A stretch of 41,595 nt of DNA, taken from IMG/VR virus record IMGVR_UViG_3300045970_001354, positions 1 through 41,595 of that record, one strand, 5' to 3'. The number at the start of each line of letters is the position of its first letter. Positions within the stretch are counted from its first letter, which is position 1. This DNA comes from a virus. Both the position numbers and the translations under genes were made by a program. The notes beneath the pieces are model-generated. The model made no database searches, was not told the origin of the DNA, and was given only the letters and a program-made list of their open reading frames with translations. This document shows positions 1 to 41,595 of this stretch, piece by piece.

Positions 1-1368
1 ATGAGCATCGAAAGTCTCAAGCCCGCCTCGATCCGCTCCCGCCTGATTCTCTGGCTGGGTGTCGGTCTGCTTCTGATGTGCGCCGCTTTCCTGTGGTCGG
101 TCTATGACAAAACTCTGCACGAGGCCGCAGAATTGATCGACGGCGATCTGGTCAGTGTGACCCGACTCGGCATGCAAACGGTCGTCGATCAAGCGCAAGG
201 CGCGCCCCTGGCCAGCGACAGCCCCATAGGCAAGCACGATTACGAAACGCCGATGGTCTTGCAAGCGTGGAGTGCCGACGGAGCGTTGATGGTTCACATC
301 GGACCGCCGGCAGGGGGCGTTCCAGCGCCCAAGGCACCCGGATTCGCCGATTTCCGGATCAACGCCAAACAATGGCGCAGCTTTGCGGCATTTCGACCGA
401 AGGAGCAGCTTTGGATTCGCTCCATGGTGGCTGCTGATGCCCGCAATGCACTGGCGACCGATGTTGCCGAAAACATGCTCAAGCCAGGGCTGATTCTGAT
501 CCCGGTGATGCTGCTGTTCGTATGGGGACTGGTCACCTATGCACTGCGGCCGCTGGCAAGATTTTCCAGTGAGATAGAGCGACAGGACATCAACGCCCTG
601 TCGAGCTCCGCGCTCCGGACAGGCGTCACGGAAATGAAGCCGGTGGTGGACGCGATCAATTCTCTGGTTGGCCGCCTGCGCGATGTGAGGGAGCGAGAAC
701 TGTCGTTCGTGGCCGATGCCGCTCATGAGCTTCGCACGCCGTTAGCCGGCATCAAGCTTCATGCCGAAGTTGCGCTGACGGAATCCGATCCTGAACGCTT
801 GCGTGCGGCACTGGTGCATATCGAGATGGGCAGCAAACACGCGGCCGACCTGGTCAATCAACTGCTTGGCCTGGCAAAATTCGACGCGGTCCAGCAACTT
901 GATTTCAAACCATTGGCGGTGGCCGATGTCGTGCGCCGCGTATTCTCGACCCTTCTGCCGCTGGCCGACGACCGTGGTGTGAATCTGGTCGCCGACGGAA
1001 ATATCGAGCTTTCCGCAAGCGGCGACGAGAGCGCTCTGGAAATCATGTTGCGCAATCTGGTGGCGAATGCGATCAATCATTCACCCGTTGGCGGCCGCGT
1101 GACGGTAACGGTAGCGCAGCAAGATAATCGCAACGACCAGCTTATTCTGTCCGTCGCGGACGAAGGCTGCGGCATCGACGAAGCGGATCGCACAAGAATC
1201 TTTGAGCGTTTCTCGCGCTTGCCGGGAACCCAAACGCCGGGTTCCGGACTCGGTCTGGCCATCGTTAGTCGCATCGTCGGCCTGCACGAAGGGACGATTC
1301 GCGTGGAGAGCAGCGTAAACGGCGGCGCGCTTTTTATTGTGACATTACGAGTGGTTCAGTCTTCATAA
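1..1368 (+). CDS. Two-component sensor histidine kinase (QseC/TctE-like)
   Basis: Inner-membrane sensor kinase of 455 residues, host gene outside the prophage. Membrane segments lie near residues 15-34 and 162-182 and enclose a periplasmic sensor region of about 125 residues. A HAMP-like linker follows. The H-box has phospho-acceptor His242 in DAAHELRTPL. The catalytic domain shows the N-box (N356, N359), G1 box DEGCG (387-391) and G2 box GSGLGL (414-419), so it should autophosphorylate and pass phosphate to a response regulator, which would lie upstream outside the window. The signal sensed cannot be told. The gene is intact and ends 25 bp before the putative prophage target duplication, so the phage inserted just downstream without breaking it. 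Confidence 0.93.
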   Translation: MSIESLKPASIRSRLILWLGVGLLLMCAAFLWSVYDKTLHEAAELIDGDLVSVTRLGMQTVVDQAQGAPLASDSPIGKHDYETPMVLQAWSADGALMVHIGPPAGGVPAPKAPGFADFRINAKQWRSFAAFRPKEQLWIRSMVAADARNALATDVAENMLKPGLILIPVMLLFVWGLVTYALRPLARFSSEIERQDINALSSSALRTGVTEMKPVVDAINSLVGRLRDVRERELSFVADAAHELRTPLAGIKLHAEVALTESDPERLRAALVHIEMGSKHAADLVNQLLGLAKFDAVQQLDFKPLAVADVVRRVFSTLLPLADDRGVNLVADGNIELSASGDESALEIMLRNLVANAINHSPVGGRVTVTVAQQDNRNDQLILSVADEGCGIDEADRTRIFERFSRLPGTQTPGSGLGLAIVSRIVGLHEGTIRVESSVNGGALFIVTLRVVQSS

Positions 1369-1392
1369 ACCCGTTATTGAACAATGCTCCTC

Positions 1393-1397
1393 ATAAA
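1393..1397. repeat. Putative 5-bp target-site duplication, left copy (ATAAA)
   Basis: ATAAA lies directly before TGTAACGG, and the same pentamer follows CA at 40770-40771 on the other side. Mu-type transposition duplicates 5 bp of target. A chance match of 5 bp next to a CA somewhere in the right flank is not negligible, so this is supporting rather than conclusive. Confidence 0.5.
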
Positions 1398-1460
1398 TGT
1401 AACGGCGCGTTTGCTTGCGCACCGATTTGCGCACGATTCCGCACCGACAAAAGCCCCAAT
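1398..1460 (-). repeat. Phage right end (attR) with three transposase-site-like repeats
   Basis: The end reads TGTAACGGCGCG, close in layout to the Mu right end (TGAAGCGGCGCACG). Three degenerate direct repeats follow in tandem: TTGCGCACCGAT (1415-1426 region), TTGCGCACGAT (1427-1437) and TCCGCACCGAC (1438-1447). Mu ends carry several MuA-binding sites, so these are good candidates for this phage's transposase sites. No gene occupies 1398-1504. The position of the end is inferred from the TG start and the flanking ATAAA. Confidence 0.5.
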
Positions 1461-1504
1461 CCAGGCGATTTAACGGCATTGCAACCCACCTGCTCGTCGG
1501 CGCT

Positions 1505-2299
1505 TCAGAACAAGCCACCCATCGCTGCCGTATCCCAGTTCGTAATCACCAGTTCCTTGCTGGTCTGAGGTGCACCGTGCGCGCTCCCGATCGAGTATTT
1601 GATGTCTAATCCCAGCATATCAAAGCCGTTAAACACCCGTCGAATGTCCGGATGATCGTTGATGCTCACCATCACTTTACCCTTGCATGTACGCATCACA
1701 TCGGCCATCTGCTCATACTGTTCAAAGCCGAACTCCACACCATAACCCTCTGTCTGCCAATATGGTGGGTCCAGGTAAAAGAACGAATAGGGCCGATCGT
1801 AGCGCTTCATGCAGTCTTGCCAGGCAAGATTCTCGACGTATGTACCGCCCATCCGCAGACAGGCCGCGCTCAGACTTTCCTCGATTCGGCATAAGTTGAT
1901 CGCCGGACCGGTGGTCGCCGTGCCGAACGTCTGGCCTGTGACCTTCCCGGAGAACGCATGCTGTTGCAGGTAAAAGAACCTTGCCGTTCGTTGGATATCG
2001 GTCAAGGTTTCCGGCCTTGCCATCTGCTGCCATTTGAATATCTGGCGGCTGCTAATCGCCCATTTGAACTGGTGCACGAACTCTTCCATATGATGCTGGA
2101 CCACTCGGTACAAGTTGACCAGCTCACCATTGATATCGTTGATGACCTCAGTTTGTGCGGGCACAGGCCGCAGGAAATACAGCGCCGCGCCGCCGCAAAA
2201 CACCTCTACATAGCACTCGTGCGGGGGAAACAGCGGGATAAGCTTGTCGGCCAGTCGCCTCTTGCCGCCCAGCCACGGAATGATAGGACTCGAATCCAT
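1505..2299 (-). CDS. DNA adenine methylase, Dam/D12 class
   Basis: N6-adenine methyltransferase of 264 residues using S-adenosylmethionine. Motif I appears as PWLGGKR (8-14), an FxGxG-type SAM-binding loop, and motif IV as DPPY (177-180), the catalytic signature of the D12 class. VEVFCGGAAL (31-40) is the conserved acidic segment after motif I. Length is normal for phage Dam enzymes. It has its own Shine-Dalgarno (AAGGAA) before the ATG. It is the last gene before the phage right end, the position of the DNA-modification gene mom in Mu, so a role in protecting phage DNA from host restriction is a reasonable inference. The recognition sequence cannot be told from sequence alone. Confidence 0.9.
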   Translation of the reverse strand: MDSSPIIPWLGGKRRLADKLIPLFPPHECYVEVFCGGAALYFLRPVPAQTEVINDINGELVNLYRVVQHHMEEFVHQFKWAISSRQIFKWQQMARPETLTDIQRTARFFYLQQHAFSGKVTGQTFGTATTGPAINLCRIEESLSAACLRMGGTYVENLAWQDCMKRYDRPYSFFYLDPPYWQTEGYGVEFGFEQYEQMADVMRTCKGKVMVSINDHPDIRRVFNGFDMLGLDIKYSIGSAHGAPQTSKELVITNWDTAAMGGLF

Positions 2300-2390
2300 T
2301 TAATTCCTTGCCAAAATATGCTAGGCTTCGGGCGCCCTCGAGGGTGGCGCGGCCTTGGCCAAGCTGGCAGGTAGGTCTGCTGGTGCGGGG

Positions 2391-2419
2391 CATGCCGGGT
2401 GTTAGTCGCACCCGGCATG
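2391..2419 (-). terminator. Strong stem-loop after the peptidase-like gene
   Basis: Perfect 11-bp inverted repeat CATGCCGGGTG / CACCCGGCATG with a 7-nt loop, 21 bp past the stop codon of the upstream minus-strand gene and 92 bp before the methylase start. The position suits a transcription terminator, but no T-run follows on the minus strand, so it may be an RNA-stabilising hairpin or a protein site. Confidence 0.5.
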
Positions 2420-2439
2420 TCGCCGCGTTCTTTACTCAG

Positions 2440-2904
2440 TTATTTGCGCAGCGTCCAGAAGTCGTCAGATAACGTCCTGCTCGCCAGATACGGGAATGGA
2501 ATGGTGAATCTCCCCGCCCGTCCCCAGCCAGACCACCAGGAGTTTTGAACCAGGAAGCGCGCGGCGGACTGGTCGTACCCGACAGCCATCACAGCATGGC
2601 CGCCAAGCGGCTTTTCTGTTTTCGCTGGCATGTTGAGTATCCCGGTCTTGGCCACATCAGCGCTTTCAAACGCATCGTATACAGTGAAGCCGAACACGAA
2701 CGGGAACCCCGCCGCCAAGCATTGCAGCATGTCATTGATCGATTGCAGGCGCTGATACGACGATATGGTCGCTGGCAACGCATCTGCGTAGCACTTGGCC
2801 GTAAGATCAACCTTGGTCGGGATCGCCACCGGCGCCGCCACGTACAAGTGATCACGATGGTCGGGAAGGTCCGGACGCCACGTGTAATTGCGCTTCTGCT
2901 TCAT
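2440..2904 (-). pseudogene. C1A (papain-like) peptidase with internal deletion, catalytic Cys lost
   Basis: The 154-residue product begins like bacterial C1A peptidases (YTWRPDLPDHRDHLY, then KVDL at 31-34) and then jumps directly to the C-terminal half. There the catalytic His (H103 in GGHAVMAVGYD) and Asn (N121 in VQNSWW) are present. From knowledge of the family, about 100 residues between these parts should carry the oxyanion Gln and nucleophile Cys (GxCxxN/W block); they are absent, with the reading frame kept. It is probably inactive as a protease. A good ribosome site (GGGAGG) precedes the ATG, so it may still be made. It sits between a decayed GH19 gene and the methylase. Confidence 0.7.
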
Positions 2905-2972
2905 AGTGAACCTCCCAAAGTTGCAGCGATTGGTAAAAACTGGAATGCAGCCGCTAGCAGTGCAGCAGACAT
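2901..2972 (-). other. Small open frame (23 codons) overlapping the peptidase start
   Basis: Reads MSAALLAAAFQFLPIAATLG and ends in TGA that overlaps the next ATG (ATGA), which looks like translational coupling. It is hydrophobic. Directly upstream it continues in frame as AAT GGG, which lines up with the broken GH19 fragment if one base is removed. So it may be the remaining tail of that gene rather than a gene of its own. Confidence 0.3.
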
Positions 2973-2976
2973 CCCA

Positions 2977-3051
2977 TTAAAGCGGATCAATGAATGTCTC
3001 TGCCCTGCCACCGGCCAAAGGAAATATCTTTTGAAGTTGCTCTAGTGTCAC
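2977..3051 (-). pseudogene. N-terminal remnant of a GH19-type endolysin
   Basis: A GTG-started frame of 24 residues reads VTLEQLQKIFPLAGG...TFIDPL and stops at TAA. TxEQLQxIxPLAGxR...F.xPLN is the usual N-terminus of phage GH19 chitinase-like endolysins; the next residue, Asn of PLN, appears if one T is removed. The rest of the domain (catalytic Glu region) is missing. With the truncated peptidase next to it, this marks a decayed spot. A complete endolysin is present elsewhere (28744-29415). Too short for certainty. Confidence 0.45.
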
Positions 3052-3052
3052 T

Positions 3053-3274
3053 TCATATCTCGATCAATTCGATTGCCAGTATTGGCGCAATACCTTCGAT
3101 GACACCGTCACGCACAAATACCTTCTGGCCTACTGTTGCTTCGCCGCGCGCCAGTACGGATCCGCCAGTCGGAAGCAAAACATGGCAGCCGCCCGAAACA
3201 GAAGATGTGACTGTCCCGATCAGCAGAGGTGAATCGGGAATCAAATCGCGGAATATCTTGTATATATTAGCCAT
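3053..3274 (-). CDS. Small conserved tail-tip-region protein, function unknown
   Basis: 73 residues beginning MANIYKIFRDLIPDSPLLIG. I chose the ATG at 3272-3274 over an upstream one because it gives an 8-bp overlap (ATGGCTAA) with the preceding gene's stop, as in neighbouring coupled genes. The sequence is rich in beta-forming residues and glycine (TVTSSVSGGCHVLLPTGG) and ends in an acidic hydrophobic tail, which would fit a small barrel-like virion or assembly protein. No motif is recognised. Its place directly after the tail-hub-like gene suggests a tail-tip role. Confidence 0.7.
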   Translation of the reverse strand: MANIYKIFRDLIPDSPLLIGTVTSSVSGGCHVLLPTGGSVLARGEATVGQKVFVRDGVIEGIAPILAIELIEI

Positions 3275-5147
3275 ACGTTTCCAGTTCGATCGTTTGCCGA
3301 ATGGACGGCATGACAGCATTAGCCGAAACACCCTTGACTAATCCTATGCGCGCATTCCCACCATCGACGTAACGCAGCACCGTGCCAGGCTCGATAATCC
3401 CAGTCTCGGACAGCACTGGAAGGCCGAGTGTATACATCGTCTGTCGGCCTGTTGCAGAAAGCACCTGAATCCCGCGCTGGCGCCCAGCATCTGCATGGGT
3501 AATCAGCGAGTCGATGATCATCTGCGACTGAACATCGCCAGCGGTACCTGCGCGCTTGACGCCGCACAGCACGCCGCCGGTGGTTGACCCACTGATATAG
3601 ACACCGTTGTATGCCGGCAGATCGGCCCAGGTAATGCCCTCTTGCGTGATGGCAGAAGACGGCAATTCAATGTCCGGCGTAAGCGAAGTCCAGTCCCATG
3701 GCGCGGCTGGATAGCGCGGCCTCACGCGCAACGTCTGAGTAACCGGGTCTGGCTGGATGAATGCGCCGGCGGCTGCCGCAATGGCATTGACGGCGCTGAT
3801 GTGCGTCCCCTGGTGCGTCCAGGCGCCCGCAGGGACTAGCCAGTCGGTAATTCTCCAATCAATATCCCAGCCAATCGAAACGCCGCTTTCGGTAAGCGCG
3901 TCATTCATCAGTTGCTGCGCCGTGCGCTCGCCAGTGTTGGTGAAAGTGAGAATTCGGCAGTAAGGATCGGATAGGCGCGCAGATTTACCCCGGCCTGTAA
4001 CGTTGATCTTGCCTGTCGGGAATTGCCGATCGCGCGTGATGTTTTCGGCGAGCAAACGATATGACGCGCCGTTGATCGTCGCTTCAAGTTCCACCGGCTC
4101 TCCCGGCCCGCCCGGCATCAAGTTTGAAAGACATGAAGCGTGAAGCGACGCGTTAAACGACCATACCCACGAATCCATATCGATCGACAGAGCGAGGGAG
4201 AATGTCGTAAGTTCTATGTCGCCGTCTACCCGGTGCAGTTGTACGCTGTTTATCACGATGTAAGTCCTCTTGACCGGAACAAGCGCCACAGGAGGTCTTT
4301 CCCGCAATGCCTCGCAACGGAATACGATGTTTTGTGTTCTTGTAAGCGCCTCAACGAAGCGCAGATCAACATGGCCGGCTGCCGGAGGCGTATAGCACCG
4401 GCTCGACGGTGGCGCAACGTATGAGGTCCCGTAGAACCCGGGCGGCAGATGCCTGGCGTCCTGCCAGTACGTTTTGCGCTGGGATGCAATGCGTGTCGCT
4501 TTCGCGCTGGACGATCTGCGCTGAATCTCCGCGCGCCGGCAGAGTTGCCATGGGTTACCGCGTTTCGGGCGCTGCGTTCGGTCTCTATCCTGCCAATCAT
4601 TACCCCTGATGGTGTTCAATCGCTTGGCATCTTGATGGCGCTCCGAGCGGTCAAGATGGACGCCTGCCATATCCTGGTACCGGTTTGACAGATCGCTTTC
4701 AGCTCGATTGCCATCCTTCCAGTCTGCCGCGTGCAGCGGCATCTTTGCGGTCGACGACTGTATTGTTTGCCGATACAAATTTGTCAGTTTGCTTGCGTCC
4801 TGATGTGGTTGCCTGGTAACAGCATGCGTCTTCGCGCCGTCCTGCATCGCATCCAGTGTGATTGCCGGAAGGGCGGCGCCGTCCTGCCAAACTTCTGATG
4901 CCCTGCCGTTCGGACCGCGATAGACTGAGTTGTCATAACTCATCGCCGATACCATCGTCGGTCGCGACCGGGTGGCGCTAACTTCAACACTGCGCGGCTT
5001 CGTGAGTTGGATAACGAGCGTCGGCCGCCGTCGTGTAGCTACGATGCCAAGGTAAGATTCTCCAACGACACTAACCGGCGCGCCGAACCTCAGGTCGACA
5101 GGATGACTCGTGTCAAGTGGTATGCCGAACCGCAGAGTCACCGCCAT
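3267..5147 (-). CDS. Large tail-tip/hub-like protein with 14-residue tandem repeats
   Basis: 626 residues. The N-terminal 70 residues are beta-rich with two related RRRPTLV / RSRPTMV segments. Residues 87-241 form a regular 14-residue repeat headed by an aromatic or His residue plus QD (WQDG 87, MQDG 101, HQDA 115, WKDG 143, YQDM 157, HQDA 171, WQDR 185, WQDA 228). Residues about 290-626 look like a tail hub of the kind found in non-contractile transposable phages (ENITRDR..., GTHISAVNAIAAAAGAFIQPDP, LRVRPRYPAAPWDW). It lies in a tightly packed tail-tip operon after the tape measure. Assignment as hub is inference from position and general resemblance. Confidence 0.7.
   Translation of the reverse strand: MAVTLRFGIPLDTSHPVDLRFGAPVSVVGESYLGIVATRRRPTLVIQLTKPRSVEVSATRSRPTMVSAMSYDNSVYRGPNGRASEVWQDGAALPAITLDAMQDGAKTHAVTRQPHQDASKLTNLYRQTIQSSTAKMPLHAADWKDGNRAESDLSNRYQDMAGVHLDRSERHQDAKRLNTIRGNDWQDRDRTQRPKRGNPWQLCRRAEIQRRSSSAKATRIASQRKTYWQDARHLPPGFYGTSYVAPPSSRCYTPPAAGHVDLRFVEALTRTQNIVFRCEALRERPPVALVPVKRTYIVINSVQLHRVDGDIELTTFSLALSIDMDSWVWSFNASLHASCLSNLMPGGPGEPVELEATINGASYRLLAENITRDRQFPTGKINVTGRGKSARLSDPYCRILTFTNTGERTAQQLMNDALTESGVSIGWDIDWRITDWLVPAGAWTHQGTHISAVNAIAAAAGAFIQPDPVTQTLRVRPRYPAAPWDWTSLTPDIELPSSAITQEGITWADLPAYNGVYISGSTTGGVLCGVKRAGTAGDVQSQMIIDSLITHADAGRQRGIQVLSATGRQTMYTLGLPVLSETGIIEPGTVLRYVDGGNARIGLVKGVSANAVMPSIRQTIELETYG
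4425..4889 (-). repeat. Coding tandem repeat: eleven 42-bp units, [W/H/Y/M]QD[G/A]
   Basis: Residues 87-241 of the tail protein divide into eleven units starting at 87, 101, 115, 129, 143, 157, 171, 185, 200, 214 and 228. Spacing is exactly 14 residues except one unit of 15. Seven units begin with an aromatic/His/Met residue followed by Q/K-D. Units are degenerate at DNA level, so the repeat is old and kept by selection on protein structure. Confidence 0.8.
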
Positions 5148-5151
5148 GGCT

Positions 5152-5580
5152 TTAGCCGCCTTCTGCCAGAGTGGCAGACACTAAGGTAATGAACGACCCG
5201 ACGTAGACCTGATCTTCATCAATGACGAAGATGGCATCGGCAATATGTCCGACATCGATATCATCTGATCGGCGCGCGTCGCCGTCGATTATCCAGTTGC
5301 CGTCCCCGTCGCATAGGCGGCCCCATACCACGACACCGGCAGCAACCGCTTGCACGGGAGCATCGGCGGTAAAGTGCAGGCCTGTCGCGTCGACCGTGCC
5401 GCATGGGTCGCTGAGAATAACGGTTGCCAACAACGTGCCTGCAGGTACATCGCCACCGGACGCAGGGCGAGGTGTCGTGTAGAGCAGGATCTTACCTGGC
5501 GTTGCGGCGAGGTCAACCAGTGTTTTCATCGCAGTCGAGTACGCGATCTTCGCAGAGTCTGATATTACAAGCTGTGTCAC
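5152..5580 (-). CDS. Tail-tip operon protein, function unknown
   Basis: 142 residues starting at GTG (5578-5580), chosen because it overlaps the upstream stop as GTGA; the longer frame upstream only shadows the previous gene. The product starts VTQLVISDSAKIAYSTAMKT and holds a beta-rich middle (GKILLYTTPRPASGGDVPAGTL; GTVDATGLHF; VVVWGRLCDGDG). It lies between a small Cna-like protein and the hub-like protein. The family is not recognised; a virion-associated role is inferred from position. Confidence 0.75.
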   Translation of the reverse strand: MTQLVISDSAKIAYSTAMKTLVDLAATPGKILLYTTPRPASGGDVPAGTLLATVILSDPCGTVDATGLHFTADAPVQAVAAGVVVWGRLCDGDGNWIIDGDARRSDDIDVGHIADAIFVIDEDQVYVGSFITLVSATLAEGG

Positions 5581-5939
5581 ATCGCCTCCGGCGTGATCGC
5601 GTCTTTCACAACCGCGTTGTAATTCGCTAGGTGATCGAACGACACCACGTAATAAAGCTGAGAGGCGATGTCTGAAAACGAGTAGGTTCCATCGGCTGCG
5701 CTCCAAGTTTGTCGAATCATCATGCCGTCGATTTTTCGATGCAGGCGTACTTTGCGAACTACAGGAACATCAATAGGCGTCGCCGCCTCTCTCACCGTTC
5801 CGAGTATCTTGTATCGTCCGCCGTGATAGGTATCTACGGCAAGACTCGACGGAAAAATGGAATGATTTGTCCTATCTGCTAGTCCGCATTGAATGATTGC
5901 TATAGCAGGGGAAAGGAATGTCGAGGATGTCCAGGCCAT
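5577..5939 (-). CDS. Small tail protein with Cna-B/carboxypeptidase-regulatory-like fold
   Basis: 120 residues; ATG preceded by GGAGAT. Residues about 45-115 (GTVREAATPIDVPVVRKVRL...TWSAADGTYSFSDIA...YYVVSFD) show the pattern of bacterial Ig-like or carboxypeptidase-regulatory-like domains: a G-V/T-V opening strand, then a T-x-S-x-x-D-G-x-Y-x-F turn. Such domains are common decorations on phage tail tips and help surface adhesion. The fold call rests on pattern recognition alone. Coupled by GTGA overlap to the next gene. Confidence 0.7.
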   Translation of the reverse strand: MAWTSSTFLSPAIAIIQCGLADRTNHSIFPSSLAVDTYHGGRYKILGTVREAATPIDVPVVRKVRLHRKIDGMMIRQTWSAADGTYSFSDIASQLYYVVSFDHLANYNAVVKDAITPEAM

Positions 5940-5942
5940 GAC

Positions 5943-7115
5943 TTATCTCCACGGGCCTGTAATGTCGATGAAATAGGTAGAATAAACTGAATACGTTGCA
6001 TTATTACTCAAGAATGCTTTAAGCTTCTTTCCAGATAACCCGGTGACAGTAGAAACTGAATCTCCCGTGTTGAATGATGTTATGGCTACATTCTGAGGAC
6101 ATGCATAGAAACCCGGCGTAACTCCCCTAAAGTTAAAAGAGACATGCTCAGATATATACATCGGCACAACGTACAGTCCTCCATCGCCTGGATTTGGGAA
6201 TGGCATTCCTAATGTTAGTTGCCCAGAGTACGAATCAGTTCCAATTGAAATGCATGGAAATAGTTTTCGCATTTGTTGCGATGTACCAATTCCCGTGTAG
6301 CTCCTTGGGCAATATAAATCTGTTGCTGAAGCGGTGCTGTAGTAAAAACAATTTGATGTTGTTGCAGGAGTAGATGTTGAATCTCCAGCTATACCAAATA
6401 AACAACATGAGTACGCATCACTCGTCTTAGTCGGAATCATATCTCCGAAGCAAGTAAGCTCGCTATGCGTGCTATATGTTGCGTGATAGTATCTAATGAA
6501 ATAAAACATCCTGCCATCAGATAAGATATACCACGATCTTGCAGCCGATGTAGCAGTGCTGCTCTTAGTCCACCACGTGCCACCAGTCCTCTGCGTTGCA
6601 GTCGGAAATACGCCTGTACCTGTGTTGACATCGCTCATCGTCTCATAACCAACTACTCGCGTTGTTTGCGCCGCCGTATCGTCAACTCTGAGCAAGCATC
6701 CTGTCGCTGTTACATCGGTCGGCTTATACGCTGCGAGATTCGTCCCTGAATAAGTCTTTGCCCACCCTGCCGGCGCAAGTTTTAGCGTGATCGTGCCGGT
6801 GGCGGTTCCATCCGCAATACCAGTCGTGGCAAACGAAACGCTGTTTGCGGTAGTCGCAGTCACCTTATGCTCACCGTTCAATCCGGATGGCGTTGCGCCA
6901 GCCACCAGTACGACTGCGCCAACATCGTAGGTGCATCCTGTCGACTTGGTGGCCACCGCTACGTTGGATGTCACGACTAGACTATCCAGCGTGATCAGCC
7001 CCCATCCGTTGACCAGACACGCATCGAGGACCGCAATCATAGTGCCGACTTGCCCACTCAGTACCGGCGCGCCAACCATCCCTGAATGAAAATATTTTAC
7101 TGTTGTATCGCTCAC
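5943..7115 (-). CDS. Tail-tip/receptor-binding candidate protein
   Basis: 390 residues with a GTG start preceded by AAGGAA. The N-terminus (KYFHSGMVGAPVLSGQVG) reads like the conserved virion-attachment part of tail-tip proteins in transposable siphophages. The first third is GC-rich with repeated V-T-A-T segments. From about residue 150 on, the DNA becomes visibly AT-rich, with codons unlike its neighbours and unusually many Cys, Tyr, Ser and Thr. That mosaic pattern is typical of a swapped receptor-binding domain. The host-recognition role is inference. Confidence 0.65.
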   Translation of the reverse strand: MSDTTVKYFHSGMVGAPVLSGQVGTMIAVLDACLVNGWGLITLDSLVVTSNVAVATKSTGCTYDVGAVVLVAGATPSGLNGEHKVTATTANSVSFATTGIADGTATGTITLKLAPAGWAKTYSGTNLAAYKPTDVTATGCLLRVDDTAAQTTRVVGYETMSDVNTGTGVFPTATQRTGGTWWTKSSTATSAARSWYILSDGRMFYFIRYYHATYSTHSELTCFGDMIPTKTSDAYSCCLFGIAGDSTSTPATTSNCFYYSTASATDLYCPRSYTGIGTSQQMRKLFPCISIGTDSYSGQLTLGMPFPNPGDGGLYVVPMYISEHVSFNFRGVTPGFYACPQNVAITSFNTGDSVSTVTGLSGKKLKAFLSNNATYSVYSTYFIDITGPWR

Positions 7116-7127
7116 TTTTTATTCCTT

Positions 7128-10100
7128 TCAAGGTGTATCAATATCGCCTCTTATCAAGACCTGGAAGCTGTCCGAAGCTGCGCTGGACGGTCCCTGCTGA
7201 ATGGTCCGCGCAATCCATACCGGATAGAGCGCGCCGATGGTGTTGAATCGCAGCACATTCCCAGCGGCCCAGCCTGATCCCCATCCCGTTGCAGGAATCG
7301 AGAAGTACGGCGCGCCGGCTGCAGTATTACTCGGTGCGCAGTCGGACGACACGTTGCCGGTGGCAATCACGCCCACATGCTCACCGATGACGTTGAACGC
7401 AGTGGTGTTGGTAAATTGGATAACCCAGCGTTCCGTGATTGCCCCAGCGTTGGTCACGACGATCGGCGCAAGCACATCGTTAAATGTTGCGGTCGCAGCG
7501 GACCCGGACAGCGTGTCGAGCCAAGTCGATGCCCAGGTCGCCTGATCGAAGAGACTCGATACCCGTGCATGCATGTCACCGATGATCAGTGCCGAGCTGG
7601 CGTAAGACCCGAGCGGGAAGTCGTGCGTGAGTTGACGAGTCAACGACAGGTCACCGCTGATCTGCGCATCGGATACCAGTGCCATATCCTCGATGCGATG
7701 ACTGATCACGACAGGTTGACTGTAGCCAGCCACGGATGAGAACGTCACCGTGCCGGCGTCGAGGTTGACCGTGTACCCTGCGGTGATGACGACACCGTCA
7801 TTGCCAGTGACCGTGAGCCTGGATAACCGAGTGCGACCTACATCGACCGTCTGCCCGTTCGATACAGTCTGTGAGGCGCGCACAGTCGTGTGATGCACGA
7901 CCACTACCCCGCCACTACGGAAGATCGGCACACGCCCGTCTGACGGCAACCGGACAGGGTCCAGGCCGATGATCGACGCATCCAGTGGCATGGACGATAC
8001 CACCACGGCGTTGTATTTGATCGTGGCAGGGAAGACTTCCACTGGCTTCCAAATGTTGCCACTGACGATGTTTCTGGCGTCGTACCACCACTTCGATTCA
8101 TTGCCCGCCGCTGTGACCATCTCGCCGAAGCTGACATAAACGACGCCGGTCACGTAATCTACAACGCCCTTCATCTTCGTTCCTGCGATCGTGCCGCCTG
8201 TGTTCGATGTCCCGGTAATCAGATCCCCGTCGAGCGATGTGGCTTGCACATATACGCTAGACACGCGAATCGGTGCGCCGGCGGTTCTGAATGCGGCAGT
8301 CGTTGCGGATCGTCCGCCAAGCGAGCCAAGGCAGGACTTGACGGTGATGGTTGGACTTGTCGGCCATGTCGTGAGCGAAATCCGGCTCGTCGAATAGTCA
8401 ATGACACCAACGTCTGTTCCGCTGCCGGTGATATAGCTCGTATTCCTGTACAGTACCCCGCTGCGATCGATATAGATGTCCGTACCAATTACGAAGATGA
8501 CGCCATTCGGCAGGATCGCTTCGTAAGAATTCGGCACCAGATCACAGACAAGATTCGGGCTGAATGTTTCATCCGCGGCGGTCGTTGTGCCGACGCTTCC
8601 GGCTGCCTGATACGAGACTGTTACCGCAACGTCGAAAGCCGCAGCGAACTGGCAGGAAATGACGCTTTGCCCGTTGTAGGCATAGGTGTATGTCGGATCG
8701 ATCCCCGTCGGCGGCGTCGAGGTCCAGTCTCCCACCGGATAGTTGATTGAGGTATCCGGCAGAAAGTTAATGATCCCGGTCGAATAATTTACCGTACCGA
8801 CCGTCGTTCCGTCTGCCTTTTTGAGACTGCCCGCACCATCATCTGTCACTGTGACTGTAGTGGTAATAACCCGGCCGGGTGCAACACCAGCCCCGTATGA
8901 CACCATGTAGACCGGCCACGATACCTTGACCGTCTTCTGAATAGGGTTTGCCGTGAGCCCGACCGACAGGGTCAGATCGCCGCCTCTGACGATGCTGGTG
9001 AACGTCTCGGTACTGGTCGCCGGTACGCCCGTTGTCGTGCCATGCTCGTACAGGACTTCGATTGGCGTTCCCTGATCGTGCACATCATTGATGACGATGA
9101 CACCGGTCAGATAATTGATGGTTCCCGTCACGCCGTCGCCGGACAGCACGCCCGTTCCTGAATCGGTTAGCGTTTTGGATACACCGCCCTTGGTCAGATG
9201 CACAGTCAGGCTTGATCGAGTAGCAGATCCTTGCGCAAGCGTGAACGTCGAAAAGAATCCGCTTGCCCCAGTCGTATGCACGGCGGTATCGACTTGCGAC
9301 CCCCAGGACAGCATAACTGCGCTTCCCACATCTGGCAGAGCGCCAAGCGTCACCACGGAAGAGCCGGTTATGTAGCTGATCGTCCCGGTTCCATCTGCAG
9401 TCGAGTACCCAGTAAGAACGCCAGCGCCATTGTCGGTCAACGTGTACCACGTACCCATTGCCAGAAAACTTACCGTGAGCGTGCCAGGCGCAGGGATAGG
9501 ACTCAAGGTTTTGACATACACCTGCCCGCGCGTTGCAAGCGTGATCGGGATGGATGATGTGAATGCCGACTGAGAAACCCGCGTCCCTGGCGTGTAGGCA
9601 ATCGTCGGAAGTGTCCCGGACCATGCGGTTGTCTGCGTCAGATCCGGTGTAATCACGCCGTTGGCATAGTCAATCGTCCCGACAATGCTGCCGCTAGCGA
9701 GTACGATATTACCCGCGCCGTCATCTGTCTTTGGCCAATAGTCCGTTGTTGCTCCGTTGGAAAACGTGACCGAACGAGGCGTGATTCCACCGCGCAGGTA
9801 GAGCGTCTTGATCGCCGATCCCCATACGGTATTTGGCTCGGTAATCGCTGGTCCTGATGCGATGACTTGCACGGCACCGGGGATTTCACCCAGCGCAATC
9901 GGTGTTTCAATCGTGGAGCTGGGAACGAGGTTGGTATAAATGCTGCTGGCCTTGACAGTCAGCGCGCCAGTTGTTGCGGCCTCTGCCAATGCGGAAATTC
10001 CGTAGTACGTCGAGGCATCTGCCACGCTTGTTCTGCGTACCTTGGCTGATCCAGACAAATTTGCTTCACTGAGGATGCGCATCGGCTCCAGGCCGGTATA

Positions 10101-10712
10101 TGTCGCCGTCAGTGCCGATGAGATTCCTAGCGTGATGACGCGATATTCAAATGTTCCTTTTTCATCCTCGAATGTCGCTACGATACTATCGACTGTTGTG
10201 ATGCGGACGAATTGCTGTGCCACAACTGTTACTGTGATTCCGGATTGTGTTTCCAGAGAAAGCGCCAATACGTCGCCAATCTGAGGCAATGCCAACTCCT
10301 GGCGTTGATACACCACGATGGCGCGCTGCCCGATGTTCTGTGTTCCATACAGGATCATGTTGGACAGTGGTCCGGCAATGACATACGACTCCAGACGGTT
10401 CTGTGCGTCCGACCTGTGATCGAACCCGCTACCTGTGCTGAACAGCGCGCACGACACGCGCGGATCGGCGGGAGGTTGCGCGACGATGACATTGGCGCCG
10501 TAGTACCCGTCTGTATCAGGCGTCGCAACGGACACGAAAGTTTTGCGCAGGTTGACGCGGCCGTATGCTCGATCTAGTTCCGAGATATCTGGAAAGATGG
10601 CATTGCTGGACCCGTCCGCGATCGCGGTACCGGTTGCGCGGCCGCCGCCTTCCGTGACATCGTCCATAGTTGCTGATTTCAGCAGTTTGATATTGGATTC
10701 TAGGATGCTCAA
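7128..10712 (-). CDS. Very large repeat-containing tail protein (1194 aa)
   Basis: Starts at TTG with a good GGAG site 9 nt upstream; the first in-frame ATG is at residue 16. The central half (residues about 325-865) has six imperfect copies, roughly 75-125 residues apart, of a motif TDDGAG.L...G..VGTIDYxTGVI, probably beta-sandwich or beta-solenoid repeats. The N-terminal 300 residues and C-terminal 250 residues are non-repetitive. It is the first large gene after the tape measure and its 133-residue companion, where siphophage-like transposable phages encode tail-tip proteins. No catalytic motif is seen. Confidence 0.75.
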   Translation of the reverse strand: MSILESNIKLLKSATMDDVTEGGGRATGTAIADGSSNAIFPDISELDRAYGRVNLRKTFVSVATPDTDGYYGANVIVAQPPADPRVSCALFSTGSGFDHRSDAQNRLESYVIAGPLSNMILYGTQNIGQRAIVVYQRQELALPQIGDVLALSLETQSGITVTVVAQQFVRITTVDSIVATFEDEKGTFEYRVITLGISSALTATYTGLEPMRILSEANLSGSAKVRRTSVADASTYYGISALAEAATTGALTVKASSIYTNLVPSSTIETPIALGEIPGAVQVIASGPAITEPNTVWGSAIKTLYLRGGITPRSVTFSNGATTDYWPKTDDGAGNIVLASGSIVGTIDYANGVITPDLTQTTAWSGTLPTIAYTPGTRVSQSAFTSSIPITLATRGQVYVKTLSPIPAPGTLTVSFLAMGTWYTLTDNGAGVLTGYSTADGTGTISYITGSSVVTLGALPDVGSAVMLSWGSQVDTAVHTTGASGFFSTFTLAQGSATRSSLTVHLTKGGVSKTLTDSGTGVLSGDGVTGTINYLTGVIVINDVHDQGTPIEVLYEHGTTTGVPATSTETFTSIVRGGDLTLSVGLTANPIQKTVKVSWPVYMVSYGAGVAPGRVITTTVTVTDDGAGSLKKADGTTVGTVNYSTGIINFLPDTSINYPVGDWTSTPPTGIDPTYTYAYNGQSVISCQFAAAFDVAVTVSYQAAGSVGTTTAADETFSPNLVCDLVPNSYEAILPNGVIFVIGTDIYIDRSGVLYRNTSYITGSGTDVGVIDYSTSRISLTTWPTSPTITVKSCLGSLGGRSATTAAFRTAGAPIRVSSVYVQATSLDGDLITGTSNTGGTIAGTKMKGVVDYVTGVVYVSFGEMVTAAGNESKWWYDARNIVSGNIWKPVEVFPATIKYNAVVVSSMPLDASIIGLDPVRLPSDGRVPIFRSGGVVVVHHTTVRASQTVSNGQTVDVGRTRLSRLTVTGNDGVVITAGYTVNLDAGTVTFSSVAGYSQPVVISHRIEDMALVSDAQISGDLSLTRQLTHDFPLGSYASSALIIGDMHARVSSLFDQATWASTWLDTLSGSAATATFNDVLAPIVVTNAGAITERWVIQFTNTTAFNVIGEHVGVIATGNVSSDCAPSNTAAGAPYFSIPATGWGSGWAAGNVLRFNTIGALYPVWIARTIQQGPSSAASDSFQVLIRGDIDTP

Positions 10713-10715
10713 TGG

Positions 10716-11117
10716 TTAAATCTCCATAAATTTGAGAGTGACTTGCCAATAGTCGTCGGCGTCGTAGGTCGGGAAGCCCCGCACCGGCTTGGACTCGATT
10801 GGCGAGTTTTCCGAATGGCGAAACACCACGTTATAAGTGCGCGCGTCATCAAGCGTGAGCAAGAACTGCTGGCCAGGCGTATTCGACCAGGCGTGCAGTG
10901 TGTCGACTGTCGAGCGCGGGTGCCAGGCCATGCCGGCGTCGGGTGCGCTTAACGTGATCGGCCGTCCCGCCTGCCGGGTCGCGGTATCGATAATTAACGC
11001 GCCGGTCAGGCTGTACGCCGAGGTGGCCGTCACCGCCGACCAGGCGTGCTCGTCGGTCCACAGCAAGTCATGCGACAGCGCGAGATCTTGCGCTAGCGTT
11101 AAATGTCTCAAAATCAT
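10716..11117 (-). CDS. Distal-tail-type protein following the tape measure
   Basis: 133 residues; ATGA overlap with the tape-measure stop, so translationally coupled. The sequence (LSHDLLWTDEHAWSAVTATS; GALIIDTATRQAGRPITL; W.VTLKFMEI) is strongly beta and lacks enzyme motifs. Genes in this slot in long-tailed phages encode distal tail or tail-completion proteins. Function is inferred from position and composition. Confidence 0.75.
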   Translation of the reverse strand: MILRHLTLAQDLALSHDLLWTDEHAWSAVTATSAYSLTGALIIDTATRQAGRPITLSAPDAGMAWHPRSTVDTLHAWSNTPGQQFLLTLDDARTYNVVFRHSENSPIESKPVRGFPTYDADDYWQVTLKFMEI

Positions 11118-14100
11118 GCCGCAACTCCTTTGGCACGTTGCAGCAAGGCCAGCAGCGGTTCGACGTTGACCGCGTCGACCGTGACCGGGATATTGGTTCC
11201 CCGGTTATCGGTAAAGTTGACCTGCACGATCTTCGAAGGCGTTTGACTGGCGGGCGCTGCGAGGCCTGGCAGGGTGACGGTGAAGGTCTTGGCTGCGCTC
11301 ACCTGCTGCAGCAGAAGATCGGACAGAGACGGCTGCCCCGACTGATTGCGCGCATCCGACAAGGCCTTGGCGTCCGCCAGTTGCTGCGCCTTATAGTCCG
11401 CCGCCGCTTTGGCATCCGACAAGGCCTTGGCGTCCGCCAGTTGCTGCGCCTTATAGTCCGCCGCCGCTTTGGCATCCGCTGCCGCCTTATCCGCCGCAGC
11501 GTGCGCCTGGCGCGCTTCCTCGGCCTTCCTGGCGACGATCTTGGCCTTCTCCATCTCTTCCAGTTGCTTCAGGTCGGCCAGCGCCTGGCGCTGCGCTTGC
11601 TTGGCATCATTCAGAGACTCTTCAAGCCCGCCCGTGTCCACGCCGGCCGCTTTCGCGGTGGCGATCGCAATCTTGATCTTCACTTCCAGCAACTGGTATT
11701 CCAGTTGCAGATCGCGCTTGCGCGAATCGTAGCGAGACGCCGCCGCCGCTTCCTCGTTGCCGGTGGCCGTCAGCAGCTCTTCATGGATGCCACGCGCACT
11801 GTTGACAAAGGCGTGTGCGGCATCCATCGCGGCTTGCGCAACGCTCTCGGCATCGGCCCTGATAGCGCGCATCGCTTTGTCGACTTCTCCGCTCGCACTC
11901 CCCAGGAACTGCATCTGGATCGTGGCCTGCCCCACCTGCGACGCCGTCATGCCCATGGCCCCGTTGATCGCATCCTTGGACGCCTGGTATGAAGCGCTCA
12001 GCGCATCGGCCTGGTCCTTGGCTGCTTTGGTCGAGTCCGCGATCCGCTTAACCGCCTCATCGACTTTGACAAACGCATCAATCGGGCTTTTTCCCCACGT
12101 GTCGAACAACTGCTGCGCCTCGCCCCTGGCGGCCGCCATCGATGCACCGGCTTCTTCCAGCCGCTTTTGCACATACTCGACCGAAATACCCAAGGCTTCA
12201 AATCTTTGACCGGTATCATCCAGCAGCCAGCCCTGGGCGTCGTACTTCGCGGCTTTTAATACCGAATCAGTTTTCTTGGCCGCGTCCGTCAGCTTGTTTT
12301 GGGCGTCGACCTCTTGCTGTGTGATCGCGACTTGCTCTTCGGCCGTGGCCACGCTCGATTGCTGTTCGGCAACCTGCTGCTTGATCTTATCGACCACCAG
12401 TTGCTTGGCGTCGGCTTCATCCTTGGCGGCTTTGGCGGCGGCAATCAGCGCCGGGTTGTTCGGGTCGAGCGCGAGGGCTTTCTCCGCGTTTAACTGGCGC
12501 TGCTTGGCGACCAATTCATTCATCGCCGCCAGCTCTTCATCGCGCAACAGTCGCGCCAGGATTTCCTGCTGCTTTTTTAGCTCCAGTTCGGCCTTGGCGG
12601 CATCGAGCTGGGCTTTGGACAGGGCGGTGCCTTGTTTCTTATCGTTGATTTCCGCTGCGGTGACGGCCGCTTGCGCGGTCTTGACGGCCAGGGTCGCCTT
12701 GGTTACATCCAACTCGGCGGTGGAGACTTTGGCGCCTTCCTCGGCCAAGGCGACGGCTTGATCGGACAGAGCCTTGACCGCGTCCTTGGCGCCGCTGGAC
12801 TTTTCTTTGATCGAATCCAGCGCTTGCATCATCTGCGCGCCGCTGATCGTGCCTGCCGCGCCCAGCGCCTGCACCTTCTGGCGCAGCTCGTCGAAGTCGG
12901 TCTTGGTCTTGGCGGTCTTCACTTGCTTGTCGAATAGCTCGTCAAACTTCTGCGATACGAGCGACAGGCCGGACCGAAACTCATCCGCGCTGATTCGGCC
13001 CTTATTGAAGTTTTCTTGCAACGCCTCGCCAAATCCTTTCAGTCCAGGCAGGCTCTTGTCGAAGTCCAGCGCCAACTTGAAGGCGTCGTATATCTTCTGA
13101 GCCGACTGGGTTCCAGATTGTGCAATAGTGTTAAACGCAGAGAGTGCGGTCGACCCGGCCTGGTCGATGCCGGTCTTTATTTCTTCAGCCGTGATGTTCA
13201 ATAGTTTGAACGCCTGGGCCACTTCGTCGCCCTTGTTCTTCAACACCTCCAGGCTTTTATTTAACGTATCAAGCTGCTTTTGCGTCAACCCTCCTTCGTT
13301 GCCAAGCTTCTTGACTTCCGCAGTCGCCGCCGCTAAAGCCTTGGCAAATTCTTCGCCCTTCAAGCCGTCTGTTTGTTTTTTTGCCAGACTCGTTATCACC
13401 GCGTCCGCATCGGCATAAGCCTTGTTGGCCTTCGTCTGTGCCGCGATCGCTTTTGTAGCAGCGTCTTCGGCAGCCGGTGCAATTGCCTTTAGTGACTGCG
13501 CATATTTCGCAACTGCCGTATCGCCTTTGGCGAATGCTTCAAACGTCTTTTTGCCACCTTCGATCGCGGCATCCGACTGCTCGCGCAACCCGACAGCGAC
13601 TTCCTTTAGTGACTTGCTGAGAGAAGGAAAAAGAAAGGTCAGCTTGGACCATCCCTCGACGACCAACGCCGCAACACCGAGAATTACGCCGCCGACAATT
13701 TCAAACGTCGCACCCAAAATCGAGAAGCCGTCGCGTACACCGGCGATGATCAGGCCCAGCGTTTCAAATACCGTCTTTAGCAGATTGCCGCCATTGACAG
13801 CACCGAGAATCGCTGACCACCCCGCATAAGCTGCGGTTGCAAGATCATAGAACGCCACGCCGACAGCCACGAGCTGGTCAAACACGCCTTTGATGGCCGG
13901 CATGGCTTCGGCATATGCGTTAATCACCGCGACGGCGAAAACGACAACTGCGTCTACAATCGCTTTCAAAACAGGCAAGATGCCGCGCAAGCTCTCGCCA
14001 GCGAATGCCTGGTTAAATTTGTTCTTGATGTTTTCGAGTGCCGGCAGAATGGGCGCCAGCGCCTTGATGATGACCGCGCCGATCTCACCGATGAACGAAA

Positions 14101-15094
14101 AGCCGTCCCGTATCGCATCGCCAAATGCTTTCGCAGCCTGCCCGCTGGCATCAAAACCTTTAACGCTCTTTTGGAGATAGCCAAGGAAGTTGGAAACCGC
14201 GACCACCACCGCGTTATAGGCTGGCAGCAGCTTCTCACCGATCGCCAGGCTGGCTTCCGCCTGCAATCGAGACAAAGATGAAAGCTTCTTGCCGGTCGTC
14301 TCCAGTGACGCTTCGTATGCGCCGGAAAAAGCGGCACTCTTGTTTAACGTCTCGTTATAGAGCGCCTGCTGCTTTTCTTGCGTGGTGAGTGCGCCGACAG
14401 ATTTTTTTGCCTCCGTTGCGAACTTCTCTTGCGCGACTGTTTGGTCAACGATGATGCCAACGAAGCGCAAGCCCTCAACGTCGAGCTGCTGGATATTGGT
14501 AATCAGGCGGCTCAGCGTTTGAGATGAATTTTCGCCGGTCACTACCGCTAAGTCTTGCGCGGCCCGAGCCAACTTTGCGACGCCTGACGCGCCGCCAGCA
14601 GCGGTTGGTTCCAACTTGAGACCCGCCTGGATAAATTGCAGCACCGCGTTTTGCGCGGCCTCGGTCGTGATGCCTAGGTTCTTGGTTTCCTCGACATATC
14701 CGTTGAGCTGGCCTTGCGTGTACCCTGCATTCTTGCCGACCACGCCCAATGTCACACCCAGCGTCTCAACCCGCGCGGCCGTGTCGGCCGCATCCTTCAA
14801 CGACGACACCGCAGCAAACGCCACCAGGGCCACTACCGCTTGCTTTACTAAGCCAACCAGCTTGTCCACGCCGGTGCCAACCGGATCAAGCGCGGCGCTA
14901 AGCGTCTTCGACGAATCAGATGCCGACTTCGCGCCGTCCGACAGGTTCTTTAATCCGCTGCCGGCGCCACCCGCCTTGACACCGACAGCGTTGGCCTGCT
15001 GCCCGGTGCTAACCAGCTCCGCCGCCAATTGGGAGACGTTCTGTATCCCCTCTACCAGGGCGCGAATGCGGATGTCGAAGCTTGCGCCTGTCAT
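11114..15094 (-). CDS. Tail tape measure protein
   Basis: 1326 residues, the longest gene of the window, directly after the chaperone G/GT pair as in nearly all long-tailed phages. It sets tail length and is threaded through the tail tube. The sequence alternates Ala/Lys/Glu/Gln-rich coiled coil with hydrophobic stretches (about 320-490, several VVVFAVAVINAY-like segments) expected of tape measures. The C-terminal part has long Ala-Lys-rich helices with an exact 20-residue duplication (60-bp direct repeat at 11352-11471). Confidence 0.93.
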   Translation of the reverse strand: MTGASFDIRIRALVEGIQNVSQLAAELVSTGQQANAVGVKAGGAGSGLKNLSDGAKSASDSSKTLSAALDPVGTGVDKLVGLVKQAVVALVAFAAVSSLKDAADTAARVETLGVTLGVVGKNAGYTQGQLNGYVEETKNLGITTEAAQNAVLQFIQAGLKLEPTAAGGASGVAKLARAAQDLAVVTGENSSQTLSRLITNIQQLDVEGLRFVGIIVDQTVAQEKFATEAKKSVGALTTQEKQQALYNETLNKSAAFSGAYEASLETTGKKLSSLSRLQAEASLAIGEKLLPAYNAVVVAVSNFLGYLQKSVKGFDASGQAAKAFGDAIRDGFSFIGEIGAVIIKALAPILPALENIKNKFNQAFAGESLRGILPVLKAIVDAVVVFAVAVINAYAEAMPAIKGVFDQLVAVGVAFYDLATAAYAGWSAILGAVNGGNLLKTVFETLGLIIAGVRDGFSILGATFEIVGGVILGVAALVVEGWSKLTFLFPSLSKSLKEVAVGLREQSDAAIEGGKKTFEAFAKGDTAVAKYAQSLKAIAPAAEDAATKAIAAQTKANKAYADADAVITSLAKKQTDGLKGEEFAKALAAATAEVKKLGNEGGLTQKQLDTLNKSLEVLKNKGDEVAQAFKLLNITAEEIKTGIDQAGSTALSAFNTIAQSGTQSAQKIYDAFKLALDFDKSLPGLKGFGEALQENFNKGRISADEFRSGLSLVSQKFDELFDKQVKTAKTKTDFDELRQKVQALGAAGTISGAQMMQALDSIKEKSSGAKDAVKALSDQAVALAEEGAKVSTAELDVTKATLAVKTAQAAVTAAEINDKKQGTALSKAQLDAAKAELELKKQQEILARLLRDEELAAMNELVAKQRQLNAEKALALDPNNPALIAAAKAAKDEADAKQLVVDKIKQQVAEQQSSVATAEEQVAITQQEVDAQNKLTDAAKKTDSVLKAAKYDAQGWLLDDTGQRFEALGISVEYVQKRLEEAGASMAAARGEAQQLFDTWGKSPIDAFVKVDEAVKRIADSTKAAKDQADALSASYQASKDAINGAMGMTASQVGQATIQMQFLGSASGEVDKAMRAIRADAESVAQAAMDAAHAFVNSARGIHEELLTATGNEEAAAASRYDSRKRDLQLEYQLLEVKIKIAIATAKAAGVDTGGLEESLNDAKQAQRQALADLKQLEEMEKAKIVARKAEEARQAHAAADKAAADAKAAADYKAQQLADAKALSDAKAAADYKAQQLADAKALSDARNQSGQPSLSDLLLQQVSAAKTFTVTLPGLAAPASQTPSKIVQVNFTDNRGTNIPVTVDAVNVEPLLALLQRAKGVAA
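11352..11471 (-). repeat. Perfect 60-bp tandem duplication in the tape measure gene
   Basis: 11352-11411 and 11412-11471 are identical; a third copy begins at 11472 but diverges after 7 bases. It encodes two copies of a 20-residue unit containing DYKAQQLADAKALS. Perfect identity at DNA level means the duplication is recent. It adds about 20 helical residues, which by the ruler rule would lengthen the tail by roughly 3 nm. Confidence 0.92.
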
Positions 15095-15696
15095 TTAGTC
15101 CTCACACCTTTTCAGAATGCCCTCGATCGTTTCACTATCGCCACGCGCCCCCAGCATCACTGCCGACATCAACTCGGCAAACTCGCGGCTGCGCGCCTTG
15201 TCGACCGCCTTGATGAATGCCAGGAACGTGGACCATTCGTAATTCATCACGGCGTCGTATGAATGGCCGTTTTGAATCAGATTGTTGATTGAGTCTGCCC
15301 AGGTGCTTGTGCTTGCAGCTTTGCGACCAGTTCTTGCATCCCTCCGGTCAGCAGTGGCAGAACTCTTTGGATAAAAAAATCGAGGTTGACCTCCAGCAGA
15401 TCGATGAACAGCGCAATCGCATCGTCCAGTTCCAGCGCATCGACCCACTTGCGCGGTTTGCCGGACAGGGCACTCAGTAGGTTCAGGGCGTCGTCCCCGT
15501 GCGACAGGAACAAACTGGAAATGATCTCGGCAGACACATCCTTTTGCATCAGTAAGTGCGACAGAGGCTGCACGGCAGCTAGGACGGCCGGCAGCGCGCC
15601 GACCTTGATCTGGGCGATCACAATAACTTCGCCCGCGAGCGTGGTGGTCTTGCGGGTCGGGATGACGGCGTCGAGGTCGCTCTTGGGCTGGTTCAT
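15095..15696 (-). CDS. Tail assembly chaperone GT (made by -1 frameshift)
   Basis: The 0-frame gene (15277-15696) codes for a 139-residue G-like protein. A second frame, -1 relative to it, stays open from inside the gene to 15095, where TAA touches the tape-measure ATG. It reads WADSINNLIQNGHSYDAVMN and on to GILKRCED, with no start or ribosome site of its own. This is the classical G/GT layout (lambda G-T), where a small share of ribosomes slips back one base. The best slip site is GCAAAG at 15319-15324; slipping there on AAG gives a 200-residue fusion. GT would bind tape measure and tail-tube subunits. Confidence 0.75.
15277..15696 (-). CDS. Tail assembly chaperone G
   Basis: 139 residues, ATG preceded by GGAG. 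Mostly helical, with an N-terminal segment (KTTTLAGEVIVIAQIKVGAL) and a middle LELDDAIALFIDLLEVNLDF region. The start upstream at 15852 was rejected because the extension has no coding character and runs across the promoter-like element at 15792-15812. G-type chaperones coat the tape measure during tail assembly. Placement between tail tube and tape measure and the frameshift extension support the call rather than any motif. Confidence 0.75.
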   Translation of the reverse strand: MNQPKSDLDAVIPTRKTTTLAGEVIVIAQIKVGALPAVLAAVQPLSHLLMQKDVSAEIISSLFLSHGDDALNLLSALSGKPRKWVDALELDDAIALFIDLLEVNLDFFIQRVLPLLTGGMQELVAKLQAQAPGQTQSTI

Positions 15697-15778
15697 TGGC
15701 TCTCCTAATGGGCTACGTATTGGACTAATCACTGGAATAAGTCGTGCTACTGGTGAGACTCCAGTGTAAGGAGCGCGG

Positions 15779-15814
15779 CCCCGAGCAAACAGAGGAAACG
15801 TTTCAGTCAGATGT
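15779..15814 (-). promoter_or_regulatory. Late-promoter-like element, copy 1 (tail genes)
   Basis: On the minus strand the sequence reads CTGACTGAAACGTTTCCTCT. The core is a perfect 10-bp palindrome GAAACGTTTC at 15795-15804. The same element occurs twice more at 20951-20972 and 30024-30044. It lies about 100 bp before the chaperone G start, in the position of Mu's late promoter PP before tail genes. Likely bound by the Mor/C-type activator of this phage. Confidence 0.6.
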
Positions 15815-15878
15815 GCTGCGGGGATTTGGAATTGCGGAGGAAGGAAGAACATAGCGCGGACTGTGCCGCGCCACGATG

Positions 15879-16142
15879 TTACGCAGCGGCTTGTGTGAAA
15901 TCGACGTAGTACTTCTCGCCGACATTGAATTGGCCGAACAGTGCCGGGTTGGAGATGTTGATGGACAGGTCCGCGCCAGGGGAGAACTTGGCATAGGTGT
16001 TGTCCTCGTCGCTGCCGTCGTCCGGGTACTTGGACGCCGCGACAGCATGCATTTTCAGAGTCTCTTGCGACTTCGTGCCATCCGGTCCGTAAAAGTGCTC
16101 ATGGACGAAGCTAACCTGCATCTTTGCTCTCATCTTGCTCAT
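15879..16142 (-). CDS. Conserved small tail-region protein
   Basis: 87 residues; ATG preceded by AAGGAA. The sequence (MQVSFVHEHFYGPDGTKSQE; SDEDNTYAKFSPGADLSINI; NPALFGQFNVGEKYYVDFT) resembles a small conserved protein found beside the tail-tube gene in Mu-like siphophage genomes; the function of that family is not known to me. It is the last gene before late-promoter-like copy 1. It is separated from the tail-tube gene by a strong stem-loop. Confidence 0.8.
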   Translation of the reverse strand: MSKMRAKMQVSFVHEHFYGPDGTKSQETLKMHAVAASKYPDDGSDEDNTYAKFSPGADLSINISNPALFGQFNVGEKYYVDFTQAAA

Positions 16143-16169
16143 GTCATTTCCTTGGTTGTGTCGGTTTTG

Positions 16170-16195
16170 GACCTGCGCGAAGAGCCGCGCAGGTC
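16170..16195 (-). terminator. Stem-loop directly after the tail-tube gene
   Basis: GACCTGCGCG / CGCGCAGGTC, a perfect 10-bp inverted repeat with a 6-nt loop, 31 bp past the tail-tube stop. No T-run follows on the minus strand. It may act as a partial terminator or mRNA 3'-end stabiliser that lets tail-tube mRNA exceed downstream mRNA. Confidence 0.5.
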
Positions 16196-16226
16196 CGTTA
16201 CCTTGATTAATCTATCTTGCCGTGCT

Positions 16227-16979
16227 TTACGCGCCGAGTTGCAGGATGCGCCCGAACTGACCCAGTTCTGCGTCTGCCGGACGCAGCGTGTCAATCAACA
16301 CGTCGGCGCTGATCACCCCTTCCGAAAACTTCGAATTGATCAGCGACAGCTCCTTGAGCGGCTCGGTGTTGAGCTTATACAACTCGACTATGATCGGCGC
16401 GCCGCCTTCGGCCAGGTTGATGCCCTCGTAACGGATGAAAATATCTTCCGGCACGCTGGAAAATACCGACACGCTGTCCAGGGCGGCATGGGTATACGCG
16501 ACCTTCAATGGCTGCGTCACGCCGGCCACGTCGAGCAGCGTGATCGCGCCGTAGGTTGCGTCGACCTCGTATTTGGCCGGATCGAGCGTGACTGGCGTCG
16601 AGGCCGAGTCCGTGATGACAACCGTCGATACCTTCATGTATTTCAGGGACACCCGGTCGCCCGCGACCAATGCAAGCGGCAGAACTTCAGCCGTAATTGA
16701 TCCGGACGCGATCGCGTTGGCCGTGCCGTACAACTCCATCGCCAGGTTTTCGCGGCTCAACTCCATCAGCGTGAAATCGAACGTCGCCTCCTTGCCGTTG
16801 ACGATCTTCTTGGCAGTCGAGCGTTGGCCGGTATACGACTCCTGATGCTTCAGGACACTCGATTTAAGAGCCAACTTGGCATCGCTGACATCGCCGAACC
16901 AGCGCAAGGCCCCAGGCAGGCCGGTCACGCCGCGCTTGGCGCAATACAGTTTGCCCTGGCCGTAGAAATAATTACTCAT
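16227..16979 (-). CDS. Major tail tube protein
   Basis: 250 residues. I chose the ATG at 16977-16979 (MSNYFYGQGKLY) because TAGGAGC precedes it; the upstream extension lies in the intergenic gap and next gene. The protein is beta-rich with the tail-tube pattern G-x-L-R-W-F-G-D-V...LKH.ESYTGQ...K.VNGKEATFDFTLME..REN, followed by SL.LVAGD and V.V.T-type strands. Its position before the chaperone and tape measure agrees. It polymerises into the hollow tail. No sheath gene accompanies it, which points to a non-contractile tail. Confidence 0.88.
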   Translation of the reverse strand: MSNYFYGQGKLYCAKRGVTGLPGALRWFGDVSDAKLALKSSVLKHQESYTGQRSTAKKIVNGKEATFDFTLMELSRENLAMELYGTANAIASGSITAEVLPLALVAGDRVSLKYMKVSTVVITDSASTPVTLDPAKYEVDATYGAITLLDVAGVTQPLKVAYTHAALDSVSVFSSVPEDIFIRYEGINLAEGGAPIIVELYKLNTEPLKELSLINSKFSEGVISADVLIDTLRPADAELGQFGRILQLGA

Positions 16980-17022
16980 GTTTGCTCCTAGAAATTTAAC
17001 GGTGGATAGTTGCCGACGCGTG

Positions 17023-17202
17023 TTACGCGGCGGATCGTGCGGTTTTGGATTCGGCCAGTTTGCTCGGCCCGCCGATGCCGTTCGATTCCAGCCAAGCCGC
17101 ATCCGGAGCCGGTACCGCGATCGTGTCGCCCGCCGCGTGCTTGACGCCTTGATGCGTGTGCGGCTTGGTGAGCTTGACCTTGATCAAATTGCTGTGCGCC
17201 AT
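17023..17202 (-). CDS. Small conserved phage protein (DUF7210-like)
   Basis: 59 residues starting MAHSNLIKVKLTKPHTHQG with TTGAGG upstream. The pattern V-x-L-x-K-P-H-T-H-x-G-V-x-H-x-x-G-D-T-I is a short conserved phage family seen next to tail-completion genes; the family name is from memory. Residues ALAW-type AAWLESNG close the domain. No function known. Confidence 0.75.
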   Translation of the reverse strand: MAHSNLIKVKLTKPHTHQGVKHAAGDTIAVPAPDAAWLESNGIGGPSKLAESKTARSAA

Positions 17203-17209
17203 GATGTCC

Positions 17210-17656
17210 TCAACTTTTAAAGAAAAAATTCGCGCGAAACACGAATGGGTAATAGCCATAGCCGTTCGCGTAGTGCGCCTTGATCGGCTGGCCGCGCATC
17301 AATACGCCGACCGCGCCGTCGGGCGTCCATCCGGACAAACTGCGCAGGATGCTTGCAATCAGCGGCCCGGCCGCGCGCCGGTTGCCGTAGCCGGTGTCGG
17401 CCGGATCGGCGTAGTAGCAGGCAACGACCACCGCCCACAGCTGCGTCACCATCTGATTCTTGCCCAGCGTGCCCTGGTCGCCAGGACCGGTGCCGATTTC
17501 ATCGCCCAGGTAGATCACATGCGCGGCCGGCGCGACTTGCTCTTGTTCCGCGATCGCGGCCAGGTCGGCGGCGGTCAGCACGGCTTTCAACCCCTGCACC
17601 TGCGTCTTGATGCGGTCGACCAGCAGCGGCTCCAGGAACAGGTAGTCGGTTACCAA
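17210..17656 (-). CDS. Tail completion/terminator protein, Mu gp37-like (DUF1834 type)
   Basis: 148 residues starting at TTG (17654-17656), which overlaps the upstream TAA; no ATG or GTG fits. The sequence (YLFLEPLLVDRIKTQVQGLK; LTAADLAAIAEQEQVAPAAH; AGPLIASILRSLSGWTPDGA) matches the Mu gp37 family pattern of a helical start and a beta-rich C-terminal part. It probably caps the tail or joins it to the neck. It sits between the DUF1320 connector and the tail tube. Confidence 0.8.
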   Translation of the reverse strand: MVTDYLFLEPLLVDRIKTQVQGLKAVLTAADLAAIAEQEQVAPAAHVIYLGDEIGTGPGDQGTLGKNQMVTQLWAVVVACYYADPADTGYGNRRAAGPLIASILRSLSGWTPDGAVGVLMRGQPIKAHYANGYGYYPFVFRANFFFKS

Positions 17657-18069
17657 TCCCGGCCCCCGAAATCGTTGCGGCCGGGGGCGATCTGGACCGT
17701 GTCGACCGCCTTGGCTGACATGTTTAGCGCGTCCAGCCCGAGCGATAGAACCCCGCGCGCAATACCTTCCAAAGCCTTGATCCGCCGCGTATACGCTTGG
17801 TAGGCGGCGTGAGTTTCGTCGATTCGGGTGTACAGGTGAAACCGTGCAATATCGGCGGTGATTTGTTTGAGCACCACCGGCACCGAAGGCAATGGCAGCG
17901 CATAACGCCCCGCAAGGTACATGTTCACTTCGGATTCCGCCTGGTCGAGCTTGGCTTGCGCCAGGGCCGCATCGACTGTGCTCGGCAGTTCGGGCTGACG
18001 ATTGGTCAGCGCCATGATGTCGGCTTCGCCGAAGATGGCGACCAGATCGGAGACGGTGCAGTAGGCCAA
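17650..18069 (-). CDS. Head-tail connector, Mu gp36-like (DUF1320)
   Basis: 139 residues. The N-terminus MAYCTVSDLVAIFGEADIMAL and the helix LDQAESEVNMYLAGRYALPL followed by VLKQITADIARFHLYT are the signature of the Mu gp36/DUF1320 family, which forms the adaptor ring between portal and tail. Overlaps the next gene by 7 bp. Confidence 0.88.
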   Translation of the reverse strand: MAYCTVSDLVAIFGEADIMALTNRQPELPSTVDAALAQAKLDQAESEVNMYLAGRYALPLPSVPVVLKQITADIARFHLYTRIDETHAAYQAYTRRIKALEGIARGVLSLGLDALNMSAKAVDTVQIAPGRNDFGGRDW

Positions 18070-18074
18070 GGGGA

Positions 18075-18317
18075 TTACTTCTTGACCTGCTTGCCGCCCG
18101 CCTTATCGGATTGCGCCGCGCCGTCAACCGCTTCTTCAGTAACCGGGGCATCCACCTCGATTGCGACCAATCCCGGATCGGCTTCGATCGCCTTGCGCTT
18201 CTCGGCGCTCAAACTATCGAGCGGCAGATCGATCGGCGTCCGTCCGAACGAGAACCCGGCCCGGCGAAAATTCTCACGTTGACTGACGACACGCAACACC
18301 TTGACAGTTTTGTTCAT
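18075..18317 (-). CDS. Mu gp35 / FluMu HI1506-like protein
   Basis: 80 residues, ATG preceded by TAGGAG. The segment FRRAGFSFGRTPIDLPLDSL followed by LSAEKRKAIEADPGLVAIEV matches the N-terminal domain of FluMu (HI1506) and Mu gp35-type proteins, which bind DNA-like or end in a Lys-rich tail (SDKAGGKQVKK here). Exact role unknown; it always lies between the major head gene and gp36. Confidence 0.8.
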   Translation of the reverse strand: MNKTVKVLRVVSQRENFRRAGFSFGRTPIDLPLDSLSAEKRKAIEADPGLVAIEVDAPVTEEAVDGAAQSDKAGGKQVKK

Positions 18318-18349
18318 GAACACACTCCTAGTAGTCGTTTTGGGTGATT

Positions 18350-18380
18350 CCGGAATCCCCGTTGCGCCTTGGGATTCCGG
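18350..18380 (-). terminator. Stem-loop after the major head gene
   Basis: CCGGAATCCC / GGGATTCCGG, a perfect 10-bp inverted repeat with an 11-nt loop, in the 119-bp gap between the major head gene and the gp35-like gene. No T-run. It parallels the hairpin after the tail-tube gene. Confidence 0.5.
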
Positions 18381-18436
18381 TACTTCTTCCTCCACGCTCT
18401 CGGCGTCGCGCGGACGTTCTCGGGTCACAGGTATTG

Positions 18437-19330
18437 TTAGGTCAGCCAGGGCGTGGTCAGCAGCGTCGCAGTATTGCGATAGACGTTGGTCGCACCGCTG
18501 GCGATGTATTCCGCTTGCAGCAGCTTCAGGCCGGTGCCTTCCATCGAAGGTGGCACCACCAGCAGCGATGGTCGGACGCCGAGCACCTTGCCGTTGTCGC
18601 CCTTCATGGTCAGCAACGCCTGGCGCGCCGCCGCATAGCTCGTTTCGTCCAGCGGCTGCTTGGAGGCGTACGCCAACTGCCACAGGCCGAAGCCGACGTT
18701 GCTGCGCGCATCCACGCCGTAGATGAATTCCTTGCGCTTGAAGACGTTGTCGTCGTCTTCCTTGTCCATCGACACGAAGTTGTAACCTTTGCGGACCTGA
18801 TAGATCATCGGCTTGATCATCTTGGTGGTATCGAGCAGGTACCAGGCTGCGCCGGTGCCGCCGCCGAAGTTCGACACCGAAGCGATCGAACCATCGGCTT
18901 GCACTACCGGATGATCGGTATCGAAGAAATACTGGCCGTCGTAACAGGTCTGCGTAAAGCCGTTGACGAACAGGCTAAACACCAGTTCGTCCGGGTGCTG
19001 TTTGGCATCCTGCCCCAGTTGCGCGATGAACGGCTTATAGACGCCGTAGGTGTCGTCGTCGATCTGGTCGCGATCGACGCCAACCGTATTTTCCCAGGGC
19101 TTGTTCTTGATCGTGAAGTCGTGGGTTTTGAGGTTTTGAATCACGCGATCGCCGATCCATTCGCGAAAGCGCGTGGTTTGCCCCAGCCACGCATAGACTT
19201 CTTGCGTGGTGGACGACGGCACTTCCATCGCGACCTTGTTCCAGTCCGATATCGTGCCGTCGAAGGCGTTTTGAAACGTCATTTTGAAGCCGGTAAACAT
19301 CGCGGCCAAGTTTGGACGGTTGATGATCAT
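18437..19330 (-). CDS. T: Major head (capsid) protein, Mu gpT-like
   Basis: 297 residues with CTGGAG before the ATG. The start MIINRPNLAAMFTGFKMTFQ and the motifs EVYAWLGQTTRFREWIGDR, THDFTIKNKPWENTVGVDRD and YDGQYFFDTDHPV are characteristic of Mu gpT-type major capsid proteins. It assembles the procapsid together with the scaffold made from gene I. Neighbours are decoration protein and protease upstream, connector genes downstream. Confidence 0.95.
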   Translation of the reverse strand: MIINRPNLAAMFTGFKMTFQNAFDGTISDWNKVAMEVPSSTTQEVYAWLGQTTRFREWIGDRVIQNLKTHDFTIKNKPWENTVGVDRDQIDDDTYGVYKPFIAQLGQDAKQHPDELVFSLFVNGFTQTCYDGQYFFDTDHPVVQADGSIASVSNFGGGTGAAWYLLDTTKMIKPMIYQVRKGYNFVSMDKEDDDNVFKRKEFIYGVDARSNVGFGLWQLAYASKQPLDETSYAAARQALLTMKGDNGKVLGVRPSLLVVPPSMEGTGLKLLQAEYIASGATNVYRNTATLLTTPWLT

Positions 19331-19388
19331 AAATTTTTTCTCCAGTCAGTGATGCGGTGTGAGGAAAGCCGACAGCGGCTCTTCCCGA

Positions 19389-19796
19389 TTAGAACCGGAC
19401 CCAGACGCCGCCAGCGTCCACGTCCTCGACTTTTCCGGCCACCGAACGAGTCGATGTCGCGCTGGTCTTGGCGACCGTCTGATCGTCGACGATGTAGCAG
19501 TTGGCGCCCACGTCGGCCAGAGTGATCGCGTCGCCCGATGCGGAATTGGCGAACTGGAACACACCACGCCGGACCTTGACGCGGATATCGCCATCTGCGC
19601 CGGCGCTGTTGTCTGCTTGTTCTTGCGCCACGCCCACAGCGGTCAATCCGGTGGCGGTCGTGCCCTTTGAGGCGAAGGCGACGGCGACGGTGATCGCGAC
19701 GATCGCGCCGGCATAAATCTTGGTCGCGGCTTTCACCGGATAATCGAACTGCCAGCCGTCGCGGCGCAGGGTATTGCGGTCTTGGGACAATGCCAT
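19389..19796 (-). CDS. Head decoration / structural cement protein
   Basis: 135 residues. Begins MALSQDRNTLRRDGWQFDYP and is beta-rich with repeated small residues (AGAIVAITVAVAF, LTAVGVAQEQADNSAGADG, VKVRRGVFQFANSA). This is the pattern of capsid cement proteins located between protease and major head protein in Mu-like phages. Probably binds capsomer surfaces to stabilise the shell. Confidence 0.75.
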   Translation of the reverse strand: MALSQDRNTLRRDGWQFDYPVKAATKIYAGAIVAITVAVAFASKGTTATGLTAVGVAQEQADNSAGADGDIRVKVRRGVFQFANSASGDAITLADVGANCYIVDDQTVAKTSATSTRSVAGKVEDVDAGGVWVRF

Positions 19797-19836
19797 GTCT
19801 TGCTCCTGTTAAGTGATATTGAAGGTAAGCCGGCGA

Positions 19837-20916
19837 TCAGCAACCGGCAGCGGCCAATTGCTTCTTGTAGTCTTCGGGCTTGATGGCCATCGCCTTGCAC
19901 ACCGCCATCTGCTCCGGCGATAGGTCGCCTTCCTTCTTGTCCGGCGCTTTTCCGCCGCTTTGCGTGCTGACTAGGGCCGCAATTGCCGGAGCCTTCTCGA
20001 TAAACTCCTTCAGTGCGGGCAGGTTCGACTTGCCTAGACCGCGCGCCCAGGCTTCCTGCACCGGCAACAGCTTCCCGGCTGCGAGCGCGGCTTGAACCAC
20101 CGTATCCACCTCGCCGCCGTTGATTTGCGCCGACAGCGCAGCCAGTTGCGATTGAATGGCAGCGACCGTTTCGATCGGCACAAACTTGGCCGGGTCTGGC
20201 GCGGCCGGCTTGACCGCCGCCGCCAGATCCGCCGTCAATGCGGCGACCTTGTCGGTCGATTCCTTAACCTTCGCGGCATAGGCAGTCAACGCGGTCATCG
20301 CCTCGGACTCGGTTGCCTTGTCGGACAGTCCCAGCGTTTTCAAGAGTGCGGCTAACAAAGCATTCATTTCAGGCTCCTCGATTTCGTCATCGTTAAAAAA
20401 GTCAGTATTCAACTTGGCCAGGCTGGCCTGCTGCATGCCGTCGATACCGGCATAGTTGGTCAGCGCGGCCATCGTCAGACCCGTGACGCGGCCGGTGTCC
20501 GGGTTAAAGCGGATCACCGGCGAGATGTAGCGGTATTCCCCTTCCTGGATCGCCTGTGCGGCTTTTGGCGTCCATTCGACGCTCAGACCAAACAGCCCGA
20601 CGCCCTCGCGCCACTCCATGCCCTTGAACCATCCCGCTGCCGGAGCCGGCTGACCGTTTTGTTCCTTGAGCAGAGTTTGATGCTCGTAATCGATTACATA
20701 GGCGTCTTGCCGCGCGTTTGCGGCCGCGATTAAGACATTGGCGGCGGCGGCATCCATCACCCACTCTTTGCACGGGGCCATCGAAGCCGGCCGCCCGTCG
20801 ACCGATTTGAAGCGGCCGGCCGGTAGCAATTGCACCTCTTTGCCGGTGCGATCGGCGATCGCGATCGACAGAGAGGCGATCGCGGTGCGGGTTTTGAGGG
20901 CAGTTTTGAGGGCCAT
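19837..20916 (-). CDS. I: Prohead protease and scaffold, Mu gpI/Z-like
   Basis: 359 residues from the ATG at 20914-20916. The N-terminal half is the Mu I-type protease (ELL-PAGRFKSVDGRP; YVIDYEHQTLL; AAGWFKGMEWREGVGLFGLS; YRYISPVIRF). Residues about 200-359 are Ala/Lys/Glu-rich, the scaffold portion equivalent to Mu gpZ. The protease cleaves scaffold and itself during head maturation. A longer frame starts upstream but runs into the promoter-like element at 20951-20972, so I reject it. The ribosome site is weak. Confidence 0.9.
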   Translation of the reverse strand: MALKTALKTRTAIASLSIAIADRTGKEVQLLPAGRFKSVDGRPASMAPCKEWVMDAAAANVLIAAANARQDAYVIDYEHQTLLKEQNGQPAPAAGWFKGMEWREGVGLFGLSVEWTPKAAQAIQEGEYRYISPVIRFNPDTGRVTGLTMAALTNYAGIDGMQQASLAKLNTDFFNDDEIEEPEMNALLAALLKTLGLSDKATESEAMTALTAYAAKVKESTDKVAALTADLAAAVKPAAPDPAKFVPIETVAAIQSQLAALSAQINGGEVDTVVQAALAAGKLLPVQEAWARGLGKSNLPALKEFIEKAPAIAALVSTQSGGKAPDKKEGDLSPEQMAVCKAMAIKPEDYKKQLAAAGC

Positions 20917-20934
20917 AACGGCATCTTGATTCGA

Positions 20935-20976
20935 TGGCCGCATTTGAATAAGAGGAAACGTTTCAGACAGATATTT
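20935..20976 (-). promoter_or_regulatory. Late-promoter-like element, copy 2 (before gene I)
   Basis: Minus strand: CTGTCTGAAACGTTTCCTCT, then TATTCA, a plausible -10. Palindrome GAAACGTTTC at 20955-20964. It lies 35 bp before the protease start, exactly where Mu has PI. Together with copies 1 and 3 this suggests a shared activator. Confidence 0.65.
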
Positions 20977-21012
20977 GAACTTCCGGCGCACCTTGAACGG
21001 TGGCGCGGAAAC

Positions 21013-21027
21013 GCCAATGCCATTGGC
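21013..21027. repeat. Palindrome upstream of gene I promoter
   Basis: GCCAATG-C-CATTGGC, 7-bp arms with a 1-nt centre, about 45 bp upstream of late-promoter-like copy 2. It could be a protein-binding site for the gene I promoter or part of 3' end formation of the gpG transcript. No second copy was noticed. Confidence 0.35.
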
Positions 21028-21085
21028 AGGCGATTTAACGGGGGTTTAACGGGCCTATCGCGGCGATGGTTGGCCCTTTTGCCAC

Positions 21086-21118
21086 CCGCCTTTTGAAAAG
21101 GCCGCTACGGGCCGCTTT
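21086..21118 (-). terminator. Weak terminator-like sequence after gpG
   Basis: Directly after the gpG stop, the minus strand has GGCC-rich sequence ending in TTTT followed by the palindrome GCCTTTTGAAAAGGC (21088-21102). The stem is imperfect. It may end the packaging/head transcript before the gene I promoter. Confidence 0.3.
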
Positions 21119-21728
21119 AAGCATTTTGAAAGAAATCATCAAATGCCGCCAGCACCGCCGTCAAAGCCGGCTGCGTCAAACTGCCATCGGCATCGACCGG
21201 CATGAACGGACGCGCCGGGATCATGCTGTCGTGCGCCGGATGCTCGGCTACCCGTTCGGTTACCCGTTTGTGGCCGGCCTTGGCGAACACGGCCAGGTTC
21301 TTGGCTTTGCCATCCTTGCCCTGGCGTAGCAAGTTGCCCTTGGCGTCGGTGCGCAGGTTCTGCTTGATCGAATAGGCGTTGTGGTGGATCACGCCGCCGA
21401 ACTGCTGAATCGCCGCATATGCCTTGTTGGTGCTGATCTGCGCGAAGTCCGCGCCCGACGACGGCGTGATCGACGCCGCGAGCTGACCGCTATCCTGCAA
21501 GATCTGCCCAGGCCAGGTACCGCGCTTGGTGCGGTCCTTGATGGTCCGTGCGGACAACGGATGCCAGGCCGGAACGCCGCCCTTGGCGAACGCCTGCTCG
21601 GTTTGCGCCAGCAACACCAGGCTGATGCGGCTCATCAGCGGCGCGGTATTTTGCAGTGCGGCGCGGACCTTTTCCAATTGGTCGATGACCTGCCCGCCGG
21701 TAATCTGGATTTCGATCAGCGTACTCAT
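21117..21728 (-). CDS. G: Virion morphogenesis protein, Mu gpG-like
   Basis: 203 residues, ATGA overlap with gpF. The order IEIQITGGQVIDQLEKVRAA, then F.KGGVPAWHPLSARTIKDR, then ILQDSGQLAASI and IQQFGGVIH matches the phage virion morphogenesis family (Mu gpG, P2 gpS), which acts in tail completion or head-tail joining. Typical length and position after gpF. Confidence 0.88.
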   Translation of the reverse strand: MSTLIEIQITGGQVIDQLEKVRAALQNTAPLMSRISLVLLAQTEQAFAKGGVPAWHPLSARTIKDRTKRGTWPGQILQDSGQLAASITPSSGADFAQISTNKAYAAIQQFGGVIHHNAYSIKQNLRTDAKGNLLRQGKDGKAKNLAVFAKAGHKRVTERVAEHPAHDSMIPARPFMPVDADGSLTQPALTAVLAAFDDFFQNA

Positions 21729-23041
21729 GCGCCCGATCCTTTCAGCGAACCCTGCAGCAGCGTATAGCGCGTAGTATCGAGCAGAGCGGCCGGAGCGATG
21801 CTTTGAATGCTGGACGCTCCCTCTAACCCATCGACGCGCATGGCGACGGCATTACTCTGTCCGCTGGCGTCGAGTACATAAATTAATGACTTCTCGGACG
21901 CGTCCCACACGACGGCGACCGGATCTGCCAGCAGCGCCGGCAACTCCATTATGCCGACATCGATCGCGCCCAGATGCATCGCGTTCAGCAGCTCGGCATC
22001 GGCCAGCGACAGCACGGCCGTGACCGGCGTGGCGCCCGCCGCCCGCGCGCCCTTCAGCACGTCAGGCGTCAATGCGCCGATCGCGCGCGCCTGACCGGTG
22101 GCCGCGCCTTGCGTTAGCACTTGTTCGGCCCAGGCGCGGAATTCTGCGGTTAATTGCGGCAGCAGCCAATCGCGCGCCGCAGTCATCGCCGACGCGCCCA
22201 GGTCCGGATCGGCGCGGCCCACCTTGGTCGTGAAGATACGCGCCGCGTTTTCTGTCGCGGCCGCGCCCTGGTTCACGTCGAAGCCCGCGTCCGTGTATAG
22301 CGTCACGAACTTGTCGCCGATCGTCGGCAACTTGATGCCGGTCACATCGCTCATGATCGGACGGCCGTTGTCGTCGACGCCGACTTGCACTTCCTTTCTG
22401 ACGATGCGGCCGGCGCTGCTCTCGACTGTCAGATTGCTGACGGCTACATCGGCGGCTGACAGCGCCACGACGCGGCAGCGACAGTTAAAGCCGTTCGGCG
22501 GATACAGAAATTGCCAGACCGGATCATCCCAGCGGAATACGCGCCCATTCATCGCGGCGTGACTGGGCCTGGTCTTGCTGTCCATGACGGCGACGTATTG
22601 CCAGTACGGATGCGACTGCGCGCCTTGCACCATCTGGTGATAGCGGCCCGCCATGTAGGACGATTGCATGTTGGTGCGGTAGATCGTCTGCAGCCGGCGT
22701 GGACTGCCGAGCTGGACCGCCTTGACTTCGCCGTTGGCGTCGGTTTGTTCTTCCTTGCCCCACCATCCCTTTGCTTGCAGCACCGGCGTTAAATTCTTGA
22801 TGAACTGCCGTTCGGTCGAACCATTCTTCAATGCGTCGAGCACGGCTTGGCGCAAGTCCTGCAGCACGTCGAGCTGCGCGGCATTGGCGACAGTGAAGGC
22901 GGCGGCATGCTCTTCGTTGAGCATGTCATGCCACGCGCCCGTGATGCGCAATCCCTTTTGCTCCAGATACGCGACGGCCGCAGCTGGCTTCATGCCGAAC
23001 ACTGCGGCCAGTTGCGCGGCGGTCAGTTTAGCCACGTCCAC
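21725..23041 (-). CDS. F: Head morphogenesis protein, Mu gpF-like
   Basis: 438 residues with a GTG start overlapping the portal gene by 14 bp. The central block with AVMDSKTRPSHAAMNGRVF and PPNGFNCRCRVVAL is the signature of the Mu gpF / SPP1 gp7 minor head protein family. These proteins associate with portal and are needed early in head assembly; some enter the cell with the DNA. The C-terminal 180 residues extend beyond the family core and include a beta-rich segment (VAVVWDASEKSLIYVLDASG). Confidence 0.92.
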   Translation of the reverse strand: MDVAKLTAAQLAAVFGMKPAAAVAYLEQKGLRITGAWHDMLNEEHAAAFTVANAAQLDVLQDLRQAVLDALKNGSTERQFIKNLTPVLQAKGWWGKEEQTDANGEVKAVQLGSPRRLQTIYRTNMQSSYMAGRYHQMVQGAQSHPYWQYVAVMDSKTRPSHAAMNGRVFRWDDPVWQFLYPPNGFNCRCRVVALSAADVAVSNLTVESSAGRIVRKEVQVGVDDNGRPIMSDVTGIKLPTIGDKFVTLYTDAGFDVNQGAAATENAARIFTTKVGRADPDLGASAMTAARDWLLPQLTAEFRAWAEQVLTQGAATGQARAIGALTPDVLKGARAAGATPVTAVLSLADAELLNAMHLGAIDVGIMELPALLADPVAVVWDASEKSLIYVLDASGQSNAVAMRVDGLEGASSIQSIAPAALLDTTRYTLLQGSLKGSGA

Positions 23042-24632
23042 CTGCCTCTTGCTGCGCGCTCAACATGCCGACCAGGCGCGCGACGAATAGGCGGTAGCCC
23101 AGACCATCGGCCAACGCGGCCGGATCCATCTCGGGGAACGCCTCGGCCAGCATGCCCAGCGCCTCGGTGTCGCTCGTTGCACTCGCCAGCCGGGTGCCCA
23201 GGTCGCCCAGCATTTGCGCGCTTTGCGCTTGCAACGTCGCCGCCGGCAGCGCGTCGACCGCGCTATCGATGGCAGTTTGGTCCGGGTAGCTGTGGGCCTG
23301 GCTTAACGCCACCAACTGCGTCATCAATCCCGAGAGACCTGGAACCGGCTCCGGCGGCGGCGTTGCCGTAGGTGCTTTCGACATCTGCACCAAGAGCGGT
23401 TCGTCTCCGACCGGCACCGGAATACCCAGCTTCTTTTGCACCCAAGACACCGGCACTGGTGTGCCGATGTTGACCAGGGCCGGCAGTGCGGTCGAGTACG
23501 CTCCGAAGTCGGCCAGCTCGCGCACGTCGAACACCAGGCGCGGAATGCGCCAAGCGGCGGCGATGACGCCGCGATTCAACGCCAGTAACGGATAGAGCAG
23601 ATCACGCGTGACCGTCGCCGCCACCTGGCGGGCGTCGGACGCCAGCAGATCGTGGCGCACTTCGTTGTGCACCTTGCCCAGCGCGTTGGTCGATGACTTG
23701 CCATCGGCCTGGCTGGTCAATGTGGCGCCGAGGATCGCTTTAGAAATCGACTTCTCAGCCCAATCGACCATCGCCTGGTGCGGATTATTGGTGCCTTGCG
23801 TGATTGTCGGGAACTCGATCTTCATGCCTTCCGGGATGATGCCTGCGGCCGAATGGCCAAGTTCGGTCACCGCGCGCAACAGCGTCGCCTTTTCGTCGGC
23901 GCCGACGCCGGACGGATAGGTGCCCAGGCGCATCGGGATGCCGTATACTTCCAGCAGTTCCGCAAGATCCCGGATCGCGTAGTTCTTGAACAGGTATGGC
24001 CATGCCAGCACGCGATGAATGCCGCAGCGAGCGATATAGCCGCTCTTCGCCTTATGGACATGACGCACCCAGCCGAACGGCTGCAGCACGGCGCCTCCTG
24101 CGCTGTAGTCGCGCAGCCGGATATCGTTTTGATCGTCGTAATTGATCATGAACCACGATGCCGGGCGCGGCGTCAGCGCTTTCGGCAACCATTGCGACTC
24201 GGCCAATTGCCACTCGATTTCAACGTTGCTGTAGCCATAACCAACCGCATCCATCAGGCCGAGCATGAAATCCTCGAAGCCGGGCAAATCGGTGAGTATC
24301 TCGGTCAAGTAGTCGGCGTTGGCCTTTTCGTTGGCGTCGGCATTGCGCGGCGGCTCGATCTTCCAGTCTACCGACAGGATCGCATTCTTGCGCTTGGCCA
24401 TCTCGGCGAACAGGTGCGCATCCTTTTCTTCCATGTCGGCGAACAGGTCCGCCTGCGCCTGCAGGTGGCCGAGTTCTGCTTCTTCCAGGATACGCGCCAG
24501 CTTGAACGGCGTTAAACCGCGCGAAGGATGGTTTGCGTATTCGCGCCGAAGCGACGACAGCCGCGCGGTTTGCGGTTCCCGTAGAATCTCACTTTGGATT
24601 GGATTGCCGTTGGTGTCGATGATTTGGGCCAT
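23028..24632 (-). CDS. Portal protein, Mu gp29-like (DUF935)
   Basis: 534 residues. Shows the DUF935 pattern: MEEKDAHLFAEMAKRKNAIL near the start, DWKIEPP, then YGYSNVEIEW, PASWFMI, and DLAELLEVYGIPMRLGTYPS. It forms the ring through which DNA is packaged and leaves the head. It lies after the large terminase, separated by two small zinc-finger-like genes, and is coupled to gpF. Confidence 0.95.
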   Translation of the reverse strand: MAQIIDTNGNPIQSEILREPQTARLSSLRREYANHPSRGLTPFKLARILEEAELGHLQAQADLFADMEEKDAHLFAEMAKRKNAILSVDWKIEPPRNADANEKANADYLTEILTDLPGFEDFMLGLMDAVGYGYSNVEIEWQLAESQWLPKALTPRPASWFMINYDDQNDIRLRDYSAGGAVLQPFGWVRHVHKAKSGYIARCGIHRVLAWPYLFKNYAIRDLAELLEVYGIPMRLGTYPSGVGADEKATLLRAVTELGHSAAGIIPEGMKIEFPTITQGTNNPHQAMVDWAEKSISKAILGATLTSQADGKSSTNALGKVHNEVRHDLLASDARQVAATVTRDLLYPLLALNRGVIAAAWRIPRLVFDVRELADFGAYSTALPALVNIGTPVPVSWVQKKLGIPVPVGDEPLLVQMSKAPTATPPPEPVPGLSGLMTQLVALSQAHSYPDQTAIDSAVDALPAATLQAQSAQMLGDLGTRLASATSDTEALGMLAEAFPEMDPAALADGLGYRLFVARLVGMLSAQQEAGGRG

Positions 24633-24658
24633 GATGCTCCGTGTGCTTCGTTAGGTAA

Positions 24659-24868
24659 CTACACAAAATGATTTAGCGTCCATTCGGCATCTTCTCCACC
24701 GATATCGCGGAGTAAAGCTGCGAGCGCTACACTTAGCTTAGGCGTGGCTGGAGGCAAACCGTTATATGAGCAAACAGGACACTGCATTGAGGTAGTCGGC
24801 AGCGCGTCAATGAGCGCATCGAGAAATGCGCGTTCTTCCGGCGAGCAGGTTTCGGTCCGTCTTTTCAT
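24659..24868 (-). CDS. Small protein with CxxC, function unknown
   Basis: 69 residues. MKRRTETCSPEERAFLDALI is an acidic-helix start, and MQCPVCSYNG contains one CPVC pair; a third Cys is at residue 8. The C-terminus is helical (LSVALAALLRDIGG). It sits 26 bp after the portal start on the upstream side, within the packaging operon. Too small to assign a role; codon use and spacing support it as a real gene. Confidence 0.65.
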   Translation of the reverse strand: MKRRTETCSPEERAFLDALIDALPTTSMQCPVCSYNGLPPATPKLSVALAALLRDIGGEDAEWTLNHFV

Positions 24869-24895
24869 ACTAGTTGTGCCATGGTGATCTCGATG

Positions 24896-25195
24896 CTAGT
24901 TGGGCGTGATGGTCGCCAGTAATGCGTGGACCGCGGCGATCGAAACCGCCCTGTCCGCGTCGCGCTCCGGAAGCCGCCTAAGCGCGCTCTCGATCTGCCG
25001 CAGCTCGGGTTCCGTATTTGCACCGATCAAACCAACCAGTGCCGAGCGCAGCAGTGCAACGTCGCCTTCCGCTTTACGCAACGGGTGCAGTTCGCAAACC
25101 TTTATGTGGTCGGTCAGCACTTGGCTCCCGTGTGCAGGAGTCTCCTGATGGAATTCATGCCCGCAATAGACGCAGGTCAATGTTCTTCCGTTCAT
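24896..25195 (-). CDS. Small zinc-finger-like protein, function unknown
   Basis: 99 residues. The N-terminus TCVYCGHEFHQET followed by LTDHIKVCELHP gives a C-x2-C-x22-H-x4-C arrangement typical of a small zinc finger. The rest is helical (RSALVGLIGANTEPELRQIE). It lies between large terminase and portal. A nucleic-acid or protein-binding role is possible; nothing more can be said. Confidence 0.7.
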   Translation of the reverse strand: MNGRTLTCVYCGHEFHQETPAHGSQVLTDHIKVCELHPLRKAEGDVALLRSALVGLIGANTEPELRQIESALRRLPERDADRAVSIAAVHALLATITPN

Positions 25196-25216
25196 GTCTT
25201 TCTCCGGTTAAGTATT

Positions 25217-26872
25217 TCAATAAGCGCCGCGCTCGTACATTCCCGAAACGTCATCAGCGTGCATCTGTCCGTCGCGGCCGGTTTGCTCTTCGTGGCGACG
25301 TGGCGCGCACTGGAACTCGAACACGCCGCCCGACACCGCCGCCGACCACAGCATGTGCAGCGCGTCCGGACCATCGTCGTGGTCCGCTTTGGGGAAGTGG
25401 GTGAGCTGCTCAATTAACGTCGATTGTGACGGATGGAGCCGGATCAAACCGTTGGCCACGTGCGGCTGCAGCGATTCGATGCGCAGCAGCTTGTCGGTGT
25501 GCGGAATGACCGCGCGCGCCGGTACCGGAACGCCCAGCCTCGCGGATCGCTTGACCAGCTCGGTGCGCAGGAACTCCTGGAACTGCACCGCCTCGACCAC
25601 CCACAAAATACAGCGGTAGATGCGCTGCAGTTCGATCACGTCGCTGATGATCTTGTCAGGCACGCGCTTGGCGATCTTCGCTTCGACTACGTCCAGGACG
25701 CCGGTACGTCGGTTGAATCCACCGACCAGTAAAGCGGATGGGTCGCGGCTGGCGCCATGCTTGCCGAGGGACGGATCGCACGCGCCATAGAATATCCAGT
25801 CATTCAGCCGGTTGACCCAGAACGTGATGACGTTGGCGAACGGCGCATCCTCTCCGGACACCGGGTCATTCTGTTGTTCCGAGTCGAACGCGGCGTGTCC
25901 GTCGCGCGCACGCTTGTGCATCAGTTTTAACAACGGCTGGCCATCCGGCCAGCACACCACTGCGCCGGCCTCCATCTCGATTTTGTGGCTGAGGTAAAAC
26001 AGATTGGCGGTCACGCCTTCATCGTCGGTGTTGAGCAGCAGCTCTTCCCACGCGTCCCACTTGTCCAAGGCGGCCGGCCATTGAATGATTGCCTTGAACT
26101 TCTTGCGCTTCCACAGCGGATTTTTTAACAGGCGCGACAGCATCGAGTCGTAATGCAGGATAGTGCCGATAACGACCACGTCCATCGTGTCGTCGGCCGC
26201 GCCCAGCGACAATACGGTTTTCTTCAGCCAGGACTCCAGCTTGTCGCGCTGCTCCGGACTACGCACGTTCTCGTCGTTTTCCAGATCGTCGCCAATAACG
26301 AGATCCGGCCGGTACGGGCCATGGCGCAAGCCGCGCATGCGCTTGCCGGAGCCGAACGCTTGAATCTTGCAATCATTGGCAGTCGTGATGGTGCCGACTT
26401 GCCAGACGCGGCCCTGGCCGGTGGCCTTTGGGAAATCCATCGCCAGGCGCGGGTTGAACTGCAGTTCGGCCTTGATCGCTTCGAGCATGGTGGCGGCCTG
26501 GTCCAGGGCATCCATGATGATGATCGGATAGCGCTTGCGGCCGGTGACCACGCACCAGATCGTGAAGATTTGGGTGACCAGCGTTGATTTCGCGTTGCCG
26601 CGCGGCGCGGCAATGGCTTCATGCTGGCCTTCGGGCGCGTCGACCAGCTCGGGCAGGCGCTTGTACAGATAGTCGTGCAGGACCGCGTTGCCGTGCTTGA
26701 TGTAGTGCGGGAAGTAGGTGCGCGCGAAGAACTCGTAATCGTTTTGCGCCTGCTTGGCGCGACGCGCGCTCTCGGCCGGATTCGGATTGAAGCCGTCGCA
26801 CTCTGCCTCGATCTGCATCCGGAACTGCCCGGCCAGCGCCGCGATTTGTTGCTTTAGGTCTTTCAGCTTCAT
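25217..26872 (-). CDS. Terminase large subunit, Mu gp28-like
   Basis: 551 residues. The ATPase shows a Walker A variant APRGNAKST (89-97) and a Walker-B-like strand YPIIIMDALDQA, and further on RPDLVIGDDLENDENV. The nuclease half holds acidic residues in IFYGACDPSLGKHG and a C-terminal DGPDALHMLW helix, both typical of the RNase-H-like terminase nuclease. Mu-like terminases package by headful starting in the phage end and taking host DNA from the other side. ATGA overlap with the preceding gene. Confidence 0.94.
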   Translation of the reverse strand: MKLKDLKQQIAALAGQFRMQIEAECDGFNPNPAESARRAKQAQNDYEFFARTYFPHYIKHGNAVLHDYLYKRLPELVDAPEGQHEAIAAPRGNAKSTLVTQIFTIWCVVTGRKRYPIIIMDALDQAATMLEAIKAELQFNPRLAMDFPKATGQGRVWQVGTITTANDCKIQAFGSGKRMRGLRHGPYRPDLVIGDDLENDENVRSPEQRDKLESWLKKTVLSLGAADDTMDVVVIGTILHYDSMLSRLLKNPLWKRKKFKAIIQWPAALDKWDAWEELLLNTDDEGVTANLFYLSHKIEMEAGAVVCWPDGQPLLKLMHKRARDGHAAFDSEQQNDPVSGEDAPFANVITFWVNRLNDWIFYGACDPSLGKHGASRDPSALLVGGFNRRTGVLDVVEAKIAKRVPDKIISDVIELQRIYRCILWVVEAVQFQEFLRTELVKRSARLGVPVPARAVIPHTDKLLRIESLQPHVANGLIRLHPSQSTLIEQLTHFPKADHDDGPDALHMLWSAAVSGGVFEFQCAPRRHEEQTGRDGQMHADDVSGMYERGAY

Positions 26873-27063
26873 TTCGACTTTCCTGGGCGCGCAGTTTTAG
26901 ACTTCGCCCTTTCCGGCTTTGGCAGACGAAACCTCGCTAACAGCGCTTGCGTTTCTTCGATCGCAACGAATGCCTTATGCAGTTGAACGCGGCTATAAGC
27001 CGCGTCCAATTTCATGAGGTCCGGAACAGGATCATCTTCATCATCGACGGCGCAAATGATCAT
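26869..27063 (-). CDS. Small protein between terminase subunits
   Basis: 64 residues, overlapping both neighbours by ATGA and therefore surely co-translated. Acidic start (CAVDDEDDPVPDLMKLDAAY), helical middle and a basic tail (PKPERAKSKTARPGKSK). No known family is recognised. It may help terminase assembly, judged only from position. Confidence 0.7.
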   Translation of the reverse strand: MIICAVDDEDDPVPDLMKLDAAYSRVQLHKAFVAIEETQALLARFRLPKPERAKSKTARPGKSK

Positions 27064-27569
27064 TTCATCTCTCCCAGGATGCGCCCCAGTTCATCCCCGA
27101 ACGGCTCCAGAATCTCGACAAACGCCTGTCCATGCTGCGGGAACCGCGTCTGCACAAACTCGGCCATGCCGCGCAACACATGCATCGCGATCGCCAGCGC
27201 ATTGGTCTCCGGCAGAAAGCGTCGCATCGCCGACATGCTCTTGTGGATGTTGTCCATCAAGCTCGACAGCAGCTCGACGCGGGTGACGGCCGCCATCTCG
27301 TCGTCGGACTTGATCATTTCCAGTACGGCGTTAAACTGCACCAGCATCTCGGTCAGGATTTGTTGAGACAGTTGCTCGATATTGCCGCCGGCCAGCGCCG
27401 ATGCGTTCTTGACCTTGTCCCAGTCGTCGCCGCCCTGGGCCGCCTTGTCTTTCCAGCGCTTGGCCGTGGTATAGGCGACGCCGGCCAGCTTGGACGCTTG
27501 CTCCAGCGACAGCCGGTCGAACGCGTAATGTTTGCGTACCTTGGCGCGTACGTCTGCCGGTTTGGCCAT
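27060..27569 (-). CDS. Terminase small subunit (DUF1804 type)
   Basis: 169 residues. The N-terminal HTH (ADVRAKVRKHYAFDRLSLEQ; ASKLAGVAYTTAKRWKDKAA) followed by a long helical domain with conserved M-x-x-L-x-F-x-x-V-L-E is the DUF1804 pattern of Mu-like phages. It would recognise the phage end and recruit the large subunit. Confidence 0.88.
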   Translation of the reverse strand: MAKPADVRAKVRKHYAFDRLSLEQASKLAGVAYTTAKRWKDKAAQGGDDWDKVKNASALAGGNIEQLSQQILTEMLVQFNAVLEMIKSDDEMAAVTRVELLSSLMDNIHKSMSAMRRFLPETNALAIAMHVLRGMAEFVQTRFPQHGQAFVEILEPFGDELGRILGEMK

Positions 27570-27571
27570 CG

Positions 27572-27916
27572 TTATGAACCAAACTTCCGCTTGATGAATT
27601 CCACTAGGACCGATATCGCGATGGCGGAGGTGATTCCCGTTAATATCCCGGATTTCGTCGACCCTTCTTCTAGAGAGCGGATACGCTTGTCTTGTGACGC
27701 AACGCTTTCCGCAAGCTTGGCCGGGTTGGTCAATTCCAGCGAGCGTATCCGCGCTTCGTGGCCGTCCAGGCGCAACTCAATCTTCGCCTCAAGGCTGGCC
27801 AGCGAGCGCTCTTGACGCAGGCTGGACTCCATTTGCGACGCTAGCGTTCCTTCGATCCGGCCGAGGACGAAGGCCAAATGCGCGTTGCTGACCTCTTTTT
27901 GTGGTTCGTCTGACAT
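27572..27916 (-). CDS. Coiled-coil protein with C-terminal membrane segment
   Basis: 114 residues; AAGGAA before ATG. An amphipathic heptad region (residues about 10-80, LEAKIELRLDGHEARIRSLE) is followed by one hydrophobic segment (SGILTGITSAIAISVLVEFI) and a basic end (KRKFGS). This layout is that of small phage membrane proteins of the haemolysin XhlA/holin-accessory type, found near lysis and terminase genes. The role is inferred. Confidence 0.7.
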   Translation of the reverse strand: MSDEPQKEVSNAHLAFVLGRIEGTLASQMESSLRQERSLASLEAKIELRLDGHEARIRSLELTNPAKLAESVASQDKRIRSLEEGSTKSGILTGITSAIAISVLVEFIKRKFGS

Positions 27917-28012
27917 TAGGCGCTTCCTTTATATTTGGCCGTGTTCCTAGCGGTGACCGGGTTGTTTCGATTGCTGTTGTTGGTATCGGTGGTAGTCTGG
28001 TTGGCGGACGGG

Positions 28013-28240
28013 TCACGTTGGCTTCAACAACTTCAGCTTGATGTCGTTCTTGCGTTCACAATCGATGCAGCGGCGACAGTTGCGCACCGTCGCGCGGCGC
28101 GCCGGATCGATGACGCCGCCGCAATCCGCGCACGCCACATTGCGCACGTCCGGTCCGCCACTCTTTGCCCGCTGCCTTGCAAGCGCGTGATCGCGAAAGA
28201 GTTCTTCAGTGGCAGTCGCTTGGTCATAAACATCGGTCAC
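28013..28240 (-). CDS. TraR/DksA-type zinc-finger protein
   Basis: 75 residues. ACADCGGVIDPARR...RNCRRCIDCE gives C-x2-C-x17-C-x2-C, the zinc finger of the TraR/DksA C4 family; the N-terminal EELFRDHALARQR helix is shorter than in DksA. TraR binds the RNA polymerase secondary channel and changes promoter choice without ppGpp. ATGA overlap with the Rz1-like gene places it in the lysis operon. Confidence 0.85.
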   Translation of the reverse strand: MTDVYDQATATEELFRDHALARQRAKSGGPDVRNVACADCGGVIDPARRATVRNCRRCIDCERKNDIKLKLLKPT

Positions 28241-28515
28241 TGTCCATCCTTCGGCCTGTTGGCCTTTTCAGTGCTGTCGTACCAGTCGATCCAGCCGGCG
28301 ACCTTATTGCTGCACTGGTGGAACAGGCGCGCCACTTCCAAATGGTTGTTCACCGCGTTCGATCCCGACGCCAGGATCGGCAGGATCGGGCACTTGGTCA
28401 GCAGGTTCGCCTGCGGCTGCGGGGTCTGATTGTGTATTGGCGGCGTTCCAGAGACGCAGGCTGATAGGGTCAAGCACGCAGCCAATATCGGGATGAGTCT
28501 TTTGTTCGGTTTCAT
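28237..28515 (-). CDS. Outer-membrane spanin lipoprotein (Rz1-like)
   Basis: 92 residues starting MKPNKRLIPILAACLTLSAC; LSAC is the lipobox, with Cys20 as the lipidation site, then a Pro/Gln-rich stretch (GTPPIHNQTPQPQA) as in Rz1 proteins. It starts inside the Rz-like gene in another frame and continues 67 bp past its end, a nested/overlapping Rz/Rz1 arrangement. With Rz it would fuse inner and outer membranes in the last step of lysis. Confidence 0.83.
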   Translation of the reverse strand: MKPNKRLIPILAACLTLSACVSGTPPIHNQTPQPQANLLTKCPILPILASGSNAVNNHLEVARLFHQCSNKVAGWIDWYDSTEKANRPKDGQ

Positions 28516-28747
28516 ATTCACTCCTGATTGCTGAAAATGTCGCATCGGTCTTGGCTTGCGCCTGCTCGGTCCGGACGCCGGACTCAAGCGACGCATGGTT
28601 CATCTGCCGCGCTTTCTCGGCCTCGTTCTCGGCCGCTTCGAGTTGGGCCGCCTTGTCGGCGTTGGATTGCACATGCTGGCCGCTGATAAACGCGCCAGCC
28701 GCCAGCACAATCGACCAGATCAATACGAGCGGAATAAGTGGGTTCAT
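28304..28747 (-). CDS. Inner-membrane spanin (Rz-like)
   Basis: 147 residues. One N-terminal membrane anchor (LIPLVLIWSIVLAAGAFISG) is followed by a long charged coiled coil (AAQLEAAENEAEKARQMNHA). A less structured Pro-rich C-terminus (DQVPDPADPGVG) overlaps the Rz1-like gene. ATGA overlap with the endolysin. The topology is that of i-spanins. Confidence 0.83.
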   Translation of the reverse strand: MNPLIPLVLIWSIVLAAGAFISGQHVQSNADKAAQLEAAENEAEKARQMNHASLESGVRTEQAQAKTDATFSAIRSEYETEQKTHPDIGCVLDPISLRLWNAANTQSDPAAAGEPADQVPDPADPGVGIERGEQPFGSGAPVPPVQQ

Positions 28748-29415
28748 GGCCCGAGCATCCCATCATATTTCGGCATCCGGGCAAACACGCGGGCCGGGTA
28801 CTGGCTATTGGTCGTGCAAAAATCCTCGCCATAGCCGGCCGCCTTGACGCGGGACTGCGGACACCGCCGTTCCAGATGGCCGAACCATTGCCGGACGTCG
28901 CAGTCATCGTCGACGCTGCACAACCGGATGCGCTTGGAGATGCTCCCGGCGCCGCCGTTATACATCGCGGCGTTGCACGCCTTGGATTGATGGTTATCGG
29001 CCATCAGGATCGAGCATTGCCGGTCATTGGCCTTGAGCTTGAGCACGACCGCACGCAGTTGATACCGCTCCGCCGAGCAGTTGCGCCAGTTCCATCCGGC
29101 CAGCGAAGCATCGAGGTGCTTGGTCTCTTCCAGCGCATCGAAGCGGATGCGGCCGGCGCCGTCGTAAGCGGCGGTGAATTGCCCAAGGCCGCAGCCGAAC
29201 TCGCGGCTGGTCTTGAGCTTGGCTCCCACTTTCCACAGGCTTTCTTGTTCGATCAGGGCCGGGATGAATGGCCGGGGCGTCAGGCCGGGCCAGTATTGGT
29301 CGATCTCTACCCGAAGCTGCGGCATCAAGCGTGCTGCGTCACCCGGCAGCGCTTCGGCGTGGGCCAGCCCGCACGCCAATAAAACGACAATCAATAACGT
29401 TTTAACGTAACGCAT
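28744..29415 (-). CDS. Exported endolysin, SLT-type lytic transglycosylase
   Basis: 223 residues from ATG at 29413-29415 (TGATG overlap with the holin-like gene; a GTG one codon earlier is possible). Hydrophobic signal or SAR-type segment at residues about 4-19 (VKTLLIVVLLACGLAHA). The transglycosylase pattern is clear: ALIEQESL with catalytic Glu56/58, then SREFGCGLGQFT (the G-L-x-Q block) and AMYNGGAGSI. Several Cys residues suggest a periplasmic disulfide-bonded enzyme. It cleaves peptidoglycan. Confidence 0.85.
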   Translation of the reverse strand: MRYVKTLLIVVLLACGLAHAEALPGDAARLMPQLRVEIDQYWPGLTPRPFIPALIEQESLWKVGAKLKTSREFGCGLGQFTAAYDGAGRIRFDALEETKHLDASLAGWNWRNCSAERYQLRAVVLKLKANDRQCSILMADNHQSKACNAAMYNGGAGSISKRIRLCSVDDDCDVRQWFGHLERRCPQSRVKAAGYGEDFCTTNSQYPARVFARMPKYDGMLGP

Positions 29416-29774
29416 CACAGCACCCCATACAGCAGCAGGAAAGCCGTGAGCCGTACCGCCCAGGTGAATTGATGCACCGCGAACACAATCGCGCTAGCCA
29501 CTGCTGACGGTTCGAGTAACGCGTCCCGCGCCGCATCTTGCACGTCCAGATTCGGCGCGATCGCAATTCGGATCCAAAGGATCGCGACCTCGGCCCAGGA
29601 CAGCACGGCGGTGGCGGTCAGGCACTTCATCGCCTCCGGCCAGCCGGTCCAGATCGTGATCGGCCGTATCGCCAGGAAAGCTGCCGCCGTCAGCGCGAGA
29701 AAGATGAGCGTACGTGGGGCCAAGCGATTGTTGATGAAGTACATGTTGAAGGCATTCAGGACAGAGCGGATCAT
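29415..29774 (-). CDS. Holin-like three-helix membrane protein
   Basis: 119 residues from the ATG at 29772-29774, coupled (ATGA) to the gene before and to the endolysin after it. Three hydrophobic segments lie near residues 22-40, 48-75 and 92-118. Size, topology and position directly before the endolysin suit a class I holin. No family-specific motif is recognised. Confidence 0.72.
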   Translation of the reverse strand: MIRSVLNAFNMYFINNRLAPRTLIFLALTAAAFLAIRPITIWTGWPEAMKCLTATAVLSWAEVAILWIRIAIAPNLDVQDAARDALLEPSAVASAIVFAVHQFTWAVRLTAFLLLYGVL

Positions 29775-29989
29775 GGTTTGGTTCCTTTGATTACGTGGAT
29801 GGCGAGATGACGCGACGGGGTAAGGCTGCAGATGGCATTGCGGCCGAAGTAGTGCTGCGGCGCTTGCAGCTTGCAGCGATGCCATCCCAGCTGCAGCATG
29901 CGAATTCCATCGGCGTCAGTAGGCGCGCCCTGGGAATGGGTGCAGCCTTGGCAGAATGGATCGGTGCGGGATGTGGTCGGGCCGGTCAT
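29771..29989 (-). CDS. Small cysteine-containing protein, first gene of the late operon
   Basis: 72 residues starting MTGPTTSRTDPFCQGCTHSQ (a GTG two codons earlier is an alternative). Four Cys residues (CQGC, HRC, ICSLTPSRHL) suggest a small metal-binding protein. No function is known to me. It is the first gene after late-promoter-like copy 3. Confidence 0.65.
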   Translation of the reverse strand: MTGPTTSRTDPFCQGCTHSQGAPTDADGIRMLQLGWHRCKLQAPQHYFGRNAICSLTPSRHLAIHVIKGTKP

Positions 29990-30004
29990 TCGCACACGTT
30001 ACGT

Positions 30005-30048
30005 GCGCGCGCGGGAATGGATAAGCGGAAACGTTTCAGGCAGGTAAT
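30005..30048 (-). promoter_or_regulatory. Late-promoter-like element, copy 3 (lysis genes)
   Basis: Minus strand: CTGCCTGAAACGTTTCCGCT then TATCCA as a possible -10. Palindrome GAAACGTTTC at 30028-30037. It follows an intrinsic terminator within 15 bp and lies about 40 bp before the first late gene, the position of Plys in Mu. Confidence 0.65.
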
Positions 30049-30050
30049 TG

Positions 30051-30074
30051 AAAAAGGCCGCAGTGCGCGGCCTT
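30051..30074 (-). terminator. Intrinsic terminator closing the middle operon
   Basis: AAGGCCGC / GCGGCCTT, a perfect 8-bp stem (30054-30061 with 30067-30074), 5-nt loop AGTGC, and TTTTT directly after it on the minus strand. It ends transcription of the DUF4124 gene and isolates late-promoter copy 3. Confidence 0.88.
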
Positions 30075-30098
30075 GGGAGATGCAGATTCCAGCGAGCG

Positions 30099-30512
30099 CT
30101 ACTTCAGAAGTTCTTTTGCCATTTGTTTGAATCCGTGTTCGCATTGAACGACGCAGTCTGGAACAACCTTCGCAGCGCAACCATCCCGCATAACGACTGA
30201 TGCCATCAATCCGTCCCTCGCCATTTGCAGAACATTAGCCATATAGACCGATGCCAATGCTCTACCGTGATTCCAACACTGGTCGCTTGTACCTCCAACC
30301 ATCGCTCTCGCGGCTTTAGCTTCGTTTTCCCGATCCTTTTCCCTTTGGCGTTCTCTCCGTGCGTCGCGATCATCGATAGCCTTTTCCGTCCCCACCGCGC
30401 ACGGCATCGACTGATACTCAATCTTCCCTCCCGGCATCGTGCACTTGTACACATCCGCCGACGCCGCAGAGCTTGCCAACAGCAGCCAACATCCCATGAT
30501 GATCTTCTTCAT
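30099..30512 (-). CDS. Secreted DUF4124-domain protein
   Basis: 137 residues from the ATG preceded by GGGAGCG. Signal peptide MKKIIMGCWLLLASSAASA, then VYKCTMPGGKIEYQSMPC, the DUF4124 core (usually YKC.D..GKV.YSD.PC). A charged coiled-coil middle (RDARRERQREKDRENEAKAA) and a Cys-containing C-terminal helix follow. DUF4124 proteins are periplasmic in proteobacteria and not normally phage proteins. Position between Mor and the middle terminator makes it a cargo (moron) candidate. Confidence 0.8.
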   Translation of the reverse strand: MKKIIMGCWLLLASSAASADVYKCTMPGGKIEYQSMPCAVGTEKAIDDRDARRERQREKDRENEAKAARAMVGGTSDQCWNHGRALASVYMANVLQMARDGLMASVVMRDGCAAKVVPDCVVQCEHGFKQMAKELLK

Positions 30513-30531
30513 ATTCGCTCCCATTTGAGTG

Positions 30532-30939
30532 TTAAAACAAACTGTGCTGCGGACCATCCATCGTCACCGGATCATCCATATCGGTCCCCTTCAGGATGTT
30601 GCGGATTTGCCGCTCGGTCAATTTCTCTTTGCTCGCCAACTGCCAGACCGACGTGCCGGTATTGTACGCGGCGACAATGGCTCGATCACGCTCGGCGAGT
30701 TTCAATTGTTTGAGCAACGGCACATAGATGCAGTCCCCACCGAAGTGCTTGCACAGCAGTTGCGCGGCGTCCATTCCGATGACTTCTGCCAGCGCGGCAA
30801 ACGACTGCTCGCCGCGCCCGACCTCGCCCTTCGGGACGGTGTAGTCCTTGCCGCCATAGTTGGCAGGCTCCATCATCGTCATCGCGGCGCGGTAGCCGAT
30901 CAATCGGATCAACAGTTCAGCGGTGGCGGGAAATTTCAT
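30532..30939 (-). CDS. mor: Mor/C-family transcription activator
   Basis: 135 residues. The N-terminal dimerisation part contains YGGKDYTVPKGEVGRGEQSF and LAEVIGMDAAQLLCKHFGGD; the C-terminal helix-turn-helix is ERDRAIVAAYNTGTSVWQLA followed by SKEKLTERQIRNILKG, as in Mu Mor and C. Only one such gene is visible, so it may play both the middle (Mor) and late (C) roles. It probably recognises the three GAAACGTTTC elements. Confidence 0.9.
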   Translation of the reverse strand: MKFPATAELLIRLIGYRAAMTMMEPANYGGKDYTVPKGEVGRGEQSFAALAEVIGMDAAQLLCKHFGGDCIYVPLLKQLKLAERDRAIVAAYNTGTSVWQLASKEKLTERQIRNILKGTDMDDPVTMDGPQHSLF

Positions 30940-30941
30940 GC

Positions 30942-31353
30942 CTACACAGCCTTCGCAGCGCGGCGCTGCGCGTCTTTGTTCAAGGCTGCGATGATCTTGG
31001 ACAATTCAGCGCCGTCACAAAAGTTGATCGAATCCCTCTTGCATATCCGTTTGGCCAGCGCATCGGCATACGACCACGGATAGCCCGCCTCGGTAAGCTG
31101 TGCCCCGATCTTGCGCATGCGCGGCATACGGTCTTCGGCCGGCAAACTTTGCCGTGCCCTGGAATCCGATCTTCTTGAAGTGGTCGAGCAGCTTCTTGCG
31201 CCCTTGCCAATCCAGATCGGCAGCGCTCTGCTTGCCTGTGACGCTCTCCATGATGCTGCGGTATTCATCATCGTCCAATGCCGTTTGCTTCTTGGCAACG
31301 TGGATGGCCGCGAGTTCGGATTTGCGTAGGGCTTCGGCTGGAGTTGGTTTCAT
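30942..31353 (-). CDS. gemA: GemA/gp16-like protein split over two reading frames
   Basis: The ATG frame (31015-31353) reads the GemA (DUF1018) N-terminal half, including LDDDEYRSIMESVTGKQSAA and DLDWQGRKKLLDHFKKIGF, then runs into non-family sequence and stops at 31015. The other half, RMRKIGAQLTEAGYPWSYAD and AKRICKRDSINFCDGAELSK, continues in the +1 frame from about 31146 down to 30942. Joining them near 31130-31150 restores about 135 residues. Cause may be a 1-base insertion, sequencing error or a programmed +1 shift. GemA affects host gyrase/DNA topology in Mu. Confidence 0.75.
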
Positions 31354-31356
31354 GGC

Positions 31357-31782
31357 TCAATATTCAATCTTGCCCAGTTGGATGTTCAGGTTGTTTTTTC
31401 GTAGATGCCGGCACAGCGCTTTAGCGTTGGTCCAGGCACACTGATAGGCTGTGAATTTCCTATTGATTTCCTCGACCTTGGCTTTAGGCGCGCGCTTTCC
31501 GCCATATATATTGATCAAGGAATTGCGTAACTTGGCGTCAAAAACAAAGCCCTCGACCGGCCGACAGAATCGGCGGCGCTCTTCGCAGTCATTTAATAGC
31601 CACTTGCCCAAAAAGATCCCCTCGACAAAGAAGAAAATTCCGTACTTTAATGGCGCTATGCGCTGTACTTCCAGCGTCAGCGGGAAGCCGTCGCAGATAA
31701 GGTTCACAATTCCATACGATCTGGACAGGGTGTTTTCAATCTCCTGCCACTGCTCTTTGCTGATTGCCGCTGGTTTTTCCAT
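31357..31782 (-). CDS. Conserved early phage protein, function unknown
   Basis: 141 residues; GAGGAAACC before ATG. Begins MEKPAAISKEQWQEIENTLS and has a beta-rich middle (GIVNLICDGFPLTLEVQRIA; KYGIFFFVEGIFLGKWLL) followed by a basic helical end. The KYGIxxxVxGxxxGKWLL pattern recurs in proteins next to gemA in other Mu-like phages as far as I recall, but no function is known. Confidence 0.75.
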   Translation of the reverse strand: MEKPAAISKEQWQEIENTLSRSYGIVNLICDGFPLTLEVQRIAPLKYGIFFFVEGIFLGKWLLNDCEERRRFCRPVEGFVFDAKLRNSLINIYGGKRAPKAKVEEINRKFTAYQCAWTNAKALCRHLRKNNLNIQLGKIEY

Positions 31783-31903
31783 GGTTTCCTCGAAAAGTAG
31801 TAATGCGCCCGTGTCGTGGGCCAGACGGATCGTTCACCCGGAGAAAAGTTAGCCAGGCACGATCAGCCGCTGTTACCCGCCACCTGCGGCTGGGCGGCAG
31901 CGC
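31783..31903 (-). other. Intergenic stretch with inverted repeat
   Basis: 121 bp without a gene. It contains CAGCCGC / GCGGCTG (31864-31870 with 31886-31892), after the small membrane protein gene. No T-run follows, so termination is uncertain. Confidence 0.3.
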
Positions 31904-32161
31904 TTATTTAGGTTTGGGCCGCATCAGGCGCTTATGCAGCCACATGCTGGCAACGATGCCGATCGGCCCGCCCAACAGGTAGGCTGTGAGTGACGAAACG
32001 TCGCCCTGAGGGATGGTGCGCAAAATGACCAGGTTGCTGCCGCCGATCAGGAACGACGTGAAGAACGCCGCCTGGTAGTGGCCGCTGTTGACATTGAGCG
32101 ACTGGAACCCCAGCGCAAACACCAGGACAAAGGTGCTGCCAAAGATGATGAGAATGTTCAT
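31904..32161 (-). CDS. Small two- or three-helix membrane protein
   Basis: 85 residues, ATGA overlap with the DUF3164 gene. Hydrophobic segments near residues 2-19 (ILIIFGSTFVLVFALGF), 31-49 and 57-76 (LTAYLLGGPIGIVASMWLHK), with a basic end RLMRPKPK. Early-region location argues against a holin. An immunity or superinfection-exclusion role is possible but unproven. Confidence 0.72.
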   Translation of the reverse strand: MNILIIFGSTFVLVFALGFQSLNVNSGHYQAAFFTSFLIGGSNLVILRTIPQGDVSSLTAYLLGGPIGIVASMWLHKRLMRPKPK

Positions 32162-32775
32162 ACTGCGGCGATGTCCAGGCTGATTGCGTCGTATTGGTCG
32201 GTCTCGTCGCGCCGCTCATAAAATCGGATGTATTGTTTACTGCCGACGACCTGCACCGATTCGCCGATCGCTTTCATTGCGCGCAGCCAGCGTTCATCCT
32301 TGATGTCGATCCGGCGCAGACTGAGGACGCGGCCCGTATTGAGGTTGCCCTCCTTGTCGGCCTTGAAGGCTTCCTGTACCAGGACCGTGATCTCCGGGCT
32401 GCTGCCCTTGCTCCATTCGGCGATGCAGGTATCGATCAAGGCCTTGGCGGCTTGCAGCCGTTCGTCGAAGACGATATTGTCGGCACTGGCGAACTGGACC
32501 TTGTAGCGGCCATCGAAGCTATACAAGGTCACGTTGCCCTTCTTGCCGCCAAGGTGCGTGGCGTACTCTTCCGCAGACAGTTCGACGAAGGCGGAGATGT
32601 CGTTAAATACCTTGGTCTTGAACTGGCCAAGGATTTGATTGACTTCAGTCGCGTGCACCATCAGCTCTTGCACCAGCGAGTCGCGGGCGCGGTCGATGGG
32701 CTTGATCATGGACTCGGGGATCAGCCGGCCTTGCGCGTCGGGACGGTAGCCTGCGGGAATGGTTTCTTTGTTCAT
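32158..32775 (-). CDS. DUF3164 protein of Mu-like phages
   Basis: 205 residues. IPAGYRPDAQGRLIPESMIK opens the domain, followed by IDRARDSLVQELMVHA and the conserved block GGKKGNVTLYSFDGRYKVQF, and a C-terminal DERWLRAMKAIGESVQVVGS. This matches the DUF3164 family found in the early region of most transposable phages. Biochemical role unknown; likely nucleic-acid related. Confidence 0.88.
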   Translation of the reverse strand: MNKETIPAGYRPDAQGRLIPESMIKPIDRARDSLVQELMVHATEVNQILGQFKTKVFNDISAFVELSAEEYATHLGGKKGNVTLYSFDGRYKVQFASADNIVFDERLQAAKALIDTCIAEWSKGSSPEITVLVQEAFKADKEGNLNTGRVLSLRRIDIKDERWLRAMKAIGESVQVVGSKQYIRFYERRDETDQYDAISLDIAAV

Positions 32776-32787
32776 CGTTCTCTCCTG

Positions 32788-33387
32788 TTAAATGTTGGTT
32801 GGTTTGGTTTGCGCACATCTCTGAGTCAGATTTTTAACGGCTTCACGTACATGGTTCGGCATCTCTGTTTTGGGCAAGACGGCGCCGACCTTCTCCGGCA
32901 TGCTGCTTGTCCTGCCAGCGAAATTCGCCCCGGCTCCCGCATGTCCGGCGCGCTGGTTTTCTTGCGCGGCCTCCGCCTTGGCTTCCGCCTTCCCGGCGTA
33001 TCCGGCGATCACTTCCAGCAGATAGCCGTGACTTCCCAGCGGCGTGCGCAGCGACCCGGCGTGGTGGCGTGCGATCAGTTCGTCGAAGGCTTGCTGCCAG
33101 TAGCCAGCCGGCGCCGGATACGTGCGCCCGTTGCGCTCGATCTGGGCGGCACTGATCATGCCGACCAGCTCATTGGCCAGGCTGGCGACGCGCTCGTAAC
33201 GCATCGCGGTTTTCTTGGGCGCGAACAGCGTGATGTAACCGAGCAAGGGCCGCAGGAGACGGCGGGCGTCCGGATGCGCGTTGACTAGGGCCATCATGGC
33301 TTCACGCACGCCCTGGTGCGCGAACACGACATCCCAGCTCAAGGTGTTGCGGCACACCGGGCAGTCGAAGGTGGGAAGGTTCGACAT
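32788..33387 (-). CDS. Early phage protein with N-terminal CxxC
   Basis: 199 residues. FDCPVCRNTLSWDVVFAHQG gives a CPVC half-finger; the middle is helical (RPLLGYITLFAPKKTAMRYE; WQQAFDELIARH), and the C-terminal 60 residues are Ala/Gly-rich and probably disordered. Similar proteins occur in the early region of Mu-like phages. Function unknown. Confidence 0.75.
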   Translation of the reverse strand: MSNLPTFDCPVCRNTLSWDVVFAHQGVREAMMALVNAHPDARRLLRPLLGYITLFAPKKTAMRYERVASLANELVGMISAAQIERNGRTYPAPAGYWQQAFDELIARHHAGSLRTPLGSHGYLLEVIAGYAGKAEAKAEAAQENQRAGHAGAGANFAGRTSSMPEKVGAVLPKTEMPNHVREAVKNLTQRCAQTKPTNI

Positions 33388-33647
33388 CAGTGCACGCTCT
33401 CATCGGATTTTTTAGCGATCTTCACGTGGTTCTTAATGAAGTCATTGAGCACGTCAAACAAGCCGGCGGCATCGCGATAAAGGTGCGCAAAGATCAATTC
33501 CGACAGCACCTTACCCATGTCTTTCGTCATGGCTTCAAACATGTCCCGCTCTTCCATGACAGAGGCGAGCGCTTGCCCCAGTTCTTCAGCACTAGGCTCA
33601 ATACCGGAGGCCAGCATCAACGCAATGTTTTTTTCTTGCTCTGTCAT
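33387..33647 (-). CDS. Small acidic early protein
   Basis: 86 residues from ATG (33645-33647) with GGAGGG upstream; TGATG overlap with the preceding small membrane gene. Fully helical by eye (EQEKNIALMLASGIEPSAEE; ASVMEERDMFEAMTKDMGKV). No known family recognised. Confidence 0.7.
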   Translation of the reverse strand: MTEQEKNIALMLASGIEPSAEELGQALASVMEERDMFEAMTKDMGKVLSELIFAHLYRDAAGLFDVLNDFIKNHVKIAKKSDESVH

Positions 33648-33823
33648 CACACCCTCCAGGCACGTGCTACAGGTTGCTGCTGGCTGGTGACCGCGTTATC
33701 TTGCGCGGCGTTCGGCTCACGCTGTTTGCGGTACCCGGCAAGGGCATACCCGAGTGCGAAAAACAACACGGCCCAGAGCAGCAATGCGAGTCTGGAATGT
33801 CTATACTTATTGATCATGTTCAT
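33647..33823 (-). CDS. Small single-pass membrane protein
   Basis: 58 residues. Basic start MNMINKYRHSR, one hydrophobic helix (LALLLWAVLFFALGYALAG, residues 12-30), then a polar tail (YRKQREPNAAQDNAV). Its start overlaps the previous stop by ATGA and its stop overlaps the next start by TGATG, which strongly supports it as a gene despite its size. Function unknown. Confidence 0.75.
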   Translation of the reverse strand: MNMINKYRHSRLALLLWAVLFFALGYALAGYRKQREPNAAQDNAVTSQQQPVARAWRV

Positions 33824-34518
33824 GCTGGCGCTCCCTCATAGATTTGCGACCCGCCGACTTCCGGCAGCGGTAGCGTGACTTTGTCGATAATTCCCGCTTG
33901 CTGTACCACCTCATCGGTGCGCTTTCCCCGCTGGCGATTCTTGAGGTCGGCCACGCGCCGCGCGTTGTGGCCGTTGTCCCAATAGTCGTGGCGTTGGTCT
34001 TCAATTGGATACGGATTGTCTTGCGGCCCGCCGATGCAGTTCCAGCCTTCGTGATGTGCCGCGCCGAAGCTGTCGGCCTTGCCAACGGTGGATTGCGTTG
34101 GCTCCGAGTCGGCATTTTTGGCATAGACGACGACCTTGGTCGCGCCGCGCTTTTCATTCGGCTTGTACTGGCATTGCTGGCACGCTTGCCACTGCGCCAT
34201 GCGGATTGGGTTGTGCGTCGGCGCTGCGCGTAACGCTATATCGCGGCAATGGACGATCCCGACTTGCGCCTGGGTATGTGGGCAGATCAACTGCTCGTAT
34301 GCACGGCGGTAGGCAAGCTCTATTTTTTGAGTACTTGAGTGACCATTGCCGTATTCGCCACAGCCATTACAAACACAAGATATGGTAGTGCGATGCACGC
34401 CGAGTCTGTCGGCCACGGCCATTTTGCTGGTGCGACGGACTTCGTCCATCAACCCAGCAAACCACGCCGAATCCATGTAAGGTTGACGCGCCTTTTCTTT
34501 CTTAGGCTTATTGCTCAT
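33820..34518 (-). CDS. Early HTH protein with Cys clusters
   Basis: 232 residues starting MSNKPKKEKARQPYMDSAWF. An N-terminal HTH (MAVADRLGVHRTTISCVCNG) resembles LacI/Xre recognition helices. Two Cys pairs (CVCNGCGEY and CQQC at about 137) suggest metal binding, with a Trp/His-rich C-terminal part (HHEGWNCIGG). Overlaps the upstream gene by 11 bp. Probably an early regulator or replication-associated factor; unproven. Confidence 0.7.
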   Translation of the reverse strand: MSNKPKKEKARQPYMDSAWFAGLMDEVRRTSKMAVADRLGVHRTTISCVCNGCGEYGNGHSSTQKIELAYRRAYEQLICPHTQAQVGIVHCRDIALRAAPTHNPIRMAQWQACQQCQYKPNEKRGATKVVVYAKNADSEPTQSTVGKADSFGAAHHEGWNCIGGPQDNPYPIEDQRHDYWDNGHNARRVADLKNRQRGKRTDEVVQQAGIIDKVTLPLPEVGGSQIYEGAPA

Positions 34519-35143
34519 CTTCGATTCCTTTTTCTTCGGTCCAGACCACCTTGTTCCAGTTCGGGTCAAAGACAGATTTAGTCCGTTGGATCATGGGTGC
34601 GCGATGGCCGCTCTCCATTGCCGGAATCAGTCGATAGCGGGCCGGCAGCGGCTGCGCGCCCTTGACCGCTGGCTGCACACATTCCAGATAGCCGGCAGCG
34701 GCCAGGGCCAATACATAGGTCTTGGCGGTGCCGACTGATATCGCCGTCTTCTGCGTACTGGCAAACGCGGCAAGCTGCCGGTAGTCGACCGATTCTGTTT
34801 TGAACATCCGTCGTAACGTGCCCCACATGGCCTCATTGCCGGAACCTTGCACAACTTCCTGACCGCTCTTCGTCAGACGCGGCGCTTCCAGGCCGTTGTC
34901 GCGCACCAATCGATACGTCCGTTTAATGCAGATGTGATTGATTTTCTGTATCGAGACGACTTCGAGGTAACCGCCGTTGAGCAGCGCGTTTACGTAGTCC
35001 CTGATGATGTCTTCGGATACGCGCACCTGACGGGCGATACCTTCTTGGGTGAAGTTGTCGCGGCATTTGCGGACCGCTTCCCAGACACGCTGGCGTGGTG
35101 TTTTACCGCCGATCATTTCGAGGTGGACAGACTTACGCGACAT
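34508..35143 (-). CDS. Early winged-helix DNA-binding protein
   Basis: 211 residues. Two tandem winged-helix-like units: TPRQRVWEAVRKCRDNFTQE with VSEDIIRDYVNALLNGGYLE (residues 15-62), and MWGTLRRMFKTESVDYRQLA with ISVGTAKTYVLALAAAGYLE (106-153). Each ends in the same A-L-x-x-x-G-Y-L-E pattern, so the protein looks internally duplicated. Overlaps its neighbours on both sides. Role likely in early control or replication. Confidence 0.75.
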   Translation of the reverse strand: MSRKSVHLEMIGGKTPRQRVWEAVRKCRDNFTQEGIARQVRVSEDIIRDYVNALLNGGYLEVVSIQKINHICIKRTYRLVRDNGLEAPRLTKSGQEVVQGSGNEAMWGTLRRMFKTESVDYRQLAAFASTQKTAISVGTAKTYVLALAAAGYLECVQPAVKGAQPLPARYRLIPAMESGHRAPMIQRTKSVFDPNWNKVVWTEEKGIEDEQ

Positions 35144-35396
35144 GGGCTGTCCCCTCCATATATTCGGCGGCGTTCAGCAAGGCCCGGCCGAGTGCGCGCA
35201 TTTCACGCGGGGTCAAGTCCACGCCCTGGGCATGTCCTGTTTCGGCGCCTTCATCATTGACCAGAGCAACGTGCAAGCGTCCGAGATTCGGGCCGAGCGC
35301 ATCAATCGAGATTGCGCCGCCCAGAGTCGGATCCGGCGTGACCGCAAGTGCGTCAGGATCGAATTGATAGACGATGGTGGATAGTCCAAAGTGCAT
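35133..35396 (-). CDS. Small early protein, function unknown
   Basis: 87 residues. Beta-rich start (STIVYQFDPDALAVTPDPTL) and a C-terminal helix (PREMRALGRALLNAAEYMEG). 2 bp after the MuB-like stop and 11-bp overlap with the winged-helix gene. No family recognised. Confidence 0.7.
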   Translation of the reverse strand: MHFGLSTIVYQFDPDALAVTPDPTLGGAISIDALGPNLGRLHVALVNDEGAETGHAQGVDLTPREMRALGRALLNAAEYMEGTAHVA

Positions 35397-35398
35397 GG

Positions 35399-36163
35399 TT
35401 AAACCCTCCGTTCCGGCGCGCGGTCGCTTGGCAGCGCAATGCCCGTCAGCACCTGCGTACTCACTTCATCCAGCGCATAAAGCTGACTATGCTCATGAAT
35501 GGCGGTCAGGCAATTCACGACGCGGCGCACTGAGCCCTTCGACAGCGTTACCAGCTTGATCAACACATCATCGTCAATGCCGATACCGGGGCAATAGATC
35601 GGCGCCAACTTGGCGGCATCCTCTACCGTTACCTTTTGCGCCGGCGCCCATGTCGATACGCGCGAGTGGAAGCGCTCCCACGCTTCCAGCTTGCGGGGCA
35701 GCAGCTCTTCGCCGACCAGCAGCAAGGAGCCCTGCGATCCTTCGTAGATGTCGCGCGTCAGCTCGACTAGCTTGTGACTCTCGGTTGCGTGGTCGAACTC
35801 ATCAATAATCAGTGTGCGGCGCGACGCGGATAGCTGTTGGTTCACCATATCGAGCAGCTTCGACACCGTTTCCTTGCCGTGTGCAACGCCCATTTCAGCA
35901 AGGATTTTCTGTAGCAGGTCTTTGCTGCGCCACGCTGACAGCATCTGTACGTAGTAAGCGCGGTTTTCGTTGGCGAGCGTGTTGGTCGAGAACGTCTTGC
36001 CCCATCCGGACGGGCCGTACAGCACGCCGATGCCGGGTACTCCAAGGCGACGGTTCGCTAGACGTTCCAGAGTAGCCGCGACCATATCCAGCGTGGCAAT
36101 CGGTGCCACTCCGCCAGTCGGCCGAACCGATACCAGCTTGCTCATTACAAGATTTTTAGTCAT
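35399..36163 (-). CDS. B: Transposition target-selection ATPase, MuB-like
   Basis: 254 residues, AAA+ ATPase. Walker A GPSGWGKT (50-57), Walker B TLIIDEFDHA with D121-E122, sensor region QGSLLLVGEELLPRKLEAW. MuB polymerises on target DNA, delivers it to the transposase and gives target immunity. Adjacent to and just after transposase A. It lacks a large N-terminal HTH domain and is shorter than Mu B (312 aa), similar to B3/D3112 forms. Confidence 0.93.
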   Translation of the reverse strand: MTKNLVMSKLVSVRPTGGVAPIATLDMVAATLERLANRRLGVPGIGVLYGPSGWGKTFSTNTLANENRAYYVQMLSAWRSKDLLQKILAEMGVAHGKETVSKLLDMVNQQLSASRRTLIIDEFDHATESHKLVELTRDIYEGSQGSLLLVGEELLPRKLEAWERFHSRVSTWAPAQKVTVEDAAKLAPIYCPGIGIDDDVLIKLVTLSKGSVRRVVNCLTAIHEHSQLYALDEVSTQVLTGIALPSDRAPERRV

Positions 36164-36171
36164 AATCCGTT

Positions 36172-38457
36172 TCAGTTATTGGTTTTGAAATGCGACACGG
36201 TGCCAGCCGTGTCGCGAAGTCCCAGAGCAGCCCGCGCCTGTGTATCCGCGTCGCGCCTCTTCATCACAGCAAACTCTGGGTGCATTGGGTAAGTGCCGTA
36301 CCAGCGTGTCAGTTTTGGATCGTCAAGCGTTCCTCCCATTTTTAAAAGTTCATCTAATTCCTGCCATTTTCGGTAACGCAGTTGCGCTGTTTCCGGGATG
36401 ACGGAAACCTTTTCCGGTTCCGGTGTTGATGGTGCCGCAGGCGCTTCACGTTCGGCCTGACGCTTGTTCATAATCATTTGCAAATCACCGGGTACTTCGG
36501 TCGTCGGCACCGCGCCGTCGAGCGTGCGCGCTGCACGACCAGCCGCAGTAAGAGCGGTGGTCGTGTGCGTTTGAGCGGGTGCCGGTAGGGTGACCAATTT
36601 GCCGGCGGCTTCGGCCTTGCCTTGCAGGTAGCTCGACACCAGGGCGTCCGGGTCCAGCTTCGGCATCTTCGCGGCCTTGCGTTGCTCCGCAATGTTCTTG
36701 CGCTGCAATTGGCGGGCGTGGCTGGCGATCTCCTGGCGCGATATACCGGTACGCTCGGGACAGCGCGCCACGCAGACAAATTTGCCTTCGTGATACACCA
36801 CGATCTGACCGTAGTCGTCGGTCAAATACACTTGCACCGTTTTGCCAACGATCAGTGCCAGCTCCAGCGCGATGAATTGCGCGCCCATGATGTTCAAACC
36901 TTTTTTGACGACGACGTAACTACCTTTGCCGGCGGGCGGTGCCAGCAGAATATCGAGTGCGCGTTCGTCGGCGATGCGGTGCACCTGACCTCGATAAGCG
37001 GCGGCTTTGGCAAAGGGGGACAGGCCGTCCATGTGCGCGCCGCCGTGAGGTCGCTGTTCATAGACGCCGGTCAGCCATTGGTTGATGCGGGTCTGCAGCA
37101 ACTGTGCCGGCATCGCCATTTCCACCAGATCGGTATCCTTGGAAAACAGGCGTTCAGCAAAGGTGGCGCGCGCCTCAATGGCGTTGCGTTCCGCGACGTT
37201 GTGGCCGATGAAGCTGCTGTACACCTCCAGCACGCTGTGCAACATGGTTTGGTTCATGCGCTCGACATACGGCTTTTCCCAAGGAGAAAATGGGTCGGTG
37301 CGATGGTGCGCGATGTCCAGCATTTTCAGCGTGTTCAAAAAGTCACGGCTAACGTAGTCGGCGCCGTTATCCGTAACGATTTCTTCCGGCACGCCCCACA
37401 GGAGGATCGCCAAGCGCAAGGCCAGCTTGTGTGTCTCGGCGCGCGGCGTTGGCGACATCACCATCAGGCTGCGCTCGCTGTACACGTCGATAATCACCGA
37501 CACGCTGTAGCGCCGCCGCACATCGTCGTCGTCCCGCAGCATCCAGTCGGCCGGGGTCGCATCCATTTCCCAGCGCTGGTTCAACCGCTCGATTCCCTCG
37601 GCGGCATCGCCGAAGGCCACCATTTTTTTATTCTTCCATTCGTCCGGATTGGTGGACGCCAGATAGAATTCGTCGTTTTTCTTTTTCCAGGCGTTGCAAA
37701 AGCGCGTCGTCGCCCAGTACGATGGCGCGGCAAACAGCACCTCGCCGGTATCCGCGTCGACGGCGGCTTGCCCCAGCATTTCGGTCAAGGTTTTCATCGA
37801 CAGATGCGGGCGCATAATCATCAGCGCAATCGTGATTTCCTCCAGCTTGGGATTGCTGGTGAAGACATTCACATCCTTCTTCGCCTTGCCATCCCAATGG
37901 TCGATCAGCCCCGCCAAGCCATCTTTAACGTGCGCCAGCACCCAGGATTCGACCGAGCGGCCCTTTAGCGGCTGGAACTGCTCACGCACTGCGGCGGCGA
38001 TGTCCGTATCATTGGCGTTAAACGCATCCGCATAGGCCCAGTAACTGGCTTTCTTGCCCATCGGCTGGACTGTGGGAAACCAGCGTTCCCAGCTTTTTAC
38101 AATGGAGTAGCGGCCGTCGAAGCGTGCCTGCACCGACTCGGCCAAGGGCTCCATCAGCTTCTTGATGTTTTGTTCGCCCTTGGCTTGCTTGGCGGCGCGC
38201 TCGGCACGCTCCTTGGCTTCGAGGTCGGCCAGCACGCGCATCACATGGGTCGATGACTCGGCCCGCGTCGTGATGGCCTGGTGTTTTTTCATTGCGCGCG
38301 CGACTTCGGCGGGCAGCGTCTCCAACACAAACACCTTGCGGCGGCCGCCGCGCACGGCTTCTGCTTCATACGGCCATGCTTCACGGTTGGCACGCAATTC
38401 GATTGCACGTTTTGTTACGCGCAGAGCTGATGCGATGCCTGTGAGGTCGGTGATCAT
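36172..38457 (-). CDS. A: DDE transposase, MuA-like
   Basis: 761 residues. N-terminal winged helix (about 1-60, ASALRVTKRAIELRANREAW; V..LP.EV) of the Mu type, end-binding helical domains, then the RNase-H-like rve core. The catalytic triad is D299 (EMDATPADW), D363 (VTDNGADY) and E399 (KPYVERMNQT), with exactly 35 residues between the last two. A Mu-type beta-barrel domain (VVVKKGLNIMGAQFIAL) and a C-terminal tail for B contact follow. It cuts and joins phage ends to target DNA. Fully intact by inspection. Confidence 0.96.
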   Translation of the reverse strand: MITDLTGIASALRVTKRAIELRANREAWPYEAEAVRGGRRKVFVLETLPAEVARAMKKHQAITTRAESSTHVMRVLADLEAKERAERAAKQAKGEQNIKKLMEPLAESVQARFDGRYSIVKSWERWFPTVQPMGKKASYWAYADAFNANDTDIAAAVREQFQPLKGRSVESWVLAHVKDGLAGLIDHWDGKAKKDVNVFTSNPKLEEITIALMIMRPHLSMKTLTEMLGQAAVDADTGEVLFAAPSYWATTRFCNAWKKKNDEFYLASTNPDEWKNKKMVAFGDAAEGIERLNQRWEMDATPADWMLRDDDDVRRRYSVSVIIDVYSERSLMVMSPTPRAETHKLALRLAILLWGVPEEIVTDNGADYVSRDFLNTLKMLDIAHHRTDPFSPWEKPYVERMNQTMLHSVLEVYSSFIGHNVAERNAIEARATFAERLFSKDTDLVEMAMPAQLLQTRINQWLTGVYEQRPHGGAHMDGLSPFAKAAAYRGQVHRIADERALDILLAPPAGKGSYVVVKKGLNIMGAQFIALELALIVGKTVQVYLTDDYGQIVVYHEGKFVCVARCPERTGISRQEIASHARQLQRKNIAEQRKAAKMPKLDPDALVSSYLQGKAEAAGKLVTLPAPAQTHTTTALTAAGRAARTLDGAVPTTEVPGDLQMIMNKRQAEREAPAAPSTPEPEKVSVIPETAQLRYRKWQELDELLKMGGTLDDPKLTRWYGTYPMHPEFAVMKRRDADTQARAALGLRDTAGTVSHFKTNN

Positions 38458-38960
38458 GACTTGATCCCCAGCCTTTTTAACGCTTCTGCCGAGAGCTTTT
38501 CACCGGCTCCGCTGGGCAGGCGGCTATTGATGTTCTTGACGCGATCCTTGATCGCCTTTTCTTGCATTGCAAGCGCGCCCAACTCGGCCACGACGGCCTC
38601 ATCACCACGCAATATCCTGCAGCCGCATTTTTCGGCGATAAGTTCCAACAAGCGGAAATCCCCAGTAGCAACCGTTAAAGCCGGCAAAGCCTCAAGGGGG
38701 AAGTGCCGCTGCTCTGCGCTCGGCGCGCAGTAGTTGTTCATGGTTGGCTTGGTGATATGAAAATTGGAGAGGCGCGCAATCTGGGCACATACTTCTTCAC
38801 GATCCATGCCTTGTAGTTTGGCCGCAGACAGCACATCGGTCAGCGTATCGCGCACCGCGTGGCCGATATCCAGCCCGCCACTTTCTGTGCGGGGTACGGA
38901 CGGAATATCAAAGAAATTGATTTCGACCTGGCCGGCATGCGGCAACACGCGGCGGCGCAT
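38454..38960 (-). CDS. Early protein preceding the transposase
   Basis: 168 residues from the ATG at 38958-38960; a GTG three codons upstream overlaps the Ner stop and is an alternative. Helical, with VRDTLTDVLSAAKLQGMDRE, FHITKPTMNNYCAPSAEQRH and a C-terminal basic region. It is coupled to transposase A by ATGA. Similar proteins precede A in many Mu-like phages; function unknown, possibly HTH. Confidence 0.75.
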   Translation of the reverse strand: MRRRVLPHAGQVEINFFDIPSVPRTESGGLDIGHAVRDTLTDVLSAAKLQGMDREEVCAQIARLSNFHITKPTMNNYCAPSAEQRHFPLEALPALTVATGDFRLLELIAEKCGCRILRGDEAVVAELGALAMQEKAIKDRVKNINSRLPSGAGEKLSAEALKRLGIKS

Positions 38961-38961
38961 G

Positions 38962-39294
38962 TTAAACACCTGCCTTTATTTCAACATTGCATTGAGAGAT
39001 GCCAGTGTTAAACTTCTGATTAACCAATCCGTTGTGCCGGATGCGGCGACCGCTGATCGGTGCGCCATCATCGTCATAGCGGGAAGGCCAGATGGTTTGC
39101 GGAGTGGTGCCGAGCGTGTTGGCGATGATGCGTTCGCCCTTCGGCCATGCCATTTTGAGGGGTGCGCACAAGGTGCTGCGTGCATAACCATGCGCGGCAG
39201 CTAGCTTGCTGAGTGTCCATCCGGCTTTTTCGAGCCCCGCTTTAATATCGGCGTTGTGCCAGTCTTGTTGCTTTGCTTTTTGCGAGGGCTTCAT
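38962..39294 (-). CDS. ner: Ner-like early regulator
   Basis: 110 residues. WHNADIKAGLEKAGWTLSKL followed by AAHGYARSTLCAPLKMAWPK and ERIIANTLGTTPQTIWPSRY is the Ner/Nlp helix-turn-helix signature. Ner in Mu down-regulates the early and repressor promoters. It is the first gene of the early operon, divergent from the repressor, and its C-terminus is about 30 residues longer than in Mu Ner. Confidence 0.93.
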   Translation of the reverse strand: MKPSQKAKQQDWHNADIKAGLEKAGWTLSKLAAAHGYARSTLCAPLKMAWPKGERIIANTLGTTPQTIWPSRYDDDGAPISGRRIRHNGLVNQKFNTGISQCNVEIKAGV

Positions 39295-39340
39295 GGCTGT
39301 TTTTTTGGTTCTTTTAACTTAGGCATGTGGGGAATCTTAC

Positions 39341-39418
39341 ACACGTAAAACTTCCTTTGCAACACGTATTTAATCTTTCGCACTTAGTTTTTACGTACTA
39401 AACATGAGAAATCACGTA
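39341..39418. promoter_or_regulatory. Paired ACGTA operator sites before ner
   Basis: ACGTA occurs at 39343, 39364, 39393 and 39414, that is two pairs with 21-bp spacing (two helical turns), 29 bp apart. CACGTA is present in three of the four. This fits binding by a small HTH dimer such as Ner on one DNA face. Confidence 0.5.
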
Positions 39419-39520
39419 TGCAATTGATTTCATTGGGAAATTTTGTAAGTGCGAACAAGAAAAAAAGTTCGCACTTTTTTTCGCACTTTCGAGGAAAATG
39501 CAATGGATGAAAGTGCGAAG
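39376..39520. promoter_or_regulatory. Five-site AAGTGCGAA operator array of the repressor
   Basis: AAGTGCGAA or its complement TTCGCACTT lies at 39377-39385, 39447-39455, 39468-39476, 39480-39488 and 39511-39519. Sites 2 and 3 form a perfect 10-bp inverted repeat with centres 21 bp apart. Sites 4 and 5 form a perfect 11-bp inverted repeat around the repressor start. They lie in the divergent control region and are the best candidates for repressor operators. Confidence 0.6.
39480..39519 (+). promoter_or_regulatory. Hairpin enclosing the repressor ribosome site
   Basis: TTCGCACTTTC (39480-39490) and GAAAGTGCGAA (39509-39519) are perfectly complementary. The 18-nt loop holds GAGGAAAATGCAATGGAT, that is the Shine-Dalgarno GAGG and start codon. 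Transcribed as RNA it would form a stem-loop at the start site; as DNA it is also an operator pair. Confidence 0.5.
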
Positions 39521-39952
39521 CCGAAAATCGGCGAGCGACTGCGCCTTTTTCGAGAAACGAAGAAGATGAGTCAGGTCCAAATGGCTGACGCACTAGATGG
39601 AACGACGCGAGGATTGCAAGACAACGAGCTAGGCCGCTCACTTCCCAATAGCAAGGTGCTGATTGGCCTTTATGGCCTTGGCCTGAACGTGAACTGGCTC
39701 CTATCAGGCGAAGGCCCGATGCTGCTAGCGGACCTGCACGGCAGCGCCAGTCATGATTTGGTGAACGCCGAACGGTTGGGGCAGGCAATTGCCGCTGTTG
39801 ACAAGGTTTCCGTAGCCCACGGCAAGACGCTATCGCCGGACAAGCGCGGCAAACTCGCGGCTCTTGTGTATCAATACTTCATGCTCGAAAAGGCAGAACG
39901 GGAAGCAACCGCGTATTTGTCGCAGCTCATGGAACTGGTTTCAAACGACTGA
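39503..39952 (+). CDS. c: Xre-family prophage repressor
   Basis: 149 residues from the ATG after GAGGAAA. N-terminal HTH_3 domain (KIGERLRLFRETKKMSQVQM; ADALDGTTRGLQDNELGRSL; LIGLYGLGLNVNWLLSGEGP), a short linker and a helical C-terminus (LAALVYQYFMLEKAEREATA) for oligomerisation. It is not related to the Mu c repressor but sits in its position, divergent from ner. No peptidase-type (LexA-like) C-terminal domain is seen, so induction is unlikely to follow the RecA self-cleavage route. Confidence 0.88.
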   Translation: MDESAKPKIGERLRLFRETKKMSQVQMADALDGTTRGLQDNELGRSLPNSKVLIGLYGLGLNVNWLLSGEGPMLLADLHGSASHDLVNAERLGQAIAAVDKVSVAHGKTLSPDKRGKLAALVYQYFMLEKAEREATAYLSQLMELVSND

Positions 39953-39961
39953 AAGGGGAGT

Positions 39962-40603
39962 ATGGAAGATAGGACGAAAATAGAAGAAATCGCCCGCGAA
40001 CTGATGAATACGCAAGGCGAAGAGGTTGAGCCGCAAAAGAAGTCGCGCGCCGCAAAGCCCCGCCAGGCCAAGCCGAATGAGTTAATTTCCATCAATGGAA
40101 GTGGCAATCAGGTCATCAACGGCCATGGCAGCATCACCAATACCTATCACGTTGAAAAGCCACCAAAGCCAACCGTCGTCGTTCAAACAGGCGTCGGCGT
40201 CATAGACGCTCAGCAAAAGCGTCGGTTACTGGACCTTCGGGACGATTTCGTTGAAGCCTCCATGGCGCGCAATGCGCCGAAGACACCTGGCGCAGTGATG
40301 AAGGCGTTAAACGGCTACATGAAAGTCAACAAGTACGATGAAATTTTGGCTGGCGATTTCGACAAAGCCGTGAAATGGCTGGTGCGTCAGCGGGCCATCT
40401 TGAACAGCATGCGCTCCGCACCAAAGAAGCTGCCAGATTGGCGTAACGGCCGTATCCGGGCTGTCCATTCTCGATGCAAAGAGAAAAGCTTCGAGGCATG
40501 GCGACTCGATTACATGAAGAAGAAATTCGGAAAGGATTCGATGATCGACCTATCGGACGCCGACCTGGAGACGCTTTACCGGGCGGTGATGGCTAAAAAG
40601 TAG
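39962..40603 (+). CDS. Lysogeny-cassette protein of unknown function
   Basis: 213 residues, 9 bp after the repressor, same strand, so expressed in the lysogen. A basic N-terminus (KKSRAAKPRQAKPN) leads to a short glycine-asparagine repeat (ISINGSGNQVINGHGSITNT, 43-62), then a Lys/Arg-rich helical domain (QQKRRLLDLRDDFVEASMAR; LKWLVRQRAILNSMR; WRNGRIRAVHSRCKEKSFEA) that is reminiscent of ORF6C-type DNA-associated phage proteins. Its place between repressor and phage end is a known spot for immunity or exclusion genes. No firm family. Confidence 0.6.
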   Translation: MEDRTKIEEIARELMNTQGEEVEPQKKSRAAKPRQAKPNELISINGSGNQVINGHGSITNTYHVEKPPKPTVVVQTGVGVIDAQQKRRLLDLRDDFVEASMARNAPKTPGAVMKALNGYMKVNKYDEILAGDFDKAVKWLVRQRAILNSMRSAPKKLPDWRNGRIRAVHSRCKEKSFEAWRLDYMKKKFGKDSMIDLSDADLETLYRAVMAKK

Positions 40604-40612
40604 TCATTAAGT

Positions 40613-40762
40613 TCAGTTTTTCGTGCAAACATAAAGCGGTTTCGGCCTATTACTGTCTAAAAAAGTGCAAAACGGCCCGATACCGCCTTTCACCACAAAA
40701 CCTAGGATACATGCGGGTTTCGGGGCTTTTTTGACTTGTTCGGCAAGTTCAATATCACTCAC
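40613..40762 (-). CDS. Small ORF at the phage left end
   Basis: 49 residues from GTG (40760-40762). SDIELAEQVKKAPKPACILG and FVVKGGIGPFCTFLDSNRPK read as real protein, but a longer frame continues upstream across the proposed phage end. Convergent with the lysogeny-cassette gene. May be a phage-end gene or a host remnant. Confidence 0.4.
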   Translation of the reverse strand: MSDIELAEQVKKAPKPACILGFVVKGGIGPFCTFLDSNRPKPLYVCTKN

Positions 40763-40771
40763 TCCCTCACA
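40616..40771 (-). repeat. Phage left end (attL) with TTTGCAC sites
   Basis: From the end (40771) inward the minus strand starts TGTGAGGGAGTG. TTTGCAC occurs about 105 and 145 bp in (GTTTGCACGAAAAAC at about 40618-40632; TTTTGCACTTTT at about 40660-40671), near the distances of MuA sites L2 and L3 in Mu. TTTGCACGA resembles TTTGCGCACGA at the other end. The assignment is tentative. Confidence 0.4.
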
Positions 40772-40776
40772 ATAAA
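40772..40776. repeat. Putative 5-bp target-site duplication, right copy (ATAAA)
   Basis: ATAAA follows CA at 40770-40771 and repeats the pentamer directly before the other phage end at 1393-1397. Confidence 0.5.
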
Positions 40777-40795
40777 ACTGCCGAGCGAGCAAACA

Positions 40796-40969
40796 ATGGC
40801 TGGAGTCAGCAAGCCGCGAGCGATTTGCCGGGGCAAGAATCAGTACGCACGATGCGCTAATTTTGTGCCGTTTGCGGCGCGCCGCACTTACTACGAAGCG
40901 AAGCGACATCACGAGATAGCTGGAAACCGGCATGAACATTGGTCTGCCCAACAGGAATCGAACATGTGA
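40796..40969 (+). CDS. Possible small host ORF in the right flank
   Basis: 57 codons beginning MAGVSKPRAICRGKNQYARC, ending inside the tRNA-like fragment. Codon use looks plausible but there is no clear ribosome site, and a minus-strand frame overlaps it. Low support. Confidence 0.25.
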   Translation: MAGVSKPRAICRGKNQYARCANFVPFAARRTYYEAKRHHEIAGNRHEHWSAQQESNM

Positions 40970-40988
40970 CCCTCAGCTTAGAAGGCTG
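40940..40988 (-). pseudogene. 3' fragment of tRNA-Arg (anticodon TCT), integration-site remnant
   Basis: The minus strand ends ...GGGCAGA-CCA and contains the anticodon stem-loop CAGC-CTTCTAA-GCTG (anticodon TCT) and T-loop TTCGATT. The acceptor and D-arm 5' half is missing beyond 40988. One T-stem pair is broken (ACATG versus CCTGT). A tRNA 3' part cut in the anticodon stem, 160 bp before an integrase gene, is the usual footprint of a tyrosine-recombinase element. Confidence 0.7.
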
Positions 40989-41148
40989 GACAAAATAGTA
41001 TTTATTGATGTTGATCGAAATGCTGAAAACCCTTAAAACCCGCATGAAATAAGACTTTTATCAAAACACACCATTCTGAAACATTCCTACATATTCCGAT
41101 TTATTAAAATAATTTTCCTACACAGCGCCTACACGGAAGGAAATTATC
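40989..41148. repeat. AT-rich leader of the integrase with three CCTACA repeats
   Basis: No gene. TTCCTACA occurs at about 41084-41091 and 41115-41122, and CCTACAC at 41128-41134, all in direct orientation. Such direct repeats near an integrase and attachment site may be arm-type binding sites. GGAAGGAAAT before 41149 is the ribosome site. Confidence 0.4.
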
Positions 41149-41595
41149 ATGAAATGGGAAAACTTCACGTCCGACCGTGTAGCCGCATTTTCCTGCAAAT
41201 CTGGCAAGCAGCAGAGCATTTTCTGGGACGGAAAAACACCCGGGCTTGGCCTGCGTGTGACGGCTGCTGGTGCCAAGTCCTACATCTTCGAGACAAACCT
41301 ACACGGCAAGACAATGCGCTCGACCATAGGCGATGCGCTCACATGGACAATCGGCAAGGCCCAAGCAGAGGCGACGCGCCTCAAAGCATTGACTGACCAG
41401 GGAATCGACCCGCGCCAGCAAGTGCTTGAACAGCGCACTAAAGCCGAAGTTGCACAAGCAGAAGCTAAACGCCATGACCTGACACTTGGCGTCCGCGTGC
41501 AAATTGAAAGCGTATCTTGGCTTTCGCCTTGCGGTGCAGAATTTGCCTGCGCAACGGTCGCAAGAGAACGTGGAGGATGCGCAAGGAAGATTTGA
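41149..41595 (+). pseudogene. P4-type integrase, N-terminal part, frame departs after residue 114
   Basis: 148 residues to a TGA at the window edge. Residues 1-114 form the DUF4102 arm-DNA-binding domain of P4-like tyrosine integrases (KTPGLGLRVTAAGAKSYIFE; IGDALTWTIGKAQAEATRL; AEAKRHDLTLG). After LTLG the sequence (VRVQIESVSWLSPCGAEFAC) no longer fits; from about 41491 another frame is open instead (KLKAYLGFRLAVQNLPAQRS). So the catalytic R-H-R-Y domain is absent here, by deletion or recombination at about 41491. The element is probably not mobile by this gene. Confidence 0.7.

Follow-up and report, generated by a model that had tools for sequence, protein, structure and literature searches.

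Is the number of units in a tandem repeat of a phage tail-tip protein free to change, so that the repeat could serve as a spacer of adjustable length, or is it fixed? The question is raised by one gene in the window, that is, the whole analysed stretch of 41,595 nucleotides of the viral record IMGVR_UViG_3300045970_001354. An open frame at 3267–5147 (minus strand, as are all parts of the gene given below) encodes a hub protein of 626 residues, and residues 87–241 (4425–4889), as delimited by autocorrelation and by a motif model, form an array of short units. The array consists of exactly eleven units, and this number is constant in nearly all relatives, including those with near-unrecognisable sequences.

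The protein belongs to phrog_6079: its residues 35–624 match positions 27–602 of the 605 in this "tail protein" profile with E 5e-129. The profile covers the hub protein including the array, and the PHROG record states tail protein and nothing further on function. From the N- to the C-terminus, a hairpin-like motif is followed by two beta-type repeats, then by the array, by another hairpin motif and by the hub domain. The first motif (VTLRFG..PVDLRFG, residues 3–22, 5082–5141) has a match in the pattern xDLxF...LVFG kept at the N-terminus of the relatives. The two copies of the beta-type repeat, each about 25 residues long (YLGIVATRRRPTLVIQL and SVEVSATRSRPTMVSAM), occupy residues 31–68 (4944–5057); ATLPxL-type copies of it are found N-terminal to the array in the relatives as well, where, unlike the fixed array, they vary in number (L018, L086, L093). 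The second hairpin motif (CYTPPAAGHVDLRF...NIVFRC, residues 247–281, 4305–4409) resembles the N-terminal one and is conserved among the relatives.

The C-terminal part, residues 300–626 (3270–4250), was modelled by AlphaFold2 with pLDDT of about 95. A Foldseek search with this model matched 3d37, 1wru, 3cdd and 9ki1 at E 1e-15 to 1e-18, with E 3.6e-15 and a TM-score to the target of 0.67 for 1wru and a range of 0.6–0.7 over the matches. The targets are a Neisseria tail protein (3d37), Mu gp44 (1wru and 9ki1), the MuSo2 protein (3cdd) and T4 gp27. Thus this part is predicted, with high confidence, to be a baseplate hub domain of the Mu gp44 (gpP)/T4 gp27 type, in agreement with the first-pass annotation, which had called the product a tail hub-like protein. 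The hubs of Mu and T4 are trimers, and by likeness to them the protein considered here would form a homotrimer. The aligned Mu-type chains are only 325–366 residues long, whereas here the array is situated N-terminal to the hub domain.

A PDB sequence search with the protein yielded a single marginal match, to Mu gp44 (E 0.06), a profile search yielded just one short, marginal match, and no Pfam family matched the protein or 55 relatives. The N-terminal part with the array appears to be known so far as phrog_6079 sequence only. In the literature we found neither a description of the 14-residue repeat nor a solved structure of this tail-tip machine. The siphophage JBD30 has a trimeric tail-tip hub, gp53, which is described as T5 pb3-like with seven domains; this hub is not among the PDB sequence matches or the best fold matches listed for our protein, and the portion of its description available to us contains no 14-residue array (PMC11445458).

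A tape-measure-like gene (1326 residues) and a run of tail genes lie immediately upstream of the hub gene on the same strand, and Acidovorax phage ACF1 has an annotated tape measure in the corresponding position. The window also contains a 1194-residue protein of phrog_6128 (7128–10712, minus strand) with about six DDGxGxL...GTIDYxTGxI beta modules, as counted by eye, which may be a partner for the hub arm discussed below. A DNA methyltransferase gene (phrog_56; 1505–2299, minus strand) is situated downstream of the tail genes. At 2440–2904 (minus strand) there is a remnant of a papain-family peptidase, matching Pfam Peptidase_C1 at positions 110–202 only; it has kept the His (GGHAVMAVGYD) and Asn (QNSWWSGWG) motifs, and the part that usually carries the catalytic Cys is missing. 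At the left end, a gene for a histidine kinase (1–1368, plus strand) is probably the host flank of a prophage. Since a Mu-type transposase is accompanied by an AAA/TniB-like transposition protein (35399–38457, minus strand), the phage is probably transposable.

The array itself was identified in two ways. The BLOSUM autocorrelation of residues 85–245 has peaks at lags 14, 28 and 42 (z 6.9, 5.0 and 3.7), and its maximum over lags was matched by none of 3000 shuffles. A position-specific unit model, trained on the relatives with this protein held out, placed unit starts at residues 87, 101, 115, 129, 143, 157, 171, 185, 200, 214 and 228 with a score of 95.6, compared to a mean of 6.4 and a maximum of 18.3 for shuffled sequences (n=2000) and 9.3 for the reversed one. 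The eleven units cover residues 87–241, the range given in the first-pass annotation, with a spacing of 14 residues except for unit 8, which has 15. There is no second copy of the array elsewhere in the window, the next best frame scoring 14.7.

The odd units, denoted A, are WQDGAALPAITLDA (unit 1, 4848–4889, score 12.5), HQDASKLTNLYRQT (unit 3, 4764–4805, score 12.8), WKDGNRAESDLSNR (unit 5, 4680–4721, score 7.7), HQDAKRLNTIRGND (unit 7, 4596–4637, score 13.2), WQLCRRAEIQRRSS (unit 9, 4509–4550, score 8.9) and WQDARHLPPGFYGT (unit 11, 4425–4466, score 14.5), the last being the best conserved one (WQeAmrPPPG). The even, or B, units are MQDGAKTHAVTRQP (unit 2, 4806–4847, score 11.4), IQSSTAKMPLHAAD (unit 4, 4722–4763, score -4.3), YQDMAGVHLDRSER (unit 6, 4638–4679, score 9.5), WQDRDRTQRPKRGNP (unit 8, 4551–4595, score 11.0), which, with its 15 residues, fits the LRDRR-type unit 8 of the family, and SAKATRIASQRKTY (unit 10, 4467–4508, score 0.4). 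Each unit comprises a conserved head (aromatic-Q-acidic-Ala/Gly-x-Arg/Pro-Leu) and about seven variable residues, which probably alternate in a beta-type manner; most of the conservation lies in the first seven positions. The head proposed earlier, W/H/Y/M-Q-D-G/A, fits only some of the eleven. In this copy it has degenerated in units 4 and 10, which read IQSS and SAKA there, unit 4 being the weakest unit in the whole family and unit 10 weak family-wide as well.

At the DNA level the repeat is hardly visible. Searches by TRF and for exact or direct repeats produced one 12-mer pair and little else in the array region, because the units have diverged, as had been noted at the first reading. At the 42-base lag, 36% of all bases are identical; second codon positions agree in 45% of cases, first and third positions in 31%. 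The earlier suggestion that the 14-residue period is maintained by selection is supported.

To count the units in other phages, we started with the first alignment, which led to 356 relatives in viral contigs; the 80 best of these were read, and other queries added further relatives. Weak members were counted by eye. About 100 non-redundant relatives from phages of diverse proteobacteria have eleven units, with 138–145 residues from the first to the last unit. In 82 non-redundant arrays identified by the unit model, a set selected by requiring at least eleven scored units, this distance is 140–145. When no unit model is used, the last unit lies 148–153 residues from an N-side anchor (Y..x.R[PG]) in matched anchor pairs; the few larger or smaller distances arise where the pattern falsely matched elsewhere. 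In the same relatives the region upstream of unit 1 ranges from 36 to 148 residues, given the start codons as chosen. The array alone, used as a tblastn query against phages, has no match at E 1, and the distant groups, when aligned all together, were too diverse for the alignment to serve as a search query.

Apparent exceptions were reread line by line. Eleven units were found in L093, L070, L054, L037, L084, L034 and L050, and likewise in L004, L031, L058, L080, L099, L045 and L059. The same number is seen in more distant groups whose consensus differs: the Stenotrophomonas S1-like one (L089, L280–L282), the one from Shewanella and Pseudoalteromonas (L090, L177, L182), and those from Vibrio (L283, L284) and Psychrobacter (L088). 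In the freshwater relative L093, the YQxA-type head is present on odd units only (at 212, 240, 268, 296, 323 and 352), with a spacing of 28 residues, and the total length is 140 residues. Counts of twelve in many relatives are caused by a weak pseudo-unit before unit 1 (mean score 5.7), since the anchor distances there are equal to those in relatives with eleven units; that the pseudo-unit is a degenerate twelfth unit seems improbable. Counts of 13–19 in a marine group were a product of an over-fitted model, and this group was recounted by eye from the sequences.

The one clade that differs is of the Pseudomonas type (L005, L087, L261, and also B8b and L285). Here eight or nine units are followed by a hairpin domain and then by three further units, so that the clade seems to have 11–12 units; eleven is thus not absolutely universal. 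In L261, L005, L087 and L285 this domain, with its LxF hairpin, is situated within the array before the final three units instead of after the array.

The units are not interchangeable. For all eleven ranks, units of the same rank in different proteins are more alike than units of different rank, which means that all eleven were present in the common ancestor. Within a protein, the similarity skips one unit, linking i with i+2 (5 and 7, 6 and 8, 1 and 3, 2 and 4), and it is higher between units of the same parity in 87% of the 82 arrays, being uneven along the array: strong for 5–7 and 6–8, weak for 3–5 and 9–11. Covariation, which is inflated by kinship, has a peak at separation 28. An aromatic head residue (W, Y, F or H) is found in 80–98% of cases on the odd units and in 44–49% on units 2, 4 and 10, while on units 6 and 8 it is as frequent as on the odd ones; the odd units also bear the aromatic-Q-x-A head more strongly. 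Hence the array can best be viewed as an A/B repeat with a period of 28 residues that ends on an additional A unit, giving six A and five B units. The outcome named at the first reading as refuting its interpretation, a fold with non-equivalent units, is borne out in part, at the sequence level, by the alternation and the rank identity.

What structure the array adopts was addressed by modelling and by sequence statistics. The AlphaFold2 monomer of the whole protein (55 sequences) has no fold for residues 1–290, with pLDDT of about 30–45 and about 30 in the array. For the array alone, taken from an idealised relative (76 sequences), no confident fold was obtained (pLDDT 59, pTM 0.22). The failure of AlphaFold2 is weak evidence. 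The single long helix in the latter model was rejected given its low confidence and the Pro/Gly content, these residues being frequent at unit positions 6, 8 and 10. In three of the four groups the hydrophobic moment has its maximum at 180 degrees, and in the Shewanella-type units at 60 degrees. Short-range covariation, which kinship inflates, peaks at separations of 1 and 2. The 180-degree maximum and the short-range covariation suggest extended strands, and the array probably has beta structure. An antiparallel meander was discarded, as no clear coupling is seen between adjacent units (gap 1). For units i and i+2 (gap 2), the top coupling signal is the parallel one with difference 0.

The explanation we prefer, with a probability of about 0.5, takes the array to be a structural arm of fixed length in a trimeric tail-tip hub, the arm folding on assembly and its length being set by geometry. 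The arm would connect the C-terminal hub ring to the N-terminal beta-rich module; the connecting role assigned to the array in the first-pass annotation is thereby retained. As a monomer, the arm would most likely be unfolded or extended and would fold only on assembly, which is consistent with the AlphaFold2 models, where the array has no monomer fold, yet the hub domain is confident. The first choice for the folded state is a short beta-structured stalk in which the three chains of the trimer wrap around one another, and the second is docking along neighbouring tail-tip subunits. With the length of the arm fixed by geometry, units would be neither gained nor lost. This explanation is favoured by the near-constant count and length, the rank identity, the likeness of units i and i+2 and the 180-degree hydrophobic moment. 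Against it stand the 60-degree peak of the Shewanella-type units, the 11–12 units of the Pseudomonas-type clade and the low-confidence helix of the second model; moreover, a fixed unit number would be unusual in a simple fibre shaft.

Trimeric beta stalks provide a lead, but only a lead. The adenovirus triple beta-spiral has a repeat of about 15 residues, and the triple beta-helix of T4 gp5 a repeat of 8 residues; such stalks resemble the array in their short repeats, with few conserved positions, and in the presumed trimeric context, and the alternation may be a further likeness. In contrast to them, the array, which has no sequence match to them, combines a 28-residue A/B alternation with a fixed number of units.

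A more doubtful alternative is that the array is a multivalent docking strap, that is, an extended chain whose heads would fit into pockets placed at regular intervals on adjacent tail-tip or tape-measure subunits, the path along them setting the number at eleven. It would account for the conservation of the first seven residues of the units and for the unfolded monomer in the predictions, and the A-type units, being six, could pair with the subunits of a hexameric ring; on the other hand, no partner with matching sites has been identified, and the agreement of six A units with sixfold symmetry may be a coincidence. The specific version in which the six A units dock singly on the six ring subunits at the tail end, the five B units join them, and eleven follows from the sixfold symmetry, seems to us improbable.

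It is also unlikely that the array is a monomeric beta-solenoid, in which 28 residues would make one coil, about 5.5 coils the whole, and the A and B units its two sides. The parallel in-register coupling of units i and i+2, the covariation at separation 28 and the beta-type hydrophobic alternation of three of the four groups all agree with it. However, AlphaFold2 usually recognises solenoids, and none is present in the models with either 55 or 76 sequences; the uneven similarity of units i and i+2 is what old duplications would give. A confident monomer fold with equivalent units, as expected of a monomeric solenoid, was not observed, and the solenoid or helical stalk suggested in the first-pass annotation stays hypothetical.

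The number of units might also be a frozen relic, if divergence had stopped unequal crossing-over and eleven were historical rather than selected. Indeed, the DNA identity at the 42-base lag is too low for homologous slippage. Still, ordinary in-frame indels would continue to alter the length over such divergence, the array changes by single residues only while the N-terminal part varies, and in one clade a hairpin domain is located inside the array, all of which makes a relic improbable as well. Finally, the spacer of tunable length, in which the unit number would vary between phages and set the distance from the virion anchor to the hub, fits the position of the array between two folded or beta-rich parts and the frequent variation of tandem repeats in fibre shafts, but is contradicted by eleven units in every countable relative outside one clade, in an array that has diverged beyond the reach of tblastn, while the upstream ATLPxL region does vary.

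Tandem repeats normally change in number, and the constancy of eleven is the unexpected point. That phages of many proteobacterial genera have preserved this number, in a sequence that tblastn no longer detects, suggests that the geometry of the tail tip strictly requires it. In addition, the array offers a simple signature by which this hub family may be recognised where sequence search fails.

Follow-up and report, generated by a model that had tools for sequence, protein, structure and literature searches.

How might the product of a tail assembly chaperone gene be extended into a second, overlapping reading frame, and at which codons would the ribosome change frame? These questions are raised by a locus on the minus strand of a viral DNA of 41,595 nucleotides (IMG/VR virus record IMGVR_UViG_3300045970_001354), which is referred to here in its full length as the window. 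An earlier note on this DNA had described the locus as a tail chaperone gene with a -1 frameshift, and had placed the shift at a non-canonical slip site. The assignment to a frameshifted tail assembly chaperone is backed by family matches, homologues, synteny and conservation. The slip site is another matter, and the analysis described below leads us to consider it very probable that the locus specifies a canonical, lambda-type G/GT -1 frameshift of the tail assembly chaperone of a Mu-like transposable phage, with slippage at U UUU UUU, as judged from sequence and from analogy to lambda. The features on which the argument depends are the following.

16227-17102, minus strand: Ig-like domain-containing major tail protein, encoded upstream of G (phrog_807, E 5.4e-74)
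15702-15706, minus strand: AGGAG ribosome site (15706-15702), 5 nt upstream of the G start codon, ATG 15696
15277-15696, minus strand: G, tail assembly chaperone, 139 aa, span including the stop (TGA 15279-15277); phrog_1442, DUF6631 and homologues found by G profile
15388-15394, minus strand: Shine-Dalgarno-like GGAGGTC, of which GGAGG ends 10 nt short of the heptamer; may stimulate the shift from upstream
15373-15379, minus strand: slippery heptamer T TTT TTT (15379-15373), an in-phase and perfect X XXY YYZ at the Phe-Phe pair of G codons 107-108
15319-15324, minus strand: GCAAAG, in the overlap and in phase; not the slip site
15095-15373, minus strand: T extension, -1 frame after the predicted slip, base 15373 being read twice; TAA 15097-15095; phrog_14432 and T-domain profile
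11114-15094, minus strand: tape measure protein, 1326 aa, its ATG directly after the GT stop; assigned by position, length and homology via the relative L027

The G gene, its -1 extension and their neighbours

The layout that had been read from the sequence earlier, in which a G frame is followed by a -1 extension reaching to the start of the tape measure gene, stands as proposed: G runs from 15696 to 15277, and the TAA of the -1 frame abuts the ATG at 15094 (TAAATG). From 15712, the -1 frame runs without a stop through its whole overlap with G. The predicted GT fusion is composed of G residues 1-108 and 92 T residues after the two Phe, giving a computed product of 200 aa (21.8 kDa), the length that had been anticipated for it, next to 139 aa (14.9 kDa) for G alone.

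G matches the tail assembly chaperone family phrog_1442 (E 5.9e-26) and Pfam DUF6631 (E 3.5e-06). Its predicted fold (mean pLDDT 73) has its best structural match in BFVD to a protein of Stenotrophomonas phage DLP_5 (Foldseek E 3.9e-05), and the weaker matches there include named tail assembly chaperones; a search of the PDB with this fold gave no match at E 0.001, and a sequence search likewise gave nothing convincing. Searches of the phage collection with the G of the window, with the relatives L010 and L026 and with the tape measure protein of the window returned no match, nor did a first scan of genome contigs. The T extension matches phrog_14432 (191 positions) with E 4.5e-11, and G residues 23-109 also match this profile weakly (E 0.0043), so that G and T both seem to be covered by it.

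The G/GT locus is situated between the gene for the major tail protein, with one 87-aa ORF intervening, and the tape measure gene. The 1326-aa product of the latter has no family match of its own at E 0.001; it resembles (37% over 438 aa, E 1.6e-63) the product of the gene that follows GT in L027, a contig of Undibacterium rivi, which in turn matches phrog_794 (tail length tape measure) with E 1e-10. The match of the intervening ORF (15879-16142, minus strand) to phrog_6978, a profile 284 positions long, takes in the final 73 positions of the profile.

The slippery heptamer and its conservation

What the sequence itself establishes is the presence of two frames, the heptamer with its phase and conservation, and the homology of the T domain. 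Around the heptamer, G reads ...GAG GTC AAC CTC GAT TTT TTT ATC CAA..., and T TTT TTT is the sole in-phase perfect heptamer within G. It lies inside the overlap of G with the -1 frame, 54 nt upstream of the GCAAAG that had earlier been put forward as the slip site, so that the statement that the overlap is without a perfect XXXYYYZ heptamer was wrong; the heptamer may have been missed because 31 G codons still follow it before the stop. In the 13 other genes of the window, in-phase XXXYYYZ motifs occur 17 times in 7202 codon positions, none of them of the TTTTTT(T/C) type, which means that ~0.08 in-phase XXXYYYZ motifs would be expected by chance in the 32-codon overlap.

For comparison, 23 distinct loci (the window included) were assembled by searching virus and genome contigs at the protein level, the relatives being ~25-50% identical to the window in protein sequence. 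These loci were thinned from 38 sources with a G match by leaving out L001, L003, L004 and L005 (the same contigs as L007, L013, L017 and L022), L002 and L008 (one contig, a near copy of L007), L016 (match output the same as that of L015) and 8 of the 29 loci L031-L059 that had been found by a T7-containing DNA pattern. Seven of these 8 are contigs already in the set and the other, L049, is new but cut off; the remaining 21 of the 29 are without a G match.

TTTTTT(T/C) is present in all 38 of the G-matching sources, and GAT TTT TT(T/C) in each of the 23 distinct loci (9 with TTTTTTT, 14 with TTTTTTC). GAC and TTC are the preferred codons elsewhere in many of these loci, and the chance of finding GAT TTT in all 23 by local codon use would be 10^-24 if the loci were independent, which as relatives they are not. 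The invariance of the amino acids at the heptamer is in part a matter of construction, because the peptide EVNLDFF seeded two of the searches; the synonymous choices are not affected by this. In four loci (L015, L017, L021 and L023) a TGA of the -1 frame directly precedes the heptamer, which implies a shift at or after the heptamer and not further upstream. From the heptamer to the end of the T domain the -1 frame is open in 23/23 loci. Such openness is weak evidence in the window alone, where a fraction of 0.90 of the synonymous reshuffles keeps the frame open as far as the stop of G, and moderate evidence when the 23 loci are combined: the log10 of the product is -9.2 if the stretch up to the stop of G is considered and -2.4 if only the first 48 nt are. 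Other perfect in-phase sites occur in the overlap in only two loci, GGGGGGC in L011 and AAAGGGA in L014, located 42 and 36 nt, respectively, after the heptamer codon. The base that follows the heptamer is A in all 9 TTTTTTT loci and G, A or T in the 14 TTTTTTC loci, a pattern that probably reflects ancestry.

These comparisons also bear on GCAAAG, at which a ribosome would slip with only the A-site tRNA-Lys re-pairing. The hexamer does occupy 15324-15319, as the earlier note had it, within the overlap and in phase, and slippage there predicts VLPLLTGGMQELVAK joined to the T frame (running into AASTST). When the conservation of this site among the relatives was checked, CGCAAAG was found at the equivalent place in the window alone of the 23 loci, whereas a canonical, perfect heptamer common to all of them lies upstream. 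We regard slippage at GCAAAG as exceedingly improbable and have rejected it as the slip site; the locus offers no evidence for one-tRNA slippage at this hexamer, and the supposed exception is removed.

A homopolymer of seven T might alternatively invite slippage by RNA polymerase, through which some of the mRNAs would acquire an extra U (or lose two) and then undergo ordinary translation. Frameshifted products do arise by transcriptional slippage in some bacterial systems, according to sections of PMC5009743 and PMC4256274, but the cases described in the sections of PMC4256274 consulted here involve runs of 9 and 11 A, and 14 of the 23 loci have only six T followed by C, with no change in codon phase and the pair still read as Phe-Phe; this route is highly unlikely. 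The window being an IMG/VR virus record, one might also consider that a homopolymer error in the contig has split one true gene, an explanation with a negligible probability since 23/23 distinct loci, and three named phages besides, have their two frames arranged in the same way around T6(T/C).

In a lambda-type G/GT frameshift, the extension overlaps G in another frame and lacks a start of its own. A T-domain profile built from 22 relatives, with the window excluded, matched just one of the 815 ORFs of the window, namely the -1 frame (E 1.8e-20), and by this sequence criterion the T extension is genuine coding sequence. In 23/23 loci a conserved W column of the T domain is reached before the stop of G. 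An independent start for the extension, which the earlier note had named as a finding that would speak against frameshifting, was not detected in the window: ATG, GTG and TTG are absent between the heptamer and the conserved W in 20 of the 23 loci, the window among them, and a start-type codon is present there in L014, L015 and L025. The window does contain GTG and ATG at extension residues 43-44 (counting the first Phe as 0), from which T might be translated alone, but the T domain's conserved W and GH both precede these codons, and we attach almost no probability to such an internal start.

Possible stimulators of the shift

A dnaX-type stimulated -1 site combines a Shine-Dalgarno-like element on the 5' side, ~10 nt upstream, with a stem-loop on the 3' side. 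At the locus described here, GGAGG is a candidate for the upstream element by its distance from the heptamer. Within this candidate, 22/23 loci use GAG over GAA where 13.8 would be expected (P 4.9e-5 if the loci are taken as independent), but in just 6/23 loci does no other position of the scanned stretch pair better with the anti-Shine-Dalgarno sequence. In the window, 5 of the 388 positions scanned outscore the upstream GGAGG site. Since stronger anti-Shine-Dalgarno positions exist elsewhere in 17/23 loci, a stimulatory role for GGAGG is suggestive only, and the notion that the contact is a unique feature of the site was dropped. What is suggested is that the shift may be stimulated by pairing of GGAGG, 10 nt upstream, with the anti-Shine-Dalgarno sequence, and the element represents a testable candidate stimulator.

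Unlike the dnaX-type site, a stable stem-loop shortly downstream was not encountered here by simple folding. Among the loci such folding revealed no consistent 3' structure (mean z -0.58 at 50 nt, versus -0.22 for control windows), and the values for the region downstream of the heptamer in the window itself are +0.58, +1.9 and -1.33. A conserved 3' stem-loop was accordingly rejected within the scope of this folding, which covered pseudoknot-free structures. It is conceivable, though we would sooner doubt than assert it, that the whole family relies on a U-only heptamer with double tRNA-Phe slippage and an upstream GAGG(T) contact with the anti-Shine-Dalgarno sequence, with no 3' structure, and that EVNLDFF has been kept largely because its codons are the signal.

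Comparison with known systems and the predicted mechanism

The slippery heptamer of lambda is G GGA AAG, as compared with U UUU UUU in the window, and the likeness drawn here between the two loci is one of layout. As predicted for the window, the G/GT locus of lambda uses a -1 shift that gives low-level GT ahead of the tape measure gene, and G/GT frameshifting is described in the same portion of that source as widely conserved in long-tailed phages (PMC5009743). Mu is a transposable phage with the same locus and role, but its shift is -2 and that of the window -1 (PMC5009743 and PMC4378225, in part); the pertinent section of PMC4378225 treats -1 as usual and the -2 of Mu as exceptional. Transposable phage KS10 was reported, in the portion of PMC2628397 that concerns it, to be without such a slippery site.

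The D3112-like Pseudomonas phages MP22, MP38 and PaMx73 resemble the window in the -1 direction and in a heptamer placed at a Phe-Phe pair, although theirs, T TTT TTC, ends in C and that of the window in T. In the record for MP22, positions 23556-23562 (TTTTTTC) are annotated as "slippery sequence for -1 translational frameshift", and GGAGGTGA is found upstream of this heptamer, at the place of the Shine-Dalgarno-like element of the window. MP38, also with TTTTTTC, has ORF42 and a joined ORF43 (both tail assembly chaperone in the record NC_011611; gpG and gpGT, respectively, in EU272037); for PaMx73, T TTT TTC is given at codons 116-118 of core ORF 35 in the relevant section of PMC4378225. The gene order of MP22 and MP38 is that of the window (major tail protein, G, GT, tape measure), except that their G directly follows the major tail protein whereas the window has the 87-aa ORF in between, and the identity of the T extension between these D3112-like phages and the window is low (29.6%). 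The tape measure chaperone of Stenotrophomonas phage Summit, an annotated frameshift product, has the same TTTTTTT heptamer as the window; Summit and DLP_5 have larger genomes (~96 kb) and are linked to the window in sequence only through the relative L015.

From the lambda system we infer that slippage would occur at the locus in the window, and the same analogy guides what might be expected of its efficiency and its role in assembly. The majority of ribosomes would read G through to its stop, and a minority, their P and A sites both occupied by tRNA-Phe on GAT TTT TTT ATC, would slip back by one base on U UUU UUU. Both tRNAs could re-pair with UUU, and reading in the -1 frame would go on with UAU CCA AAG..., yielding GT beside G. 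The predicted GT junction is ...NLDFF followed by YPK, represented by the tryptic peptide WVDALELDDAIALFIDLLEVNLDFFYPK, with ...NLDFFIQR as its counterpart in G. By analogy, only a minor share of the chaperone subunits coating the tape measure protein would bear the T domain, which might there recruit the tail tube subunit. It counts against this site that U_UUU_UUU was far less shift-prone than A_AAA_AAG in the E. coli constructs described in part of PMC5009743; a low efficiency would still fit the G/GT ratio of lambda.

The locus is thus a new example of a well-known frameshift and not an odd exception, and the family-wide U UUU UU(U/C) sites could be used for placing GT annotations in metagenomic Mu-like phages. 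The genome examined here also carries a Mu-like transposase, a transposition protein, a terminase, a portal and a major head protein. Its left end (1-1368, plus strand) encodes a host-like sensor histidine kinase (HisKA, HATPase_c) and its right end (41149-41595, plus strand) the start of a host-like, integrase-like protein (Arm-DNA-bind_3). The presence of host-like DNA at both ends of the record suggests an integrated prophage that was cut out together with its flanks. Near the left end of this prophage, at 1505-2299 on the minus strand, there is a gene for a D12 class N6-adenine DNA methyltransferase.
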